Made by a program: the position numbers and the translations under genes
Source of the DNA: Flavisolibacter ginsengisoli DSM 18119
GTDB lineage: Bacteria; Bacteroidota; Bacteroidia; Chitinophagales; Chitinophagaceae
Assembly (NCBI RefSeq): GCF_900129295.1
Contig: NZ_FQUU01000007.1
Coordinates: 62,001 to 126,000, forward strand
Direction of reading: 5' to 3'
Length of the DNA stretch: 64,000 bases
Shown here: positions 1 to 64,000 of the stretch, piece after piece
Layout: the number at the start of each line of letters is the position of its first letter
Numbering within the stretch: the stretch's first letter is position 1
The notes under the pieces: model-generated
What the model saw: only the letters and a program-made list of their open reading frames with translations
Told to the model about the DNA's origin: nothing
Databases searched by the model: none

Positions 1-724
1 GAAAAAGTACCATGTTCTTATATTCCACTTCATATGTCCTTTCTTTCACTTTTTCTTCCAGGATCCCGGCAATGCTTTCCGACTTGTGTCTATGGTCACG
101 TTCTTTTAGCATAGTAATGAATGAGGCAATCAGAATGATAAAGGAAAATAAGGATAAGAAGAAATTGATCTGCGATGCATTGGCTTCCTGTTTCTCCCAA
201 TTTTTAAATCGCTCTTTTAAAAGCCGGTCCTCGAGCTGCTGCATGTGAAGCACCTGGGCTGTTACTATATCCGAAAGGTATTTACCTCGGATAAGCAATT
301 CATTGAGTTTCTGCTCCGGTATGGAAGGGAAGCTATTAAAGGCAAGATTTAGTTCATTAATTCTTGTGTGAGTAAGAAGGCGAATGCTCTTAAAATATTC
401 CTCTTCTCCACCTTGACCAGATACAAGGGAATGCAGTTCTTGAATATATACAGGTATGGCAATGATTGATTTAAGATACTGCCTGGCGAAAGTGGTGTCC
501 GAAGTAAGAAAATATCCTCTTGCATTTGATTCAGCATCCCTTATCCCGTTAAGCACCTGTTGTAATTTTATTTTAACCTCATAAGTATGAGTTACCCAAT
601 TAGATGAATTTTTCTGCACCTGGAATCTATTGGAAGAAAGAAGGCTCAATGCCAGCAATAAACTAGCCGTCACAAAAAAGCTTAACAGGGGCCAATTATA
701 TTTACGCTTTTTTTCTACCAGCAT
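1..724 (-). CDS. CHASE3-domain sensor histidine kinase, N-terminal part only
   Basis: I translated this gene by hand; it is open to the left edge, so only the first 241 residues are visible. A first membrane segment lies at about residues 10-30, an extracytoplasmic helical domain at about 40-175, a second membrane segment at about 183-205, and then a coiled-coil stretch (EEKVKERTYEVE). The sensor domain carries RDAESNARGYFLTSD near residues 62-76, the signature of CHASE3. In this family CHASE3 is followed by PAS/GAF or a histidine kinase core, so the missing C-terminus is probably a kinase, but it could be another output domain. The start is the ATG beginning MLVEKKRK. A 15-base motif shared with position 54110 lies 49 bases upstream. 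Confidence 0.85.
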   Translation of the reverse strand, partial: MLVEKKRKYNWPLLSFFVTASLLLALSLLSSNRFQVQKNSSNWVTHTYEVKIKLQQVLNGIRDAESNARGYFLTSDTTFARQYLKSIIAIPVYIQELHSLVSGQGGEEEYFKSIRLLTHTRINELNLAFNSFPSIPEQKLNELLIRGKYLSDIVTAQVLHMQQLEDRLLKERFKNWEKQEANASQINFFLSLFSFIILIASFITMLKERDHRHKSESIAGILEEKVKERTYEVEYKNMVLF

Positions 725-1116
725 TGATGGTTCATTACGCAGCACAGGGAAAAGTTGCCTGCAAGATCAATATTGGTTGCGACCCCTCTGGTAACATTTA
801 ATTGCCTTTACTGCAGTTAATAAATAAATTCAAGCTTGATTCACATGTAAGGCGACCCTTCAAAAGGTAAGCAGATAGTATCAGATCAAATTTAGACATG
901 CTGTATTACCAAACATATGATGGTAGTCAGTAAGTTGCTTTTATAAACATGCCCTTAAGCATATTTAAAGGGGCTGTGATCAAAATCATATGCCGGTTCT
1001 GAGAGAATAATTAATTTTGTTTATATGAACATATGGAAAAATATCATTAATAAACCCACCTAGGCCGCCTTCCTCTTGGTCAGTATTCCACTTTATTTTT
1101 TCATTTAATTTTCTAC
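725..1116. other. Intergenic region between divergent genes
   Basis: No coding potential is seen here. It should hold the promoters of the leftward sensor kinase and of the rightward tryptophanase gene. Visible landmarks are TTGGTTGCGACCCCT at 773-787 (the inverted copy of a 15-mer at 54110-54124) and a -7 type box at 1012-1019. Confidence 0.6.
1012..1019 (+). promoter_or_regulatory. Putative Bacteroidota -7 box for tryptophanase
   Basis: TAATTTTG matches the Bacteroidota -7 consensus TAnnTTTG exactly and lies about 98 bases upstream of the tnaA start. I see no convincing -33 TTG at the expected distance, so this is a moderate call. It would give a leader of roughly 90 nt. Confidence 0.4.
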
Positions 1117-2508
1117 ATGAGAACCATTATTGAACCGTTCCGGATCAAATCCGTTGAACCTATTTATTTCACGTCCCGGGAAGAAAGGGAACGCATTTTA
1201 GAAAAAGCTTTTTATAATCCTTTCCTGATAAGATCAAAAGATGTGCTGATTGACCTGCTAACAGACAGCGGCACCAGTGCGATGAGCAGCAACCAGTGGG
1301 CAGGCATAATGCAGGGAGATGAGTCCTATGCAGGAAGTCCAAGCTTCTACCGGTTTGAAAAAACAATAAGGGAACTAACGGGCATGCCAATAGTTATTCC
1401 AACTCACCAGGGAAGGGCAGCAGAAAAGATCCTTTTCAGCGTAATGGGCGGAGCTGAAAAATATATTGTTAGCAACACCTTGTTTGATACTACAAGAGCA
1501 AATATTGAATGCTCCGGGGCTACCGGCATAGACCTGCTTTGTGAAGAGGGGAAATATCCTTCGATACCTGCTCCATTCAAGGGTAATATGGACGTTGAAG
1601 CATTAGAGTCATTTATTGATGAAAAAGGTGCCAGTGTCATTTCATTATGTATGCTCACCATTACCAATAATTCTGGGGGAGGACAACCTGTAAGTATGCA
1701 AAATATCAGGGAAGTAAAAGCTATTTGCGAAAAAAATGGGATACCCCTATTTATTGATGCTTGTCGGTTTGCGGAGAATGCTTACTTTATTAAGAGCAGG
1801 GAAAAAGGATATGAGAATAGAAGCATTGAAAGTATTGCCACAGAAATGTTCTCTTTCGCAGATGGTTGCACAATGAGTGCTAAAAAGGATGCCTTTGCCA
1901 ATATTGGCGGCTTCATTGCCATGTATGATGAATCATTAGCGCTTAAATGCAGGAACCTTCTGATCATAACTGAAGGTTTTCCCACTTATGGTGGCCTGGC
2001 AGGACGTGACCTTGAGGCCATTGCTATAGGCCTTGAAGAGGTGATGGACGAGAATTACCTCGCCTACCGCATACGCAGTATAGAATACCTCACAAACAAA
2101 CTGGTGGAGGCAGGTGTGCCTGTTATGCAACCAGCAGGTGGCCATGCAGTTTACCTGGATGCCAAGGCTTTTCTCCCCCAAATTCCAGTAGACCAATATC
2201 CCGGCCAGGTGCTTGCCTGTGCTCTTTATTTGGAAGGGGGTATCCGAAGCGTGGAAATTGGATCGTTGATGTTTGGTAAATATGACAATTGCGGAGCACT
2301 GGTGCCAGCGGCTATGGAATTAGTACGGTTGGCTATTCCACGTAGAGTGTATACCCAAAGTCATATTGATTATGTGGCTGAAGTGATACTGGAAGTATTT
2401 AAAAAAAGAAAGGAGTTAAAAGGATTACGTATTGTTGAAGAAGCCCTGGTATTAAGGCATTTCACCGCAAAATTTGAATGGGCGTCAGAAAGCTTTTGCT
2501 TTGCCTGA
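1117..2508 (+). CDS. tnaA: Tryptophanase (tryptophan indole-lyase)
   Basis: PLP-dependent beta-elimination enzyme splitting L-tryptophan into indole, pyruvate and ammonia; cytosolic. The 463-residue length is normal for the tryptophanase/tyrosine phenol-lyase family. The PLP lysine is the second lysine of MSAKKDAF (Lys257). Three places favour tryptophanase over tyrosine phenol-lyase: FDTT near residue 127 (phenol-lyases have FTTT), RSVEIGS in the C-terminal part (phenol-lyases have RSMERG), and LRHFTAKF near the C-terminus, where the histidine replaces the phenol-lyase phenylalanine. There is no tryptophan permease or TnaC-like leader next to it, so it stands alone; substrate choice rests on these motifs. 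A strong hairpin terminator follows. Confidence 0.88.
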   Translation: MRTIIEPFRIKSVEPIYFTSREERERILEKAFYNPFLIRSKDVLIDLLTDSGTSAMSSNQWAGIMQGDESYAGSPSFYRFEKTIRELTGMPIVIPTHQGRAAEKILFSVMGGAEKYIVSNTLFDTTRANIECSGATGIDLLCEEGKYPSIPAPFKGNMDVEALESFIDEKGASVISLCMLTITNNSGGGQPVSMQNIREVKAICEKNGIPLFIDACRFAENAYFIKSREKGYENRSIESIATEMFSFADGCTMSAKKDAFANIGGFIAMYDESLALKCRNLLIITEGFPTYGGLAGRDLEAIAIGLEEVMDENYLAYRIRSIEYLTNKLVEAGVPVMQPAGGHAVYLDAKAFLPQIPVDQYPGQVLACALYLEGGIRSVEIGSLMFGKYDNCGALVPAAMELVRLAIPRRVYTQSHIDYVAEVILEVFKKRKELKGLRIVEEALVLRHFTAKFEWASESFCFA

Positions 2509-2544
2509 CTTTATTTGGAGTAGAAGTTGGTTTAACTCCATAAA

Positions 2545-2573
2545 AAAAGGCGCAACCTTAGGTTGCGCCTTTT
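2545..2573. terminator. Bidirectional intrinsic terminator
   Basis: A perfect stem GGCGCAACC/GGTTGCGCC with loop TTA, flanked by A-run and T-run, sits between two convergent genes (tnaA and the glycine-zipper lipoprotein) and can serve both. Confidence 0.88.
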
Positions 2574-2590
2574 ACAATATTTATAGAAGA

Positions 2591-3094
2591 TCAATGACGA
2601 CCATCTTTTTTATCCATGTCATGACCAATCACAGCGCCTGCGCCTGCACCTACTACTCCACCAATTACAGCGCCGGCAGCCCGGTTCTGCTTATTGATAA
2701 CGGCACCTGCACCTGCACCAACCACACCGCCAATTACCGCACCTTTAGCTGTTTTACTCCAGCCTTTTTTTGCCGGGGCTGCAGTACCTGTAGATCCAGA
2801 AGAACTTGTTCCGGATGAAGCAGTTCCTGAATTAGTGCTACCAGAAGTGGTTCTATGTGTTGATTCTTTAGCTGAAGAGACAGCAGCACTGTGGCTGTTC
2901 TCCGTTGCCTGACTCTTATTCGCATCTAACTCATGCTCTGCTTTCCAGGCCTGGTAGGCTGCTAAACCGGTAGTGTCATTAACAAACTTAAGAGAATCTG
3001 AAAGACTGTAAGTAGTTCCTGCTGGGGTTTTGGGGCCGTTGTTACAAGCTATCAAAAAAGTGAAGGCACTCAAAAAAATTAAACTGCGTTTCAT
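2591..3094 (-). CDS. Glycine-zipper lipoprotein
   Basis: A 167-residue secreted lipoprotein. The signal peptide ends in FLIAC, with the lipidated cysteine at residue 17. After a Ser/Thr-rich linker (about residues 70-108) come two exact copies of the 16-residue unit starting GAVIGGVVGAG, separated by a short NKQNRAA spacer. This is a glycine-zipper domain of the YMGG/OmpA-like kind, which in other bacteria packs as paired helices in or against the outer membrane. The specific role is unknown. The start is the only ATG that gives a good signal peptide. It is convergent with tnaA and transcribed alone. Confidence 0.85.
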   Translation of the reverse strand: MKRSLIFLSAFTFLIACNNGPKTPAGTTYSLSDSLKFVNDTTGLAAYQAWKAEHELDANKSQATENSHSAAVSSAKESTHRTTSGSTNSGTASSGTSSSGSTGTAAPAKKGWSKTAKGAVIGGVVGAGAGAVINKQNRAAGAVIGGVVGAGAGAVIGHDMDKKDGRH

Positions 3095-3268
3095 GGGTTT
3101 TCCTTTAGGGTTATTTTAATATTCAACTAAGATACAGGAATTAAAAAGAGCAGGCCAAAGTATTAATCCCTGACTATGCTTAGTATATATACCATGTCTT
3201 TTACATATGCATACATATATTATAAGCGATTATTTATTTAATGAAAGTGAAGGTTCTCTTTTGCTAAT

Positions 3269-3276
3269 TACTTTTG
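3269..3276 (+). promoter_or_regulatory. Putative -7 box for the DUF1415 gene
   Basis: TACTTTTG is an exact match to TAnnTTTG, 21 bases before the start codon, giving a short leader. GTG, a one-base mismatch to the -33 TTG, lies near the expected place at 3247-3249. Confidence 0.5.
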
Positions 3277-3296
3277 CCTATCAATGATAAAGATCA

Positions 3297-3845
3297 ATGA
3301 CAGAAAAAGAAATAATCATAGCACAAACCAAAAAATGGATTGTGGATGTTGTGGTGGGTTGCAATTTTTGCCCTTTTGCTGCACCTGTAGTTAAAGCCGG
3401 TACCATACATTATGAGGTAATTGAAAATGCAAATGCACAAACTACCCTCGAAGCATTGATGAATGCTTTCGCATTTTTGGATGCTAATGAAGATATAGAA
3501 ACAATGTTCCTTATTTTGCCTCATCGCTTTAGTTCTTTTGATGAGTACCTGGGATTAGTGGAATTATCAGACTCTTTGTTGGCAGACCAGGGAAAAGAGG
3601 GCATATACCAGGTTGCATCATTTCACCCCGCATATATATTTGATGGTTCAACGGAAGAAGATCCCTCTAATTATACCAACCGCTCCCCATACCCGATGCT
3701 GCATTTATTACGTGAAGAGAGTGTGAGCCGTGCCATTGATTCTTTTCCAGGCACTGAAAAAATACCCCAGCGTAATATCAAATTCGCAAGACAAAAAGGT
3801 ATTATCTATATGCGCAGCCTATGGGAATCAACTTTCAAAGCATAG
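3297..3845 (+). CDS. DUF1415 family protein
   Basis: A 182-residue cytosolic protein with the family signature near the N-terminus: GCNFCPF at residues 21-27, whose two cysteines suggest a metal or redox site. Further conserved-looking parts are LPHRFSSFDEYL (about 78-89) and FHPAYIFDG (about 108-116). The length is usual for the family. No function is established, and the isolated position between convergent neighbours gives no clue. Confidence 0.88.
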   Translation: MTEKEIIIAQTKKWIVDVVVGCNFCPFAAPVVKAGTIHYEVIENANAQTTLEALMNAFAFLDANEDIETMFLILPHRFSSFDEYLGLVELSDSLLADQGKEGIYQVASFHPAYIFDGSTEEDPSNYTNRSPYPMLHLLREESVSRAIDSFPGTEKIPQRNIKFARQKGIIYMRSLWESTFKA

Positions 3846-3847
3846 AA

Positions 3848-3880
3848 TAAAAAAGCCCGGAGTAAACTCCGGGCTGGTAT
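3848..3880 (-). terminator. Intrinsic terminator between convergent genes
   Basis: Stem AGCCCGGAGT/ACTCCGGGCT at 3854-3863 and 3866-3875. Read on the minus strand it is followed by a run of six T, so it mainly terminates the desaturase gene; it can also stop the DUF1415 transcript. Confidence 0.85.
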
Positions 3881-3897
3881 TTAAAATAAAGTATTGA

Positions 3898-4899
3898 TCA
3901 TTTTACCAACCAGGCAAGCTTTACAGCTTCCGGTTCTTTCATTCTTTCGGCAATACGCTTATATCTGTCTGCCAGGGTGGACAGATAATCCTGCGCACGG
4001 GCAGCATAGTCACTAAGGCCAGTGAGTGATTCCACCTTCCAGAGGTCGGTTAGATGCTTGATGATAGAGGCATAATCGAATGTAGTATAAATGCCTAATT
4101 TCTGTGTAATGGCAGAAAACCTTGTAAACAGGTTATCTGTTGTTGCATTATCCATTAATATGGCAGGCATAACGATCTGCTTTTTCATCATTTTCTCAAA
4201 AGCAAGCAATGCTCCATCCGGATCAATTTCAAAGATGTGTGACATGAAAGATTTATATGCCTTTTCATGCCTGCCTTCATCGCCAGCGATCGTTTTGCAA
4301 ATCCTGGATAGAACGATGTCACCGCTTTTATCTGCCAGCTTGCCGGTATTTACATGCGAGATACGTGTAGCTCTTTCCTGGAAAGATGTGTAGATCATGG
4401 CCTGGTAGGGGTCACCTTCGGTTTGTGGATCAAATCCATTTCCTATAAGATTATGTATTGTGATCTCCACCTGTTTCATATCCGCACGACCCGAAAGATA
4501 GAGGTATTTATTCAGCAGGTCCCCATGGCGGTTTTCCTCTGCTGTCCATGACCTGGACCAGCGCACCCAACCTTGATCACTGGCAATATTACCTTCTTCA
4601 TTAATACCTTTTACCAGGTTAAAAAAAGTTTGATAGGTAGGAAGCGCTTCTTCAGTGATCATATTGCCCACTAATGAGGTAATTACCTCCGGAGGTAACC
4701 CAGCTGCACGCTGCTGTAATGAAGCCACCTGCTCCAGTGCACCATCAGTACTCATATCAGGTAAAAAATCTGAAGGTTGCCAACATGTTTGTGGATCAAC
4801 TAAAATTGTGTCAACAGCATTTGCAGCAATATCCTGCATACCACTGATCACTTCCATATTTTTTTCCAACTCATTCCTTGTGGGCGTATAATGTAACAT
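3898..4899 (-). CDS. Acyl-ACP desaturase (ferritin-like diiron enzyme)
   Basis: A 333-residue soluble enzyme of the plant stearoyl-ACP desaturase family, inserting a cis double bond into an acyl chain bound to acyl carrier protein. The diiron ligands can be read off: TEE near residues 83-84, EENRH at 121-125, FQERA near 175, and DEGRHE at 207-212, giving the two E-x-x-H motifs. There are no membrane segments, which separates it from the membrane-bound FADS desaturases. It likely makes monounsaturated fatty acids for membrane fluidity. Electrons presumably come from a ferredoxin encoded elsewhere. It is a single-gene unit with a 270-base upstream region. Confidence 0.92.
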   Translation of the reverse strand: MLHYTPTRNELEKNMEVISGMQDIAANAVDTILVDPQTCWQPSDFLPDMSTDGALEQVASLQQRAAGLPPEVITSLVGNMITEEALPTYQTFFNLVKGINEEGNIASDQGWVRWSRSWTAEENRHGDLLNKYLYLSGRADMKQVEITIHNLIGNGFDPQTEGDPYQAMIYTSFQERATRISHVNTGKLADKSGDIVLSRICKTIAGDEGRHEKAYKSFMSHIFEIDPDGALLAFEKMMKKQIVMPAILMDNATTDNLFTRFSAITQKLGIYTTFDYASIIKHLTDLWKVESLTGLSDYAARAQDYLSTLADRYKRIAERMKEPEAVKLAWLVK

Positions 4900-5063
4900 A
4901 ATGTTTTTAAGTTGTTTCTACTGTTTGCTGTTAAAGCGGTTTAAGAACAAGAATAATGCCCGCCCATACCGCTAAATCAATTTGCATTTCCTTTTCTTCC
5001 CATCTAAACTTAGTGAACAACCTCAGGTAAAGGTTTCGCTGCGAGACAAAAGATTAAGGCTCG

Positions 5064-5071
5064 CAAAGGTA
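5064..5071 (-). promoter_or_regulatory. Possible -7 box for the desaturase gene
   Basis: CAAAGGTA on the plus strand reads TACCTTTG on the minus strand, an exact TAnnTTTG. There is no -33 TTG at the right distance and the implied leader of about 160 nt is long, so this is weak. Confidence 0.3.
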
Positions 5072-5169
5072 TTTTAGTTCAAGCTAATGTTTTCCCATTT
5101 TTAGCATTTTTATGCAAAAAAAACGCTGTAATTAGCAAGCCGGAATAACAGATCCATTTACTTCGGTTC

Positions 5170-5799
5170 ATGCATAAGCCTTTTCAATACTTTGTTTTGA
5201 ATAAACCAGTTGGTATGGAATCCCAATTTGTAAGTCCATTCCCTGGGGATCTTCTAGGTTGTCTGTCCTACACATTTCCTGAAGGAACTCATGCTATTGG
5301 CCGACTTGATAAAAACTCAGAAGGCTTATTATTGTTAACAACCAATAAAAAGATAACATCTCTTTTATTTCAAAGTAATGTTCCTCATAAGCGCACTTAC
5401 CTGGTTCAGGTAAAACACAAAATGGGCCAGGAAAGCCTACAAACCTTGATTACAGGACTAGATATCAGGATTAAAGGAGGTGAGAATTACCGCACACCAC
5501 CCTGTGAGGCTAAAATTGTAAAATATGAGGAATTGAAATTCCATGCTCATGGCAGGCATAAGGCCAGCCTTATTACAACCTGGTTAACAATCACTCTAAC
5601 AGAAGGTAAGTTTCACCAGGTGCGAAAAATGGTCTTGGCTGCCGGACATAGGTGCATGAGACTTATAAGGATATCTATTGAAGATATGGAGCTTGGTGAT
5701 CTTAGACCTGGAGAAATACGAATTGTGGAACAAGAGCAATTTTTCAGGCAATTAAATTTAGACACTTCGTCCTTAATTTCTCCCAGTTCTCCCCAATAA
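5170..5799 (+). CDS. rRNA large-subunit pseudouridine synthase, RsuA/RluE type
   Basis: A 209-residue enzyme converting uridine to pseudouridine in ribosomal RNA. It lacks the N-terminal S4 domain of RluB/RsuA, and the sequence FVLNKPVGM starts almost at once, which is the RluE layout. The catalytic aspartate is Asp47 in GRLDKNSEGLLLLT, the family's motif II. KRTYLVQV (about 77-84) and KFHQVRKMVLAAGHRCMRL near residue 150 are the other conserved blocks. The RNA target cannot be told from sequence; RluE modifies 23S rRNA U2457 in E. coli. The transcript continues toward the next gene on the same strand 86 bases on. Confidence 0.9.
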   Translation: MHKPFQYFVLNKPVGMESQFVSPFPGDLLGCLSYTFPEGTHAIGRLDKNSEGLLLLTTNKKITSLLFQSNVPHKRTYLVQVKHKMGQESLQTLITGLDIRIKGGENYRTPPCEAKIVKYEELKFHAHGRHKASLITTWLTITLTEGKFHQVRKMVLAAGHRCMRLIRISIEDMELGDLRPGEIRIVEQEQFFRQLNLDTSSLISPSSPQ

Positions 5800-5885
5800 G
5801 AAAAAACTCCCTGCCTTTTTTAAATTACAATCAAAGAACATTTGAATCAATGGTACTGGTGTAATAATTGAAATTGGTACTGGTG

Positions 5886-7634
5886 ATGAAAAAAATCACC
5901 ATCATCATTTTATTCATAGGACTGATTGTATTATCAGCCTATATGTACCTGCGCCATTCAGTTGCCACCCCCGGATTTAAACCTGCTGCGGCAAAAACAC
6001 CTGCTGCAACACCTAAGAAAGCGGAAAGCGTTGCTGACCTGAGGCCTCTTTTTATTTCTAAATTGCAACAATTAGTTAAAGCAGGCACGGGAGGACTTTA
6101 CAATTTGTCCATCCATGAAGTGGAACCTGATGTGCTTAATGCTTCTATAACAATTAATCATGCAGAATTAATACCTGACTCTGCTGTTTTACTTCAATTA
6201 AAGAAATCTGGCCAACTGCCTGCACAAGTATTCCGTGTTATACTAGGCAAGTTAAAAATTGATGGCCTGGGTTTGCAGGATTTTCTTAATTCTAAAAACC
6301 TTGATTTGAAATCCATAAAGATCAGTGCACCTTCTATAGATATTTACCCTGGATCAACATCAGAAGCAGGGCAAAAACCACCCACTTTGTACCAGGGATT
6401 GAAAGAAAAGCTGGAACACCTTGGTATTGATCATATCATAGTAGATGGAGGTAAACTGGTCATTCATAAACCTAATGGAAGCATCGCTTCCAGTCTGGAG
6501 GGTATCCAGGTGCGGTTAGGTGATATTTTAATGGATTCAACAACACAATACGATAAGAAACGCTTCCTTTTTGCAAAGACCGCTGAACTATCCATGAAGA
6601 ATTACAGGACATCCACCAAAGATGGAATGTATGATATGGCCATAGATGAAATATCAGTACACCCCACGCAATCTACCCTGGCGGCCAGCCATATATCATT
6701 TAAGCCCCGATTGGGTAAAAAAGAATTTGCTAAAAAGCAGGGGGTCATGAAAGAACGATACGATTTGTCTATACCTGCCCTGCGCATGCAAGGAATCGAT
6801 TGGTGGAACCTGGTCAACAAGGAAAAAATATTTGCTGAAGAAGCGGAGATCAGCCAGGCCAGGTTCGCCATTTACTTTGACAGGTCATTGCCCCCGGGAA
6901 AGCCTAAGTTAAATTCCTTTCCTTCACAGTTGATCATGAAATTGCCGATACTTGTTCATATTGCAGTATTAAAATGCAAAAACCTTGATCTTCAATATGA
7001 AGAATACAATCCATTTTCAGAAAAAACAGGCATTGTACATATCAGTCACCTGGACGGAGAGGTGCGCAACCTCACCAACCTGCCCTCCGCTATTCAAAAA
7101 AATAAACAAACTACAGTTAAGGCTAGTGGAATCATATTAGGCAAGGTACCAGCATCCCTTACCCTGCATTTTGATATGGCACGCTATAAAACCGGAGCAT
7201 TCACTGCAGATATCAATGTTAAAGGTTTTGATGGCAATGTAATCACGCCTGTTTCAGAACCTTTGGGTATGTTCCGGTTAAAGAGTTGTACGGTGCAATC
7301 AATTAAGGCACAGGAACAAGGAGACGAGGTTAGCGCTACGGGGAAAACATTGATATTGTATAAGGATCTGAAGATCATTCCGCTGGAAAAAGGCAAAGGA
7401 GATGATAGCAGCTTAAACAAAAAACATGTCACTGGTTTCCTGGCCAATGCTTTCGTAATAAAAAACGATAATCCATCTGGTAATGAAGCTGTACGTAATC
7501 CTGTCACCTCCTTCAACCGTGACCCGCATGCCAGTTTTTTTAACCTTATCTGGAAAACCGTGCTTACAGGTATATTAAAAACCACAGGTGCGCCGGAAAA
7601 ACTGGCAAAGCCAAAATATTACAAGACAGAATAA
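5886..7634 (+). CDS. Large membrane-anchored protein, AsmA/DUF748-like in appearance
   Basis: About 582 residues. I chose the ATG at 5886 (MKKITIII), giving an N-terminal membrane anchor at once; an in-frame TTG at 5868 would add only six residues. After the anchor (about 5-22) and an Ala/Pro-rich linker, the rest is a long beta-rich periplasmic or lipid-facing region built of patterns such as 'hydrophobic-x-hydrophobic ... ISAPSIDIYPG ... KISIDGL'. This resembles AsmA-like/DUF748 proteins that bridge envelope layers and move lipids, but there is no single diagnostic motif. The C-terminus is basic. No operon partner is obvious. The family call is inference from composition and layout. Confidence 0.6.
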   Translation: MKKITIIILFIGLIVLSAYMYLRHSVATPGFKPAAAKTPAATPKKAESVADLRPLFISKLQQLVKAGTGGLYNLSIHEVEPDVLNASITINHAELIPDSAVLLQLKKSGQLPAQVFRVILGKLKIDGLGLQDFLNSKNLDLKSIKISAPSIDIYPGSTSEAGQKPPTLYQGLKEKLEHLGIDHIIVDGGKLVIHKPNGSIASSLEGIQVRLGDILMDSTTQYDKKRFLFAKTAELSMKNYRTSTKDGMYDMAIDEISVHPTQSTLAASHISFKPRLGKKEFAKKQGVMKERYDLSIPALRMQGIDWWNLVNKEKIFAEEAEISQARFAIYFDRSLPPGKPKLNSFPSQLIMKLPILVHIAVLKCKNLDLQYEEYNPFSEKTGIVHISHLDGEVRNLTNLPSAIQKNKQTTVKASGIILGKVPASLTLHFDMARYKTGAFTADINVKGFDGNVITPVSEPLGMFRLKSCTVQSIKAQEQGDEVSATGKTLILYKDLKIIPLEKGKGDDSSLNKKHVTGFLANAFVIKNDNPSGNEAVRNPVTSFNRDPHASFFNLIWKTVLTGILKTTGAPEKLAKPKYYKTE

Positions 7635-7662
7635 GGCAATATTCATTGATGCTTTATCATGG

Positions 7663-7688
7663 CTCAATAATTTTAGCGCATTATTGAG
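7663..7688. repeat. Perfect 9-bp inverted repeat in front of the Ca2+/H+ exchanger gene
   Basis: CTCAATAAT (7663-7671) and ATTATTGAG (7680-7688) with an 8-base spacer, 20 bases before the start codon. It lacks a T-run, so it is not a typical terminator. It overlaps TAATTTTA (7668-7675), one mismatch from a -7 box, as an operator would. Confidence 0.5.
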
Positions 7689-7708
7689 ATAAACAGGCAG
7701 TAAAAACT

Positions 7709-8764
7709 ATGGATAAAAAAGAGAAATGGATCATTATGGCTGCTTCCGCAGCTACTATTCTTGCAGCAGTATTACATTATACGGAAGCATCCCCCCTGCT
7801 AGCCTTTATTATCACTGCAGCAGCGCTGTCATTGCTGGCCATGATAGTTGGTGATGCCACAGAGCAATTGGGAAAACGTCTTGGTCCTGGTGCCACAGGC
7901 ATATTGCAATCGGCACTAGGCAACCTCCCGGAATTGTTTGTATGCATATTTGCATTAAGGGCAGGACTGTCTAAAGTAGTTCAGGCTGCATTAATTGGTT
8001 CCATATTGGGTAATTCTTTATTGGTATTTGGATTAGCCTTGTTTTTTGGCGGATTAAAAAACGGCACACAACGTTTTAAATCCGGGCCGCCAAAAATGAT
8101 CGCCACTTTAATGATCCTGGCATTTGGAGCACTAGCCATTCCTACATTAACCCACATGATGCATACAAAGGCGGAAACACATTTGAATGCACTGGATATA
8201 TTCGTGGCCATCATTTTATTGATACTCTTTGGTGCCAGCACTTATTTCTTTTTAAAGCAGGATAAGGCTGTGGTGGCACCGCATAAAGAAAATGGAAAAC
8301 CTTCATGGCCACTGGGTTTGACTATAACTTTATTGGGCCTGGCGGGTGCAGGTGCAGCCTTTGTATCTGACTGGTTTGTTGTCGCTTTACAACCTGCTAT
8401 GAGCACATTGGGCATCAATGAAACATTTGCAGGCTTGGTCATAGTAGCCATTGCAGGTAATGCAGTTGAAAACCTTGTTGGCATTCAATTGGCCATACGC
8501 AACCAGGCTGATTATGCTGTAAGCGTAATACTTACCAGTTCCCTGCAGATAGCTCTCGGATTGTTCCCATTATTAGTTTTACTCTCATTCTTTTTAGGTG
8601 GTGCTATTCTTTCCTTTGTGCTGTCGCCCATGTTGCTCGCTGTACTGGCATTGGCAGTTATTGTAACTGCGTTCATTGTCTTTGATGGCGAATCTATCTG
8701 GATGGAAGGCCTGGCATTGATCGGTCTCTATTGCCTGATAGCCGCAGCTTTCTGGTGGGGATAA
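7709..8764 (+). CDS. cax: Calcium/proton exchanger (CAX/ChaA family)
   Basis: A 351-residue integral membrane protein with about 10-11 hydrophobic segments. It shows the two inverted alpha repeats of the CaCA superfamily: a first with GILQSALGNLPELF and then GSILGNSLLVFG (about residues 63-110), and a second with VAIAGNAVENLVG and SSLQIALG (about 245-290). The Asn-x-x-Glu pairs in the repeats are the ion-binding residues of cation/H+ exchangers. It should export Ca2+ (or a similar cation) against protons at the inner membrane. The N-terminus lacks the long regulatory extension of eukaryotic CAX proteins. Substrate is assigned by family. Confidence 0.87.
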   Translation: MDKKEKWIIMAASAATILAAVLHYTEASPLLAFIITAAALSLLAMIVGDATEQLGKRLGPGATGILQSALGNLPELFVCIFALRAGLSKVVQAALIGSILGNSLLVFGLALFFGGLKNGTQRFKSGPPKMIATLMILAFGALAIPTLTHMMHTKAETHLNALDIFVAIILLILFGASTYFFLKQDKAVVAPHKENGKPSWPLGLTITLLGLAGAGAAFVSDWFVVALQPAMSTLGINETFAGLVIVAIAGNAVENLVGIQLAIRNQADYAVSVILTSSLQIALGLFPLLVLLSFFLGGAILSFVLSPMLLAVLALAVIVTAFIVFDGESIWMEGLALIGLYCLIAAAFWWG

Positions 8765-8888
8765 AGAAGAAAGCAAGATCCCTGTTCATTATAAAATTAC
8801 CACAGGTTCAGCAATAGGGTGATATGAGTAAAGGGCGCACCTCATGTCAAAACCTTGAATCCTCCTGAGAAACACTATTTTTAAATAA

Positions 8889-9941
8889 ATGATTGTTATG
8901 CCCAGATCTGTTATCGCCGGAATTGGAATGTACGTACCCTCCCAGGTAGTGACTAATGAGGACCTCACAAAATATATGGAAACAAGTGATGCCTGGATTC
9001 AGGAGCGCACAGGTATAAAGGAAAGAAGGTTTGCCCATCGTACAGAAGAAACGACAACAACTATGGGTGTTGAAGCTGCAAAAATGGCCATGAAAAGAGC
9101 AGGAGTAAATGCAGAGGATATTGACTTCATTGTTTTTGCTACCCTTTCACCTGATTATTATTTCCCGGGCTGTGGAGTCTTATTACAGAGGGCTATGAAA
9201 ATGAAAGAAATCGGGGCTTTGGATGTACGCAACCAGTGTAGCGGATTTATATATGCTTTAAGTGTTGCTGACCAGTTTATCAGGTCGGGCATGTATAAAA
9301 ATATCCTTGTTGTAGGCAGTGAAAAACATTCTTTTGGTCTTGACCTTACTACACGAGGCAGAAATGTATCAGTAATTTTTGGAGATGGCGCCGGCGCGGT
9401 TGTATTGCAGCCAACAGAAGAAGATCGCGGTTTGTTAAGCACACATTTACACAGCGATGGATCGGAGGCTGAAGTGTTGGCCATGTATAACCCCGGCACG
9501 CATGCCAACCACTGGAAGGAAGGCCTGGCAGATTTTGATGAAGCTGAAGCAGCCCAAATGTTCATGAGCCATAACATGATAGATAAAGCTCAATTATTTC
9601 CTAACATGGATGGACAAACAGTATTTAAAAAAGCTGTAGTGAAGTTTCCGGAAGTCATTTTGGAAGCACTTAATCAAAATGGTTATAAGCCCTCAGACCT
9701 TTCCTTGCTAGTACCGCACCAGGCTAACCTCCGCATCAGCCAGTTTGTGCAACATAAATTAGGACTTTCTGATGAACAGGTATATAATAATATACAGCGG
9801 TATGGAAATACTACTGCCGCTTCTATACCCATTGCTTTATGCGAAGCATGGCAGGAAGGCAGAATTAAAAAAGGAGATCTGGTATGCCTGGCAGCTTTTG
9901 GAAGTGGATTTACATGGGCAAGTGCCTTATTGAAATGGTAG
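8889..9941 (+). CDS. fabH: 3-oxoacyl-ACP synthase III (FabH-like ketosynthase)
   Basis: A 350-residue thiolase-fold condensing enzyme that joins acetyl-CoA (or a branched primer) with malonyl-ACP to start fatty-acid synthesis. The catalytic triad is visible: Cys117 in NQCSGF, His in VPHQANLRI (about residue 278), Asn in YGNTTAASIP (about 307-311). It is about 30 residues longer than E. coli FabH because of an insertion around residues 205-235 (after EVLAMYNPG). The usual companions plsX and rpmF are absent, so this may be a second FabH paralogue with another primer or product. An ATG three codons inside (8898) is an alternative start. Confidence 0.88.
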   Translation: MIVMPRSVIAGIGMYVPSQVVTNEDLTKYMETSDAWIQERTGIKERRFAHRTEETTTTMGVEAAKMAMKRAGVNAEDIDFIVFATLSPDYYFPGCGVLLQRAMKMKEIGALDVRNQCSGFIYALSVADQFIRSGMYKNILVVGSEKHSFGLDLTTRGRNVSVIFGDGAGAVVLQPTEEDRGLLSTHLHSDGSEAEVLAMYNPGTHANHWKEGLADFDEAEAAQMFMSHNMIDKAQLFPNMDGQTVFKKAVVKFPEVILEALNQNGYKPSDLSLLVPHQANLRISQFVQHKLGLSDEQVYNNIQRYGNTTAASIPIALCEAWQEGRIKKGDLVCLAAFGSGFTWASALLKW

Positions 9942-9967
9942 CATTTTTTATTATTGCCGATATACAA

Positions 9968-10001
9968 TAGAAAAGCTCATGATAAAACATGAGCTTTTCT
10001 A
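9968..10001. terminator. Bidirectional terminator hairpin
   Basis: A perfect 14-bp stem (TAGAAAAGCTCATG at 9968-9981, CATGAGCTTTTCTA at 9988-10001) with a 6-base loop lies between the convergent fabH and PepSY-like genes. Confidence 0.88.
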
Positions 10002-10028
10002 TTACCATCAAATTGATACTGTTTGTTG

Positions 10029-10541
10029 CTATTTTGCTTTTTCTTTCAATACATTACCATTGGCATCTACCAATACTTTTGTTTTTGTATCACCATTTAC
10101 AAGGATCAACTCATACCCTACCTGGTCTTTCCATGATTCTCTTTGCGCTGATTCAATAGTATAATCTTTATACTTGTCTTTTAACATGGTATTTACTGCA
10201 TAAGGTAAAGTTGTATAATCTGTTATTGCATAAGTAGTTCCTACCCATGTACCATTTGCAGTATACCATGCATTGTATTTACGTCCACCCATATCAAAGC
10301 TTACCGTATAATCGCTGCTGGTCAAAGGTGACCATCCATTTAATTCCCAATCTATAGGTGCATTGGCTGCATCATATTGGGTATAAGTAACATTCGTTGC
10401 ATCGGGGTATTTCGCTATAAAACCAGTTCTGATATTAGCTGGTAAACCATAGGCGGCATTTGAAGTGGTGCTATTATAAGTAGTGCCACAAGAGAAAAAG
10501 AATACAGTTGCCAATACAAGGCTCAGGACTTTCAATTTCAT
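10029..10541 (-). CDS. PepSY-like lipoprotein
   Basis: A 170-residue secreted lipoprotein with signal MKLKVLSLVLATVFFFSC, lipidated at Cys18. The mature part resembles the PepSY-like (beta-lactamase-inhibitor-like) family common in Bacteroidota: a repeated pattern of 'hydrophobic-x-x-KYPDATNVTYTQY ... WELNGW ... YTVSFDMGGRKYNAWYTANGTW' and a second half with MLKDKYKDYTIESAQ ... VLVDANGNVLKE. Such proteins are small periplasmic or surface beta folds of unknown role. It is a single-gene unit. Confidence 0.8.
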   Translation of the reverse strand: MKLKVLSLVLATVFFFSCGTTYNSTTSNAAYGLPANIRTGFIAKYPDATNVTYTQYDAANAPIDWELNGWSPLTSSDYTVSFDMGGRKYNAWYTANGTWVGTTYAITDYTTLPYAVNTMLKDKYKDYTIESAQRESWKDQVGYELILVNGDTKTKVLVDANGNVLKEKAK

Positions 10542-11032
10542 ACAATTGTATTTTAAGTTAACGTAGAATATTTCCTATCACCGAGCATATAACCAAACAC
10601 TTTGCCAGAAGTGTGATATACATGAGTTTGAAGCAGATAAAAATCTTTATTTGACATTATGAAAGCGGGGTCTGCCTTGATATTGGGAATATTTTTTTGT
10701 TACTCATCCGTAAATTTTTTTATCAAAGAATTGTAGCTTTAGAATTAATTATCACCCCCTTTTAAACATTGCAGAATATCCATGTAATAGAATTATATGC
10801 TTCTTTACACCAGGGGATATATAATTCAACTTCGTGATCCAATTTTTTACTCCACAGTCATTCCTTTTAAAAACCTTACAGTACAGATATACTTTATGTG
10901 AACGCAAATACCATGGTTGTAGAAAATATCCATGCTGAGTTTTGCCTGTTACCCTGAACTAAATTCTTTCCGTCCTACTAACATTCCGGCTCTATCAACA
11001 CACCATTCATTAATCACTTAAACCAGAATTAA
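10542..11032. other. Intergenic region between divergent lipoprotein genes
   Basis: About 490 AT-rich bases with no ORF worth reporting. AATATCCATG occurs twice (near 10775 and 10926). TAGCTTTA near 10733 is one mismatch from a -7 box. No hairpin with a T-run was seen. It should contain both divergent promoters. Confidence 0.5.
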
Positions 11033-12409
11033 ATGAAAAAGTATCACTTCCATTGTATGGGTGTTCTGCCCAGGGTATTGAGCTGTGTCCTGCTGCTTAT
11101 CTTATTCAGCTGCAAAAAAGAATTGCCCAACCAGCCAACAGATGACAACCAGTTATCAGTTAGTAAAGAAAAAACAAACAACAAAGCAGAATCAGAATCT
11201 GCAGCAGTAGCCATTGATTGGTACAAACTACAATTGCGTATGATCCTTACTGCCAACCCAACCACCAATGGTGCTATCAATGCTGAGAACTTTGCCTATA
11301 TAGGCATAGGGCTGTATGAATCCGTACGATATGGCATTAAGAATTCTGTAAGTCTCTCTACACTGTTATACCAGATGCCAACCATGCCAGCCAAAGAAAA
11401 TAATATGGGCTACTCCTGGTCCGTTGCAGCCAATGCCGCCATGGCCAGCCTGGTTCGTTCACTATATCCAGGCCTGACGCAAGCTAACATGGCAAGTATT
11501 GATTCACTCGAAAATGCCTATAACCAGCAACTATCTCCTGCACAGGGATCAGCAAGTTTTGAAAGATCGCAAGCCTATGGCCGCTCCATTGCTACAGCAG
11601 TGTATAACTGGTCTAAGAGCGACAACTTTAATGTTGGAAATGCAGGATATGTTTACAAAACAGGCATCGGTTTCTGGGAACCTACACCACCCGCCTATGC
11701 CAAAGGAGTCAATCCTTACATAGGGGATGCAAGGCCATTCTTAAGTATTCATGGGTCAGGAGTTTCCCCCGCTCCTCCTTATCCTTATTCTGAAGTGGTG
11801 GGCTCTGATTTCTATAATATGGTAAAGGATGTTTACGATGTATCAAAAACATTAACTACCGATCACCGGAACATGGCCTTGTATTGGAATGACCTTGGTT
11901 TGAACATAGGCTATACGCCACAGGGTCATATTTTAAATGTTGTCATCCAGGCATTGGAACAATCAGGAGCAAGTCTTTCCGTAGCTGCCCAGGCATTTGC
12001 AAAATCAGGTTTGGCCATGCGTGAATCCCAACTGACCGTTTTCAGATCCAAGTATGAATATAGCCAGGTTAGACCTGTAACCTACATCCGGAAGGTTATT
12101 GATCCCAGCTGGCTGCCTCTGATCCCTACCCCGCCACATCCCGAGTTTCCTGCAGCTCATGCTTATGTTACGGGAGCTACCATGCAGGCATTGACCGATG
12201 TGCTTGGAGACAATTTCACAGTTGTAGATCATACCTATGACTTCAGGGGATTTGCACCAAGAACTTTTTCTTCACTCAATAAGGTAGCTGATGAAAGTGG
12301 AGCATCACGGAGATATGGAGGCATTCACTATGCTCCTTCGATAGTTGTAGGACTTTCTGAAGGCAGAACTTTAGGCCATAGCTTTGGAAGCCTCAAACTT
12401 ACTGAGTAA
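11033..12409 (+). CDS. Vanadium-dependent haloperoxidase-like / PAP2-family lipoprotein
   Basis: A 458-residue exported lipoprotein with lipobox LFSC (Cys27). The C-terminal half has the vanadate/phosphate pocket of the chloroperoxidase-PAP2 superfamily: QVRPVTYIRK (about 341-350), PEFPAAHAYVTGA with the acid-base His376, and SRRYGGIHYAP with the vanadate-linked His432. The N-terminal region is the helical domain typical of Bacteroidota vanadium chloroperoxidase homologues. It may halogenate using H2O2 or act as a phosphatase; sequence does not decide, although this domain arrangement is usually annotated as haloperoxidase. It is a single-gene unit with its own terminator. Confidence 0.85.
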   Translation: MKKYHFHCMGVLPRVLSCVLLLILFSCKKELPNQPTDDNQLSVSKEKTNNKAESESAAVAIDWYKLQLRMILTANPTTNGAINAENFAYIGIGLYESVRYGIKNSVSLSTLLYQMPTMPAKENNMGYSWSVAANAAMASLVRSLYPGLTQANMASIDSLENAYNQQLSPAQGSASFERSQAYGRSIATAVYNWSKSDNFNVGNAGYVYKTGIGFWEPTPPAYAKGVNPYIGDARPFLSIHGSGVSPAPPYPYSEVVGSDFYNMVKDVYDVSKTLTTDHRNMALYWNDLGLNIGYTPQGHILNVVIQALEQSGASLSVAAQAFAKSGLAMRESQLTVFRSKYEYSQVRPVTYIRKVIDPSWLPLIPTPPHPEFPAAHAYVTGATMQALTDVLGDNFTVVDHTYDFRGFAPRTFSSLNKVADESGASRRYGGIHYAPSIVVGLSEGRTLGHSFGSLKLTE

Positions 12410-12432
12410 ATAATACTAGCCACATTGGTATT

Positions 12433-12465
12433 AAGGCTCTATACTGCGGCTATAGAGCCTTTTTT
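12433..12465 (+). terminator. Intrinsic terminator
   Basis: Stem AAGGCTCTATA/TATAGAGCCTT (12433-12443, 12451-12461) followed by a T-run, directly after the haloperoxidase-like gene. Confidence 0.9.
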
Positions 12466-12574
12466 GTAAGCAACTGACAACGGGCATAGACGGTATTGAC
12501 CACGCTCATTTATTAAAAACTATCAATGAAGGAATTTTAGAAAGGTAATAAGCCTCATCAATAAACAATGAATT

Positions 12575-13081
12575 ATGAACGGATGGGATAATCCAGCGTA
12601 GGTATTGGCATTGGTCATTTCGAATATTATAGCCCTGGTCATATATTATTTTGCACGGAAAATACCCCGCATTGCACGGTTATTATTTTTCCTGTTGTTC
12701 GCCTGGGCTGCATGTACCAATTTGAATATGGCCATGAATCGTCCGCAGGAATATGTGAGCTTTGCTGATCTTGCATTCCTCGGTATTTATAAAAACTTTA
12801 TCAATGGCTGGTTCGCCCAACATGGCGCCTTTTTGATAGCAGCCATAGCTATAGGGCAGCTACTCATAGCATTAGCCATGCTATGGAAAGGATGGGTATT
12901 TAAAATGGGAACTATTGGCGGCATTATTTTCCTGGTTGCAATTATACCTTTAGGTGTAGGGTCTGGCTTTCCATTCCCCATCATCACCGCAATAGCCTTT
13001 TATCATCTGTACAGGCAAAAGAATGTTGACATTTTATGGAAGGGCAACCAGCACCCACTAACGGATGCATATAACCGTTAA
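12575..13081 (+). pseudogene. Small membrane protein gene interrupted by an early TAG
   Basis: A good ATG at 12575 opens MNGWDNPA, then an in-frame TAG at 12599-12601, and the same frame continues for 160 codons with four clear membrane segments (first VLALVISNIIALVIYY, last FPFPIITAIAFYHLY). Without the stop the protein would be about 168 residues. Translation could restart at TTG 12605 or 12611, giving 156-158 residues with a shortened but complete first membrane helix. It is therefore either a fresh nonsense mutation, a sequencing error, or a gene with a non-ATG start. Function is unknown; the layout resembles DoxX-like four-helix proteins. Confidence 0.6.
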
Positions 13082-13265
13082 TGCCAAAGAATATACCGGT
13101 GAAACTTGCATGAGACAAGTTAAGCGTACTGCATCGGTATTTATATAAAAAAGAATGCTTTATTAGAATTCTTTTTAGCATAAAAAGCTGTTGAAAAAAG
13201 AAGTAAAATTCTATCAATTTCATTTTTGGCACAATTTTCAAAGTACAATAAGAAAATATGTGATC

Positions 13266-13427
13266 ATGGAAATGCGTAAAGAATCCACAGAAAAAAGAAG
13301 AAGAAAAATAGTACACAGAGGTGCAGAGTTAGTGCGTTCAGTTAAGCCCGGCCAGGCATCAGTACAGGCATGGGAAAAAGAAACAACACGTTCATTCGAC
13401 TTTTCTAAACTGTATCCTGCAGCTTAG
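13266..13427 (+). CDS. Small basic hypothetical protein
   Basis: A 53-residue reading frame from ATG 13266 (MEMRKESTEKRRRK), strongly basic at the N-terminus and ending in FDFSKLYPAA. The longer version from TTG 13191 seems less likely. There are no recognisable domains. Support comes from the clean ATG and the compact fit against the next gene. It ends 6 bases before the convergent GDPD gene. I do not recognise the family. Confidence 0.45.
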   Translation: MEMRKESTEKRRRKIVHRGAELVRSVKPGQASVQAWEKETTRSFDFSKLYPAA

Positions 13428-13433
13428 GTTTTG

Positions 13434-14702
13434 CTATTCATTAGCAGTAACATTAATTCCCTCCGGCATATAGTAAGTATGAAACGCTACGGGCGGAGCA
13501 TTGGTAACAATGCCATCGAAACCTCCTTGCTTTACATAAAGATGTATCATGGCTGCATCGTCCAATGACCAGACATAAGCTTTCCGCCCCTGCGTTTGCA
13601 TCAGTTGTACCTCTTCTGCCTGGAATCCACCAGTATATTGCGGCGCCCACGCATTGGCATTGATAGCTTCTGCTACTTCAGGTTCTAATTCAGTAAGGGA
13701 TGGCAATTGCAGATGATCTTCCAGGGCCCTGAAACATCCAAGAATAGTTTTATCAGGTATCCCTATGTAAATAGTCAACTTCCGGCCTGCTTCATTTGCC
13801 TTCTGCATATATTCCATCTGTAATGCCCTGATCTCTCCGAGGTCGCATTCTTTCTTGATATCCAGCCAAACAATCTCTAAAGGAGTATTATATAGTACAG
13901 TATGCAATGCTTCCTGCAGTGTAGGAATATGACCTCCCTTCCTTAATTCTTTTGCTTTTAATTCTGCCAGTGTATGGTTACTTATTAATCCATCATATAG
14001 TAAGTTATTAAAGGTATGGATGGATAAGAAGCTATCATGAATGATCACAGGCACTTTATCTTTTGTCAGCCTTACATCTATTTCAATTCCATTTGCTCCA
14101 AGCCTTGCAGCCATTTTCATCATTTCAAGAGAGTTCTCTGAAGTAGATAGAAAATCAACATTACGGGCTCCGCCTCTATGTGCAAGTATATCCAGGGGCT
14201 TCTTTTCTGGTATTGGTTGGTCGTAAGTAAACCGCAATGATTCCCGTGGCGGCTCCTCTTTCTTTCCATAATAACCTTCTATAGACAGTCCTTTCTTTGG
14301 CCCTGCCTCATGCAATGTGCTGCTTCTGATTACCAACTGCACAGTACCCGTATCTGAGGCAGTCAACTGCCGCCATGCACCCTTTAAAAGAATATCGTTA
14401 CCATCCAGCCTTCCCTCGCAAATAATGAATGCACCTTCTTTTCCACCAAAAAAAGATAAATGATTAACGGGACCTTCCTTTTCAATTGTGTATGTCCATT
14501 TTACTATACAGCAATTGCCAAATATTTCCTTTCCCTCAGTAACAGTATAGACACCCTGCAACTCATTGCAGGCGACACTGTCAAGCGGTACTGCTCCCTT
14601 TCTTCTGAAACGCTGCCAATCAGTATGAGGCACCTTGGTTTTCCTTGTCTTATACGTAACATATAAAATAAACCCTGCGATAATTACGACCACCTGTATC
14701 AT
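13434..14702 (-). CDS. Glycerophosphodiester phosphodiesterase family protein
   Basis: A 422-residue protein with an N-terminal membrane anchor (MIQVVVIIAGFILYV), a beta-rich domain at about 30-165 found also in the paralogue at 51935-53200, and a C-terminal GDPD TIM barrel from about residue 170. Catalytic features are LAHRGG (His acid-base), EIDVR (metal-binding Glu/Asp) and VIIHDS (second His). GDPD enzymes cleave glycerophosphodiesters to glycerol-3-phosphate and an alcohol; the envelope anchor suggests scavenging from phospholipid debris. The N-terminal domain is unassigned. It lies 58 bases after the mqo gene on the same strand, so the two may be co-transcribed. Confidence 0.85.
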   Translation of the reverse strand: MIQVVVIIAGFILYVTYKTRKTKVPHTDWQRFRRKGAVPLDSVACNELQGVYTVTEGKEIFGNCCIVKWTYTIEKEGPVNHLSFFGGKEGAFIICEGRLDGNDILLKGAWRQLTASDTGTVQLVIRSSTLHEAGPKKGLSIEGYYGKKEEPPRESLRFTYDQPIPEKKPLDILAHRGGARNVDFLSTSENSLEMMKMAARLGANGIEIDVRLTKDKVPVIIHDSFLSIHTFNNLLYDGLISNHTLAELKAKELRKGGHIPTLQEALHTVLYNTPLEIVWLDIKKECDLGEIRALQMEYMQKANEAGRKLTIYIGIPDKTILGCFRALEDHLQLPSLTELEPEVAEAINANAWAPQYTGGFQAEEVQLMQTQGRKAYVWSLDDAAMIHLYVKQGGFDGIVTNAPPVAFHTYYMPEGINVTANE

Positions 14703-14760
14703 AAAATTATTATTACAATTAACAGACCGTGCCTATATTTCTTTGCACCGGCTATATACA

Positions 14761-16254
14761 TTAAATGATTTGAGGAACATCCAGGCCCAGCACCATGCTA
14801 GTATAATTCCGAACTTCCCGGCATAATTGTGCATCCTGCCCTAATGGCTTGCCATAGGATGGTATCATTTCTACAAGTTTTGATTTCCATTGCGAAGTAT
14901 CCATTTCTTTTGGAAAGCATTGCTGCAACAGCCCTAACATTATTGAAACAGCAGTGGAGGCCCCGGGCGAAGCGCCAAGTAAAGCAGCAATACTACCATC
15001 AGCCGACCTTACTACCTCTGTACCAAATTCCAATATCCCGCCTTCTTCCTCGTCTTTTTTGATCACCTGCACCCGGTATCCGGCAATGGCTAATTCCCAA
15101 TCCGGCATAACTGCATTTGGATAATATTCTTTCAATGCTTCCAGCCTTGCCTCGGGTGTCAGGCGCACCTGTTCCACCAGGTATTTGGTCAGGGGCAGGT
15201 TATGAATACCCGCTGAGATCATTGGTTTCAGGTTACTTAATTTAATAGAACTGAATAAGTCAAACACTGAACCATGCCGTAAAAACTTTGTAGTGAATCC
15301 TGCAAAGGGCCCAAACAGTAATTCTCTTTTTCCTTTTATCCACCTCGAATCAAGGTGTGGTACTGACATAGGGGGCGAACCTACGGCCGCCAGCCCATAT
15401 ACCTTGGCATCATGTCGTTCAATAATAGATTCCTTAGTACAGCGCAACCACTGCCCGCTTACCGGAAACCCGCCATAGCCTTTTGCTTCCGGTATACCTG
15501 ATTTCAATAGCAAGGGTAAGGATCCGCCACCTGCACCAATAAACACAAACCGGGCGGTAATATTTCTTTTCTCACCCGATTGTTCATCCCTGGTATTAAT
15601 GGACCAATGGTCTGTATCTCTGGTAATATCATAAACTTCCTGGCCAAAACTGATGCTAACGCCTCTCTTTTCCAGGCTTTCGAACATGTATCTGGTTAGA
15701 GAACCAAAGTTAACATCTGTGCCAAGATCCATCCTGGTAGCAGCTACCGGCAATGCATCATCTCTTCCTTCCATCACCAGTGGCATCCAATGTTCCAGGG
15801 TTTGAACATCATCCGCATATTGCATGTGATGGAATAAATGGCATTCCTGCAAGGCCTCATAGCGTTTATGAAGGAAGTCCACGTTTTCATGGCCCCAAAC
15901 AAAACTCATATGGGGAATGGAATGAATAAAGCTACCCTGCAATGCAATTACCTTGTTACTGACTATGTACGACCAAAATTGTTTAGAAACTTCAAAGGAC
16001 TCCGCGATCTTAACGGCTTTGGTGGTGTCAATAGATCCATCTTTACGCTGCGGTGTATAATTTAATTCGCAAAAGGCAGAATGCCCGGTACCTGCATTAT
16101 TCCATGCGTCTGAACTTTCAGCTGCGGCAGTGCCAAGGCGCTCTACAACTTCAATAGAAATGCCGGGTTCCAGTTCCTTCAGTAACATGCCCAGCGTAGC
16201 GCTCATTATACCTGCACCAATAAGACATACATCAACCTTTTTATCATAAGTCAT
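14761..16254 (-). CDS. mqo: Malate:quinone oxidoreductase
   Basis: A 497-residue FAD enzyme oxidising malate to oxaloacetate and passing electrons to quinone, replacing or assisting NAD-dependent malate dehydrogenase in the TCA cycle. It acts at the cytoplasmic face of the membrane. The FAD dinucleotide fold is at the N-terminus (VCLIGAGIMSATLG, about 9-22), followed by the family blocks DAWNNAGTGHSAFCELNYTP and SFVWG. The length is standard. I start at ATG 16254 (MTYDKKVDV); the upstream 37 codons of the open frame lack homology-like character. The gene stands between a SWIB gene and a GDPD gene on the same strand. Confidence 0.93.
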   Translation of the reverse strand: MTYDKKVDVCLIGAGIMSATLGMLLKELEPGISIEVVERLGTAAAESSDAWNNAGTGHSAFCELNYTPQRKDGSIDTTKAVKIAESFEVSKQFWSYIVSNKVIALQGSFIHSIPHMSFVWGHENVDFLHKRYEALQECHLFHHMQYADDVQTLEHWMPLVMEGRDDALPVAATRMDLGTDVNFGSLTRYMFESLEKRGVSISFGQEVYDITRDTDHWSINTRDEQSGEKRNITARFVFIGAGGGSLPLLLKSGIPEAKGYGGFPVSGQWLRCTKESIIERHDAKVYGLAAVGSPPMSVPHLDSRWIKGKRELLFGPFAGFTTKFLRHGSVFDLFSSIKLSNLKPMISAGIHNLPLTKYLVEQVRLTPEARLEALKEYYPNAVMPDWELAIAGYRVQVIKKDEEEGGILEFGTEVVRSADGSIAALLGASPGASTAVSIMLGLLQQCFPKEMDTSQWKSKLVEMIPSYGKPLGQDAQLCREVRNYTSMVLGLDVPQII

Positions 16255-16394
16255 GTACGATGGCACTAAAATAACATGCCATTTGATAGCTAAACAGAGT
16301 GAGGAAAATAGAGAGGAGGAGATAGATAAGCTGTAGCGTTGCCCTGGCAGGCAGAAATACTGCACGCCAGGGCCAGTTAAGCTACAGGTTTGAA

Positions 16395-16832
16395 TTACTT
16401 GATATGACTATTAACGATCTTAGCCAGGTCAAACATAGAAATCTGGTCTTTACCAAACAGTGGTTTAAGTTTACCATCTGCATTGATCATCCTGCGGTTT
16501 GTTTTATCCTGCAGGTTGTTCTTTTTGATATAGTCCCAGATCTTTTTGACAACTTCAGTTCTCGGAGCTGGTTTGCTACCGATCACATTTGCCAATGTTT
16601 CATCTGGAGTCAAAGGAGCCATGAAGGCTGCATTTGGTTTACGTGTTGATTTTTTGGGAGCTGCTTTCTTTGCTGCTGCCTTTTTAGGAGCCGCTTTTGT
16701 TGATGCTGCTTTTTTAGGAGCTGCTTTCTTAGCCGCAGCCTTTTTAGGAGCTGCTTTCTTTGGGGCTGCTTTTGTAGCTGCCTTTTTTGGAGCTGCTTTT
16801 TTAGGAGCTGCTTTCTTAGAAGCTTTTGCCAT
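16395..16832 (-). CDS. SWIB/MDM2-domain protein with histone-H1-like tail
   Basis: A 145-residue protein in two parts. Residues 1-65 are almost only Lys, Ala and Pro, with about ten copies of KKAAPKKAA-type units, like the C-terminal tails of histone H1. Residues 70-145 form a SWIB/MDM2 domain (AFMAPLTPDETLANVIG, EVVKKIWDYIKKNNLQD, FGKDQISMFDLAKIVNSHI). SWIB proteins of this small type occur in Chlamydiae, plants and Bacteroidota and are thought to bind nucleoid DNA; here the basic tail strengthens that view. A -7 box lies 35 bases upstream of the start. Confidence 0.92.
   Translation of the reverse strand: MAKASKKAAPKKAAPKKAATKAAPKKAAPKKAAAKKAAPKKAASTKAAPKKAAAKKAAPKKSTRKPNAAFMAPLTPDETLANVIGSKPAPRTEVVKKIWDYIKKNNLQDKTNRRMINADGKLKPLFGKDQISMFDLAKIVNSHIK
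16640..16830 (-). repeat. Lys/Ala/Pro codon repeats inside the SWIB gene
   Basis: Irregular 12-15-base units encoding KAAPK or AAPKK are repeated about ten times. Such DNA is prone to slippage, so the repeat number may vary between strains. Confidence 0.8.
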
Positions 16833-16866
16833 AATAATTAGAATTTGAATTGGGTTTAGTAAAACA

Positions 16867-16874
16867 CAAAATTA
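16867..16874 (-). promoter_or_regulatory. Putative -7 box for the SWIB gene
   Basis: CAAAATTA on the plus strand reads TAATTTTG on the minus strand, an exact TAnnTTTG, 35 bases before the start codon. No clear -33 element was found. Confidence 0.5.
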
Positions 16875-17096
16875 ACGCATACTAATTTACAGTTATCCAT
16901 TTAATACGCACAAATAGTTTTTCCTTTTTTGGTGGATAACTATACAATCTTCCGGCCATCTTCCAAAAAATGGGCTTTAAGAGGAGAAAAACCAGGGAAA
17001 ACGGCTATCCCGGAAGACATGTTGCCTATTAAAACACGATTTCCCGGAGTAAGACAGGTTACTTTTTTAAAAAGCACGGATATAACTGTTGCTGGC

Positions 17097-17130
17097 AAAA
17101 AACAAGGCATGCCTCCAAAAGAGGCATGCC
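17097..17130 (-). terminator. Intrinsic terminator for the DUF4142 gene
   Basis: Perfect stem GGCATGCCTC/GAGGCATGCC (17106-17115, 17121-17130), followed on the minus strand by TTGTTTTTTG. The remaining part of the 329-base gap (16833-17096) holds the SWIB promoter and nothing else I can support. Confidence 0.85.
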
Positions 17131-17161
17131 CTGCTAATACAATATTCTAATTATAAACTAA

Positions 17162-17677
17162 TTAAAATGTGGTCCTGATGCTGTCTGCCATATTTAAATG
17201 CATCTGGATATGCGGTAAATATTTGGAAGCATAATCCTTTACAGACTGGTTAGTACCTGCACTAACTTCAGACTGAAAAAGTGTAACATTTGCCTTGTGA
17301 TCTTTTACCTGGCTGTTAATATAAACCGTGTCAAACGCCAAACCATTCAAGGTATCCAGGCGCGACATCAACATCTGGTGCATGGCGTCTATAGTATCTT
17401 TTACATTCACATTAATACCAGTGGCTACACTGCCCAAATCTGCTTGTGCCTGGCTGTGCTCAGTTACCATCATTTGAGCAAAAGTTTTCACACCAGCATT
17501 GGACGACCTACTTAAAGCAAGCTGACCCAAACGGACCTCGGCACTATTACTCAAATTGGCACTTGTCACAAATGATTGGTCTTGCGCATTTGCATTTAAA
17601 TTGTCTTCAGTATCATCTTTCTTACACGCGGTTAACAACAGGGCTAGGGCACTTCCCATTAGGAATACTTTTTTCAT
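17162..17677 (-). CDS. DUF4142 lipoprotein
   Basis: A 171-residue exported lipoprotein, lipidated at Cys18 in LLLTAC. The mature part is helical and matches the DUF4142 (ferritin-like) pattern: DQSFVTSANLSNSAEVRLGQLAL, NAGVKTFAQMMVTEHSQAQADL, and a C-terminal VKDYASKYLPHIQMHLNMA. Family members are often found with stress genes; no activity is known. It is a single-gene unit bounded by a terminator. Confidence 0.9.
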   Translation of the reverse strand: MKKVFLMGSALALLLTACKKDDTEDNLNANAQDQSFVTSANLSNSAEVRLGQLALSRSSNAGVKTFAQMMVTEHSQAQADLGSVATGINVNVKDTIDAMHQMLMSRLDTLNGLAFDTVYINSQVKDHKANVTLFQSEVSAGTNQSVKDYASKYLPHIQMHLNMADSIRTTF

Positions 17678-17938
17678 TCACTATTTTTTTATGGTTAAGG
17701 AATAATGGGACTGCATTTTCAAATAGCGTGCTAAGAGTTCATAATTAAATGAGATAATTGCTTTTAAGAGGAGAATTCATAAGAGAATTTATGAACATAC
17801 ACGTTGATAATTAGCTATAAGCAACTTCAGGCATTGGAATAATTAGGAGGCCATTTCATATTTATTCTTTTGCAATGCTTGCTACAAATGCATTCAAAAA
17901 TTGCCTTGAAATATGCTTTCATTACATAGTTTCACTAT

Positions 17939-18588
17939 ATGGTCACTGCAGAAACAATACGATTGGCGAAAATATTATGGGATTACCATCATATGCACCA
18001 GGAGATACAAAAAGCTGATTGCATACTTGTTTTGTGTAGTCATGATACCAGGGTAGCAGAGAGAGGAGCTACATTATTCCTTGATGGCTGGTCACCATTA
18101 CTTGTATTTTCCGGCGGTTTAGGTCGCTTAACAAAAGGTTCCTGGAAAATGCCAGAGGCCGATCTGTTTGCACAAATAGCTATAGATATGGGAGTGCCAC
18201 GGAGTGCAATTTTAATTGAAAACCGTTCCACTAATACAGGTGAAAATATCGTATTTACTAAAGCCTTGCTGGAACAGAAAAATATTCATCCGAATAGCTT
18301 CCTGCTTGTTCAAAAGCCATATAGGAAAGAAGAAGCTACGCAACCTTTGAAAATTTCTGGCCAGGCAAATCGGTTAGAGTTACTTCACCTCAATTAAGTT
18401 TTGAAGATTATATTACTCCGGAATTCCCCATTGAAAAGGTCATAAATATTATGGTGGGTGATCTCCAGCGAATTAAGGTGTATCCAGCAAGGGGTTTTCA
18501 AGTATACCAGGAAATACCAACTCCTGTTTGGGAGGCCTGCCAACAATTAATAGCACTTGGATTTGACAAGCAATTGATCAATGACTGA
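17939..18588 (+). pseudogene. DUF218/YdcF-like protein, disrupted by a one-base deletion
   Basis: Frame one gives 128 sensible codons: DCILVLCSHDTRVAERGA, SGGLGRLTKG and ENRSTNTGENI are the DUF218 core. After KPY (codon 128 ends at 18322) the frame becomes nonsense and stops at 18397. The +2 frame from 18325 continues exactly as the family does (ERRSYATF, then RVTSPQLSFEDYI) to a stop at 18588. Inserting one T after 18323 would restore KPYMERRSYATF and a protein of about 216 residues. DUF218 proteins are small Rossmann-like proteins of uncertain function. It is a pseudogene or an assembly error. Confidence 0.8.
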
Positions 18589-18708
18589 TGTGTTTTGATT
18601 ATTAATAAAATATACTTCCCTAATAAAAAATCGCAGCCCATGGCGTTATAGTTGCATAAAGAAGAATAATACACTTCCAATAATTTCACTTCTTTTAAAT
18701 GCAATACT

Positions 18709-20568
18709 ATGTTTGAAGCAAAAGACATCAGGGAAAAAGCCAAACTCGTCCGCAAATGGTGTATGGTGTCCACTACAGAAGCTGGTTCAGGACATCCAAC
18801 ATCCTGCCTTTCCGCCGCAGACCTTACTACGGTTCTGTTTGACCGTTACTTTACTTACGACCTAAAGCAACCTCTAAATATCTATAACGACCGTTTTGTA
18901 CTTTCAAAAGGTCATGCAGCGCCGTTGTTATATACTTTATTTGGAATGGCAGGTGCCTATCCATTGGAAGATATAAAGTCACTTAGAAAATTGGGCAGCA
19001 AATTCGAAGGCCATCCTACGCCAAGGTTTGAATATGCAGAAGCAGCAACCGGCTCCTTAGGCCAGGGACTGTCTGTTGGTGCCGGCCTGGCGCTACTGGG
19101 CAAACGGGAAGGGTTGCCATTTAAAACATTTGTTCTCACAGGTGATGGGGAATTGGCAGAAGGCCAGGTATGGGAAGCCGCCAACTTTGCCGCTCATGAA
19201 AAACTGGACAACCTGGTGGCGATCCTTGATATCAACCGGCTGGCACAGAGCCAGGAGACCATGTTTGGTCACCATATTGATGAATACGTTAACCGTTTCA
19301 GGGCATTTGATTTTGAAGTGATAGCTATAGATGGACATAATTATGAAGAGATAGATCATGCACTTCAGCTAGCCACAAGCAACACTAACGGAAAACCATA
19401 TGCGATAGTTGCTAAAACAGAAAAAGGGAAAGGTGTATCTTTTATTGAGAATAAAGATGGCTGGCACGGAAAGGCATTAAAAAAAGAAGAACTGGATAAA
19501 GCATTGGCTGAACTGGCGCCAATTAATGACAACCTGCGCTTTGAATTAAAAAAACCCGCAAAAGTTCAGCTTACAGAAAAAATAAAAGGGCCCGCAAGCG
19601 TTGACCTGTCCTTTGAAAAAGATAAAGAATATGCTACCCGCGAGGTATTCGGAGAAGCATTGGTAAAGCTTGCTGCAGGCAATAAGAATATATATGCCAT
19701 TGATGGAGATGTCATGAATTCCACCTTCACAGAAGATCTGAAAAAGGCCTACCCTGAACATTTTGTTGAAGGTTATATAGCTGAACAAAATATGGTGTCT
19801 GTGGCTGCGGGTTTATCACGCTTAGGCAAGATTCCCTTTGTTGCCACATTTGCAGCATTTTTAACCCGCGCTGCAGATCAGATACGCATGGCAAGGGTAT
19901 CAGAAGCCAATATAAAGTTCATTGGTTCACATGTAGGTGTTAGTATAGGTGAGGACGGCCCTTCACAGATGGGACTGGAAGACATATCACTTTTTGGGAC
20001 TGTACCAGGTACCATTGTATTGCAGCCTTGTGATGCTATTTCCACTGCAGCCTTGCTGCCTAAAATGGTAGAGCATAACGGGTTTGCCTACATGCGCACA
20101 CTAAGGTCTAAAACACCACTGTTGTATAAAAAAGAGGATAGGTTTGAAATAGGTGGTTCAAGCATCCTGAGACAATCAGCCAATGATCTGCTGACGGTGG
20201 CAGCAACAGGCATTACCGTTTTTGAAGCACTTAAAGCCGCTGATGAACTTCAAAAAGAAAATATTTCCATTAGGGTAGTAGATATCTATTCCATTCATCC
20301 GATAGATAAGGACACCCTCGTTAAATGCCTCCAGGAAACCCAACAAAAGATCATTATTACTGTAGAAGATCATTTCGAACATGGAGGTATGGGCGATTTT
20401 GCCCTGTCAGCTCTTGCATCTACTCAAGGGCAGGTAGTGAAAATGGCAGTTACCAAAATTTCGCAATCGGGCACTAAAGATGAACTGCTAAATGATGCAG
20501 GCATCAACGCTTCGCATATTGTAAAAAGGGTAAAGGAGCTAATGCAAAACAAAAATAAAAAGATGTAA
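18709..20568 (+). CDS. tkt: Transketolase, single-chain
   Basis: A 619-residue thiamine-diphosphate enzyme moving two-carbon ketol units between sugar phosphates in the non-oxidative pentose phosphate pathway. N-terminal half: GSGHP near residue 27, then the ThDP/metal motif GDGELAEGQ (Gly145-Asp146). The pyrimidine domain begins near 310, with the catalytic glutamate Glu359 in YIAEQNMV. The last ~120 residues are the C-terminal transketolase domain. The length is close to the animal-type enzyme (about 620) and shorter than E. coli TktA (663). Many bacteria of this short type split the enzyme into two genes; here it is fused. It is a single-gene unit. Confidence 0.92.
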   Translation: MFEAKDIREKAKLVRKWCMVSTTEAGSGHPTSCLSAADLTTVLFDRYFTYDLKQPLNIYNDRFVLSKGHAAPLLYTLFGMAGAYPLEDIKSLRKLGSKFEGHPTPRFEYAEAATGSLGQGLSVGAGLALLGKREGLPFKTFVLTGDGELAEGQVWEAANFAAHEKLDNLVAILDINRLAQSQETMFGHHIDEYVNRFRAFDFEVIAIDGHNYEEIDHALQLATSNTNGKPYAIVAKTEKGKGVSFIENKDGWHGKALKKEELDKALAELAPINDNLRFELKKPAKVQLTEKIKGPASVDLSFEKDKEYATREVFGEALVKLAAGNKNIYAIDGDVMNSTFTEDLKKAYPEHFVEGYIAEQNMVSVAAGLSRLGKIPFVATFAAFLTRAADQIRMARVSEANIKFIGSHVGVSIGEDGPSQMGLEDISLFGTVPGTIVLQPCDAISTAALLPKMVEHNGFAYMRTLRSKTPLLYKKEDRFEIGGSSILRQSANDLLTVAATGITVFEALKAADELQKENISIRVVDIYSIHPIDKDTLVKCLQETQQKIIITVEDHFEHGGMGDFALSALASTQGQVVKMAVTKISQSGTKDELLNDAGINASHIVKRVKELMQNKNKKM

Positions 20569-20658
20569 TAATAGTTAACCCCTGGCTTTGACTCTTAAAA
20601 TATGGGACCTGTTTATAGGATGCTATAGCGTTATTAGCTTGCTAAGGACTGTTTATTC

Positions 20659-22119
20659 TTATTTAAGTAGCACATTCTGATTGCGGTGAAAAAAACTTTG
20701 AGGATCATACGTTTTCTTCAACGATACAAGACGTGGATAGTTTGCACCATAAACAGCTTTTACAGCCTGTTCTCCTTCTGTGCTCATATAATTGGAATAT
20801 ATGCGACCGCCTGAATATTGTTGCAATAGTTCCAGCGTCTTTGCATGCCATGACATACATGCTGCAGTGTTCTTTGGATCCTGCCATTCCAGGCCAAATG
20901 ACAGGTGTATCGCCCCCGCTTTACGAAGCCCGAATGCAGTAGCATCCGGCGCAACGCGACAAACCTCCCCATGCATGTAGTGATCAAAGACGAAGTCGTA
21001 AAATTTAGCCGGAGGAGGCTGTGCAAAGCGATCAAGAATCAGATCAATCACTTCATCAGAAAGTTGTTCGATATATGATCCCTTTTGCGCCTTAAATGGA
21101 TTAACAATGCCATTGTCAGAATAGGGAGCTAAAGTATATATTTCAGCGTAAGCCCGGCGTTTCATCCAGTCCTGGACAGGATGGCTAAGGCTCCGAAACT
21201 TATCGATTAGTTTTTCCCCTGCCGCTAAGTCGCCCGCATAAACAAATACCACGGAAAATTTTTGCTCTGCTGTGAGAAAGCAGCAGCCTTGTAACTCATC
21301 AGGTGCGGTGGCTAAGAAGTCACGGTAGAAACGCAGCATGTCGCGGGCTTTACTTACCGGGTAAGAAAACCCGCCGGCCAGCACTTCACCAACAGGGTGT
21401 AATTGGTATTCATATGAAGTTGCAATACCGAAGTTGCCGCCGCCGCCCCGGATTGCCCAGAAAAGATCGGGATTGGTGCTTATATCTGCTTTCAATACAC
21501 GTGCATCTGCGGTAATAATACTTGCTGAAATAAGGTTATCACAGGCAGCTCCGTATTTTCCTGAAAGCCATCCAAGTCCTCCGCCTAAAACGAGTCCGGC
21601 GCCAACGCTGCCACATTCACCCAAAACAGGTTCAAGGCCATAGGATGCAGTAGCATCACTAATTTCCTGAGAAATATTGCCAGTGGCCACATTCACAGTT
21701 TTCTTAACCGGGTCAATGGTTATATGCTTCATTTTAGACAGGTCGATAACAATCCCCCGGTCGCAGGTTCCCCATCCCATAAAGCTGTGGTTCCCCGATC
21801 TCACCGCAACCTCCAGATCATGCTGATTCGCAAGGTCCACACATCGCAGCACATCCTCTTTATTGTTGCATTGCCCGATAATTGCCGGATACCTGTCGGT
21901 TTTTGGATTCATCCAGGGTACCCTGCGTACTGTTTCATATTCTTTATCTCCGGGCAAAATAATATTACCACTAAACCTTTTTCTGAATTTTTTTATAGCT
22001 TCCGGATCTAATAGTGACCTCCAGGATTTCTGTTCGCATCCACCGATTATTGCAAACATTCCGGTAGCTAGTGCCGTCTGTTTAATAAACTCACGACGGG
22101 TTTTAGTAGTTGCTATCAT
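20659..22119 (-). CDS. FAD-linked oxidase of the berberine-bridge type, Tat-exported
   Basis: A 486-residue oxidoreductase. The N-terminus TRREFIKQ followed by a hydrophobic stretch is a Tat signal; Cys28 in GGCEQK could be a lipobox. The FAD-binding PCMH domain contains RSGNHSFMGWG with His111 and GECGSVGAG with Cys169, the two positions used for bicovalent 8-alpha-histidyl and 6-S-cysteinyl FAD. The C-terminal NYPRLVSLKKTYDPQSFFHRNQNV is the BBE block. Known relatives oxidise sugars, alcohols or alkaloids with O2; the substrate here is unknown. It is convergent with tkt. Confidence 0.9.
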   Translation of the reverse strand: MIATTKTRREFIKQTALATGMFAIIGGCEQKSWRSLLDPEAIKKFRKRFSGNIILPGDKEYETVRRVPWMNPKTDRYPAIIGQCNNKEDVLRCVDLANQHDLEVAVRSGNHSFMGWGTCDRGIVIDLSKMKHITIDPVKKTVNVATGNISQEISDATASYGLEPVLGECGSVGAGLVLGGGLGWLSGKYGAACDNLISASIITADARVLKADISTNPDLFWAIRGGGGNFGIATSYEYQLHPVGEVLAGGFSYPVSKARDMLRFYRDFLATAPDELQGCCFLTAEQKFSVVFVYAGDLAAGEKLIDKFRSLSHPVQDWMKRRAYAEIYTLAPYSDNGIVNPFKAQKGSYIEQLSDEVIDLILDRFAQPPPAKFYDFVFDHYMHGEVCRVAPDATAFGLRKAGAIHLSFGLEWQDPKNTAACMSWHAKTLELLQQYSGGRIYSNYMSTEGEQAVKAVYGANYPRLVSLKKTYDPQSFFHRNQNVLLK

Positions 22120-22281
22120 ATACTGATGTTGATATTATATTTATTGAAGGTAATTATGGCAATAAAACAGATTTAAAAAATAATGCTGCCTGCAAATTTG
22201 TCGAAACGAAAACCTTGGAAAATAATTTAAACTCAGCATCTTGTCCTGCAACACACAAACACTAACAAAAAAATGGCATGT

Positions 22282-22406
22282 AACGGAAAGGGCTTGCCGA
22301 TGTACCGGTATTAGCATTCCTTCAGCCTAAATTTATTACAAATGTTGAATAATGTTCGATTGGTTAGCATTTGTTTGTCAGCAGGTATATTGGCAGGCTT
22401 CATGTT
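22282..22406 (-). repeat. attC-like imperfect palindrome (site A)
   Basis: The arms 22282-22306 and 22384-22406 are complementary: on the minus strand GCCTGCCAATATACC pairs with GGTACATCGGCAAGC with 12 of 15 Watson-Crick pairs, and the rest compatible with wobble. The arms are bounded by AAC and GTT. It begins 14 bases after the stop of the small lipoprotein gene, the position of an attC site in an integron cassette. The boxes do not match the RYYYAAC/GTTRRRY consensus fully. Confidence 0.45.
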
Positions 22407-22420
22407 GTGCGCTTTAGAGT

Positions 22421-22816
22421 TCAGTTTCGCACTAATACATATTCGCCATTCCAAGCCAAAGGTTCCATCTTCTTATCATCTGTATTGTCGTAGCTAAGGT
22501 TTATCCGAACTTTACCGTCCTTTATTATTACATTTCTGATGTATTTGTAATATCCTTGCCGAACTGGTATATCCTTTCCCTCAATTATGCCATTTCCAAG
22601 CGACGGAATTTGCAGCAGTAGACTATCCTCATACTTCTTGTTTCCCAGAACAGAGCCAGGGTCGTGTGCAGCTAATTGGCTTTTTCCCTTTAGTTTGATA
22701 AATGTTTGTCCATTCACTTCGTAGCCATATGCTTCTTTATAGTTCTCACTTTGAGAACAGGAGACAAATAGAAGACTGAACAATAAAGTAAGCGTGAAAC
22801 TTAGGCTTTTAAACAT
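22421..22816 (-). CDS. Small hypothetical lipoprotein
   Basis: A 131-residue protein with a clear lipoprotein signal, lipidated at Cys20 in LFVSC. The mature part is beta-rich (YEVNGQTFIKLKGKSQL, YYKYIRNVIIKDGKVRINLSY) with no family I recognise. It looks like a cargo-type gene: isolated, short, and followed at once by an attC-like palindrome on the same strand. Upstream lies the foldback element at 22864-23144. Confidence 0.65.
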   Translation of the reverse strand: MFKSLSFTLTLLFSLLFVSCSQSENYKEAYGYEVNGQTFIKLKGKSQLAAHDPGSVLGNKKYEDSLLLQIPSLGNGIIEGKDIPVRQGYYKYIRNVIIKDGKVRINLSYDNTDDKKMEPLAWNGEYVLVRN

Positions 22817-22863
22817 TTAGTCTGGTTTGATTCTTTGGAACTATAGTTCCCTTCGCTTCCCCG

Positions 22864-23144
22864 ATGAGTCACCGCAGCAGTACCTTGCGTCTTCAAACTC
22901 TCTGGCGGGACTCATCCATTCCTTCATCCCGCTCCTTTTCCTTCAATTCCAGCAACACTCCCATGAACTCCTGGTTATCAGGTGCAACCATTTGAAACAT
23001 GTAAAAGTGATAAAATAAATGCCTGCTTTTGCGTACTGCCATCAGGAGAAAAGATAATAAAATGGAATAAAAGGAACAAGTGATTGGGACGACGAGTCCA
23101 GCGCTACATAGCATAAAGTTTTAGTTGCTGCTGCGGTGACTCAT
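22864..23144. repeat. 281-bp foldback (MITE-like) element
   Basis: A perfect 17-bp inverted repeat, ATGAGTCACCGCAGCAG at 22864-22880 and CTGCTGCGGTGACTCAT at 23128-23144, bounds the element. The flanks extend it imperfectly (CTTCCCCG against CTTTCCCC), and inside further pieces pair, such as GGACTCATC near 22909 with GACGAGTCC near 23091. No convincing ORF is inside. It lies directly before a truncated transporter gene. It could be a non-autonomous mobile element or a long regulatory hairpin. I cannot identify target duplications. Confidence 0.55.
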
Positions 23145-23188
23145 GGGGAAAGGAAAGGATAAAAGGTAATTATATTTAGTATAGTATT

Positions 23189-23782
23189 ATGATTCGCATA
23201 ATAAAATCTTTACTTCCTTTATTTGTAGTACAGTTCTTTACTTGGCTGGCTTTATTTTCTCTATGGATCTACTCGACTCCTGTAATTACTCGTTATATAT
23301 TTCATAGCACAGACTCGGAAAGCCCTGCTTTTGAAAATGGGGTAAACTGGGTAGGAATATGTTTTGCCTTCTATGCAACGCTAGCGGCCTTATTAGCTTT
23401 TTTTATTCCAAAACTTTTGAGGTACACTACTAAAAAACGATTGCATTCTATTGCTTTGCTGATTGGCAGTATTGGTTTAGGACTGGTTGGGTTTATCAAA
23501 AACCAATATCTTTTACTTATATCTTTTGCTTTTATTGGAATTGCCTGGAGTAGTATTTCCAACGTACCATATAGTATAGTTGGGGATAAAGCTCCGGAAA
23601 AAGAAATGGCTACCTATTTTACCATATTCAATTTTTCTATAGTGATTCCACAGATAACAGCCGCATTTTTATTGGGATATATCAATAAACATTTTTTCGC
23701 AGGCGCAACAATAGATATTATTTTATTAGGTGCTTGCTCTATGTTCCTGGCTGGAGTAACAATGTTATTTACAAAATACTAG
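23189..23782 (+). pseudogene. C-terminal half of an MFS sugar transporter (SUT/SLC45-like)
   Basis: The 197-residue frame has six membrane segments only. It starts with VVQFFTWLALFSLWIYSTPVI, which in full-length Bacteroidota sucrose-type MFS transporters marks transmembrane helix 7, and continues with NWVGICFAFYATLAALLAFF, IGIAWSSISNVPYSI and FNFSIVIPQITAAF, all C-domain blocks. The N-terminal half and central loop (about 230-250 residues) are missing. The truncation point coincides with the neighbouring foldback element. A six-helix half is unlikely to transport by itself, so I treat it as a remnant, although the start codon and frame are intact. Confidence 0.75.
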
Positions 23783-24122
23783 ATTTCAAGTAAATGATCT
23801 TTGGTTTAATACCTGAATGCTAATAGTAAAATTTCCGCTAACGCAACATAGCTTTGCGAAGTGGCAGTAGTCTGTGTCACTATTGTTTGGCTTATGTCCT
23901 GTGGTTGATTGTTGTTTACAGATGAAAGATAATTATTAGCTGCCATTTCGTGAAGCTCATGTTAGCCGCTTGCTTTAAGAAATGTCTGTTTATACAATAT
24001 TTATAAAACGCACCTTATTTAGTTGTTCATTGCAAGTAGTAGCCAAAATATGAAACAGAAATAAGGCTACCGAATTCCTGCTAAAAATGGTAACCTTATT
24101 TAAGGATAAAGTGGTTAATAAT
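23783..24122. other. Non-coding spacer holding attC-like site B
   Basis: No gene. Besides the palindrome at 23835-23970 it contains the 3' flank of the small membrane protein gene. GCTAAC boxes and CATAGCTTTGCGAAG/TGAAGCTCATG segments are the recognisable parts. Confidence 0.5.
23835..23970 (-). repeat. attC-like imperfect palindrome (site B)
   Basis: The left arm 23835-23870 (CCGCTAACGC..., ATAGCTTTGCGAAGTGGCAG) and right arm 23937-23970 (CTGCCATTTCGTGAAGCT, CATGTTAGCCGCT) are complementary over about 30 bases, with a few mismatches and a 3-base bulge. The outer boxes are GCTAAC and GTTAGC. On the minus strand the site follows the small membrane protein gene at 24123-24323. Total length 136 bases is within the attC size range. 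Confidence 0.55.
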
Positions 24123-24323
24123 TTAGTTAGTTAATGATGCTTTTTGTTTTTTTACTGTGAATACAACACCCAAAATTAAGAAAGTCAAAAATATTGGATA
24201 CATAACATAGAATGTTGCATGAACTGTCGTCAAAGTCAGCATTAATGATAAAAACATATGCAGGATTGCTGTAAGAATCATTCCTACTGTTCCAATAACG
24301 AAAAAAGGGTGAAATTTTGTCAT
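24123..24323 (-). CDS. Small two-helix membrane protein
   Basis: A 66-residue protein with two membrane segments (FFVIGTVGMILTAILHMFLSLML and FYVMYPIFLTFLILGVVF) and a basic tail. It starts from an ATG (MTKFHPFF). I do not recognise the family. On the same strand a GTTAGCCGC box lies about 70 bases upstream and an attC-like palindrome downstream, so it has the layout of an integron gene cassette of about 560 bp. Confidence 0.6.
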   Translation of the reverse strand: MTKFHPFFVIGTVGMILTAILHMFLSLMLTLTTVHATFYVMYPIFLTFLILGVVFTVKKQKASLTN

Positions 24324-24395
24324 TTTGTTTATTTTAAAATTTACTTTTTCATTAATTCATGAACTCTTTGTCTCTTTTGTTGGTCGCAAATAGTT

Positions 24396-24404
24396 GCGGC
24401 TAAC
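24396..24404 (-). other. attC core-like box preceding the small membrane protein gene
   Basis: GCGGCTAAC on the plus strand reads GTTAGCCGC on the minus strand. The same nine bases occur in inverted relation in site B (23961-23969). It would mark the end of a preceding, degraded site; further upstream only a 7-bp pair ACGCAAT/ATTGCGT remains. Confidence 0.4.
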
Positions 24405-24607
24405 GCTTAGTATTTACGCAATTTATATTTTTTTAATTAGTTGACTATTATCACTTTTACAGTGCGCTATTTTTATTGCGCATTGCGTCAATCACCTACT
24501 CCCTCTTATTTACCCTTGCTTCAAAAGACTGTTCAAAGAAAAACCTCCTACCTACAAGATTACACTTCGCCAATTAACAATTGAACATTTACAATAAACA
24601 ACATTCC

Positions 24608-25288
24608 CTATTCCACCTTCACCCATTCATCTATGATCTTTTCTTTTGGTTTGGTAAGCATAGTTTGCAAGCCAAGTTTCTTTACCTTATCTACCAGGTG
24701 CCCCCCAAAGCAAATGGGGATCTTGTAATCCTTTGCAAAGGCGCCATCAAAAACTGCCTTCCAGTTATAGTCGTCCATATAATGCATAAGGTACTCTTCA
24801 TCTTCCTCACTGGGCTTTGCTTCAATGATCACCAAAAAGTTATCCTTATCCGGCTTTGGCTTTTTTTCTCTTTTCTGCGCCTTCCGCTTATCTGCTTCCC
24901 TGATCATTCCCGGCAGGTATAGCTCCAGGTCTTCTGCAGTTATGGGTAGGCAGTGCCGGGAAGTAAGGAACTCATATAATGATCTGAGCACCTGCTCATC
25001 CTCTATACCCTGGTTTTTTAAAGCAATGGCCTTTTTCTTACAAAGGTTATATAACGTATTGCACCTCCGGTGGGTATATACATACCGGTATATAAGGGAA
25101 GCAAGGGTATTGGCTCTTCCAAAGAAACCGGACGTTATCCTGGCTCCTTCAAAAACAGGATCTGTATGAAAACGGTGCGTGTCCACTCCAGGCTTGAGAC
25201 GTACGCGGTACTCCCCTTCGGAGCGATAAAAATTTAAATTACCATCAATGGTGCCCAGGCCTTTGATATAACCAACTTGTTTTGGCAT
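24608..25288 (-). CDS. Bacteroidota-specific hypothetical protein
   Basis: A 226-residue protein starting at ATG 25288 (MPKQVGYIKG). The open frame extends ten codons further to a TTG, which I reject. The N-terminal part GTIDGNLNFYRSEGEYRVRLKPG followed by HRFHTDPVFEGARITSGFFGRA matches a family seen repeatedly in Bacteroidota, in which a short 'GTIGGLTFY...' segment precedes 'TDPAFERTR...FG'. The middle is basic (KRKAQKREKKPKPDK). Function unknown. It is probably a cytosolic, possibly nucleic-acid-associated protein. Confidence 0.7.
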   Translation of the reverse strand: MPKQVGYIKGLGTIDGNLNFYRSEGEYRVRLKPGVDTHRFHTDPVFEGARITSGFFGRANTLASLIYRYVYTHRRCNTLYNLCKKKAIALKNQGIEDEQVLRSLYEFLTSRHCLPITAEDLELYLPGMIREADKRKAQKREKKPKPDKDNFLVIIEAKPSEEDEEYLMHYMDDYNWKAVFDGAFAKDYKIPICFGGHLVDKVKKLGLQTMLTKPKEKIIDEWVKVE

Positions 25289-25320
25289 AGGATAGGATTT
25301 TAGGATTTGAGCACTCAAAA

Positions 25321-25337
25321 TACTAAATTATTTAGTA
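25321..25337. repeat. 17-bp perfect palindrome upstream of the 24608-25288 gene
   Basis: TACTAAATTATTTAGTA reads the same on both strands around the central base. It lies 33 bases upstream of the start codon, a plausible operator position. No regulator gene is adjacent. Confidence 0.45.
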
Positions 25338-25451
25338 ATCAAAAAGGGTTTCTCCCCCTTTATTTTTCCACCCCCTTTAATAACAACCAGGTGTAAAAGT
25401 AAGCGTTGAATAGCTCCGCCCATGCAAAGCCCATGCTCCTCCCTACCTGCA

Positions 25452-25487
25452 GTATGGATACTCCGTGCGAACACGGAGTATCCATAC
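25452..25487. repeat. REP-like hairpin
   Basis: A perfect 16-bp inverted repeat, GTATGGATACTCCGTG and CACGGAGTATCCATAC, with tetraloop CGAA. It has no T-run on either side, so it is not a normal terminator. Its GC-rich, isolated intergenic form fits a repetitive extragenic palindrome. The rest of the gap 25289-25700 holds no convincing gene. Confidence 0.65.
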
Positions 25488-25700
25488 CAGAGCTATGGCT
25501 TATCTATATAGTAGAGGGGAAGGAGATAGGAAGGAACCATACGCAACACCTGAACAAAGTATGTAGCAGGATGAAGGAGTTTACGAGCATGAATAGAAGA
25601 GAATGTAGTTTACCCATATATTTAATCTTACCTATAACAAACCTATAGTTTACCGGCTTAATACGACGAACAATGGTACCTTACATGGAAATTCAATTGT

Positions 25701-25955
25701 ATGCTCCTTAACCTTTCCAAGGCCTTTAGTTTCAATAATGATGCTGACGTTTTTAAAATAGATTATATTTTTCTGAAGAATACACCTGCTGCAGGTACAG
25801 CAGATCCACAAATATGGCTTGTTTTCAATGTTTCAATGAATGATGAAGCCAAGAAAGAGTACAAGCTTGGCATGAACCAATCTACGCTGTATCAAACCAA
25901 TGATACTATAGAAGCCATGATCAAAAAAGAAACACTTATGATGCAGCCTGCTTAA
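25701..25955 (+). CDS. Small hypothetical protein
   Basis: An 84-residue frame (MLLNLSKAFSFNND) whose later part, DPQIWLVFNVSMNDEAKKEYKLGM, has the composition of a real protein. It may be the C-terminal part of a longer gene: the same frame is open back to 25659 without an ATG. It overlaps the convergent UvrA-like gene by 20 bases. No family recognised. Confidence 0.4.
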   Translation: MLLNLSKAFSFNNDADVFKIDYIFLKNTPAAGTADPQIWLVFNVSMNDEAKKEYKLGMNQSTLYQTNDTIEAMIKKETLMMQPA

Positions 25956-28518
25956 TACCTGATTCATCCAAACTTTTCAGAGGCTTATGGCTGCCCATGA
26001 ATCGCGACAGGTATATGGCTGTGCGGCTTTCCTTTGATCTTTTTAATTTTTCCGGTGGTCCGCAGGCAACAACATGGCCCCCTTCTTCACCCGCACCTGG
26101 ACCCATATCTATAATCCAATCGCTGGCGGCTACAACAGCCATATCATGTTCTACTACAATTACCGTATTACCAGCATCAACCAGCCGCTTCAACTGGATG
26201 ATCAATTTTTCAACATCAGAAGGATGCAAGCCCGTGGTAGGTTCGTCGAGGATATAAAGAGTATTACCCCTGCCAGCCCTTTGCAGTTCAGTGGCCAGTT
26301 TGATGCGTTGCGCTTCACCGCCCGATAATTCAGTTGCAGGTTGGCCCAGTCGCAGGTATCCAAGGCCCACTTCGTGCAACACAGATAACGACCTGCTGAC
26401 CTGTGCATCTTCAGCAAAAAATTCTACTGCTTCATCCACTGTAAGACCCAGTACTTCCGCAATATTCTTATCCCTGTATTTGATCTCCAGGGTTTTTGCA
26501 TTGTACCTGGTGCCGCTGCATACCGGGCAGGGTGCATATACACTGGGAAGAAACAGCAATTCCACCATTACAAATCCCTCGCCTTCGCAATTCTCACACC
26601 TTCCTTTACCCACATTGAATGAAAAGCGCCCTGCATCATAATGACGCGCTTTGGCTGATTTAGTAGAGGCAAAAAGTTTGCGTACATGATCAAACAGCCC
26701 TGTATAGGTGGCAAGGTTTGACCTGGGGGTGCGCCCAATCGGTTTCTGGTCTACACGTACGAGGCGCTTAATGCTTTCCATGCCTGAAATAATATGCCCG
26801 CCTGTTGTAATAGATTCAACAGCCAGGGGCAGTTCTTCTTCCTCTTCTTCAGCAGGCAATTCATGACCAAGGTATTCAGCCACCAGCTCCACCAACACCT
26901 GGCTTACCAGGGTTGATTTTCCAGAGCCTGAGACACCGGTTATGGCCGTGAGAACACCCAATGGAAAAGAGGCATCAAGGTTATTAAGGTTATTGCGGGT
27001 TACATCACCAAGTTTCAACCATCCTGCAGGTTCTTTTGTTTCTGTAACTGGTAAACTATTGTATTGAAATAAATGGCGTCTTGTTTGGGAAAATTCGACC
27101 TTCTCCAATCCTGCCGGAGGTCCACTGTACAGGATTTCTCCGCCCTTTTCACCAGCAGCAGGACCAACATCAACGATCCAGTCGGCATGCCTGATAACAT
27201 CGATTTCGTGCTCTACTACAAAAAGCGAATTGCCTGAAGCCTTTAAACGGTCCAATGCCCTCAATAAAGCCTCGGTATCTGCAGGATGCAGCCCTGCTGA
27301 TGGTTCATCCAGCACATACACCACTCCAAATAAATTGGAGCGTACCTGCGTAGCAAGCCGAAGGCGTTGCAATTCTCCGGGGGAGAGGGTTGGCGTACTT
27401 CTTTCGAGAGAAAGATAGCCCAGGCCCAGGTCAAGCAGGATATTCAACCGAGCCACCAGGTCTTCAGCAATACGTTGGGTCACCATTACTTTTTCCTGGT
27501 GATCTTTTGCCAGCTTAGCCAATACAGGTGCAGTGCCCTGTGCATAAGGCAGAAAGATCTTCAGCAATCGGGCAAGTGGCAGGCGTGAAAGCTCTGTGAT
27601 ATCAAAGCCTGCAAAATTCACTGAAAGAGATTCCTGCCTTAGCCTCTTACCTCCGCAAGTAGGACATTCACTGCTTAACATGTATTGTGCTACCCTTTTT
27701 TTCATGAGGGCACTTTGGGTATTGGCAAAAGTGTGCATCACATACCTGCGTGCACCAGTAAATGTTCCCATATAACTGGGCTCTTCCTTTCTTTTGATGG
27801 CTCTTTTCACTTCTTCCCTTGAGAAGCCGGCATATACAGGCACCGTGGGTTGTTCATCTGTGAATAAGATCCAATCCCTGTCTTTTTTAGGCATGTCTTT
27901 CCATGGCGTGTCCACATCATATCCCAGCGTGGTAAGTATATCCCTCAGGTTTTGACCCTGCCATGCCGATGGCCAGGCAGCAACAGCCCGTTCCCTGATA
28001 GTTAATGTATCGTCAGGCACCATCGACTTTTCTGTCACCTCGTATACCTTTCCCAATCCATGGCATTGAGGACAAGCACCTTCAGGTGTATTGGCAGAAA
28101 AAGATTCCGCATATAACAATGGCTGATTTTTAGGATAATTACCTGCCCTTGAATACAACATCCTCAAAAGATTTGATAATGTAGTAACACTGCCCACTGA
28201 AGAACGGGTGGTGGGTGACCCACGCTGTTGCTGCAATGCCACAGCTGGCGGCAGGCCATCAATTTCATCCACCACAGGTACGGGCATCTGGTGAAAGAGG
28301 CGACGCGCATAGGGCGACACAGACTCAAGATACCTTCTTTGCGCTTCAGCATACAAGGTACCGAAAGCAAGGGACGACTTTCCCGATCCGGATACACCTG
28401 TAAACACTACCAAAGCATCACGGGGAATCTCTAAACTGACATTTTTTAAATTATGTTCCCTGGCTCCCCTTACCTGGACAAATCCTTCCTTGTTTCCTTG
28501 CTTTCCTTGCTGCGACAT
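25936..28518 (-). CDS. uvrA: UvrA-like ABC ATPase without the UvrB-binding domain
   Basis: An 860-residue protein with two ABC ATPase modules. Walker A motifs are GVSGSGKSS near residues 41-49 and GVSGSGKST near 528. Zinc cysteines appear as CPQCHGLG, CPTCGG and CENCEGEG...CPVCSG. Compared with E. coli UvrA (940 residues), the stretch between YPKNQPLLYAES and GACPQC is missing about 120 residues, which is where UvrB binds. It therefore belongs with the short UvrA2/DrrC-type paralogues, implicated in tolerance to DNA-binding drugs, rather than the canonical repair UvrA. That role is inference. It is transcribed alone. Confidence 0.9.
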   Translation of the reverse strand: MSQQGKQGNKEGFVQVRGAREHNLKNVSLEIPRDALVVFTGVSGSGKSSLAFGTLYAEAQRRYLESVSPYARRLFHQMPVPVVDEIDGLPPAVALQQQRGSPTTRSSVGSVTTLSNLLRMLYSRAGNYPKNQPLLYAESFSANTPEGACPQCHGLGKVYEVTEKSMVPDDTLTIRERAVAAWPSAWQGQNLRDILTTLGYDVDTPWKDMPKKDRDWILFTDEQPTVPVYAGFSREEVKRAIKRKEEPSYMGTFTGARRYVMHTFANTQSALMKKRVAQYMLSSECPTCGGKRLRQESLSVNFAGFDITELSRLPLARLLKIFLPYAQGTAPVLAKLAKDHQEKVMVTQRIAEDLVARLNILLDLGLGYLSLERSTPTLSPGELQRLRLATQVRSNLFGVVYVLDEPSAGLHPADTEALLRALDRLKASGNSLFVVEHEIDVIRHADWIVDVGPAAGEKGGEILYSGPPAGLEKVEFSQTRRHLFQYNSLPVTETKEPAGWLKLGDVTRNNLNNLDASFPLGVLTAITGVSGSGKSTLVSQVLVELVAEYLGHELPAEEEEEELPLAVESITTGGHIISGMESIKRLVRVDQKPIGRTPRSNLATYTGLFDHVRKLFASTKSAKARHYDAGRFSFNVGKGRCENCEGEGFVMVELLFLPSVYAPCPVCSGTRYNAKTLEIKYRDKNIAEVLGLTVDEAVEFFAEDAQVSRSLSVLHEVGLGYLRLGQPATELSGGEAQRIKLATELQRAGRGNTLYILDEPTTGLHPSDVEKLIIQLKRLVDAGNTVIVVEHDMAVVAASDWIIDMGPGAGEEGGHVVACGPPEKLKRSKESRTAIYLSRFMGSHKPLKSLDESGIKQAAS

Positions 28519-28828
28519 AGCAATGCAGATTCAAACTCTATGCCCTGACTGGCTGGAATATTTCTCCTGCTGATATATTATTAACTTTAAAATGCTGATC
28601 AGCAAGGTAATTATGCGTTTATATGGCAATAATCGGCTGAATATAACAGAACATTGCAGCGAGTTGTGTTTATTGAGATAAAATAAACCTATCTTCACAG
28701 CGTACGTTGAGCTCCGCATTTAGTTAAGTCAATTAATCTGTTAAGTTATCTTTTACTGTTAGTTCCCTTCTCTTTTATTGCCTGCTTAAATATTCTGATG
28801 GTACGAAAAACCACTATAATTACAAACC
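28519..28828. other. Divergent promoter region
   Basis: A 310-base AT-rich gap between the divergent uvrA-like gene and the tandem small genes. I see no ORF, strong hairpin or exact -7 box. Confidence 0.5.
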
Positions 28829-29074
28829 ATGGAGAGATTTAATAAAGAAATCGTAGTTGGTACCGAAAACAAAAGGTTCCAGTTTACCAGGATAGATAAC
28901 ATTGATGGGGTAAAATTTTTCATTACCACCATTGATGAAAATGGCAAGCCTATATCATTTAGCATGAAAAAGAATAAATTAGGAGATTGGGCATTAACAC
29001 CAGGTTCTTCACGATGGTTATACACGATTACTGATGAACTTTCGGAAGCCATTATTGAAACAAGGCCAGTATAG
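28829..29074 (+). CDS. Small hypothetical protein, first of a tandem paralogue pair
   Basis: An 81-residue protein. The pattern FFITTIDENGKPISFSMKKNKLGDWALTPGSSRWLYTITDELSEAI has the same order of aromatic, Gly-Trp and Trp-Leu positions as the next gene, 25 bases downstream, suggesting an ancient duplication. No signal peptide. Probably a small beta-sheet plus helix fold. Function unknown. Confidence 0.65.
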   Translation: MERFNKEIVVGTENKRFQFTRIDNIDGVKFFITTIDENGKPISFSMKKNKLGDWALTPGSSRWLYTITDELSEAIIETRPV

Positions 29075-29099
29075 AAATTCCATTATAACAATTACACCA

Positions 29100-29333
29100 A
29101 TGAACGATTTTAAAAAGACCATAGACCGTATAGACTTCAATTTCAAATTTATCAGGGAAGGTGCCGATGAGGTTTTCATGGTTACTTATGATAACCAAAG
29201 CTTCCGAATGATCACCGACCAGGATGGCGTTTGGGGCATCTGGCAACAAGTACCCGGATGGATCAAAGGCATGGAAGAAAGTCTTGCCAGTGCTATTGAA
29301 GAAAATTACAAAGCAGATAAGGTAACAGGATAA
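29100..29333 (+). CDS. Small hypothetical protein, second of a tandem paralogue pair
   Basis: A 77-residue protein from ATG 29100 (MNDFKKTIDRIDF); the longer frame from 29034 overlaps the upstream gene and is rejected. The core VFMVTYDNQSFRMI, VWGIWQQVPGWIKG, ESLASAIEE parallels the upstream gene. It ends before a 12-bp hairpin. The two are probably co-transcribed. Function unknown. Confidence 0.65.
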   Translation: MNDFKKTIDRIDFNFKFIREGADEVFMVTYDNQSFRMITDQDGVWGIWQQVPGWIKGMEESLASAIEENYKADKVTG

Positions 29334-29411
29334 AACCTACACCTTGCAAAACCCAAATAGGGTTTTATTTCCTTTTCCTCTACTACAGCATTATGTAAAT
29401 TATTTATGATT

Positions 29412-29456
29412 GCCAGGAATAATTGTACTGACACAAACAGTAGGATTATTCCTGGC
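29412..29456. terminator. Hairpin between convergent genes
   Basis: GCCAGGAATAAT (29412-29423) pairs perfectly with ATTATTCCTGGC (29445-29456). There is no clear T-run, so termination is likely from position rather than proven by form. Confidence 0.55.
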
Positions 29457-29469
29457 CATAGTATACCCT

Positions 29470-30207
29470 TTATTTTTCTCCGCTCACTGATGAGGGCTTT
29501 AATAAATAATTTATATCCATTCCAGGGGTTAACGAGCTTTTATTATTATCTCCACCTGTGAAAAGTACTCCATTGTTTTCACCAATGTATTGAAGCTGAT
29601 TATTTTCAAGCCATAGAGCACTGCCTTCCGGCAAACCTACTACAGGTATACCCGGGTTAAGCGTTATGAATTCTATTAAACGCATATCCCTTGTTTCTCC
29701 ATTAAACCCTTCCTTTATTTCATTGAGATAATGAGGGTTGAGTTGAAAAGGCAGGAATTGCAATGCGGTAAAACTTTCTGGCTGAATGACAGGCATGTCA
29801 TTAGTGGTGCAAATGGTTGGCCCGGCAATATTAGCACCTGCACTCCACCCAATATAGGGACTACCCTGCTGCACTTTTTTCCTGATCAAATCCAAAAGAT
29901 CCAGCTCATACAAATCATGAAGAAGCTTGAATGTATTGCCACCTCCCACCATGATAGCTGAAGATGCTTCAATGACATCTTGAGCATTTTGAGGCTCCAC
30001 CACATTAATTGTCAAAGAAAGTTTGGCTAAGGCTTCGCTAACCATTGTTCCATATGCCTGGTAATCCTTGGACACTGATGCAAAAGGGATAAAGGCAATG
30101 GGGCCTTTAGAACCCTGTAGAAATTTACTTATCAATGGCAGGGCAGATTCTAAAAATGCACCCTTGCCAACCCGCGAACTACTTAAGGCCAATAATTTTA
30201 TACTCAT
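29470..30207 (-). CDS. pepE: Peptidase E (alpha-aspartyl dipeptidase, S51 family)
   Basis: A 245-residue cytosolic serine peptidase releasing N-terminal aspartate from Asp-X dipeptides. The nucleophile is Ser122 in GWSAGAN, with VGGGNTF at 87-93 before it. His159 in NPHY is the likely triad histidine. [11 protein letters not shown] is another conserved block. The length fits the family. It is followed on the same strand, upstream, by a TPR gene 75 bases away, possibly co-transcribed. Confidence 0.9.
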
Positions 30208-30282
30208 AAGAAATGCTATACTGTATAAGTTGCAAAGGTTATACTGATTTGAATAATAAAGAATGAAATATTGAAAGTGCTG

Positions 30283-30684
30283 TTAACTGCTCTTTTCAAG
30301 CTTCTTTTCCACTGCTTTTTTTCTTAGCGTCCATCGGGGAATGGGTTCCGGATAAGAAGTATAACTGGTTTTTTTAGCACTACCCGTAACAGATTTTAAC
30401 AGCGCTTTACTCAACTGCCCAACCTTTGTATTGGAAGTATAGGGCTTCAGCTTTTTATCATAGAAAGCAGTATAAACTTCAAGCGCTTTTTTGATCACCC
30501 TTAATTCATTTTTGGGCTGCTTGAATTTACGGTAAATGATCATCAGCCTGTTATAGGGAAATTCATCCATTGGGTGTTGCCTGATGGCTTGTTCATAAAT
30601 AGATGCAGCTTTTTCAAGCTCCCCGTCAGCTTCTACATTCCTGGCCTCTTCAATCAATTCCGTATAATGTTTGGTTACCGGCAT
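30283..30684 (-). CDS. TPR-containing small protein
   Basis: A 133-residue protein. Residues 8-75 form about two tetratricopeptide helices-turn-helices (EADGELEKAASIYEQAIRQHP, then FPYNRLMIIYRKF). The C-terminal half is basic and lacks known domains. No signal peptide, so it should be cytosolic and mediate protein contact. The start is at ATG 30684. It sits upstream of pepE on the same strand. Confidence 0.7.
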   Translation of the reverse strand: MPVTKHYTELIEEARNVEADGELEKAASIYEQAIRQHPMDEFPYNRLMIIYRKFKQPKNELRVIKKALEVYTAFYDKKLKPYTSNTKVGQLSKALLKSVTGSAKKTSYTSYPEPIPRWTLRKKAVEKKLEKSS

Positions 30685-30927
30685 GCAGAAAAGATAATGA
30701 GAAAATTATGCCATGGCCGGAACTATCCAGAGTTCAGATTACAAGTTGTTTTAATTGAGAATCCAATTACCACAGTTCCTGAATAATCATTCCCGGGGTA
30801 AAATCTCCAGGTTATAAAGTACAACATTACCCCTTGTTATAGTTCCTTGCCGGTCATACAGTTTCACAAAAGTATACTGCCAATTGAATTAACTTTAAGA
30901 GACTGATATAAATAAAGTGCAAAACCA

Positions 30928-32163
30928 GTGAAACGTTATTATTCAAGCTTTAGAATAAATTGTTTAAAAGGCTTTTTGTTCATTACCTTTTTTCTTACTG
31001 GTCTTTCACTGCAAGCGCAGCAGGGCGATTGTATTTTAAAAGATCCCCCTGTTTTTCATATGCATTTTGGAAGCGGACAGGTGAAGGATGTCAATGCCAC
31101 GCCACCTCCCAATTATACCAGGGCTGAAGGTGATTGTCCAAGAGATGGAGAATATACCTATAGCTCCTCCACACCCGGGTGCAATAATGGAGACTGGTTT
31201 GTATTGACAGAGGATCATACGCCGGGAGACAGCCAGGGAAATATGATGCTGGTGAATGCTTACCCGGGTGGAGGTGTTTTCCTCAAGTATCCAATTACAG
31301 GCTTAAAAGAAAACACAAGCTATGAATTTGCCCTATGGCTGATCAATGTATGCCGGCTTTATGTTTGTTGCTCTAACCTTTCACCCAATATACTTGTTGA
31401 CCTGAGGACTGTTTCAGGAAAGAGCATAGCCAAATTTCTTGTCAATAATCTTAACCAGAATGAAACAGCTCAATGGGTGAGACAGAAAGCATTCTTTACC
31501 ATGCCTGCAGGTGAAACGGGATTGATCATGACAATGGAAGATATTACCATTGGTGGTTGTGGTAATGATTTTGCCCTGGACGATATCACCTTCAGGGAAT
31601 GTATAAAACCCCAACCACCTGTCACACAAAATCCACCCCCTGCACCCGTAACTAATAAAAAGCAAACCACTAAAACAAAACCCATTATCAAAAGTGATGT
31701 GCCCAAAGTAATAAGTACACCCCCTGTTCAAAAAACTATCATAACAACCGAGCAAAAAACCGCCTCCCAACCATCAGTAACAGTTACTGCTGTTCACACA
31801 CCTATACCACTTGTGCTGCGGACAAGAGAAAATCCATTGGTGAAGCAGATTCAAACTGCAGAGGGAGAATTAAGAATTGATTTGTATGACAATGGCGAGA
31901 TTGACGGTGATACGGTTACCATCTACCATAATAATGAACTGGTGGTATCTAAAGCAAGGCTTTCACAAAAACCTGTAACTATCCAAATCAAAGTTGATGC
32001 AGCACATCCGCATCATGAATTAATAATGGTGGCAGACAACCTGGGTTCTATTCCACCCAATACATCGCTGATGATCGTAACGGCTAAGGATAAACGTTAC
32101 GAAGTATTTATTTCTTCTACCGAACAAAAGAATGCAAAGGTGAATATTGACCTTAAAGAATAA
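30928..32163 (+). CDS. Secreted two-domain hypothetical protein
   Basis: A 411-residue exported protein with GTG start and signal peptide ending in SLQAQ (about residues 30-31). Residues 32-230 have the look of a galactose-binding-like beta-sandwich: FHMHFGSG, YTYSSSTPGCNNGDWF, then ALDDITF at its end. A Pro/Thr/Lys-rich linker (about 232-300) leads to a C-terminal beta domain with LYDNGEIDGDTVTIYHNN, a module common in Bacteroidota secreted proteins. The protein has no catalytic motif I recognise. It is likely a surface or secreted binding protein. The next ATG is too far in, so GTG is kept. Confidence 0.75.
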   Translation: MKRYYSSFRINCLKGFLFITFFLTGLSLQAQQGDCILKDPPVFHMHFGSGQVKDVNATPPPNYTRAEGDCPRDGEYTYSSSTPGCNNGDWFVLTEDHTPGDSQGNMMLVNAYPGGGVFLKYPITGLKENTSYEFALWLINVCRLYVCCSNLSPNILVDLRTVSGKSIAKFLVNNLNQNETAQWVRQKAFFTMPAGETGLIMTMEDITIGGCGNDFALDDITFRECIKPQPPVTQNPPPAPVTNKKQTTKTKPIIKSDVPKVISTPPVQKTIITTEQKTASQPSVTVTAVHTPIPLVLRTRENPLVKQIQTAEGELRIDLYDNGEIDGDTVTIYHNNELVVSKARLSQKPVTIQIKVDAAHPHHELIMVADNLGSIPPNTSLMIVTAKDKRYEVFISSTEQKNAKVNIDLKE

Positions 32164-32193
32164 TGAAAATGCTTACAATGGGAAGTAATTATG

Positions 32194-33162
32194 TTAAGCT
32201 TCTCCTTCTAATGAAACATAAATCACATCTCCTTTTGAAGGTACATCATGATGCAATAACATAGTTATGGATTTCGATTGTACACGCACCATTACTTCAT
32301 AAGCATGGCCACAAAAGCGGGCTGATTCCACCATGGCTTCAACACCCTTTCCTTTTTCCGTTCTTTTAAATTCTTCCGGCCTGATAAAGCTGTTGATACG
32401 ATTGAGCTCAAGGTCATTATATTCAGAAAAGGCAATCGCCAATGCCGGGGTTAAAATGTTGTACTTACCAAAAAGTGCTGCAACATACTCATTTATAGGC
32501 TGCCTATAGATGTTGACAGGTGTACCCTGTTGAACAATACTTCCTGCTTTTAAAACATAGATCATATCGGCCCATGAAAGTGTATCCAATGGATCATGAG
32601 AAATGAGCAGGCAGGTAGTATCCAGGTGTTGGCCTATGTCTTCGACCACTGATTTCAGAATATTTTTATGAATACCATCGAGGTTGGAATAGGGCTCGTC
32701 CAACAATAAAAGAGAGGGGGCTGCTACTAACACAATTGCGAGGGCTATACGTTGTTTCTCTCCACCTGAAAGTTGGTGGGTCCACCTGTGTAACAAATGA
32801 TCCACACGGCATACTTCAGCAATGGTCCTTACTTCTTCTGTACCAAGATGGCTGGACATAGCCAATAATTCTTCTACCCTGTAATGATTTCTAAGTTTAA
32901 AGTATTGTGATAAGTAACCAATGCCCGGGTGCCCTGGTATTAACTTCTCTTCCGGGCCTTGTACTCTTATACCTTCAAATATTACTTCGCCTGAAGTTGG
33001 TTGCAAAAGGCCTGCGATCATTTTCAACAGGGAGGTCTTTCCGGACCCTGTAGCACCGGATATGGCAATTTTCTGATTGTGTTCCTGACTAAAGCTTATA
33101 TTGTTTACAATCAAACTACCTTCCTCTACCCTGCTAAGACCTGACACTGTAAGTAAACTCAT
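32194..33162 (-). CDS. Orphan ABC transporter ATP-binding protein (PotA/FbpC-like)
   Basis: A 322-residue ATPase. Walker A is GATGSGKTS (about 36-44), the signature LSGGEKQRIALA near 133, Walker B LLLLDEPYSNLD near 152, and the H-loop LLISHD near 186. The C-terminal ~90 residues resemble a TOBE-like regulatory domain, as in importers of sulfate, iron, polyamine or maltose. No permease or binding-protein gene is near, so its partner must lie elsewhere or it serves another function. It lies 129 bases after the LytTR regulator on the same strand. Confidence 0.85.
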   Translation of the reverse strand: MSLLTVSGLSRVEEGSLIVNNISFSQEHNQKIAISGATGSGKTSLLKMIAGLLQPTSGEVIFEGIRVQGPEEKLIPGHPGIGYLSQYFKLRNHYRVEELLAMSSHLGTEEVRTIAEVCRVDHLLHRWTHQLSGGEKQRIALAIVLVAAPSLLLLDEPYSNLDGIHKNILKSVVEDIGQHLDTTCLLISHDPLDTLSWADMIYVLKAGSIVQQGTPVNIYRQPINEYVAALFGKYNILTPALAIAFSEYNDLELNRINSFIRPEEFKRTEKGKGVEAMVESARFCGHAYEVMVRVQSKSITMLLHHDVPSKGDVIYVSLEGEA

Positions 33163-33291
33163 TGAAATCCTGTTGTTCTACAATTATTGCCTGTTGCTTG
33201 CCAGGCCAGAAACAGTGACAAAAATAGAGAAGGAAAATGGAAAGGGATCAGGATAGCCTTTTAGGCCGGGATGAATATTATTAAGTTCCGG

Positions 33292-34071
33292 CTACTTTCC
33301 TACCCATTCCTTAAAGCTTGCAGCCCGCTCCCTGCTGACGATGATATCAGAATACTGAGTTTGGGGATGAATTTGAAGTTTAAGCTTACCATTAAAATAT
33401 GCATGTATTTCATCGATACTTTTCACATGAATGATGCTGCTGCGATTGGCGCGAAAGAATAACCGTGGATCCAATTGTGTTTCCAGTTCTTCCAGTGTAT
33501 AGTCAACGATATATTTATGCTTATCCCAGGTAATGATATAAGATACTCTTCCTTCGGCTACCATATAAGCCAACTGGTTGATCTCAAGTGATATCAATCG
33601 TTGGCCCTGCTTAACTAAAAACCGGTCCCTGTAAGCGTTATGTTTTAGTTGTTCCTTCAAATCATTCACAAGGCTTTTCATATCCAATGCCGGGAGAACA
33701 ATATTGGGATTCCTGTCTGCATATTTATGGAATTTCTCCAGGGCAAGCTTTAGGTCTTCTTTTTCCACTGGCTTCAGCAGGTAATCAATACTATTAACTT
33801 TAAAAGCCCTGATGGCGTAAGCATCATATGATGTTGTAAATATTACAGGACATTTTACCTCTGTTCGATTAAAGATCTCAAAGCTTAATCCATCTGTAAG
33901 TTCAATATCCATTAATACAATATCAGGCTGAGGATTTGCTTCCAACCACCTGACTGTACTTTGAATGCTATGAGTGATACCAACAATGATAGCCTTTTCT
34001 TCAACTTCCATAACAGTGGCTTTTAACTTATCGATAGCCAGGTCCTCATCTTCAACTATTAGTATGTTCAT
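33292..34071 (-). CDS. LytTR-family response regulator
   Basis: A 259-residue regulator from ATG 34071 (MNILIVEDED). The receiver domain has acidic residues Glu7-Asp8, phospho-acceptor Asp55 in LMDIEL, and conserved Lys in LLKPV. The LytTR DNA-binding domain (about 150-259) shows FLVKQGQRLISLEINQLAYMVAEG and LFFRANRSSIIHVKSI. It overlaps the kinase gene by 20 bases and so is translated together with it. In Bacteroidota such pairs control surface or metabolic genes; its target is unknown. Confidence 0.92.
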   Translation of the reverse strand: MNILIVEDEDLAIDKLKATVMEVEEKAIIVGITHSIQSTVRWLEANPQPDIVLMDIELTDGLSFEIFNRTEVKCPVIFTTSYDAYAIRAFKVNSIDYLLKPVEKEDLKLALEKFHKYADRNPNIVLPALDMKSLVNDLKEQLKHNAYRDRFLVKQGQRLISLEINQLAYMVAEGRVSYIITWDKHKYIVDYTLEELETQLDPRLFFRANRSSIIHVKSIDEIHAYFNGKLKLQIHPQTQYSDIIVSRERAASFKEWVGK

Positions 34072-35149
34072 ACATTTTACTTTGAATGAGTGGAATGGTA
34101 ACTGTAAATTCATTTTCCGTTTGCAAAACAATGACTTCAGGCTGTCCCAGGAGTTTATACTTTGCAATGATATTAGCAAGACCTATGCGCGTTGATACAA
34201 CATCCGTTAGCTTTTTCTGCAGATTATTGCGGACGGTCAATTGTCCTTTTCCTGAAATCATTGAAATCACCAGCGGAGTTTCTTTCTCCACTATATTATG
34301 CTTGATCGCATTTTCAATGAGCAATTGCAGGGTAAGGGCTGGAACCTGGCATTGGAGTACATCATCTTCAATTTGCAGATCAAGAAAAAGACCATCTGTA
34401 AATCTCGTCTTCAGCAAATGAAAATAAGAATTGATAAACTTTAGTTCAGTTTCCAGTGTCACCAGTTCCTCTTCATTACTTTGAAGTAGATACCTGTACA
34501 CCTTACTCATTTCTGAAAGAAATTTCTGAGCCCTTACCGGATCTTTTGTAATAAGTGATGATACTGTGTTGATGCTATTGAAAAGAAAATGAGGGTTCAC
34601 CTGTTGTTTCAATGCATCATACTGGCCCTGTAGATTGATTCTAAGTAACTCCTCTTTTTCTGCTTCCAGCATGCCCAGGCGCCGTGAATATTCCATGGCC
34701 TCATAAATACCAGCATGCACCATTGCCAGCACTATACTACATATTATTATAACAGTTATGGCTTTGTAGGAATCTCCAACATGTAAACCTCTAACAAGGT
34801 GAAATCCATAAAAGCTAATAAGGAACAGGAATGTTGTAGAAGTAAAACAGGCTAGTACAGCCTTCCAGAACCTTTTCCTTTTTTTAACTGCGGCATCCTG
34901 TTGATGGATTTTACGGATCAGGTAGCGATTAAATTCCAGGATGAGTACAATGCTTACCAAATAATAAAACACAAAGAACCAGGTGCCATTCACACCTGTA
35001 CCATGCCTGTCCAGGTTCAACAGCATATTGATGGACAATAGGGCAATACCACCGATCCGAACCCATTTGTCATTGATCTGTGATGACTGCTTTTGCATAT
35101 AGTTGAACTCTTTCAGAACTCCTTTTACCCTAATTGTAAAATACATCAT
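34052..35149 (-). CDS. LytS/YehU-type sensor histidine kinase
   Basis: A 365-residue membrane kinase. Four hydrophobic segments lie in residues 30-145. The His-kinase domain of the LytS type begins near 180, with phospho-acceptor His187 in VNPHFLFNSIN, and an ATP-binding part with LLIENAIKHN near 280. There is no separate periplasmic sensor domain. Its start codon overlaps the stop of the small secreted protein upstream (ATGA), and its end overlaps the response regulator, giving a three-gene operon. Confidence 0.92.
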   Translation of the reverse strand: MMYFTIRVKGVLKEFNYMQKQSSQINDKWVRIGGIALLSINMLLNLDRHGTGVNGTWFFVFYYLVSIVLILEFNRYLIRKIHQQDAAVKKRKRFWKAVLACFTSTTFLFLISFYGFHLVRGLHVGDSYKAITVIIICSIVLAMVHAGIYEAMEYSRRLGMLEAEKEELLRINLQGQYDALKQQVNPHFLFNSINTVSSLITKDPVRAQKFLSEMSKVYRYLLQSNEEELVTLETELKFINSYFHLLKTRFTDGLFLDLQIEDDVLQCQVPALTLQLLIENAIKHNIVEKETPLVISMISGKGQLTVRNNLQKKLTDVVSTRIGLANIIAKYKLLGQPEVIVLQTENEFTVTIPLIQSKMYEHTNS

Positions 35150-35571
35150 TTTTTTATTTGGTAGCTATCTGCCTTGATCCTGATCTTCTGGTCCATGCCT
35201 TCTATGGCTATTGTAATAAACAAGTCGCCCCCCACACCTTCAATGGTAAAGTCTGCGCCTCTTTGTTCGCCATTTCCTTTTGTGAGCACAGAAGAAAAAC
35301 TTGTTTTACCATTTTTAAAACTTGTTGTCCATTGGCAATTCCAGCCTATTACAGTACCAGTTACTTCATCCGCACCATTACCATTCTTTTGCAATACCAC
35401 CTGTGTAGGAGAGATCTGAAGAGTTGACTCTTCTGCAACTGTATTTTCTACAACATCTTTTGAATTTAGGTATTCGGTTTTGGAGGCTTTATACAATACG
35501 GTATTTTGACACTGCGCATTGGCAACAATGGCTGATGCTATAAAAAGGAAGATTAAAAGTATTTTATTCAT
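35146..35571 (-). CDS. Small secreted protein in operon with a LytS/LytTR pair
   Basis: A 141-residue exported protein. I start at ATG 35571 (MNKILLIF), giving signal peptide cleavage after AIVANA; a TTG 21 bases earlier is possible. The mature part is beta-rich, with two cysteines (CQNT near the N-terminus, GWNCQW) that may form a disulfide. Translation is coupled to the kinase through a 4-base overlap. I infer that it modulates the kinase or reports envelope state. No family recognised. Confidence 0.75.
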   Translation of the reverse strand: MNKILLIFLFIASAIVANAQCQNTVLYKASKTEYLNSKDVVENTVAEESTLQISPTQVVLQKNGNGADEVTGTVIGWNCQWTTSFKNGKTSFSSVLTKGNGEQRGADFTIEGVGGDLFITIAIEGMDQKIRIKADSYQIKK

Positions 35572-35773
35572 GATAGAATGTTTAGAGTTCAAATCTCATT
35601 CTATAAAACCTGATTGAAAACATCTGCGGTCATGAAGCGTCGGATTAATGATGTGAAGCAACAAGCGTTGTTACTTCATAACGGCTTATATACACCTTAC
35701 TTCAAAATCTGTCAACCTCATTACTTCCTCCATTGCCAGGTAAAATTTTCCATTGCAGCTTTATCAAAAAAAT

Positions 35774-36426
35774 ATGGCAAACGAAATAGCAACACTCTAT
35801 ACTTCTTATTCCAAAGCCTTACGTCTTTGGCACTGGAGTAGCTTTATCATTACATGCTTATTGTTGATAACAATCCTGGTAAGCAAATCCTTTTTAAACT
35901 GGTTATTCGTCAATAATATTATTTATGAAGGTATGGCAAGAGAAGGCATTCATCTTCAACCTGGCCAAACAGCCGGTACTGCAAGTCTGTTGAGAGAAAG
36001 AATCTGGGCCTGGCATACCTACCTGGGTTATATTTTGGGTATTCTTTTTACTTTCAGAATAGTATTAGAATTTTTTCAACCGCGCGATGAACAAATGGCA
36101 ACTAAAGTCAGGAGGGCCTGGTTACAAAATAGAAATGGCAACCGGACGGCCAGGAAGTTCTTAATAGCCAATATCATATACCTACTTTTTTATATACTAT
36201 TAGGTACAATAGCCGGAACAGGCACCTGGATGGCCTTTCATAAGCAACCACAATATTTCGAAACCTTCCATGCTGTGAACAAATACACGAGAATTGCTTG
36301 CTTCTGCTGCTTTTATTTATCATCATTCACCTGGCTGGTGTGATCAGGTTTGAAAGAAAAAACCGTTCTAATCTTATTTCCGCTATGGTACATGGAGGAA
36401 CAAAAGGTGATCATAAAAACCCTTAA
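35774..36426 (+). pseudogene. Cytochrome b561-like protein with a C-terminal frameshift
   Basis: From ATG 35774 (MANEIATLYTSYSKALRLWHW) the frame runs through three membrane helices with haem histidines in RLWHWSSF, WAWHTYLG and FHAVNKYTRI. At about 36298 the frame goes to CFCCFYLSSFTWLV and stops at 36343. The frame one base back continues LLLLLFIIIHLAGVIRFERKNRSN to a stop at 36426, restoring the fourth helix and a conserved-looking histidine. A missing T in GCTTG (36296-36300) explains it. In family members the fourth helix helps hold the haems, so the product as written should be defective. It could also be an assembly error. Confidence 0.75.
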
Positions 36427-36666
36427 TCTTAAAATACAGGTAGTTTTACTATTGTTTTCAACCAATTCTACCCCTACCTTTGACTCGGTTTTTCATAGGA
36501 TATTGGATTTTACACGAGGCAGGATTTCTATCCAGCCTTTTTCTTTTTATAACCCTCCGGTTTTTTAATCCTTTATTCTTTAAATAGTAGTTTTTCTATC
36601 ATCAATTTCGTTGATCTACGACCTTCTAAGTAATTACCATAAACAAAAATTAGGGCATTATTGCCA
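36427..36666. other. Non-coding spacer before the RNA unit
   Basis: I see no gene here. It contains T-rich tracts near 36560-36610 and leads into the promoter at 36667. Confidence 0.5.
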
Positions 36667-36697
36667 TTGCACAGGCCGCTAAATGCGGTTAGTTTTG
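36667..36697 (+). promoter_or_regulatory. Strong Bacteroidota-type promoter
   Basis: TTG at 36667-36669 and TAGTTTTG at 36690-36697 match the -33 and -7 consensus with a centre spacing of about 25.5 bases, as expected for the Bacteroidota primary sigma factor. The transcript should begin near 36701. Confidence 0.7.
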
Positions 36698-36700
36698 TGT

Positions 36701-36966
36701 CAGAAGTTGATTGATAATAAAATCAATCCTAATCCAAAGTCCAGAAAGATCGTCCATAACATAACTAATCCTGATCCTGGAAAAACCAAAACAAAATCCA
36801 ATATCAGTCAACTTCTTTCTTTATCCTTTTGAAAGCCCGTTTATAATCCGTATCCCAACATTGTCCTGAATCCTTTGAAAACCGAAAGGCGTACCGTTCC
36901 GAAAACAAACAAAATTTACAAAACCAACGCCTGATAATCTTAATCCCCTCAGTTGAGGGGATTTTT
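36701..36966 (+). ncRNA. Candidate structured non-coding RNA of about 265 nt
   Basis: It has a near-ideal promoter, no ORF, and a terminator hairpin at the end. AGAAGTTGATTGATA (36702-36716) pairs over all 15 positions (one G-U) with TATCAGTCAACTTCT (36802-36816), closing a 100-nt domain at the very start of the predicted transcript. A second helix AGGCGT/ACGCCT (about 36887/36927) lies in the 3' half. AATCC occurs six times (36725, 36731, 36767, 36795, 36845, 36869), mostly in regions that look unpaired. It does not resemble RNase P, tmRNA or SRP RNA. It could also be a leader for the SDR gene 66 bases after the terminator. Confidence 0.6.
36942..36966 (+). terminator. Intrinsic terminator of the RNA unit
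   Basis: Stem AATCCCCTCA/TGAGGGGATT with a 2-base loop followed by TTT. It lies 66 bases before the SDR start codon, and no protein gene ends just before it. Confidence 0.85.
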
Positions 36967-37031
36967 ATTGAACACTATTCCCCTCTTCCGCGTGGCGTAT
37001 TTGTTGATGCCTTTTAATAAAATTCTTATTT

Positions 37032-38009
37032 ATGTCTAGCAAGCAAATATCCGGCGGTGCCACTGGAAAGGTAGTGGTTGTAACCGGCGCCTCCAGCGGA
37101 GCTGGAAGAGCCATTGCAGTAGAACTGGCAAAGCAGGGAGCCAGGCTGATACTGGCCGCCAGGCGGGAAGAGGCATTAAATGAAGTTGTAGAAGAATGTA
37201 ATTCTTTAGGTGGAACTGCTATTGCAGTAACGGCAGACACCCGTTTCACAGATAATATGCAGGAACTGGCGAGGGCAGCTTATCGCACAGGCGGACGCAT
37301 TGATATGTGGGTGAACAATGCAGGCGTGCTGGCAGCAGGGGAATTTGATAGGTTAACGGCACAGGTAAATGAGGAAGTGATACGGACAAACCTGGTAGGC
37401 TATATGAACGGAGCATATGCAGTTCTTCCTTACTTTAAAAATCAGGGCTATGGCATACTTGTGAATAATATATCTGTAGGAGGATGGATAGTAACTCCTT
37501 TTGCAGCGGCCTATACAGCAAGCAAGTTTGGGTTGCGTGGGTTTTTCGAGTCTTTAAAAGGAGAATTAAAGAACTATCCTAATATACATGTATGTGATTT
37601 ATATCCTGGATTTTTAGATACTCCTGGCATTCAGCATGCAGCAAATTATACCGGGAAATCCCTGAAACCGGCACCCCCGGTATATGACCCCCGAAGGGTG
37701 GGCAAGGCCGTCGTCCACCTTTTCTATCTGCCACAAGCTACTGTGACCATAGGCGCAGCTGCCGGGTTACTAAAGCTGGCCTATGCAACATTTCCTGTGC
37801 TTAGCAGGAATATTACAGCCTCGGTAATTCGTGGCTACCTTAAAAAGGCAGAACCTATCGAAAATACTGAGGGAAATGTGATTGAACCAGTTGCGTATGG
37901 ATATAATATTGATGGGGGCTGGAGCAATGTTCCATCCAAGCATTTATTGGGCAAAGCCTTATTGGCAATTTCAATTATTGCAGGCCTGGTGTTGTTTCAA
38001 AGGAAATAA
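37032..38009 (+). CDS. SDR family oxidoreductase with C-terminal membrane tail
   Basis: A 325-residue short-chain dehydrogenase. The NAD(P) motif TGASSGAG is at 18-25, NNAG near 94, and the catalytic Tyr161/Lys165 in AAYTASK with the preceding serine in NISVGGW. After about residue 250 comes an extension ending in a hydrophobic segment (LLGKALLAISIIAGLVLF), which probably anchors it to the membrane. Such SDRs act on lipid or sterol-like substrates in some bacteria, but the substrate here is unknown. It is preceded by the candidate RNA and followed by a strong terminator. Confidence 0.87.
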   Translation: MSSKQISGGATGKVVVVTGASSGAGRAIAVELAKQGARLILAARREEALNEVVEECNSLGGTAIAVTADTRFTDNMQELARAAYRTGGRIDMWVNNAGVLAAGEFDRLTAQVNEEVIRTNLVGYMNGAYAVLPYFKNQGYGILVNNISVGGWIVTPFAAAYTASKFGLRGFFESLKGELKNYPNIHVCDLYPGFLDTPGIQHAANYTGKSLKPAPPVYDPRRVGKAVVHLFYLPQATVTIGAAAGLLKLAYATFPVLSRNITASVIRGYLKKAEPIENTEGNVIEPVAYGYNIDGGWSNVPSKHLLGKALLAISIIAGLVLFQRK

Positions 38010-38028
38010 TTAGCAGGTAATTGTAAAA

Positions 38029-38064
38029 AAATAAAGGCGGAAGTATTTACTTCCGCCTTTATTT
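38029..38064. terminator. Bidirectional terminator
   Basis: A perfect 17-bp stem (38029-38045 with 38048-38064, core GGCGGAAGTA/TACTTCCGCC) with A/T-rich ends lies between the convergent SDR and PRC-barrel genes. Confidence 0.9.
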
Positions 38065-38864
38065 TATTGTTCGTCCGGGTCTCTTAATCCTTCTTCACTT
38101 ATCCTTCTTTCTACCGAACGATTGTTCCCATATGAACTTCCCCTGTTCTTTTCCATGCCACCTATTTGTCTTCTTTGTTCATATTGATCCCTCCTGTTCC
38201 TGATTCTTTCCATTCTGTCTTCTTCATTCATGCTGCTTTGTCCCCTGTACGATTCTTCACTTCTAACATTATTGCGGGAATTATTGTTCCTGTCTGTTCC
38301 GGTTTCAACAATACCACCTTTGCTTCTTGCTTCCCAAAGTCTTAAACCTCGCTCATAATCGTTATTGACAGGTTGCGCCCCAGCCATTCGGCCTGACCTG
38401 TTCTTGTATAAATTATCATCATTAAAGTAGTCATGCCTGTAGAATTCCGGATTAGGTTCAGCATTGCTGGCGATCTGCATTTTTTCGCCAGTTCTACCGA
38501 GTGTTGAACATATGCGACCTTCCACTTCTGCATCAAGGTGATCCTTATCATAGACAGGAAGGCTACGTAACTGTTCCGTTTGAATGCGGGGTATTAAAAC
38601 ATCGTCTTCTTTAGTATCCAGTTCTGCAAGGCCAATTGGTAATAATATTTTTCTATCATCAAGATTAAGGTCATTGTGTCCCAGGTCAACAACCATGTAC
38701 CTTACTTTTTTCTGCGCTGCATCCACTATGAGGTCCTCTACCTCTCCTATTTTTTGACCGGTTGCATTTTTTACATCCCAACCCCGAATATCAGGTTCAC
38801 CATCAACAATTTCAAAATCGCTATGATCAAGTTCCTGTAAACGTCTGTGTTTCATGTTATCCAT
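38064..38864 (-). CDS. PRC-barrel domain protein
   Basis: A 266-residue cytosolic protein. Residues 1-95 form a PRC barrel (DFEIVDGEPDIRGWDV, IGEVEDLIVDAAQKKVRYMVVDL, ILLPIGLAELD). The C-terminal 120 residues are disordered-looking and rich in Arg, Asn, Glu and Gln. In Bacteroidota PRC-barrel proteins of this type accompany stress genes. It is followed upstream by two small genes on the same strand. The role is unknown. Confidence 0.88.
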   Translation of the reverse strand: MDNMKHRRLQELDHSDFEIVDGEPDIRGWDVKNATGQKIGEVEDLIVDAAQKKVRYMVVDLGHNDLNLDDRKILLPIGLAELDTKEDDVLIPRIQTEQLRSLPVYDKDHLDAEVEGRICSTLGRTGEKMQIASNAEPNPEFYRHDYFNDDNLYKNRSGRMAGAQPVNNDYERGLRLWEARSKGGIVETGTDRNNNSRNNVRSEESYRGQSSMNEEDRMERIRNRRDQYEQRRQIGGMEKNRGSSYGNNRSVERRISEEGLRDPDEQ

Positions 38865-38934
38865 ATTGCGCTTATTTTGGAAGCTGTGCTTCAGTTAAGA
38901 ATAAATTTGCAGTGATTGTAAACCAAAACAAGGC

Positions 38935-39123
38935 TTATACACTCACCGGCAAAGCTTTATTTAGATAGATATAAGATGTTGTGTTTTGATTCACTTCCTT
39001 ATTATCATTGTTGTTTTTATTCCTGGTAATAAAATAAATTACTGCCGCAATGATCAGTACAAGAAGTATCCACAACCAGACTGGAGTTGTATTCTTTTTT
39101 GTTTGTACATGTATGTCCGCCAT
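38935..39123 (-). CDS. Small single-pass membrane protein
   Basis: A 62-residue protein with a short N-terminal part (MADIHVQTKK), one membrane helix (WLWILLVLIIAAVIYFI), then RNKNNND and a polar tail. This layout matches a small family that stands next to PRC-barrel and stress genes in Bacteroidota. It probably shares a transcript with the PRC-barrel gene 70 bases away. Confidence 0.75.
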   Translation of the reverse strand: MADIHVQTKKNTTPVWLWILLVLIIAAVIYFITRNKNNNDNKEVNQNTTSYIYLNKALPVSV

Positions 39124-39208
39124 AATTATAGATTTAAGTGATAAATACTATGGTTGACGCTTCACAAACCGTGCCTGATGAAGCAGGCAGAACTACTAGA
39201 GTAGTGAT

Positions 39209-39439
39209 TTATAGATTGTTATGTTGTAGCAATTCCTGAAATTTTTCAATGGCTTCATTTTGCCATTCATTAAACCTGGTCTCATAGCTTTCTTCAATTC
39301 TTCCGTTGATCCACATGAAATTATGGCGTTCACTATTTAATCGGGTAAGGAAGAAATCATAGTTATTCTCTTCTTTTTTATGCACTATAACATGAGTTCC
39401 ATCTTTCAACCGAAAATCAACAGGATAATTAAGGTTCAT
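39209..39439 (-). CDS. Small hypothetical protein
   Basis: A 76-residue protein if started at ATG 39439 (MNLNYPVDFRL). Earlier in-frame ATGs at 39502 and 39460 would add an N-terminus without clear character. The pattern DGTHVIVHKKEENNYDFFLTRLNSERHNFMW then NGRIEESYETRFNEWQNEAIEKF suggests a small alpha/beta fold. No function known. It may be part of the stress-type cluster. Confidence 0.6.
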   Translation of the reverse strand: MNLNYPVDFRLKDGTHVIVHKKEENNYDFFLTRLNSERHNFMWINGRIEESYETRFNEWQNEAIEKFQELLQHNNL

Positions 39440-39572
39440 ACAGTTTATTTGCATCTTCATGTATGCAAATACCATACAAGCATTATAAACAAATTGTATC
39501 ATTAAGATAACTGCAGTAATCTAATTGCTAATTCATTAAGAGAAAAACAAATGGAAATAGAGAGTAGTAAAT

Positions 39573-39914
39573 TTATGATCTTTTACTTCTTGTAGAATAT
39601 TCAGCAGGGTTAGAGAAATGTTGGGGATTTAATTTCTTATAAATGATAGTAGATAATTGTGCGACTCTCTTTCTATGCTCAAATACTTCATCCCAGGGAG
39701 TACCATTCAACAGCTTTTGTTGTAATTCCTCAGACTCCTGTTCATATAATTGATTAAGTCTTTCTATATCCAATGCCCACAAGTCTTTCATAACACTATG
39801 CATTAAAATAGAAATCTCACAAAAACCAAGCCTCTCAAGGAATTTTATGGAAGTTGTTTCGTTTTTATTTTTCAACACAAGCTCTTCAATAAAATTCATG
39901 GTGTTGTCATCCAT
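39573..39914 (-). CDS. Hypothetical protein
   Basis: A 113-residue, mostly helical protein (MDDNTMNFIEELVLKN). It has no signal peptide or recognisable motif. It lies between small hypotheticals and a YceI gene, all on the minus strand. Confidence 0.55.
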   Translation of the reverse strand: MDDNTMNFIEELVLKNKNETTSIKFLERLGFCEISILMHSVMKDLWALDIERLNQLYEQESEELQQKLLNGTPWDEVFEHRKRVAQLSTIIYKKLNPQHFSNPAEYSTRSKRS

Positions 39915-39970
39915 CTATAAATAGAAAAGGCCCTACCAGGACCTTACCATTTTTCATAGGATGATATTTT

Positions 39971-40561
39971 TCAGGGAACAATGTTCACTTTTAGTTTAAA
40001 ATCTACAAGGAATTCATCCTTCACCTGGACTATACCAGCCAGTTTCCGTGGGGGAGATAATTTAAAATCCGAGAAGTTGAAAATCTTAGTGCCATTTAAT
40101 AAATAACCCGTTTTACCATTATTGATAAATACATAAGGGATCTGGAGCACCTTCCGCTCGCCTGCCAGCTCCACTTCTACCATTCCTTTAATGCATTGTG
40201 CTGTAAACTGGCCATCGGGTAACCGTTCCAATGTTAAAAACCGAATCTTTAATTTAGGATACTGGTCAGCTTTTAATGTTTTTCTAAGGTCTTTTGTGAT
40301 CATTTTACTGTGACAATCAAATTTGAATACATCAACCTCAAGGTCACCGGAAAGTCTTACATCTTTACCGCTAGAGAGTTGTGAAACAAATATGGTATCT
40401 GTCTGGTAGTAGCCTGGCACCTGGCAATTGAACTCGTTTACATTACTTTTACCTGTTACAGTAATAGTGCTGCTTTTTTCGATCGTCCACTTTGCAGGAG
40501 GGGTAACAGTTTTACTAGAAATAAAAAGGGCCAGTACGGGTAATAACTTTAGAGAGAACAT
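39971..40561 (-). CDS. YceI family periplasmic protein (third gene of a YceI-porin-YceI cluster)
   Basis: A 196-residue exported protein with a short signal (MFSLKLLPVLALFIS). The YceI lipocalin-like fold is suggested by STITVTGKSNVNEFNCQV at the start, DVRLSGDLEVDVFKFDC, LRKTLKADQYPKLKIRF and FNFSDFKLSPPRKLAGIVQV at the end. YceI proteins bind isoprenoid or amphiphilic lipids. A strong terminator hairpin lies only about 20 bases upstream of its start, after the porin gene, so expression should depend on readthrough or on a promoter overlapping the hairpin. Confidence 0.8.
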   Translation of the reverse strand: MFSLKLLPVLALFISSKTVTPPAKWTIEKSSTITVTGKSNVNEFNCQVPGYYQTDTIFVSQLSSGKDVRLSGDLEVDVFKFDCHSKMITKDLRKTLKADQYPKLKIRFLTLERLPDGQFTAQCIKGMVEVELAGERKVLQIPYVFINNGKTGYLLNGTKIFNFSDFKLSPPRKLAGIVQVKDEFLVDFKLKVNIVP

Positions 40562-40581
40562 ACAACTATTTTAATAGGAAT

Positions 40582-40619
40582 CAGAAAAAAAGGATGGGCC
40601 ATTATATGACCCATCCTTT
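40582..40619 (-). terminator. Terminator hairpin between porin and YceI genes
   Basis: Stem AAAGGATGGG/CCCATCCTTT at 40589-40598 and 40610-40619. On the minus strand a run of T follows. It ends about 20 bases before the next gene's start codon on the same strand. Confidence 0.85.
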
Positions 40620-40642
40620 ACCTTATTGATGAAGGTCAGAGG

Positions 40643-42028
40643 TTAGAAACCTACTACTGCCTCAACTACATAACCATTGAATTTACCACCACTACGATAA
40701 TCAGATGTTGGGAAATCTTTGTATTTCTGTTGAACCAATTCTGCTTTCAATAGAACGTTTCTTGTTAAGAACCAGCCAGCTGCACCAGCAATGCGGTCAA
40801 CTTTCACATCGTTGCTGATACCAGCTAATTCTGCTTTTACAGTGTTGTAACGGCCACCGATGAACAGGTTCTCATTAACTCCGAATCTGTAGATCACTTC
40901 ACCAGCTAATTGATTCATTGTCCTGTTTGAAGTTTCTGTTTTAGTGCGGCCTTTTGCTGTTTCATAAGTACCGAATAGCTCAAGTCCTTTCACTTTCAGG
41001 AATCCGTTCAACATGATGGCATCAACTTTTTTGCTGAATCCTGGATTTAACCTACCAGAGAAAGCTGCTGCTGTAGAAGCTACTGCTGCACCATTAGCAA
41101 CCCATTTTTCCATTACGTTTTGATAGTTAGAACCGGTACGGTCGCCACCATATAATGTCAAACCACTTCCGGCATTGCTTGAGTTATGATAATAGCTACC
41201 AGCTAAGCGGATTCTTGCAACATCACCGATTGATTTATCGATACCACCTTTCAGGTAAATAGAAGGAGACCTGTTGGTGTTTGCATCTACTACTGTACCA
41301 TTTACTTTACCTTCTGTGGCAGAGTCAATATTTCCTTTGATCATACCATTGGTAATACCCAGCATTCCAAACAATCCGTTCTTTTGCAGGTAAACTTCAC
41401 CACCGATCTCTGTTGCGAAGGCATCAGCAATGTAACCGTCCATGAAAGGGTTGTACAATGTTTGACCACCATCTGAGCGGCGGAAATGCTCATCCCCATA
41501 GTTGATTTCCATGTGACCAACTTTAATGGTAGCTATTTTCATCAGGTTTGTCCAGAACTCACCTTTGAATGGAAGTTTATCAAATTGTATGTATCCACCT
41601 TTTACCCATGCTTCATTGTGGTGACGGGCAGAAAGATAGGTTACCACGTTCAAACGAATACCATCAGCCAGTTGCACATCCAGGTTCAGGTTAGCCTGTG
41701 CAGTCATAAAACCGGGAGCTAAAGGATACAGTTTGTTGGCACCTGCAGTCTGAACAGTGTTTCCACCATTATTCACTGCGTTGTTTTCGTGTTTCAGATT
41801 TTGGAATTGCTGAGTGAAACCAGCTCCAAAACGTACCCTTGGCCCTTCAAAAGGAATACTATCTGGTACTTTAGTAGTTTCGAAAACATTGATACCTCTT
41901 TGATCGTAAGGACGCCAATAGGATGGTCTGAGATAATACTCTTTATCCTGGGCTTTAGATGTTAGTGGCAATAATCCGATAAGAACAACCAGCACTTGTA
42001 GGATGTATTGCAGATTTGACTTTTTCAT
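40643..42028 (-). CDS. Outer-membrane porin-like beta-barrel protein
   Basis: A 461-residue protein with signal peptide ending LTSKAQ. The mature part is a run of alternating-residue strands of porin type, for example IRLNVVTYLSARHHNEAWVKGGYIQF, ATIKVGHMEINYGDEHFRRSDGG, and a final strand ending in phenylalanine (YVVEAVVGF), the usual C-terminal residue of outer-membrane barrels. It resembles phosphate-selective/OprP-like porins, but I cannot name the solute. It is flanked by two YceI genes in the same orientation, 60 bases from the upstream one. Confidence 0.8.
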   Translation of the reverse strand: MKKSNLQYILQVLVVLIGLLPLTSKAQDKEYYLRPSYWRPYDQRGINVFETTKVPDSIPFEGPRVRFGAGFTQQFQNLKHENNAVNNGGNTVQTAGANKLYPLAPGFMTAQANLNLDVQLADGIRLNVVTYLSARHHNEAWVKGGYIQFDKLPFKGEFWTNLMKIATIKVGHMEINYGDEHFRRSDGGQTLYNPFMDGYIADAFATEIGGEVYLQKNGLFGMLGITNGMIKGNIDSATEGKVNGTVVDANTNRSPSIYLKGGIDKSIGDVARIRLAGSYYHNSSNAGSGLTLYGGDRTGSNYQNVMEKWVANGAAVASTAAAFSGRLNPGFSKKVDAIMLNGFLKVKGLELFGTYETAKGRTKTETSNRTMNQLAGEVIYRFGVNENLFIGGRYNTVKAELAGISNDVKVDRIAGAAGWFLTRNVLLKAELVQQKYKDFPTSDYRSGGKFNGYVVEAVVGF

Positions 42029-42087
42029 AAATTTTAATTTTTGTAGTTAGTGGTTGGATAGTAGTTACTTAGAAATTGTTTTAGATC

Positions 42088-42690
42088 TTATTTGGTGATT
42101 TTGGCATTGTATGTAATTGATATAGCGTTTCCGGTTTTAATGGTACCGAACAAAGCTGTTGGAGGTTCTACATTATAATCCGTCATATTCATCTTCTTAA
42201 CTCCAGTTAATGTAAAGCTTTGATCAGCGGCATTATACTTAACAGTGCCCAGGATCTCTGTTTCTTTAGTAGTTCCGGCAATTGATAATTTACCAACGGC
42301 TTTCACTTTATAAGTCACAGCATCAACCGGGGTAACAGTACCTGATGTTAATGTAAACGTGATGTTTTTATAATTTTTAGATTTTAAGGCTTTGAATGTA
42401 TTGTTATCCATTGCGCCATGACCACTTTTTAAAGTTTCAACAGGAACAGAAAAATTAAGAGAAGTTATTCCGGTTAATTTATCACCTGTTAATACGAGGT
42501 TCATATCACATTGGCCTTTTTCTGATTTTACAGTCCAGTCGTGCAGTGAAGAAGTACCATCAACAGCAATACTTAAGTTGTTGGTACGATATAGTAATGA
42601 GTTATTGCTTTCTTTTACGGTGAAAGAAAACATGGTCGTTAAAATTAGTACCAGAGCGGGAAGAACGCTAAAGCGTCGAATAGAAGTCAT
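42088..42690 (-). CDS. YceI family periplasmic protein (first gene of the YceI-porin-YceI cluster)
   Basis: A 200-residue exported protein from ATG 42690 (MTSIRRFSVLPALVL, a good signal peptide). Earlier in-frame ATGs at 42744 and 42735 sit at or just after the predicted transcription start. The YceI pattern is clear: SSLHDWTVKSEKGQCDMNLVL, HGAMDNNTFKALKSKNYKNITFTL, KAVGKLSIAGTTKE, and LTGVKKMNMTDYNVEPPTALFGTIKTG. It likely binds a lipid in the periplasm. It opens the three-gene cluster. Confidence 0.82.
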   Translation of the reverse strand: MTSIRRFSVLPALVLILTTMFSFTVKESNNSLLYRTNNLSIAVDGTSSLHDWTVKSEKGQCDMNLVLTGDKLTGITSLNFSVPVETLKSGHGAMDNNTFKALKSKNYKNITFTLTSGTVTPVDAVTYKVKAVGKLSIAGTTKETEILGTVKYNAADQSFTLTGVKKMNMTDYNVEPPTALFGTIKTGNAISITYNAKITK

Positions 42691-42748
42691 TGTTACAAGA
42701 TTTTTCAGTGTTATAAAATTTGCTTTGTTTTTCATTAATAGCATGACA

Positions 42749-42756
42749 CAAAAGTA
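42749..42756 (-). promoter_or_regulatory. Putative -7 box of the YceI-porin cluster
   Basis: CAAAAGTA on the plus strand reads TACTTTTG on the minus strand, an exact TAnnTTTG. It lies 59 bases upstream of the chosen start and makes ATG 42744 impossible as a start for this transcript. No clear -33. Confidence 0.5.
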
Positions 42757-43285
42757 TTCCCGGGTGAAATGGTTATAGCTGACCCTTATAAGTTTGCTAC
42801 ATGATTATACTCACCTTTGATTTGGGTATAGGTTAGGTTTTATAATAAAGGACAACGAAGTATTATTTGCTTTACTTGTTTTATGGTTATTCTATTATAT
42901 ATAGGTACTGTAACTCATTGTGAAGTATGCTTGATTAACATCAACATATATGAACATATAGGGATGTTGACTAAACAACAATCCATCATTTATTGAAAAA
43001 CTTTGCCTTCATTAACTATGGCCGATGCGACCTGGTTGAATAGCATAAAACGACATCTGTATATTTTTATGTAGCTCGGTAGAATAAAAAAGACATGGTA
43101 ATAAATGAAAACTAAGAGGCTGTGTTTCTTATAATGGTCACAATCGAGTGTGTAAAAATGTTATTTTGTCAACCATTCCCTTTATTAATTTTATGATATC
43201 TGCGAGAACTGATGAAAGTCATAAAGCAAACTTAATTACATCATGAATTTTCAATTCTATTATAGCTTGTTTTGCATTCATAGAT
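42757..43285. other. Intergenic region
   Basis: About 530 bases, very AT-rich, without a supportable gene. A weak hairpin TCAACAT/ATGTTGA lies near 42949-42971. GTAGCTCGGT at 43071-43080 recalls a tRNA D-arm but no acceptor or T-arm accompanies it. Confidence 0.5.
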
Positions 43286-43585
43286 ATGAATGAAGAAAAT
43301 GCGAATGCTATGGAATTGAAATTACAATACGAAAAAACGATCAGTGAGGTAAAGAAAGAATTCACCCAGGTATTTCCACAGTTGAAAGTTGAATTCTGTA
43401 CTACAGAAGAACAAAACACGGTAGCCACCCACGCCATACCTGATACAACTGCACTGGGCGATATTACCGGAGTTTTGAAAGAAGGTACAGTGGAATTAAC
43501 TTCAACTACGCCTTTAAAAGAAATAGAAAAAGTACTTCAACAACAATATTGCCTGCCTGTACAGATTTGTTACATGCCAGCATAA
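43286..43585 (+). CDS. Small Bacteroidota-type hypothetical protein
   Basis: A 99-residue protein. The order 'EVKKEFTQVFPQLKVEFC ... VELTSTTPLKEIEKVLQQQYCLPVQIC' parallels a small conserved Bacteroidota family with 'FPYLKLEFF' early and 'TVAELEQ.F...FGL.VQVFRKSG' at the end. No activity is known; cytosolic. It is a single-gene unit. Confidence 0.7.
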   Translation: MNEENANAMELKLQYEKTISEVKKEFTQVFPQLKVEFCTTEEQNTVATHAIPDTTALGDITGVLKEGTVELTSTTPLKEIEKVLQQQYCLPVQICYMPA

Positions 43586-43665
43586 TGATTTTGGTCTTAG
43601 CAGAGTGTCGATGAAGGGGAACTTAAGCAGTGGGTTCCCCTTTCAATTTATAATAACTCCTGGAA

Positions 43666-44001
43666 TTATTTTTTTGCTCCTGCCCTCTGGCCTTTACATT
43701 TTTCAGCCAGGTTTGCCACATACTTCACATCCATCAGTGCAGGCGCAGCACTATCCATATTAGGAAAATTTGATTTTAGCTGCTCCAATATACACTTGCA
43801 TTGGGCATAGGCAGCTGGTTCACCAATCTTCATCTTAGCACTGTCAACACACCCCGACATGAATTCATTTTCTTCTTGTGCCGGCCAGGTATATGCCTTT
43901 GCACTTGAATTGTCCTTCTCATTATTTGCAGATGTCTTTGGGCCATTCTTGCAGGATACTAACAATGATAAGGCAATGAAGGGAAGTATTAACTTTTTCA
44001 T
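43666..44001 (-). CDS. Small lipoprotein
   Basis: A 111-residue exported lipoprotein, lipidated at Cys17 in LLVSCKNG. After the lipid anchor comes NGPKTSANNEK, similar to the start of the glycine-zipper lipoprotein at 2591-3094 (NNGPKTPAG). Mature cysteines in SGCVDS, AQCKCILEQL and EKCKG give four candidates for disulfides. Function unknown. Confidence 0.75.
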   Translation of the reverse strand: MKKLILPFIALSLLVSCKNGPKTSANNEKDNSSAKAYTWPAQEENEFMSGCVDSAKMKIGEPAAYAQCKCILEQLKSNFPNMDSAAPALMDVKYVANLAEKCKGQRAGAKK

Positions 44002-44210
44002 ATTGCTGATTTAGGTAGGAAGGACTAAGTTTTTATGAAAGTATCGAAAATTAAGAAACTAATCCACTTTGCAGTACCCCTTTCATTGCTTTAATAATAA
44101 GCTCATGCATTTCTGGCATTTTTTATGCTTATGAGTTCCGACCTCAAAATTTAAAGGAATCAACGAACCTTCTTCCTTGTATTTATTCTATAACCTATTT
44201 AAAAAACACT

Positions 44211-44696
44211 ATGACCAGCACCATCTCCTATCCATGGACAAAAGAAAAATCTGCCCAATTAGGCGTTTCAGAAGCAGTTCTTACCTGCGCGCTTGATATT
44301 CTTTTCCAAAACCGTAACCTGGTCAATGCCATTGACAATAAGGTTGAAATGGACGACTATATATACAGAGCTATATTAAAACAAGCCTTTTCGAAATATA
44401 AACAAGAGGCTCAAACGGCTTTAGAGGAAGGCCTGTTATCTGAAAGACTAAAGGCTGAAAAAGACTTATCAGTCATCAGCAGGGAAGAAATTGTAACTGA
44501 TCCTTTTTACAGGGCTGTCCTGCCTCTTTTAATCAAGGTGGTAAGTCCTGACCCCATATTAAGGATGCATGCCGAATTAACCTCTACCATTGTGCTAGAC
44601 CTGGCAGATTTTAAACGAAAGCATAGATCAACCTCAGTTACCGAGATCTTTGTACGCCATTGTGCAGCTGAGTTGCAAAGCTCTACGATAAATTGA
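44211..44696 (+). CDS. Hypothetical helical protein
   Basis: A 161-residue, mostly helical cytosolic protein (MTSTISYPWTKEKSAQL). I see no catalytic motif and do not recognise the family. It is followed by a strong terminator at 44794. Confidence 0.6.
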   Translation: MTSTISYPWTKEKSAQLGVSEAVLTCALDILFQNRNLVNAIDNKVEMDDYIYRAILKQAFSKYKQEAQTALEEGLLSERLKAEKDLSVISREEIVTDPFYRAVLPLLIKVVSPDPILRMHAELTSTIVLDLADFKRKHRSTSVTEIFVRHCAAELQSSTIN

Positions 44697-44793
44697 TCTT
44701 AATTACTTTATAGAAATACATTTATAACATACAACCTATAACTATCATTTCCCGTCTTAGAGGTATAGGATGTAGGACTTTAAACAAAACTCA

Positions 44794-44825
44794 GGGGCTG
44801 GATTTTTATCCGGCCCCTTTTTTTG
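44794..44825 (+). terminator. Intrinsic terminator
   Basis: Stem GGGGCTGGAT/ATCCGGCCCC (one G-U), 4-base loop, followed by eight T. Confidence 0.92.
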
Positions 44826-44890
44826 CTCTAACCTTAAGTTTTAAAAAAATTCTTTATGCCATTAAACCTTGGGATTGTTTTATGGTCTCA

Positions 44891-45030
44891 GGTTAACGAA
44901 CAAAAGATCCGTTTTTAATTGTTCGGCCCGTTGACTAGTACCCTGGAACGTTGTTAACCCATATGAAAACTCCCTAAGGAAAACACCACACCCTATCTAT
45001 GTGAAACCGGTATCTATATACCGGTTTTTT
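44891..45030 (+). ncRNA. Candidate structured RNA or leader with its own terminator
   Basis: Between two terminators lies a stretch with nested perfect helices: GGTTAAC (44891-44897) with GTTAACC (44953-44959), CGAACAA (44897-44903) with TTGTTCG (44919-44925), and CGTT (44929-44932) with AACG (44947-44950), which together could form a three-way junction. A terminator hairpin follows at 45004-45030. I found no exact -7 box before it. It is either a short sRNA or a riboswitch-like leader of the small acidic protein gene that begins 66 bases later. Confidence 0.45.
45004..45030 (+). terminator. Intrinsic terminator
   Basis: Stem AAACCGGTAT/ATACCGGTTT with loop CTAT and a T-run. No protein gene ends between this hairpin and the previous terminator at 44794-44825. 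Confidence 0.9.
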
Positions 45031-45095
45031 CTTTTTCTCCCTTTTAATGGCATAAAAATTTCAGCATTACTCTTACAAACCTTCAATTTAAAATT

Positions 45096-45296
45096 ATGGC
45101 ACCTAAAAACGGTCCAAAGAACAAAGGCACAAACAAGGCTACTGAAGAAGAAGGAGAAATATCAAAAGTTAATAGAAAGGAAACCAGGGAAGAACAGGAA
45201 AATGTCACTATAGATAAAGATGCCCAACACTATTTTGATGCGCAGGACGAAGACCAGGAATTGAATACTGATGACAACAGGGAAATTCCTTTATGA
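45096..45296 (+). CDS. Small acidic hypothetical protein
   Basis: A 66-residue, highly charged protein (MAPKNGPKNKGTNK, then Glu/Asp-rich to DNREIPL), probably disordered. It begins 66 bases after a terminator. The overlapping frame 45001-45213 is rejected. Function unknown. Confidence 0.5.
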   Translation: MAPKNGPKNKGTNKATEEEGEISKVNRKETREEQENVTIDKDAQHYFDAQDEDQELNTDDNREIPL

Positions 45297-45341
45297 TGAA
45301 AAGAAGCTTTTAACTTACGCTTTATAGGCTATAGTAAGGGT

Positions 45342-45740
45342 TCACGCATACAGACCGAGCATTTTATCTGTCAGTTCTTCAAGTTCACGCATACTATTTG
45401 GCTTAACAAAGTATTCTGTTGCCCCATTTTTAATACACTCCTGCATATGTATGTAAGCATTGGAAGTGCTGAGGATAAGTTTAGGTATAAACTTGTATCG
45501 GGGTTGTTCTGACATCTGGGAAAGCACTTCAGAACCTGTAAGTTCCGGCATATTATAATCAAGTATGATCAGGCCAGGCAAAGACTCATCCGTACAGGAG
45601 GCCAGGTATTCCATTACCTGTTTTCCATTTGATACGGAATGCACATTTACTTCTGGCTCCTTACTCAGGATCACTTCCTGCAGTAATTCTACATCTTCAA
45701 TGTCATCATCAGCCAAAAGGATAGTACGTTTATCAGGCAT
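45342..45740 (-). CDS. Single-domain response regulator (CheY-like)
   Basis: A 132-residue receiver domain alone. Acidic pocket ADDD (10-13), phospho-acceptor Asp61 in ILDYNMP, Thr/Ser in LSTS, and Lys in FVKP near 113. It has no output domain, so it should act through protein contact, as Rcp1-type regulators do with phytochromes or hybrid kinases. No kinase gene is next to it. Confidence 0.92.
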   Translation of the reverse strand: MPDKRTILLADDDIEDVELLQEVILSKEPEVNVHSVSNGKQVMEYLASCTDESLPGLIILDYNMPELTGSEVLSQMSEQPRYKFIPKLILSTSNAYIHMQECIKNGATEYFVKPNSMRELEELTDKMLGLYA

Positions 45741-45856
45741 ATTTTATTCTATTCCACAAGCGAATTCTAATGCCGGGAACGGCGTCAAAAGTAATATAAG
45801 AATATTATAGTTGACCTTAATTAACAACTGAAACAAAAAGAAATAGTATATCCGGA

Positions 45857-48295
45857 TTATCCGTTGCCTACTCTTTGAATTTCTTCAACAGCTGCTCTTT
45901 CGGCAGGTTTTGCAGATTTAAAAGATTTTCCAAATCGGTAAGAAAATGACAGCGTCATCACTCTTGTATCCCTGGTGAGTTTAAATGTTTCTGTGGCCCT
46001 GTAAAATGAAGTAAATCCTTTCATCCATTGGGTATAGAACAGGTCCCGTGCAGCCAGTTTCAGGTTGCCCTTGTTTTTCAATACAGATCTGGAAACACCT
46101 ATGGAAAGCTGCCCTGCCGGATCTACCACTTCCTGTATATCGTTCTTGCTTTTGGAAGTATAAAATCCTGACAGTTCACCACCCCATCCATTTTTAAAAC
46201 GGAATTGCTGGTTCATATTCAAGCTCCATTGTGTGAACCGGGTATCATAATTTTTACCGATGACACCTTGCATATTTCGCCTGTTCACTACACCCTGTAC
46301 ATTTATGCTCCACCATGAACTAACAGGTAATTGCAATGAAACTGAAAGTCCGAGGTTTTGCAAACGGGTAAGGTTGCCTTCGGTATAGATCACGAGCCCA
46401 TTGCTATCAACAGGAAATACCTGAGAGAAATAATCCGTAGTGGTGCTATAACTGAGAGAGGTGATCAACAAATTTTTATAGCTATGCGATAAGTTGACGT
46501 TCCAGGTGTATTGTGGTCTGAAATAAGGATTACCCTGCTGGTAGGTGTACTTATTAATGATAAAAACAAATGGGTTAAGTTTTTGAAAGGCTGGCCTGTC
46601 AATCCTTCTGCCAGCACTTAATGAAAAGCTATTCGCAGAATCCGCATCAATCGATAATGAGAAATTAGGGAACAGGCTGTTATAGCTTCTTGAGAAAGAG
46701 GAATCTTTTACCATTGCATTCCCTAATTGGTTGGCTACATAAGCAGTTCTTTCAAAACGCAAACCAGCCATAATATGTAAAGCTGCCAGGTCCCTTTTCC
46801 CCGAAAGATACAGGGCATGTATATCTTCCGTATACAAAAAATGATTGCTTTTCCCTTCATCAGGGTACCAGTTATTACCATCAAGCCATTCATAAGCTGC
46901 CAGATTATCTGTTGTGATATGTGCTGTTTTAATACCTGTCTCCCATTTCAATCCCTTCCAGGCATCAGCATAATCAGCCCTGCCTGAAATTATTTTAATA
47001 GTGGAAGGCAGGGAAGCCCTGGTGGTTTCCCGGTAAACAGCAGGGTAAACACCACTATTATTAAAATGTTGAAAGGCCCTGATCTTATATCCTGCCAGGT
47101 CAATAGCACTGCTGAAAGTTCGGGATGCGGAAGCATTATGGTTAAAACTTAAACTGGCTCCCGCACTTTCCCAGTGGTTGTTGTTATTACTATTGGTTTG
47201 TATGATCGAGTCCATACGTCCACCGGGAGCCAGCCACCGGGCTTCATTATTGCCGCCACTTTTTCTATTTAAAACCAATCCCGTAAATACCAACCCAATG
47301 GTTGATCGGGTATTAAGGTTGTAATCAAGCCCTGTCCTCAGGTTATGAACCGCCCCCCGCCCATCAAGGTAACTTGGTTGTTCCAGGCTTGAAATAAGGG
47401 TTATATCATCTTCCTTGTAATACCTGCGTGTCGCTTCTATTCTTGTAAAATTCCGGTTATTGTTTAAACTGTAATTAAAGAAGGTATTTAAGGATCCTGA
47501 CCTATAGTTCAACTGCACATTGTTGTTGTACTTGGCATAACGGCCCTGGGAAAAAGAAGTGGTCAGCGAACTATTGAACCCTTTTTGATTGGACTTTTTG
47601 GTTTTAATATTGATCACTCCTGCATTACCAGCTGCATCAAATGAGGCCGGGGGTGCGTCCATGATCTCCACCTGGCTGATCTGGGAGGCGCTCATTCCGC
47701 CAAGCAGCGTGGAAAGTTGGGCTCCATCAAGGTAGGTTTGCTTTCCATCTACCAGTATGGTCACGCCACTTCTTCCCTTTAAAAGCACATTTCCCTCCTT
47801 ATCAATGGTAATACCCGGAAGCTTTTCCAAAGCTTCCATTGCTGTTGTTCCAGCAGATGAAAAACCAGCCTCCATGTTAACAACTGTTTTACCAGGCTTT
47901 ATTTCTATAAATGGCTTACTTGCAATAACGGTAACTGCAGTCAACGCCTTATTCGCTTGATGAAGTTGAACCTCTGGTAACTCCACCTTCTCATGCTCTG
48001 TCAAAATAAATGCCTTACCTGAATGCTTAATAAAACCAACTCTGCTCATCCTGGAAAAGTAAGTTCCTGCCTTGATGTTGTCGAATAAGACCACTCCTGC
48101 AGAATCTGTTAGTCTGGCCATTACAAAGGAGGAATCCCGGGACATTAACAATTCGACAGTCACATCACTTATAGGCTGGCCTTCTTCATTAATTACTCTT
48201 TGTTTAAAACCGGTTGTTGATTGTGCTAATGCCTGCGACATACTACCTAAGACAAAGGCAAACCCTACGATCAATTTTCTTTTATTCTTTCTCAT
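45857..48295 (-). CDS. TonB-dependent receptor / outer-membrane beta-barrel protein
   Basis: An 812-residue outer-membrane protein with signal peptide ending SQALAQ. Residues 30-110 are a carboxypeptidase-regulatory (CNA-B-like) domain, 130-235 a plug domain (PGITIDKEGNVLLKGRSGVTILVDGK, QVEIMDAPPASFDAAGNAGVINIKTKK), and the rest a barrel of the Bacteroidota OMP_b-brl_3 type. No SusD partner is near, so it is not a polysaccharide-utilisation locus; the substrate is unknown, and such receptors often take up metals or small peptides. Confidence 0.9.
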   Translation of the reverse strand: MRKNKRKLIVGFAFVLGSMSQALAQSTTGFKQRVINEEGQPISDVTVELLMSRDSSFVMARLTDSAGVVLFDNIKAGTYFSRMSRVGFIKHSGKAFILTEHEKVELPEVQLHQANKALTAVTVIASKPFIEIKPGKTVVNMEAGFSSAGTTAMEALEKLPGITIDKEGNVLLKGRSGVTILVDGKQTYLDGAQLSTLLGGMSASQISQVEIMDAPPASFDAAGNAGVINIKTKKSNQKGFNSSLTTSFSQGRYAKYNNNVQLNYRSGSLNTFFNYSLNNNRNFTRIEATRRYYKEDDITLISSLEQPSYLDGRGAVHNLRTGLDYNLNTRSTIGLVFTGLVLNRKSGGNNEARWLAPGGRMDSIIQTNSNNNNHWESAGASLSFNHNASASRTFSSAIDLAGYKIRAFQHFNNSGVYPAVYRETTRASLPSTIKIISGRADYADAWKGLKWETGIKTAHITTDNLAAYEWLDGNNWYPDEGKSNHFLYTEDIHALYLSGKRDLAALHIMAGLRFERTAYVANQLGNAMVKDSSFSRSYNSLFPNFSLSIDADSANSFSLSAGRRIDRPAFQKLNPFVFIINKYTYQQGNPYFRPQYTWNVNLSHSYKNLLITSLSYSTTTDYFSQVFPVDSNGLVIYTEGNLTRLQNLGLSVSLQLPVSSWWSINVQGVVNRRNMQGVIGKNYDTRFTQWSLNMNQQFRFKNGWGGELSGFYTSKSKNDIQEVVDPAGQLSIGVSRSVLKNKGNLKLAARDLFYTQWMKGFTSFYRATETFKLTRDTRVMTLSFSYRFGKSFKSAKPAERAAVEEIQRVGNG

Positions 48296-48481
48296 TTTAG
48301 GTTCTCAATATAAGAAAGCACATTAAGGCCAGGTTTCAATTTTATGAGAATGGCAAAATAATGAGATAAAGAATAAAGCTTAATGCAAACGACCCAGTAA
48401 TAATTAGTTTAATCTAGCTAACAAGGGCTTGTCGCATTCTTACATGAAATAGAATAATTTGGAATGTACCACAAACAAAAA

Positions 48482-48503
48482 GCTCCTTTCATATGAAAGG
48501 AGC
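48482..48503 (-). terminator. Intrinsic terminator
   Basis: A perfect inverted repeat GCTCCTTTCAT/ATGAAAGGAGC. On the minus strand it is followed by TTTTTG. It lies just after the metallophosphoesterase gene. Confidence 0.85.
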
Positions 48504-48525
48504 ATCTATTAAAATATAAGATTAC

Positions 48526-49539
48526 TTAATCAACGAGTTGGGGCTCTCTAACCACTGTTTTCGCGTATTGCACCGAAGGTTTATTTGGATTTTGAATATC
48601 AAACTGAAGGCCTACATCAAAATTGCTAAAGTCCTTTTTTAGTTCATAGGAAGTGACCTGTAGTCCTTCTGAAGAGCGACGCACTGTGAGGTAATGGAAC
48701 AGAGGCTTATAATTTTTACATAGGTCGGGCAGGCAATTCCCATCTTGCCTTAAAGGCTGGTGCAATCCTCCACCTCCACCAATAACCATAAAGTCCTTGC
48801 CTTTAATATTGTAATGCTCGAATCCGTGGCAATGCCCCGACAGGAACAGTTTGCTCTTTTTGGATACAAGGAATGGATTCACAAACCTGTTTTGAACAGC
48901 GGTTGAAGGGCCAACTATCTTACTGTTTGTATAGGGTGAATGATGACAGGTAGTAATGATATATTGAATTGAACTGTCAGCATCAAGTTGTTGCAGGGTG
49001 CTTTTGTACCAGTTTACCTGTTCTGAATCTTCTGAAGGAGTGAGGGAATTAAAATTTGAATTCAATAATACTATTGCTACTGAATCACGTACCTGGAGGT
49101 AACCTGTTCTCTTATGCTCCGGGAACCGCGCCTGGAACTTTGCCTGTCCTTTTTTTGAAAAACCCATTACTTCGTGATTACCTAAAATAGCATATACATC
49201 TATTTTACGGCTGCGGAGCTCGTTAAGGTAGTTATCGATGGGCTTCCATTGACGGTTGCTGTAACCCAGGTTCACTACATCACCGAGAAGGAAAAGCGAG
49301 CCTGGCCGGCGCGAACCAATATCAGAAAAGATATCCCTGGTAGCTTGCCTGTTGTTATTTGCTTTTAACCATAACGTTTCCACCCACATGGGAGCCTGTG
49401 TATCACTTGCAAAGGCAATTAAAGTACTGTCATTAGGTTGTACTGGTTGCTCAAATAAAATTGGTTTCTCAGTTGGTTGACTGTTTAAAAATCCGCCCTG
49501 GAGGTTTAACATACAGAAAATAATGAGTTTTAAATACAT
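48526..49539 (-). CDS. Secreted metallophosphoesterase (calcineurin-like)
   Basis: A 337-residue exported enzyme (short signal MYLKLIIFCMLN). Motifs: ASDTQAP near 44-50, where the usual DxH reads DTQ; GDVVNLG near 86; GNHE near 120; CHHSP near 198; and GHCHGF near 235. The Gln in place of the first His may alter metal binding but is seen in some relatives. It probably removes phosphate from nucleotides or phospholipids in the periplasm. It is transcribed alone. Confidence 0.87.
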   Translation of the reverse strand: MYLKLIIFCMLNLQGGFLNSQPTEKPILFEQPVQPNDSTLIAFASDTQAPMWVETLWLKANNNRQATRDIFSDIGSRRPGSLFLLGDVVNLGYSNRQWKPIDNYLNELRSRKIDVYAILGNHEVMGFSKKGQAKFQARFPEHKRTGYLQVRDSVAIVLLNSNFNSLTPSEDSEQVNWYKSTLQQLDADSSIQYIITTCHHSPYTNSKIVGPSTAVQNRFVNPFLVSKKSKLFLSGHCHGFEHYNIKGKDFMVIGGGGGLHQPLRQDGNCLPDLCKNYKPLFHYLTVRRSSEGLQVTSYELKKDFSNFDVGLQFDIQNPNKPSVQYAKTVVREPQLVD

Positions 49540-49925
49540 ACTTTTTAAGGAGCTGTTTGCCGATAAATTGGGAAATATATATTAATGGTTGGAGGTTTTC
49601 TTAAAGTCGGAATAATTCAAATAAGAGAAAAAAAAACAGTAAAATATAACCCCGGCCTGTTAACTAACGTCGTCTGTAATTCTTAAGTAAATATCGGATT
49701 GTTTGAGCCAAATCAATCCCAATGGATTGCTATAAATTTCATAATATCAAAGAACTGCACCGGTCTTATGTATTGATTTAATCAGATAGGATAAAACACC
49801 AAATCAATAAGCGATCTCATTAAATTGATGTAACTTTTAGATAGTTATTCCTTGAACTTGTATCCTCGGATTCTACACCTTCCGCACCCTGGATTCTTTA
49901 TTATTCACACTTAACTTAAAATTTT
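49540..49925. other. Divergent promoter region
   Basis: A 386-base AT-rich gap with no gene. TAACTTTT near 49830 is one mismatch from a -7 box for the rightward TPR gene. Confidence 0.45.
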
Positions 49926-50702
49926 ATGAAAAAGATCACTGCTGGTTTATTCAGCTTGTTATTCCTTATTGGCAGTTTGCAGGGTATTGCTCAGAAAAAA
50001 GACGGTGGAAAAAAAACCATGACCTGGACAACCAAATCAGAAGAGGCTAAAAAACTAGCCTCCCAGGGAGTAGATCATTTTTTAAATATTGAATTTCCAC
50101 AAGCCTACCAGGAATTTACCGCTGCTTTAAAACTGGACCCTGAATTTACCATTCCCTTAGTCTTTATGGCGAATCTTAGCACAGGTGATGTTAAAAAAAT
50201 GTATATCCAGAAAGCCATAAAAAGTGCAGCGAATAAAACCGAAGGAGAAAAATTATTTGCTTCTGTGGTGGCAGAAGGGAATACTCCTGCCGAAAACAGG
50301 GAAACCTGGGCTAAACTCCATAAAATGTTTCCTGATGGCGGCATGATAGGTGCCTTTTATGTCAATACCAGGGAAACACCCGATGAACGCTTTGCCGCCG
50401 CAGAAGAATACATACAGCAATTCCCCGACAATGGGTTTATGTATAATACCATCGCCTATATGTATATGTTGGATAAGAAAGACATGGCAATGGCTAAAAA
50501 GAACTTTGAGAAATATATTGAGTTGTATCCCGAAGGATCTAACCCATATGATTCTATGGGTGAATATTATTTGACTGTTGGAGATAAAGAAAATGCAAAA
50601 AAATATTATTCTATGTCCCTCGAAAAATATCCATTTACAAATAGTTCTATCACCGCACTTCAAAAATTAAATGAAGAGGGAAAAACACAGGTTAAAAATT
50701 AA
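49926..50702 (+). CDS. Secreted TPR protein
   Basis: A 258-residue exported protein (signal peptide ending LQGIAQ). At least three TPR units: residues 43-73 (SQGVDHFLNIEFPQAYQEFTAALKLDPEF), a middle one around 155-185 (AEEYIQQFPDNGFMYNTIAYMY), and a last around 210-245 (YYLTVGDKENAKKYYSMSLEKYP). It probably serves as a periplasmic scaffold. It is a single-gene unit with a strong terminator. Confidence 0.85.
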   Translation: MKKITAGLFSLLFLIGSLQGIAQKKDGGKKTMTWTTKSEEAKKLASQGVDHFLNIEFPQAYQEFTAALKLDPEFTIPLVFMANLSTGDVKKMYIQKAIKSAANKTEGEKLFASVVAEGNTPAENRETWAKLHKMFPDGGMIGAFYVNTRETPDERFAAAEEYIQQFPDNGFMYNTIAYMYMLDKKDMAMAKKNFEKYIELYPEGSNPYDSMGEYYLTVGDKENAKKYYSMSLEKYPFTNSSITALQKLNEEGKTQVKN

Positions 50703-50720
50703 GGGCTTGCAGTTTTCATA

Positions 50721-50750
50721 AAAAAACAGGATCTGCAGATCCTGTTTTTT
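50721..50750. terminator. Bidirectional terminator
   Basis: A 30-base perfect palindrome (core CAGGATCTGCAGATCCTG, flanked by A6 and T6) lies between convergent genes. Confidence 0.93.
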
Positions 50751-50792
50751 ATTTCCCAACATCATTGAGCCTTGAATTGAATGCTGCAAGTT

Positions 50793-51278
50793 TTAGAAAC
50801 TGGCCTGGTAAGTAATACTGAAATTTACATTTTGGTGGCCACCATTATAAATAACCGGGTTGATTCCCCCTTGTCCGTCTGAAATATTAGTATATAACTT
50901 TCCATCTTCCAAAACTACCATTGTATATTTTCCCGGAGTCAGTGCTACCTGGAAAAATCCCTTATCATCAGTTTCAATTTCTTTTACCAGGCTTGTTGAG
51001 AAGCTGGTGAAAAAATCATTATACACACCTGCTTTAACTGCCTGGCTCATTAGTGTATACTCATAAAAACGAACTGTTCTCCTGGCGGGACAGTTGCTGC
51101 ATCCTGAAGAACCCGGCATGCAATTTCCTTTCATAAATGAAACGGTACCCCACACACCTTCAGTAATAGTTACTTTATCAGCATTAGTTTTATAAACCTT
51201 TTCAAGATTACAATCGGAAAAAGGATTTCTGCTACAAGAAGCCGAAAATAGCACGAGGAGGATTATGCAATATTTCAT
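50793..51278 (-). CDS. Lipoprotein with carboxypeptidase-regulatory-like domain
   Basis: A 161-residue exported lipoprotein from ATG 51278 (MKYCIILLV); the TTG at 51284 is less likely. It is lipidated at the Cys of FSASC (about residue 15). The mature part has a CNA-B-like fold: GVWGTVSFMKGNC, then DDKGFFQVALTPGKYTMVV. The CMPGSSGCSNCPA segment may hold disulfides or a metal. Function unknown. Confidence 0.78.
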   Translation of the reverse strand: MKYCIILLVLFSASCSRNPFSDCNLEKVYKTNADKVTITEGVWGTVSFMKGNCMPGSSGCSNCPARRTVRFYEYTLMSQAVKAGVYNDFFTSFSTSLVKEIETDDKGFFQVALTPGKYTMVVLEDGKLYTNISDGQGGINPVIYNGGHQNVNFSITYQASF

Positions 51279-51336
51279 GCTCAATAGGACAAATCATTCT
51301 AAGACAATGTTGCACGTGCCGCAAACTTTTATTGGG

Positions 51337-51948
51337 CTACCATTTTAAAAACCGCCATACCCATTGCAGCTGCAGGCAAATAGTCCCATCCCTTGACTCG
51401 GCGGCATCCAGCCATTTGAGTTCTGCGCCAATGCCCATGTTTTTGGTTACCGGCTGAATATAGGAGGCTGCCGCCATCCAGCCTACACTTATCTTTTTAG
51501 ACCTTGTTTTGCCTTTATAATCCAGGTTAGTGGTTAAAAAATACACACCCGACCCTGCAAACACATTGAATCGCTTTGTCAATGCCATTGTCCATTCTAC
51601 CAGTAAAGGGGTGGCGTTCAACAGCACTTTTCCTCTTTGTCCTGCAGAATCTGTAAGTGTATAATTGAGAAAGGTCAAATAACCCGTTTCCAGGCCCACC
51701 TTTACCAGGTGGTCGGGATGCCACATGATCCTGATGGTTGAAACCGGGTTGACATTTTGTATTTTAGGATCCAGGTAGGCAAGATCTTTTGAATAAGCAG
51801 GGTAATGTCCAAGGCCCCCACTCACATATACCACGAAAGAATAATCACCTCTTTTCACCGGTTGGGAGGTAAAACCTCCCTGCTGCGCATATGCGCAATA
51901 GCTCCATATACAAGCGGCCAGCAATAATATTTTTTTACTGTTTTGCAT
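51337..51948 (-). CDS. Predicted outer-membrane protein, last gene of the GDPD operon
   Basis: A 203-residue exported protein from ATG 51948 (MQNSKKILLLAACI), signal peptide ending AYAQ. The mature part is beta-rich with alternating patterns (YSFVVYVSGGLGHYPAY, VKVGLETGYLTFLNYTL, FNVFAGSGVYFLTTNLDY) and an aromatic end (LQWVWRFLKW), typical of a small barrel. It overlaps the GDPD gene by 14 bases, showing co-translation. Confidence 0.75.
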   Translation of the reverse strand: MQNSKKILLLAACIWSYCAYAQQGGFTSQPVKRGDYSFVVYVSGGLGHYPAYSKDLAYLDPKIQNVNPVSTIRIMWHPDHLVKVGLETGYLTFLNYTLTDSAGQRGKVLLNATPLLVEWTMALTKRFNVFAGSGVYFLTTNLDYKGKTRSKKISVGWMAAASYIQPVTKNMGIGAELKWLDAAESRDGTICLQLQWVWRFLKW

Positions 51949-53200
51949 AATAGTAATAAGCAACAATGGAAGGATAGTTTGACAATATGCCATCGAAATC
52001 TCCCTGGTTCATATATTCAAATACGTTTTCCGGCACATCAAGTGTCCATACAAAAGCCCTTCTGCCCTGTGCATGCACTTGTTGTACCTGTTCATTCTGC
52101 AGTCCCAGGGTCCAGCGGGGTGCCCAGATCCTTGAATTGGCTGCAACCACATCATCAGGCGTCAATTCACAAACGGAAGGAATATTGTTATGATCTGGCA
52201 AAGCCAGGAAATTTTTTAATACCTGCTGATCAGGGATACCAATGGTTATTTCCAGTTTCCTTCCAATAGCTGCTGCTTCCTGCATGTATTGCCGCTGGAT
52301 CTTAACCAATTCATCTATGGGTCCTGTGAATTTTGTATCCAGCCATACATATTCAAGCGCCGTATTATAAACTACTGTATGCAGTGCCTCTTTCAGCGTA
52401 GGTATCCGCTCACCTTGTTTTAACCTTACCAGTGTATACAACTGGTCATAACTATAATTTTCTATTGGTCCCAGTAAGCCATTCTTTCGAATTAGCCGTT
52501 CATTCAGTGTCGCATCATGAAATAATACAAACACTTTATCACTGGTAGAGCGCACATCTATTTCAATTCCAGTAGCACCAAACCTGGTAGCCAGGTTGAT
52601 CATAGCCACGGAATTTTCTGATGCCGGAAGCAGATCCGCTGTACTGCCCCCACCGCGGTGAGCTACTATCTGTAATGGCTTTGCTTTGTATAAAGGCCTG
52701 TTATACTTCAGGCGAAGAGGCTGATCTGGCATTGCTGGTCCATTACCATACTTTCCATCAAGCACAAGGCTATCAGCAGCCCCCATGGGGATTCCATTTA
52801 ATAGATTACGTGCTCCATTTACAGCGGCAATGGTAAATCGTGCTATACCTGTTTCGGTATTTACCATCTTTCTCCAATACCCATTCAACAGAATACTGTC
52901 ACCGCTTTTCTTCCCTTCAAGTATAAAGTAGGATACCTCTTTTTCACAAAACAGGGATAGATGATAAATAGTATCATTACCATTGGCACTATAACTCCAT
53001 TTGGCTGCAGCAGCTGCTCCAAATACATCACTTCCTACCTTGAAATTATAAATCCCTTCTACACCAGGCCTGGCCATTGAAGGCAATTTTTCCGCGGATT
53101 CAAAAAGATTCCAGTGCGTATCCGGTACGGGCGCTTCAAAATTCCTTTTACAGGAAAAAATAATAAGACATACAAAGAGTATAGTGATACTAATTTTCAT
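51935..53200 (-). CDS. Glycerophosphodiester phosphodiesterase family lipoprotein
   Basis: A 421-residue exported lipoprotein, lipidated at Cys17 in IIFSC. It shares full-length architecture with the GDPD at 13434-14702: a beta-rich domain (about 45-170, with WSYSANGNDTIYHLSLF), then the GDPD barrel with VAHRGGG, EIDVR and LFHDA. Blocks such as IPTLKEALHTVVYNTALEYVWLD are nearly the same in both. It probably hydrolyses glycerophosphodiesters outside the cytoplasm. Gene order is outer-membrane protein, GDPD, outer-membrane protein, with overlaps at both ends. Confidence 0.88.
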   Translation of the reverse strand: MKISITILFVCLIIFSCKRNFEAPVPDTHWNLFESAEKLPSMARPGVEGIYNFKVGSDVFGAAAAAKWSYSANGNDTIYHLSLFCEKEVSYFILEGKKSGDSILLNGYWRKMVNTETGIARFTIAAVNGARNLLNGIPMGAADSLVLDGKYGNGPAMPDQPLRLKYNRPLYKAKPLQIVAHRGGGSTADLLPASENSVAMINLATRFGATGIEIDVRSTSDKVFVLFHDATLNERLIRKNGLLGPIENYSYDQLYTLVRLKQGERIPTLKEALHTVVYNTALEYVWLDTKFTGPIDELVKIQRQYMQEAAAIGRKLEITIGIPDQQVLKNFLALPDHNNIPSVCELTPDDVVAANSRIWAPRWTLGLQNEQVQQVHAQGRRAFVWTLDVPENVFEYMNQGDFDGILSNYPSIVAYYYYAKQ

Positions 53201-53928
53201 AAAATGATACCAACAATAATCTGTGGAAAAAATAAGTTACGATCATAAGGTTCAAATAGCGTCCATGTTTGCCAATAGAAATTGGTATAGATGGCACGGA
53301 ATGCCAATGTCAGACTTTTCTTTCCATAAAAGGGTTGCTCAAGTGCCAGGGTATAGGCCGATCCACTGAACAACCTGTAATCGGTTGTCACTTTGATATC
53401 ACCAGCGTGTGTATTGATACCGATATTCATAATGCTTTCAGCTTTCAGTGTTACCAGGATTCGTTTGTTGAACCGGTAACCCAATGAAAGATTCGGATAA
53501 TTTTGCCAGCCTGTTCCCTTTGTTTTTACACCTTGCACATTGATGATCCCAAACCAGAATCCAATGTCATTGCCAGCAGCCATCGATAACCTGTCACTAA
53601 CAGGAATGGCTATCCTGGGGCCCAGCGTAATGAGGTTTTGAAGGCCCTGCAGGGATAAGTGACCATCCAGGTACCATTTATTATGTAACCTGCGCAATAT
53701 ATGTACATCCCCGGCAGGCATTCTGAAATGCAGTTCTTCAGTAATCTCGTATGGCATGGTGGTTCCAGTGAATCCTACAGAAGTGCTCCACTTACGGTCC
53801 ATTGGGTATGGGAAAAAAATACGTTTCTGGTGATCGATCGGTACATCCTGTGCTTTTATGGCAGTTTGTCCCGCCAGTAAAAAAAAGAATAGGACCAGTT
53901 GGATACCTTTCCTGTAACTATGATTCAT
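53197..53928 (-). CDS. Predicted outer-membrane protein, first gene of the GDPD operon
   Basis: A 243-residue exported protein with signal peptide ending AIKAQ. Strand patterns of a barrel are seen (WYLDGHLSLQGLQNLITLGPRIAI, NLSLGYRFNKRILVTLKAESIMNIGI, SLTLAFRAIYTNFYW). It overlaps the GDPD gene by 4 bases (ATGA). I do not recognise a family; it may take up or present the GDPD products. Confidence 0.72.
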   Translation of the reverse strand: MNHSYRKGIQLVLFFFLLAGQTAIKAQDVPIDHQKRIFFPYPMDRKWSTSVGFTGTTMPYEITEELHFRMPAGDVHILRRLHNKWYLDGHLSLQGLQNLITLGPRIAIPVSDRLSMAAGNDIGFWFGIINVQGVKTKGTGWQNYPNLSLGYRFNKRILVTLKAESIMNIGINTHAGDIKVTTDYRLFSGSAYTLALEQPFYGKKSLTLAFRAIYTNFYWQTWTLFEPYDRNLFFPQIIVGIIL

Positions 53929-54363
53929 ATAAAGTAATAACCAGTAAAGTAATTAGGTGGTTCAGGATAAAATAGAGGATTTATAAACGCATTGGCAGCA
54001 TTCCAGCCAACCCTGCAGTAGTTATACAATTTACGGGCCGCAGATTATTTAATTGAAATGTTGTAGTAGTAAGCTTACTTGCCGGCAAAAAATAGACCCC
54101 TGTGGAAACAGGGGTCGCAACCAAAACTAACTGCTTATGAGAAAATTTTTCTGCTTTTGTTGAATACAAAATTACTGTTGTTAATGGTAAAATCTTGTTA
54201 TTGCAATGTTAGTAGTGGATTAAAATTTCATTATAATATTGATGAGGATCAACTATTTGAGTAAGATATGATACCGGATCATAATACAAAAATGCTTGAG
54301 CCAAATAAAAATGGAAAAGCCGCATAACAAAGCCTTTGAGTTTTCTTTATTATTTTTAGCGGG
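53929..54363. other. Intergenic region with hairpin and short ORF
   Basis: A 435-base gap between divergent genes. It holds the hairpin and shared 15-mer at 54095-54124 and an eight-codon ORF (MRKFFCFC) at 54137-54163. No larger gene is supported. Confidence 0.5.
54095..54124 (+). repeat. GGAA-loop hairpin followed by a 15-mer repeated in the window
   Basis: GACCCCTGT/ACAGGGGTC with loop GGAA (54095-54116). AGGGGTCGCAACCAA at 54110-54124 occurs in inverted orientation at 773-787. A short ORF (54137-54163, MRKFFCFC then stop) begins 13 bases later. Confidence 0.55.
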
Positions 54364-55236
54364 ATGCCAACGAAAAGATTTGTATTACGGGAGATCAAAA
54401 GTTATTTCCTGATCATCATTGCCATTCTTTCCGCTGGCATGGGCATAAAAGGTTACCTGCTTTCCAGTCATTTTATTGATGGAGGGGTAACTGGTATTTC
54501 GATGCTATTGAATAATATTTTTGGCTGGCCATTATATATACTCATTCCCCTGATCAATCTTCCTTTTATTATACTGGCCTACTACCAGATGGGGCTTAAG
54601 TTTGCCTTGAAAAGTTCACTGGCCATTGCCGGGCTGGCGATCTGCCTGGCCTTTGTTCCATATCCTGATGTGACACCTGATAAATTATTGACAGCGGTAT
54701 TCGGAGGCTTTTTTATTGGACTCGGTATAGGTCTGGCCATCAGGGCAGAGTCGGTACTGGACGGCACCGAGATAGCCGCCCTACTTGTAAGTAAAAACAC
54801 CAGCGTATTGAAAGTTGCTGATGTGATCCTGCTGCTTAACGTGGTTATATTTGCCACAGCGCTGTTCTTCCTGGGCGTGGAACCTGCCTCCTACTCCATC
54901 CTTACCTATTTCGCGGCTTCCAAAACCATAGATTTCCTTTTATACGGACTGGAAGAATACACAGGTGTTACTATTGTTTCACCTTACAGCGATAGTATCA
55001 GGGATCGCATTACGGAAGAAATGGGAAGAGGTGTGACCGTATATAGTGGAAAAAAAGGTTATGGGAAGCGTGGTGAAAGTGATGCGGAAAATGATATTCT
55101 TTTTACTGTTGTTACACGCCTCGAAGTGGGAAGATTGAAAACTATTGTAGATGCCATTGACCAAAATGCCTTTATCATCCAGCACAGTATCAATGATATA
55201 CAGGGCGGGATGGTAAAGCAAAGAGGCCTTCATTGA
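54364..55236 (+). CDS. YitT family membrane protein
   Basis: A 290-residue inner-membrane protein. Five to six membrane segments occupy residues 10-195 (YFLIIIAILSAGMGIKGYLL, WPLYILIPLINLPFIIL, GGFFIGLGIGLAI). The C-terminal cytosolic DUF2179 domain (about 205-285) contains GRGVTVYSGKKGYGK and VVTRLEVGRLKTIVD, where the YitT family is conserved. Transport or regulatory roles are proposed for the family but unproven. It is a single-gene unit. Its start is at an ATG close after TTTTAGCGGG. Confidence 0.88.
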   Translation: MPTKRFVLREIKSYFLIIIAILSAGMGIKGYLLSSHFIDGGVTGISMLLNNIFGWPLYILIPLINLPFIILAYYQMGLKFALKSSLAIAGLAICLAFVPYPDVTPDKLLTAVFGGFFIGLGIGLAIRAESVLDGTEIAALLVSKNTSVLKVADVILLLNVVIFATALFFLGVEPASYSILTYFAASKTIDFLLYGLEEYTGVTIVSPYSDSIRDRITEEMGRGVTVYSGKKGYGKRGESDAENDILFTVVTRLEVGRLKTIVDAIDQNAFIIQHSINDIQGGMVKQRGLH

Positions 55237-55323
55237 CAGCAATTATTTTTTTCTTCTATAGCGCCGCCGCAGGGTAGTAATACCAAAATAAGTTATGTAC
55301 ATTTACCGCCTAAAATATCCTAC

Positions 55324-55665
55324 ATGAAACTTTTTGTAGCAGGCCTCCCTTACGATCTTTATGATGATGAACTAATGGAGATCTTCGAAAAATTTGGCAC
55401 TATTGCTTCCGCCAAAGTTACCATGGATAAAGAAACAGGTAAAAGCAGGGGTTTTGGTTTTGTAGACATGCCCAATGATGAAGAGGCTAAAGAAGCTATC
55501 GAACACCTGAATGACATCTCTCTTGGCAAAAAGCCATTAGTGGTAAAACAGGCTGACGATCGTGGTGGATCTGGTGGCGGCCAAGGCGGTGGTGGTGGTT
55601 TCCGTGGTGGCCAGGGTGGCGGCGGTTTTAATAAAAGAGACGACAGGGGCGGCAGGCGGTATTAA
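55324..55665 (+). CDS. RNA-binding protein with RRM and glycine-rich tail
   Basis: A 113-residue cytosolic protein. RNP2 is KLFVAGLP (2-9), RNP1 is KSRGFGFV (40-47), and the tail from about 82 is Gly/Arg-rich (GGGGFRGGQGG, RDDRGGRRY). It resembles small cold-inducible RRM proteins of Bacteroidota and cyanobacteria, which act as RNA chaperones. The start codon gives an RRM at once. A terminator follows. Confidence 0.92.
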   Translation: MKLFVAGLPYDLYDDELMEIFEKFGTIASAKVTMDKETGKSRGFGFVDMPNDEEAKEAIEHLNDISLGKKPLVVKQADDRGGSGGGQGGGGGFRGGQGGGGFNKRDDRGGRRY

Positions 55666-55691
55666 TATCAGCCTTGCATCTGTAAATAATA

Positions 55692-55718
55692 AAGAGCAGC
55701 ATTTTCAATGCTGCTCTT
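55692..55718. terminator. Bidirectional terminator
   Basis: A perfect 12-bp stem AAGAGCAGCATT/AATGCTGCTCTT with loop TTC between the convergent RRM and hydrolase genes. Confidence 0.9.
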
Positions 55719-55735
55719 CTTGCCTAAATAGGTCA

Positions 55736-56689
55736 TCAATCTTTTAGAAAATTAAGCACCTGCTCTTTAAAGATTTCTGGCACCTGGATATGGGGAATAT
55801 GCCCAACTCCTTTCAGCTCCACCAGCTTTGATCCCCTGATCTGGTGTTGCAGTTGCTTACCCAATAAGTGATACTGGCCATGATGTTGAATGATGGCCTT
55901 ATTCAGCAGGTTCTTTCCAACTATGGTTCTGTCGGCCTGGCCAATAATGGCCAGCGTAGGCACCCTGATGTTTTTTAATTCATAAACCACCGGTTGTTCA
56001 TAGATCATCTGGTAAGTCAGAGCACTGGCCCAGGTAGCTTTTTTAAAATCCGGAAATTGCAGCGCGGCATACTGCGCATCCACATAAGGTTCATAAGCTT
56101 CTTTCCACGCCGGGTAGTACGATTGCTGGTATTTCTTCAGCGATTCCCTTGTAGCCTTCAATTCATTGGCATATTGTTCATCTACTGAATAATAAGGCAC
56201 AAAGGTCTTGTAATCTTCAAGGCCAATTGGATTCTCGTAGATCAGCTTTTCAACCCTGTCGGGATACATCAACACAAAACGGGTACCCAACATGCCGCCC
56301 ATGGAATGAACCAGCAGTGACACTTTCATTACACCAAGGGTATCGAGCAATTGTTTGGTATTGGCAGCAAGCAAATGAAAACTGTAATGTATATCAGGCT
56401 TGTCTGAATAACCCCAGCCTACCTGATCGGGCACAATGACCCTGTAGCCTGCCGATGATAAAAATGAGATCACGTCTTTCCAGTAAAAGCCATTAAAATT
56501 TTTCCCATGTAACAACAATACAGTTCTGCCATTTGCTTTCCTGGGATTTACATCCATATAGGCCATCCTTACTGGTTGTTGCTCTATGGTGATACTGAGA
56601 TAGTGAACTGGATAAGGATACTCAGTTTTTTGGGCCTCTGAAATAAGAATACATTGTAGGAATAAGATAGCTAAGAGGATATGCTTCAT
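55736..56689 (-). CDS. Secreted alpha/beta hydrolase
   Basis: A 317-residue exported hydrolase from ATG 56689 (MKHILLAILFLQC), signal peptide ending SEAQ; the frame extends 12 codons upstream. The oxyanion motif is LLLHGKNFNG, the nucleophile Ser in VHSMGG near 126-130, and the catalytic His in GVGHIPH near 290. A lid-like insertion lies at about 150-220. It likely cleaves esters or epoxides; the substrate is unknown. It is 53 bases after the next gene on the same strand, so the two may share a transcript. Confidence 0.88.
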   Translation of the reverse strand: MKHILLAILFLQCILISEAQKTEYPYPVHYLSITIEQQPVRMAYMDVNPRKANGRTVLLLHGKNFNGFYWKDVISFLSSAGYRVIVPDQVGWGYSDKPDIHYSFHLLAANTKQLLDTLGVMKVSLLVHSMGGMLGTRFVLMYPDRVEKLIYENPIGLEDYKTFVPYYSVDEQYANELKATRESLKKYQQSYYPAWKEAYEPYVDAQYAALQFPDFKKATWASALTYQMIYEQPVVYELKNIRVPTLAIIGQADRTIVGKNLLNKAIIQHHGQYHLLGKQLQHQIRGSKLVELKGVGHIPHIQVPEIFKEQVLNFLKD

Positions 56690-56742
56690 GGTTGTAAGGG
56701 TGTTGGTTAGAAAAGCAAATTGCAAAGAAACAAAACTGTGGC

Positions 56743-57468
56743 TTAGTGCAGTTTGGCGGCCTCCTGCTGGTGGTACATTTTCAACCGGTCACTGATATAA
56801 TAGATCACTTCTTCGTTGGTAGAGTGCTGACGCAACCATTGATAGGAAGGTGTATTCTCATACAGGAACTGTCGCAAGGTGTCTCCTTTTAAGCTCGTAT
56901 AAAAAGCCACCATAGCTGCGGGAAAACGGTAATTGACATAGGCTAGTCTTTCAGTCTCTTCAAACAACTTTTCCTTTTTGCGTTGATCCTGGTATTTACG
57001 TTTGGTAAACCTATCCAGGTTTAACACGATACCAAAACCTTCATGACGCCTGTTGGAAATTGTTGAGAGATCTTTCCCCCGCATCAGGTCAAATGTGGAA
57101 CGGCGGTCTATACTGTCCGACTGGTACTTGTTATAGCGAGCACTTACTGTCACATTGGGAAGAATATCGCCTGTGGGAGAGAGATATAGTGTAAGCGTAT
57201 CTGTTGATAAAAAGGAATATCGAAGCGTGTCGCTCTGGTACCCGGGAGCAGCCGCCAGGACCAGGTCGCCGGGTGACAGCCTGAGCGTAAATAAGCCATT
57301 GCCATCGGTGTGAAAAACTACCCTTGTCTTTTCATTCAATATGCTACCGTTGCTGATAGGAAAATGAGTGATGCTATCCTTCAACAATCCACTTACCGTT
57401 ACTATTTGCGCCTGGCAATAGTTACCCATGGTAAACAACAAAACAAAAAAACAAATGGCTTTATACAT
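56743..57468 (-). CDS. Exported protein with carboxypeptidase-regulatory-like domain
   Basis: A 241-residue exported protein (signal ending YCQAQ). Residues 22-110 show a CNA-B/carboxypeptidase-regulatory fold (VSGLLKDSITHFPISNGSI, FHTDGNGLFTLRLSPGDLVLAAAPGYQS). The remaining half is helical and charged (RFTKRKYQDQRKKEKLFEETERLAYVNYRF). In Bacteroidota this pair of parts occurs in surface proteins of unknown role. Confidence 0.82.
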   Translation of the reverse strand: MYKAICFFVLLFTMGNYCQAQIVTVSGLLKDSITHFPISNGSILNEKTRVVFHTDGNGLFTLRLSPGDLVLAAAPGYQSDTLRYSFLSTDTLTLYLSPTGDILPNVTVSARYNKYQSDSIDRRSTFDLMRGKDLSTISNRRHEGFGIVLNLDRFTKRKYQDQRKKEKLFEETERLAYVNYRFPAAMVAFYTSLKGDTLRQFLYENTPSYQWLRQHSTNEEVIYYISDRLKMYHQQEAAKLH

Positions 57469-57618
57469 AATGCAGGTTGGCTATGAAATTAAACTAACAA
57501 CTACCTCAAAATGGTTAAGGGCAGGTTAATAGAATCAAATGCCACCTCTACATTATAAGCATTTTCAAATATCTTGCGGATGAGCAATCTTACTGTCATC
57601 ATAAAATCTATTAGCTAT

Positions 57619-59532
57619 ATGAAAATCTGGAGCACCCTGGTTGTATTATTCATTGTAATTACCATGCATGCACAAACCTCACCGGCCTCGCTGGCATTGA
57701 TACCAGAACCGGTATCCGTTCGCACAACCAAAGGCCAGTTTACATTGCCTTCACAGTTGGTCATAGCTGCACCTGCCAGTGCTGAAATGAAAGAAGTTAC
57801 TGGTACACTGGTGCATCGCCTGGCAACTGCCACAGGTGTAAAAGTTTCTGCCGTATCGTACTCACCTGCTGCTTCCATACAATTGGAATTGAATAAAGTG
57901 AAGGATAACAAAATTGGCACTGAAGGCTATAATCTTTCAGTTACTCCAAAAAAGATCCAGTTGAAAGCCAATACACCTGCTGGTTTATTCTATGCAGTTC
58001 AAACACTTTTACAATTATTTCCGAAAGAAATAGAAAGCGATTCTGTCATGCATCATGTTGCCTGGAATGTGCCTGCAGTGGAGATCACCGATTATCCACG
58101 ATTTGGCTGGAGAGGATTGATGTTTGATGTAACAAGACATTGGTTCACCAAGGATGAAGTAAAGCAGTTCATTGACGACATGGTACGTTATAAGTACAAC
58201 CTGCTGCACCTGACGCTGTCAAATGATGAAGGTTGGCGCATTGAAATAAAAGGGTTACCCAAATTAACCGAGGTTGGCGCATGGCGCGTGAAAAAAGAAG
58301 GATACTTTGGAACGTTTTCTCCACCCACACCTGATGAACCACGCAACTATGGTGGCTTCTATACACAGGATGATATCCGTGAACTGGTGCAATATGCAAA
58401 GGCCCGCTTTGTCAATATACTTCCGGAAATAGATGTGCCTGGGCACAGCCTGGCAGCAGTGGTATCCTATCCCGAACTATCCTGCACCCCTGATGCAAAG
58501 AATTATGTAGTGCGTTCAGGCGAACAGATCATGGACTGGTCGCACGGAGCGCCACCCATTGCCCTTATTGACAATACACTTTGCCCCGCCAATGAAAGAG
58601 TATATGGATTCCTTGATACGGTCATCACACAGGTAGCCCAATTATTTCCTTTTGAATATATACATATGGGTGGTGATGAAACACCGCAAAACTTCTGGAA
58701 GAAAACACCCGAGATACTCGAGTTGATGAAAAGAGAAGGATTGAAGGACATGCATGAAGTGCAGGGATATTTTGAAAAGCGGGTAGAGAAAATCGTGCAG
58801 TCGAAGGGTAAAAAGTTTATGGGATGGGATGAGATCGTGGAAGCAGGAGTAACCCCTACTGCAGGCGTCATGAGTTGGAGAGGTATGAAGGGTGGCATTG
58901 AAGCTGCCAAAACAGGACACGAAGTGGTAATGAGCCCTACCACCTACGCTTACCTCGATTATATGCAGGGAGATCCTATTACTGAGCCTAAAGTTTATGC
59001 TTCTCTCAGGTTGAATAAAGCTTACGAATTTGAACCCTTACCAGAAGGTGTGAATGCTAAGTATGTAAAAGGTGGCCAGGGTAATCTATGGACGGAGCAG
59101 ATAGCCAATATGCGCACGGTGCAATATATGCTGTGGCCGCGGGCATTAGCCATAGCAGAATCAGTTTGGAGTCCAAAGGAAAAGAAGAACTGGAACAGCT
59201 TCTTTCCAAGGGTGGAGCAACACTTTGCAAGGTTTGACATTGCCGACAGGAAATACTCACCTGCTGTATATGACCCGATATTTGAAGTAAGCCGCAACGC
59301 TGATAAAAGTCTGAAGATCACACTTAGCACGGAACTGCCGGACCTGGACATTCATTATAGCTTTGATAATTCATTTCCCGATAATCATTACCCTGTTTAT
59401 AAAGGACCGCTTACTCCACCAAAGGATGCAGTAATGCTGAAACTGATCACCTATAGAGGGAATAAGCCTATGGGAAGAATGATCTATATGCCAATTGAAG
59501 AATTGAATAACAGGGCGGATAAAAAGAAATAG
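57619..59532 (+). CDS. Beta-N-acetylhexosaminidase (GH20)
   Basis: A 637-residue exported enzyme from ATG 57619 (MKIWSTLVV), signal ending MHAQ; ATG 57580 is possible but adds polar residues before the signal. A GH20b domain (about 20-140) precedes the catalytic barrel (RFGWRGLMFDVTRHWFT near 155). The catalytic pair is Asp353-Glu354 in MGGDET. The tryptophans of the active site are visible in MSWRG and NLWTEQ. It removes terminal GlcNAc or GalNAc from chitin or glycoconjugate fragments in the periplasm. Confidence 0.94.
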   Translation: MKIWSTLVVLFIVITMHAQTSPASLALIPEPVSVRTTKGQFTLPSQLVIAAPASAEMKEVTGTLVHRLATATGVKVSAVSYSPAASIQLELNKVKDNKIGTEGYNLSVTPKKIQLKANTPAGLFYAVQTLLQLFPKEIESDSVMHHVAWNVPAVEITDYPRFGWRGLMFDVTRHWFTKDEVKQFIDDMVRYKYNLLHLTLSNDEGWRIEIKGLPKLTEVGAWRVKKEGYFGTFSPPTPDEPRNYGGFYTQDDIRELVQYAKARFVNILPEIDVPGHSLAAVVSYPELSCTPDAKNYVVRSGEQIMDWSHGAPPIALIDNTLCPANERVYGFLDTVITQVAQLFPFEYIHMGGDETPQNFWKKTPEILELMKREGLKDMHEVQGYFEKRVEKIVQSKGKKFMGWDEIVEAGVTPTAGVMSWRGMKGGIEAAKTGHEVVMSPTTYAYLDYMQGDPITEPKVYASLRLNKAYEFEPLPEGVNAKYVKGGQGNLWTEQIANMRTVQYMLWPRALAIAESVWSPKEKKNWNSFFPRVEQHFARFDIADRKYSPAVYDPIFEVSRNADKSLKITLSTELPDLDIHYSFDNSFPDNHYPVYKGPLTPPKDAVMLKLITYRGNKPMGRMIYMPIEELNNRADKKK

Positions 59533-59612
59533 ATTAATGATAAAGCCGCGAACTAATATACGGAACGTATAACGTAAATAACTAAACGATAATTTGATAA
59601 AAGAAAATTGTC

Positions 59613-59655
59613 ATAATGTAAAAAGCCCCACTTTAGGTGGGGCTTTTTACATTAT
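59613..59655. terminator. Bidirectional terminator
   Basis: A perfect 19-bp stem (59613-59631 with 59637-59655, core AAAAAGCCCCAC) with loop TTTAG lies between convergent genes. Confidence 0.94.
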
Positions 59656-59665
59656 AGCTTCTTTA

Positions 59666-62600
59666 TCAATCAATAGGCTTGTAATCAGTGAACAGGTCAA
59701 TCTTCGTATGCTCCACCTGTGAACGGTAATTGTTCCACTGGCTGGCATAAAAACTATTGATCCGTTTAACTGCCGCAGCGATCATGGCCTCAGCGTTTTT
59801 CACCAGTTGCTCTTCCTGTGCTCCGGGCGCTACACTTTTCGACATGATGTAATTCTGTGCTTCCTGCATGGTATTCATTACATTGATAGTGGGTGGGCGT
59901 GACAGTCCCTGGCGATCAGATGGTTTTCCACTGATATACTCGCGGATGGCCTTGATACTATCTTTGGTAGCTGTAGTTAACTTTTGTAAAGAATCTATGT
60001 CCTTACCTGTTAGTCCCTGAAGGTTGGTAGTAAGCTTTGACAATACTTCTTCAGATTCAGCCAGGCGGTCCATACCTGTCAATAATTTATCAGAGCTTTT
60101 CCGCAGGCGCTCCAACATGGCACGCTGTGCTGTCTTTACTGCTTCTGATTTATTTAGTCGTGGATCATCCTTGATGGTAACAAGGGTGGAATCCGCTTCT
60201 TTACCAAAAGTCAGCACCACTTTATATGTTCCCGGAAATACCTGCAGGCCTCCGGGCTCATTGGCTGTGATATTGCCACCCTTCACCGCACGGCTTCCAG
60301 GCTGACGAAATCCTTTTTCTTCCATACCCCACCATTGACGGTTTAATCCTGTATCTGCTTTCCACTTCAGGTTACGGATCACTTCATTTTTATCATTGTA
60401 GATTTTAACCACTACACTATCCATCGCAGCCTTTTCCTTTCCCTTGTTCAGTGAGGTATCCGCAGGGGCTATTACTGATTTACTGGCTTGCGCTTTTCTT
60501 TTTTTTCCAGTGCTTACAGAAGAGGAAACTGTTTTGTTATTGATAAAATAAGAAATCTCAGCGCCACGTCGCCTGTTGGGAGCGCCCCATAATCCATAAG
60601 TGCTCCATTCATAACCAGGAGCATCCTTAAAGCTGGCCTGGTATGCAACCGGTGTTTCAAAAGCTGTAATAGATTTATTAAACACCTGGCCATTATTTGC
60701 AGCTATCCTACGAAATGGGCGAATATCATCCATAATCCACAAGGTGCGGCCAAAGGTAGCAATGGCGAGGTCCGCCTCCCGCTCCTGTATGGCAAGGTCA
60801 AAAGTGGAAACAGCAGGGAAATCATCATTCTTCCAGTGCTGGAAACTATTGCCATTGTCAAAGCTTACCCAAAGGCCATGCTCACTACCTGCAAATATCA
60901 GGTTAGGTTCTGCAGGGTCCTGGATCATGCATAAGGCGTAGCCATCTATGTTCTTCCCTGCCAGCATATTGGTCCATGTTTTTCCATAATCTTTCGTGCG
61001 GAATATATAAGGGTTGAAATCACCACGACGGTAATCATTGGCCACTACGAAGGCCTCAGCCGCATTGTACCGCGAAGCCCTGATCTGCGGCACCCAGGCG
61101 CCTACCGGCATGCCTGGTATCTTGCCGCGGAAGGAGGTCCATGTTTTTCCACCATCCCGCGTCAGCTGCACATTACCATCATCTGTTCCTACCCATATCA
61201 CGCCATGTTCTTTGGCAGAAGGTTCAATGGCAAGAATGGTACAATAATTCTCTGCACCTGTTATATCAAGCGTCAACCCTCCATTTTCCGACTGGTCAAT
61301 TTTGGCTGTATCATTTGTAGTGAGATCAGGTGAAATGGTCTGCCAGCTGGCACCTTTGTCTGTACTCTTGTGCACAAACTGGCTGCCGTAATAAATCGTG
61401 CTTTTATCAAATGGATCTTGTGCTATGGCGCTGTTCCAGTTGAAGCGAAGTTTAACAGAAGTATCAAGGGCGGGAGGCTTCAGGAACCAGTTCTCCCCTG
61501 TTTTATAATTCAACCGCTGCAGGTTGCCTCCCTGGCTCATGGAATATACCCAATCCGGATCTCCTGCATCTGGCATGGCGTCAAATCCATCGCCGCCTCC
61601 AATATTGTTCCAGTAAAAATTCCGCAGGCCACCGTTGATCCAGGTGTAGGCCGGACCATGCCAGGTGCCATTATCCTGCATGCCACCCATAACATTGTAG
61701 GGAAGCTGGTTATCTACATTGATATGGTAGAACTGCCCTACAGGCAGGTTCTCATTAAAATTCCATGACCGGCCCCTGTCCCTGGTAATGCCCATGCCGC
61801 CATCATTACCATCAAGGATAAAATCAGGATCCTGTGGCGATATCCACCAGGCATGGTGATCGGGATGAATGCCACCATACTGCAGCAGGGTGCGAAACGT
61901 TTTGCCCCCATCTTCACTGATGTCTATAACATCATGTATGCTGTATAACCGATTTTCGTTCTTTGTATCCACAGCAATGTCCTGGAAATAAAATGGACGG
62001 TTGGTCACCCATTTGGGATCACTGTTTACCAGTTCCCATTTAGCGCCACCGTCATCACTTTTGTATAAGCCATTCTTCGTGGCTTCCACCATGGCATATA
62101 CACGCGAAGGCATGCTTTGAGAAAAGGCAATGCCGATGCGGCCATAATTGCCCTCTGGCAAGCCATCATCCTTTCCCAGCTTCTTCCAGTTCCTTCCACC
62201 ATCATAGGTAATGTATAAGCCACTACCAGGACCACCACTTTTAAAGCTCCATGGGGTGCGGCGGTGCTGCCACATATTCGCTATTAGTTTATTTGGATTG
62301 GATGGGTCCATCGCAAGGTCGGCACAACCACTGGTGTCATTAGTATAAAGTACCCGGTTCCAGGTAGTCCCTCCATCGGTAGTCTTATAAACGCCACGCT
62401 CGGAATGCTCCGCATATGGGTTACCGATAGCTGCAGCATAGACCACATCCGGGTTGACCGGATCAATAATAATGCGGTGCAGGTTACGTGTCTTTTCCAG
62501 GCCCATGCGTTTCCATGTCTTGCCTGCATCCAGGCTTTTATAAATGCCTTCACCAATATTAAGAGAGTTACGTGGGTTGCCTTCACCGGTACCCACCCAC

Positions 62601-62899
62601 ACCACAGCAGGATTACTTTGCTGCACCGCCACCGAACCTATATTGAGCGTAGGTTGCTGGTCAAATACGGAGGACCATGTGGCGCCTGCATTGGTAGTTT
62701 TCCATACACCTCCAGAGGCTGAACCAATATACCAGGTGTTGGGATCCTTTTCCACTACATCAATAGAGGTAATACGCCCGCTCATACCGGAAGGCCCAAT
62801 ATTGCGTGGCTTCAGGTTCTTAAGCCTGCTGATGTCAATGTTTTGAGCAAGAATAGAAACAGATAAAAAACTAAATACAACAATAAAAAAGGGTCTCAT
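59666..62899 (-). CDS. Secreted BNR/Asp-box (sortilin-like, VPS10) protein
   Basis: A 1077-residue exported protein, signal peptide ending ILAQ. About eleven Asp-box repeats of the S/T-x-D-x-G-x-T/S-W/F type occur from residue 60 to 700 (TNAGATWS, SLDAGKTWK, TTDGGTTWN, TYDGGRNWK, SDDGGAKWE, SEDGGKTFR, STDKGASWQ, TRDGGKTWT, TKDYGKTWT), forming one or two beta-propellers. The last 300 residues are helical and of unknown fold. Such proteins are often labelled glycosyl hydrolase, but catalytic residues of sialidase or GH74 cannot be confirmed. It probably binds or cleaves an extracellular polymer. Confidence 0.85.
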   Translation of the reverse strand: MRPFFIVVFSFLSVSILAQNIDISRLKNLKPRNIGPSGMSGRITSIDVVEKDPNTWYIGSASGGVWKTTNAGATWSSVFDQQPTLNIGSVAVQQSNPAVVWVGTGEGNPRNSLNIGEGIYKSLDAGKTWKRMGLEKTRNLHRIIIDPVNPDVVYAAAIGNPYAEHSERGVYKTTDGGTTWNRVLYTNDTSGCADLAMDPSNPNKLIANMWQHRRTPWSFKSGGPGSGLYITYDGGRNWKKLGKDDGLPEGNYGRIGIAFSQSMPSRVYAMVEATKNGLYKSDDGGAKWELVNSDPKWVTNRPFYFQDIAVDTKNENRLYSIHDVIDISEDGGKTFRTLLQYGGIHPDHHAWWISPQDPDFILDGNDGGMGITRDRGRSWNFNENLPVGQFYHINVDNQLPYNVMGGMQDNGTWHGPAYTWINGGLRNFYWNNIGGGDGFDAMPDAGDPDWVYSMSQGGNLQRLNYKTGENWFLKPPALDTSVKLRFNWNSAIAQDPFDKSTIYYGSQFVHKSTDKGASWQTISPDLTTNDTAKIDQSENGGLTLDITGAENYCTILAIEPSAKEHGVIWVGTDDGNVQLTRDGGKTWTSFRGKIPGMPVGAWVPQIRASRYNAAEAFVVANDYRRGDFNPYIFRTKDYGKTWTNMLAGKNIDGYALCMIQDPAEPNLIFAGSEHGLWVSFDNGNSFQHWKNDDFPAVSTFDLAIQEREADLAIATFGRTLWIMDDIRPFRRIAANNGQVFNKSITAFETPVAYQASFKDAPGYEWSTYGLWGAPNRRRGAEISYFINNKTVSSSVSTGKKRKAQASKSVIAPADTSLNKGKEKAAMDSVVVKIYNDKNEVIRNLKWKADTGLNRQWWGMEEKGFRQPGSRAVKGGNITANEPGGLQVFPGTYKVVLTFGKEADSTLVTIKDDPRLNKSEAVKTAQRAMLERLRKSSDKLLTGMDRLAESEEVLSKLTTNLQGLTGKDIDSLQKLTTATKDSIKAIREYISGKPSDRQGLSRPPTINVMNTMQEAQNYIMSKSVAPGAQEEQLVKNAEAMIAAAVKRINSFYASQWNNYRSQVEHTKIDLFTDYKPID

Positions 62900-63030
62900 C
62901 AGTCAATTTTTAAACAGGGCTAAACTTACTGATAAGTTGTGAGAGTGGGATGTATAAGTATGCTGCTAAAACAAATTGAACCCCTGTTACCCTTCCGGAA
63001 AACTATGATCTGTTATAAAAAAGAAGGCCA

Positions 63031-63061
63031 CTCACCAGGAAATGAAACATCACCTGGTGAG
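63031..63061 (-). terminator. Intrinsic terminator
   Basis: Stem CTCACCAGG/CCTGGTGAG; on the minus strand it is followed by GGCCTTCTTTTTT. It lies just after the last lipoprotein gene. Confidence 0.8.
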
Positions 63062-63076
63062 CGATCTTTACAATTT

Positions 63077-63970
63077 TCATTTAAAACAGGTCCAGTCTAT
63101 CTGCCAGTTTTCTGTTCTTTCCTGGTTTGTAGGGAATGCTGAATGTTGGGTGTAAGAAACCAGTTTACCGCTTGCATCTAACTGGTGGTTACTATATTGC
63201 CTTTCAAAAGAAGCAGGGTAACTAATACCCTCCCCACCAAATGAAGAACTGGTAAGCAGGTTCTCCGGTTGCAATTCAGGCAAAACATTCAGGTATTTCA
63301 GGAAGAAATAAAACATGTGGTAATCGCCAAACATATCATCAGGATATACCTGCGCCCTGGCCTTCCTGGAAGCATCATACCTGTAGTCTATCCAGGATTT
63401 GTCTGAACTCCTATAAATACCTCCGGCTGTAAGTCTTGTTATATTTTTATTTCCTTTATCGTAAGCCAGTTGAATATAAGGTATCCATTGCCCTGCATCC
63501 ACAGAATGCACTTCACCGGAAATTTGTATCTCTCTAAGGACATTGCCCGCATAAATGAAATTATAATCTCGCCGGTAGCTCCAGTCTAGATAAAAAGGAG
63601 TAGCTGCTTTGGCACTGGTCAACCGGCCGTTGGGACTAAAATTTAAAACAGCAGTAGTATCACCATTATCCCTGGTGAAGATCATTTGCCCTGGCTGGTA
63701 GGAAACATTCAGGTTGAAACTATATTGAATTCCTGTGGCTACGTTTCGAAACCGGCTATAGATGGATTGCAAACGGGAAGATGCGTCATAGGTCTTGGTA
63801 AATAAAGCAATAGACCCTGAGGTTTCCGGTATGATACCGGGTGCAGAAGCCTGAACATAATCGTATTTGTTTTTATTGAAAATGCCATTCATGCCTTTCA
63901 GGTCATTCTTTTTACAACTATTTAGAGCCGTAAGAATAAGTAAGAAGCTGGCGAAATAAACTTTTCTCAT
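63077..63970 (-). CDS. Exported lipoprotein of unknown function
   Basis: A 297-residue lipoprotein, lipidated at Cys19 in ALNSC. The mature part is a repetitive beta protein with YD-like units (YDASSRLQSIYSRF, LTSAKAATPFYLDWSY, YDKGNKNITRLTAGG, YDASRKARAQVY, LDASGKLVSYTQ), recalling the short repeats of DUF4595-type Bacteroidota lipoproteins. It is probably at the cell surface. Its promoter should lie at the right edge of the window. Confidence 0.75.
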   Translation of the reverse strand: MRKVYFASFLLILTALNSCKKNDLKGMNGIFNKNKYDYVQASAPGIIPETSGSIALFTKTYDASSRLQSIYSRFRNVATGIQYSFNLNVSYQPGQMIFTRDNGDTTAVLNFSPNGRLTSAKAATPFYLDWSYRRDYNFIYAGNVLREIQISGEVHSVDAGQWIPYIQLAYDKGNKNITRLTAGGIYRSSDKSWIDYRYDASRKARAQVYPDDMFGDYHMFYFFLKYLNVLPELQPENLLTSSSFGGEGISYPASFERQYSNHQLDASGKLVSYTQHSAFPTNQERTENWQIDWTCFK

Positions 63971-64000
63971 AAAATGATGATTAAGGTGTTATATAATATC

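Follow-up and report, generated by a model that had tools for sequence, protein, structure and literature searches.

MicroRNA sponges such as ciRS-7 carry many bulged sites for one short RNA, and CsrB and RsmZ are multicopy RNAs with a repeated short motif and a shared upstream element, which titrate CsrA. The locus described here lies in a window of 64,000 nt from Flavisolibacter ginsengisoli DSM 18119 (the whole stretch of DNA that was analyzed) and recalls both. Its longer RNA, hereafter the array RNA, has many bulged sites predicted for one short RNA, as in ciRS-7, and combines a repeated short motif, several gene copies and a common upstream element, as in CsrB/RsmZ. Unlike ciRS-7, it is bacterial and linear, belongs to a multicopy gene family and ends in a terminator in copies of the window type; unlike CsrB/RsmZ, it occurs in genomes in which no CsrA was found, lacks GGA loops and has sites that match an RNA.

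Sponge RNAs have also been described in Caulobacter, where CrfA acts against SisA-D, and in Vibrio, where QrrX acts against Qrr; in the portion of the source drawn upon here, CrfA pairs via one site, G49-C63 (PMC12559287). Like the sponges described there, the array RNA stands alone and is complementary to the core with which several sibling small RNAs pair. However, it has several bulged sites instead of the single one of CrfA, and unlike CrfA and QrrX as described there, it reaches up to 10 gene copies per genome among the matches listed, has one promoter type, and is found in genomes without Hfq above the Pfam cut-off (0 of 38 genomes; one weaker match in G020). The short partner RNA of about 62 nt resembles FopS and GibS, which the portion of the source used here presents as multicopy Bacteroides small RNAs with an open 5′ pairing region and a terminator that pair near start codons (PMC11697453). 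The 62-nt RNA is also a multicopy RNA of the Bacteroidota with an open 5′ region, a terminator and predicted pairing near start codons; unlike FopS and GibS as presented there, it comes from a different taxon and is accompanied by a putative array sponge. No Rfam family reached the cut-off for it, the presence of a FopS model in Rfam being unconfirmed.

Sponges are already known, while the two-RNA circuit appears to be undescribed; a search of the open-licence PMC literature by title and start of abstract returned nothing describing these RNAs. The putative sponge system considered here is built of two RNA families without an Rfam match. On the basis of sequence comparison, we propose that the region is probably a two-RNA module, in which a small RNA is accompanied by a dedicated multi-site sponge RNA directed against it.

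The array RNA gene and its family

The array RNA gene of the window comprises the following features:

36609–36641, strand not assigned: upstream elements CGTTGATCTACG (36609–36620) and GTAATTACCATA (36630–36641), from position-wise conservation in 69 copies
36645–36697, + strand: inverted repeat GGGCA/TGCC beside −33, TTG (36667–36669) and TAGTTTTG (36690–36697), from a 69-copy comparison
36701–36966, + strand: array (putative sponge) RNA, from its fold, covariance-model matches and conservation in relatives
36702–36716, + strand: 5′ arm of the closing helix, of which 36709–36715 can alternatively pair with 36722–36728
36802–36816, + strand: 3′ arm of the closing helix, from helix conservation
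36887–36892 with 36927–36932, + strand: 3′ domain helix, AGGCGT with ACGCCT, found by eye in 12 aligned 3′ domains
36942–36970, + strand: intrinsic terminator of the array RNA, from a terminator search

The initial annotation had taken this gene to encode an RNA of its own with numerous decoy-like repeats, which fits the results, and the gene is confirmed as real with all the elements noted earlier. The promoter on the + strand has its TTG separated by a 20-nt spacer from TAGTTTTG, the 15-bp helix is fully paired (15/15, including one G-U), and the terminator consists of a stem at 36942–36963 plus a T-run; since these elements are conserved in relatives, they are not due to chance. The pentamer AATCC occurs seven times in 36701–36966, against 1.5 in shuffles, and seven copies were reached by 0 of 1000 shuffles; the six counted earlier hold once the copy inside the terminator stem is set aside. 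The segment 36701–36821 folds at −22.8 kcal/mol (z −5.1), and 36701–36970 folds with a z of −2.8. Two short mechanical ORFs overlap the array RNA, at 36683–36832 on the + strand (49 aa) and at 36689–36811 on the − strand (40 aa). The earlier statement that no ORF fits is upheld because the ATG of the first ORF lies upstream of the predicted transcription start and the loops of the 69 members range in length from 68 to 122 nt; a coding reading is rejected.

The view that the RNA belongs to no known family agrees with Rfam 15, in which the window and 13 related loci gave 0 matches at the gathering cut-off; permissive scans of both RNA genes returned sub-threshold matches only. A search for relatives revealed a multicopy family in the Chitinophagaceae, a family of soil and water bacteria. 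At the DNA level, matches at E 0.01 were found in 23 of 58 genomes, including further places in the genome of the window itself. When 31 members were used to build a covariance model for the 5′ domain, the model detected seven strong copies in that genome (77.7–105.5 bits; next match 34.8), which also holds one further copy without the long stem on contig 22. The model matched 107 of 294 sampled Chitinophagaceae genomes, representing 39 of 101 genera, and in an order-level sample 16 of 198 genomes, all 16 of them Chitinophagaceae. The conserved start was found on contigs named after Flavisolibacter, Flaviaesturariibacter, Flavihumibacter, Ferruginibacter, Terrimonas and Longitalea, of which Flavisolibacter and Terrimonas belong to the Chitinophagaceae; tandem copies stand about 408 bp apart in some genomes (such as G283). 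The loci studied were 60, hand-picked from the match lists (L085 via the DNA search), of which 59, from 40 genomes, hold a member. The 69 members were retained at 59 bits or more out of 91 matches; the 22 left out scored at most 33.8 bits, and 21 of them are opposite-strand hits at places already counted. The conserved start also lies on an IMG/VR contig of 15,965 bases (L207), which may be a misfiled bacterial sequence or a prophage.

The closing helix retains 13–15 of its 15 pairs in all 69 copies. Of the support that the initial annotation had called for, the conserved helix is borne out, but compensatory changes are thin, with two of 15 pairs changing on both sides among 31 sequences, which 26 of 500 shuffles equal. 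This thinness follows from the conservation of the arm sequences, in which eight of the 15 pairs never vary (31 sequences). Such conservation exceeds what a plain sponge would need and hints at a further role, perhaps involving a protein. An alternative local helix of the 5′ arm with at least seven pairs is available in 58 of 69 copies, compared with 21% in shuffles. The loops of the 69 members are G-poor (11% G) and enriched in AUCCA (201 observed, 47 expected), with UCC recurring at a spacing of 7 nt 53 times (6.6 in shuffles) and at 24 nt 18 times (2.8 in shuffles).

Further downstream, 12 window-type 3′ domains have an additional helix in common by eye; the pair that flanks it on the outside is C-G in three and A-U in most of the others, and the window copy has A-G at this position. 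A CCCGTT motif after the stem occurs in 16 of 69 members against 12% expected, a weak signal. A common 3′ domain of another kind, TCACCG...CCTCCTGCTA hairpin...CGGTGA, is found in L103, L107, L108, L118, L120, L130 and others that precede a BtuF-like gene; it looks structured, and the scanned loci of this type gave no Rfam match for it. Copies without the long stem occur on contig 22 of the genome of the window and in L203, L190, L198, L202 and L204. Two stemless copies (contig 22 and one in G003) keep the promoter, the array, the 3′ domain and the terminator; L190 and L198 have a conserved tail of their own, GTAAAATTTGTACCTATTGATGACCC, ahead of a terminator-like hairpin.

The promoter type is TA..TTTG in 66 of 69 copies, with the TA of the −7 box likewise present in 66; the spacer to TTG or TAT measures 20 nt in 61 counted cases, and the inverted repeat beside −33 is recognizable in 58 of 69 when up to two mismatches are allowed. 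At set distances upstream of the array promoters lie the elements GTAAATACCG and TTTACGA (69 copies). A sequence model of the promoter region, built from 44 of the 69 copies, gave 29 matches of at least 37 bits in six genomes, every one at an array copy; the next match, at 20.8 bits, is also a copy, and scores of 18.9 or less look like noise. As the matches fall at array copies, the signal looks private to the array RNA family; the model matches 116 of 294 Chitinophagaceae genomes. Fifty promoters could be read by pattern (45 with and five without the long stem), and the 250 nt after each contain 4 to 20 UCC, counts taken without a shuffled control. The pattern missed nine of 59 loci, comprising the sub-threshold L194, L200, L205 and L206, the viral contig L207, and the real matches L199, L212, L218 and L219.

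Two other readings of the array gene were rejected. An antisense-strand transcript lacks a −33/−7 promoter on the opposite strand in a pattern search of the 69 copies (0/69). For a MITE or other repeat element, the inverted repeats do not mark the element ends, conservation reaches some 80 nt further upstream than the arm and continues beyond the 3′ arm, the neighborhood is shared, and stemless copies exist.

The partner small RNA and its complementarity to the array

A second RNA gene, absent from the initial annotation, occupies 36452–36548 including its promoter. Its RNA is encoded on the same strand as the array RNA, with a start 214 nt farther upstream. Its features and the sites predicted for it in the array are the following:

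36452–36482, + strand: small-RNA promoter with TTG (36452–36454), 20 nt and TACCTTTG (36475–36482), read from the sequence
36487–36548, + strand: small RNA of about 62 nt, a conserved 22-nt 5′ segment followed by a terminator
36487–36508, + strand: 22-nt segment GGUUUUUCAUAGGAUAUUGGAU, presumed pairing region, known from exact copies
36518–36548, + strand: terminator hairpin and T-run of the small RNA, from its fold and a 31-copy alignment
36731–36890, + strand: predicted small-RNA pairing sites, starting at 36731, 36767, 36795, 36816, 36845 and 36862

The array-unit pattern ATCCNNNRTCCN{0,5}GAAAAACC, searched in the genome of the window, matched five places, none of them in an array and always with an identical 22-mer, while a control pattern gave 0 matches there. 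The opposite strand of each match is the 5′ end of a gene for an RNA of about 62 nt with a promoter and a terminator. At three mismatches or fewer, the 22-mer is present in 133 of 295 genomes, namely 125 of 176 in the Chitinophagaceae and eight of 119 outside, compared with 10 of 295 for a reversed control. Among the 150 matches listed, 133 are exact, eight have one mismatch, two have two and seven have three. Among the matches listed, exact copies of the 22-mer come from 18 genera and 46 genomes, counts that are lower bounds, since genomes showing no exact copy may simply fall outside the listing.

A strict TAnnTT-type box precedes 20 of 37 small-RNA copies, 19 of them at exactly 4 nt before the 22-mer, and 14 of these 20 copies have TTG at −33; the other 17 have a looser box or none. 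In the 31 copies that were aligned, the inner four pairs of the terminator are intact in 124 of 124 cells, and 10 cells carry changes on both sides, a number reached by 0 of 500 shuffles. The fold of the small RNA has a z of −1.9, with 10 of 200 shuffles folding as well. In some genera (L243, L244, L256 and L262), the small-RNA promoters carry an inverted repeat ATACC..GGTATTG at −33, the position at which the array promoters have GRGCA..TGCYC.

The six predicted sites of the window have duplex energies of −19.1, −21.4, −12.8, −16.8, about −11 and −18.6 kcal/mol in order, the site at 36795 overlapping the 3′ arm of the closing helix. Across the family, the 22-mer forms duplexes with the array loops at a mean of −21.7 kcal/mol, against −12.0 for dinucleotide-shuffled arrays, and 31 shuffled or reversed 22-mers average −12.5 on the arrays, with a best value of −14.4 kcal/mol. 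By duplex energy, 88% of the 69 loops beat all of their own 30 shuffles, and 67 of 69 offer at least two sites at −14 kcal/mol or better, as do 1% of shuffled loops. Complementarity continues in the 130 nt behind the closing helix (−17.8 against −12.3 when shuffled). The repeat sites are bulged, imperfect complements of the small RNA. Pairing covers positions 1–7 and 12–21 of the 22-mer, and the weakly paired positions 9–11 (35–45%) face the AUG of the complement; yet UCC-N0-2-AUGAA occurs behind the helix in 17 of 69 members against 2.3% expected. The UCC spacings of 7 and 24 nt are those that units of one 22-mer would produce. In computed duplexes, the array is hence complementary beyond chance to the small RNA, as a bacterial sponge should be.

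The two RNAs also occur together, another property of bacterial sponges: all 58 array genomes among 163 Chitinophagaceae genomes have the 22-mer, with gene anatomy viewed in 37 copies. The 22-mer without an array was found in 54 genomes, the array without the 22-mer in none and neither in 51 (Fisher p 8e-13, which counts genomes and not independent events); any match to the 22-mer with at most three mismatches was scored here, not a proven small RNA gene. When the promoter model is added, the corresponding counts for both, array only, 22-mer only and neither are 65, 0, 47 and 51. The arrays did not themselves produce the 22-mer hits, because none of the 69 matches the pattern at three mismatches. 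The arrangement of the window, with the small RNA 177–288 nt upstream on the same strand, recurs in six of 69 array loci, in three genomes; the other three possible arrangements within 600 nt were not seen in the 69 loci, and 63 of 69 array genes lack a small RNA gene in that range.

Neighborhoods and candidate targets

The array RNA has varied neighbors. A cystathionine beta-synthase gene is present in 28 of 60 loci, a BtuF-like gene in 25 and both in 21; all three lie on one strand, with the array RNA following the synthase gene and preceding the BtuF-like gene. In 10 of 60 loci there is a NarL-type response regulator resembling the one in L095, several with a HisKA_3 kinase, and receiver-only regulators follow some other copies. 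L095 itself holds, at 2500–10500, two array RNA genes within a cluster that encodes four response regulators plus two histidine kinases; three of these six genes were checked with Pfam and the rest by their first residues. About 1.5 kb upstream of the array RNA, the opposite strand of the window encodes a LytS-type kinase together with a LytTR response regulator (33292–35149).

When 497 start regions, with starts guessed from ORFs, were scanned for duplexes with the small RNA, four of the best six (L106, L125, L127 and L128) proved to belong to one protein cluster, which sits in a two-component neighborhood. CCUAUGAAGAACC is intact in three of the four leaders of this cluster (in L125 at 9271) and is one letter off in L106; the site is absent from the cluster members in L095 and L101. 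As a target of the small RNA, this cluster may be taken as a lead only.

A proposed two-RNA switch and the alternatives

Given the gene anatomy, family, shared promoter, complementarity and co-occurrence established by computation, a mechanism can be proposed in which both RNAs would be transcribed and would pair in the cell. The complement of the 22-nt segment reads as AUCCAAUAUCCU-AUG-AAA-AAC-C, i.e., a start codon with its flanks, such that the 5′ end of the small RNA would complement an AUGAAAAACC start region. The small RNA probably represses or otherwise tunes mRNAs via pairing over start regions. Within an open loop rich in A and C that the 15-bp helix closes, the long RNA would offer several complements of the 22-mer, most of them with a bulge facing the AUA of the small RNA, and further sites would follow behind the helix. 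If an inducing signal were to fire the array promoter via the shared upstream elements, the sponge would titrate the small RNA and free its targets, at a dose set by the number of gene copies and by tandem arrays. The AATCC repeats are best explained by the small RNA about 200 nt upstream.

The most direct alternative is a protein decoy, in which the AUCC repeats would bind an RNA-binding protein, for example one with an RRM, and titrate it as CsrB and RsmZ titrate CsrA. The repeats do lie in open, G-poor sequence, the genome of the window has nine RRM matches (one at 55330–55539 of the window), the conserved upstream elements recall the GacA site of rsm genes, and some copies are linked to NarL-type regulators. 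We nevertheless regard this reading as unlikely, as the repeats complement a small RNA with matching bulge geometry, RRM genes occur in two of 60 loci without clear linkage, and a survey of 386 genes shows AUCC to be depleted near start codons. In these genes, AUCCA is slightly overrepresented from −60 to −20 (25 vs about 13), and a TGGAT peak just after the start is put down to ATG-GAT starts. CsrA in particular was found in 0 of 38 genomes by a search that was positive in three of 14 control genomes, and the enriched motifs are AUCCA and its relatives, not GGA in hairpin loops. A CsrA decoy is rejected accordingly, and the CsrB-type comparison of the initial annotation, whose motif is GGA and not UCC, is unsupported as the primary reading. 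Because of the nine RRM matches, a protein helper for the two-RNA system is possible.

The pairing could also be placed in another context, with the array RNA serving mainly as a regulated leader, i.e., as the 5′ part of downstream transcripts on which the small RNA acts. The initial annotation had raised a leader as its alternative, and this may apply to some related copies that precede genes: by eye, no terminator separates some copies from the receiver-only regulators behind them, and in the 21 loci with both a cystathionine beta-synthase and a BtuF-like gene the array RNA lies between them on one strand. For the family as a whole it is quite improbable, since window-type copies end in a terminator, flanking genes differ among copies of one genome and are in some cases oppositely oriented, and tandem array genes stand within one interval. 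As pairing is symmetrical and both helices and 3′ domains are conserved in the array RNA, the roles might conversely be exchanged, with the array RNA as regulator and the small RNA as its antagonist; yet the 22-mer occurs without arrays in 54 of 163 genomes and arrays without the 22-mer in none, and several sites per array RNA suit titration, which makes this direction very improbable.

The sponge proposal can be extended from the window to the whole family, a step toward which we lean slightly. Bulged multi-site sponge gene families under one private promoter signal would then be the counterpart of the microRNA sponge, silencing a conserved anti-start-codon small RNA and freeing many mRNAs without Hfq or CsrA. 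The 22-nt segment, letter-perfect across the 18 genera and at least 46 genomes given above, in many of them multicopy and provided with its own putative sponge family, points to an important set of targets. If the proposal is true, bacterial sponges would widen from one-site antagonists to dosage-tuned multi-site arrays, and the Chitinophagaceae would gain a post-transcriptional two-RNA switch, with neither CsrA nor Hfq above the cut-off in the genomes searched.
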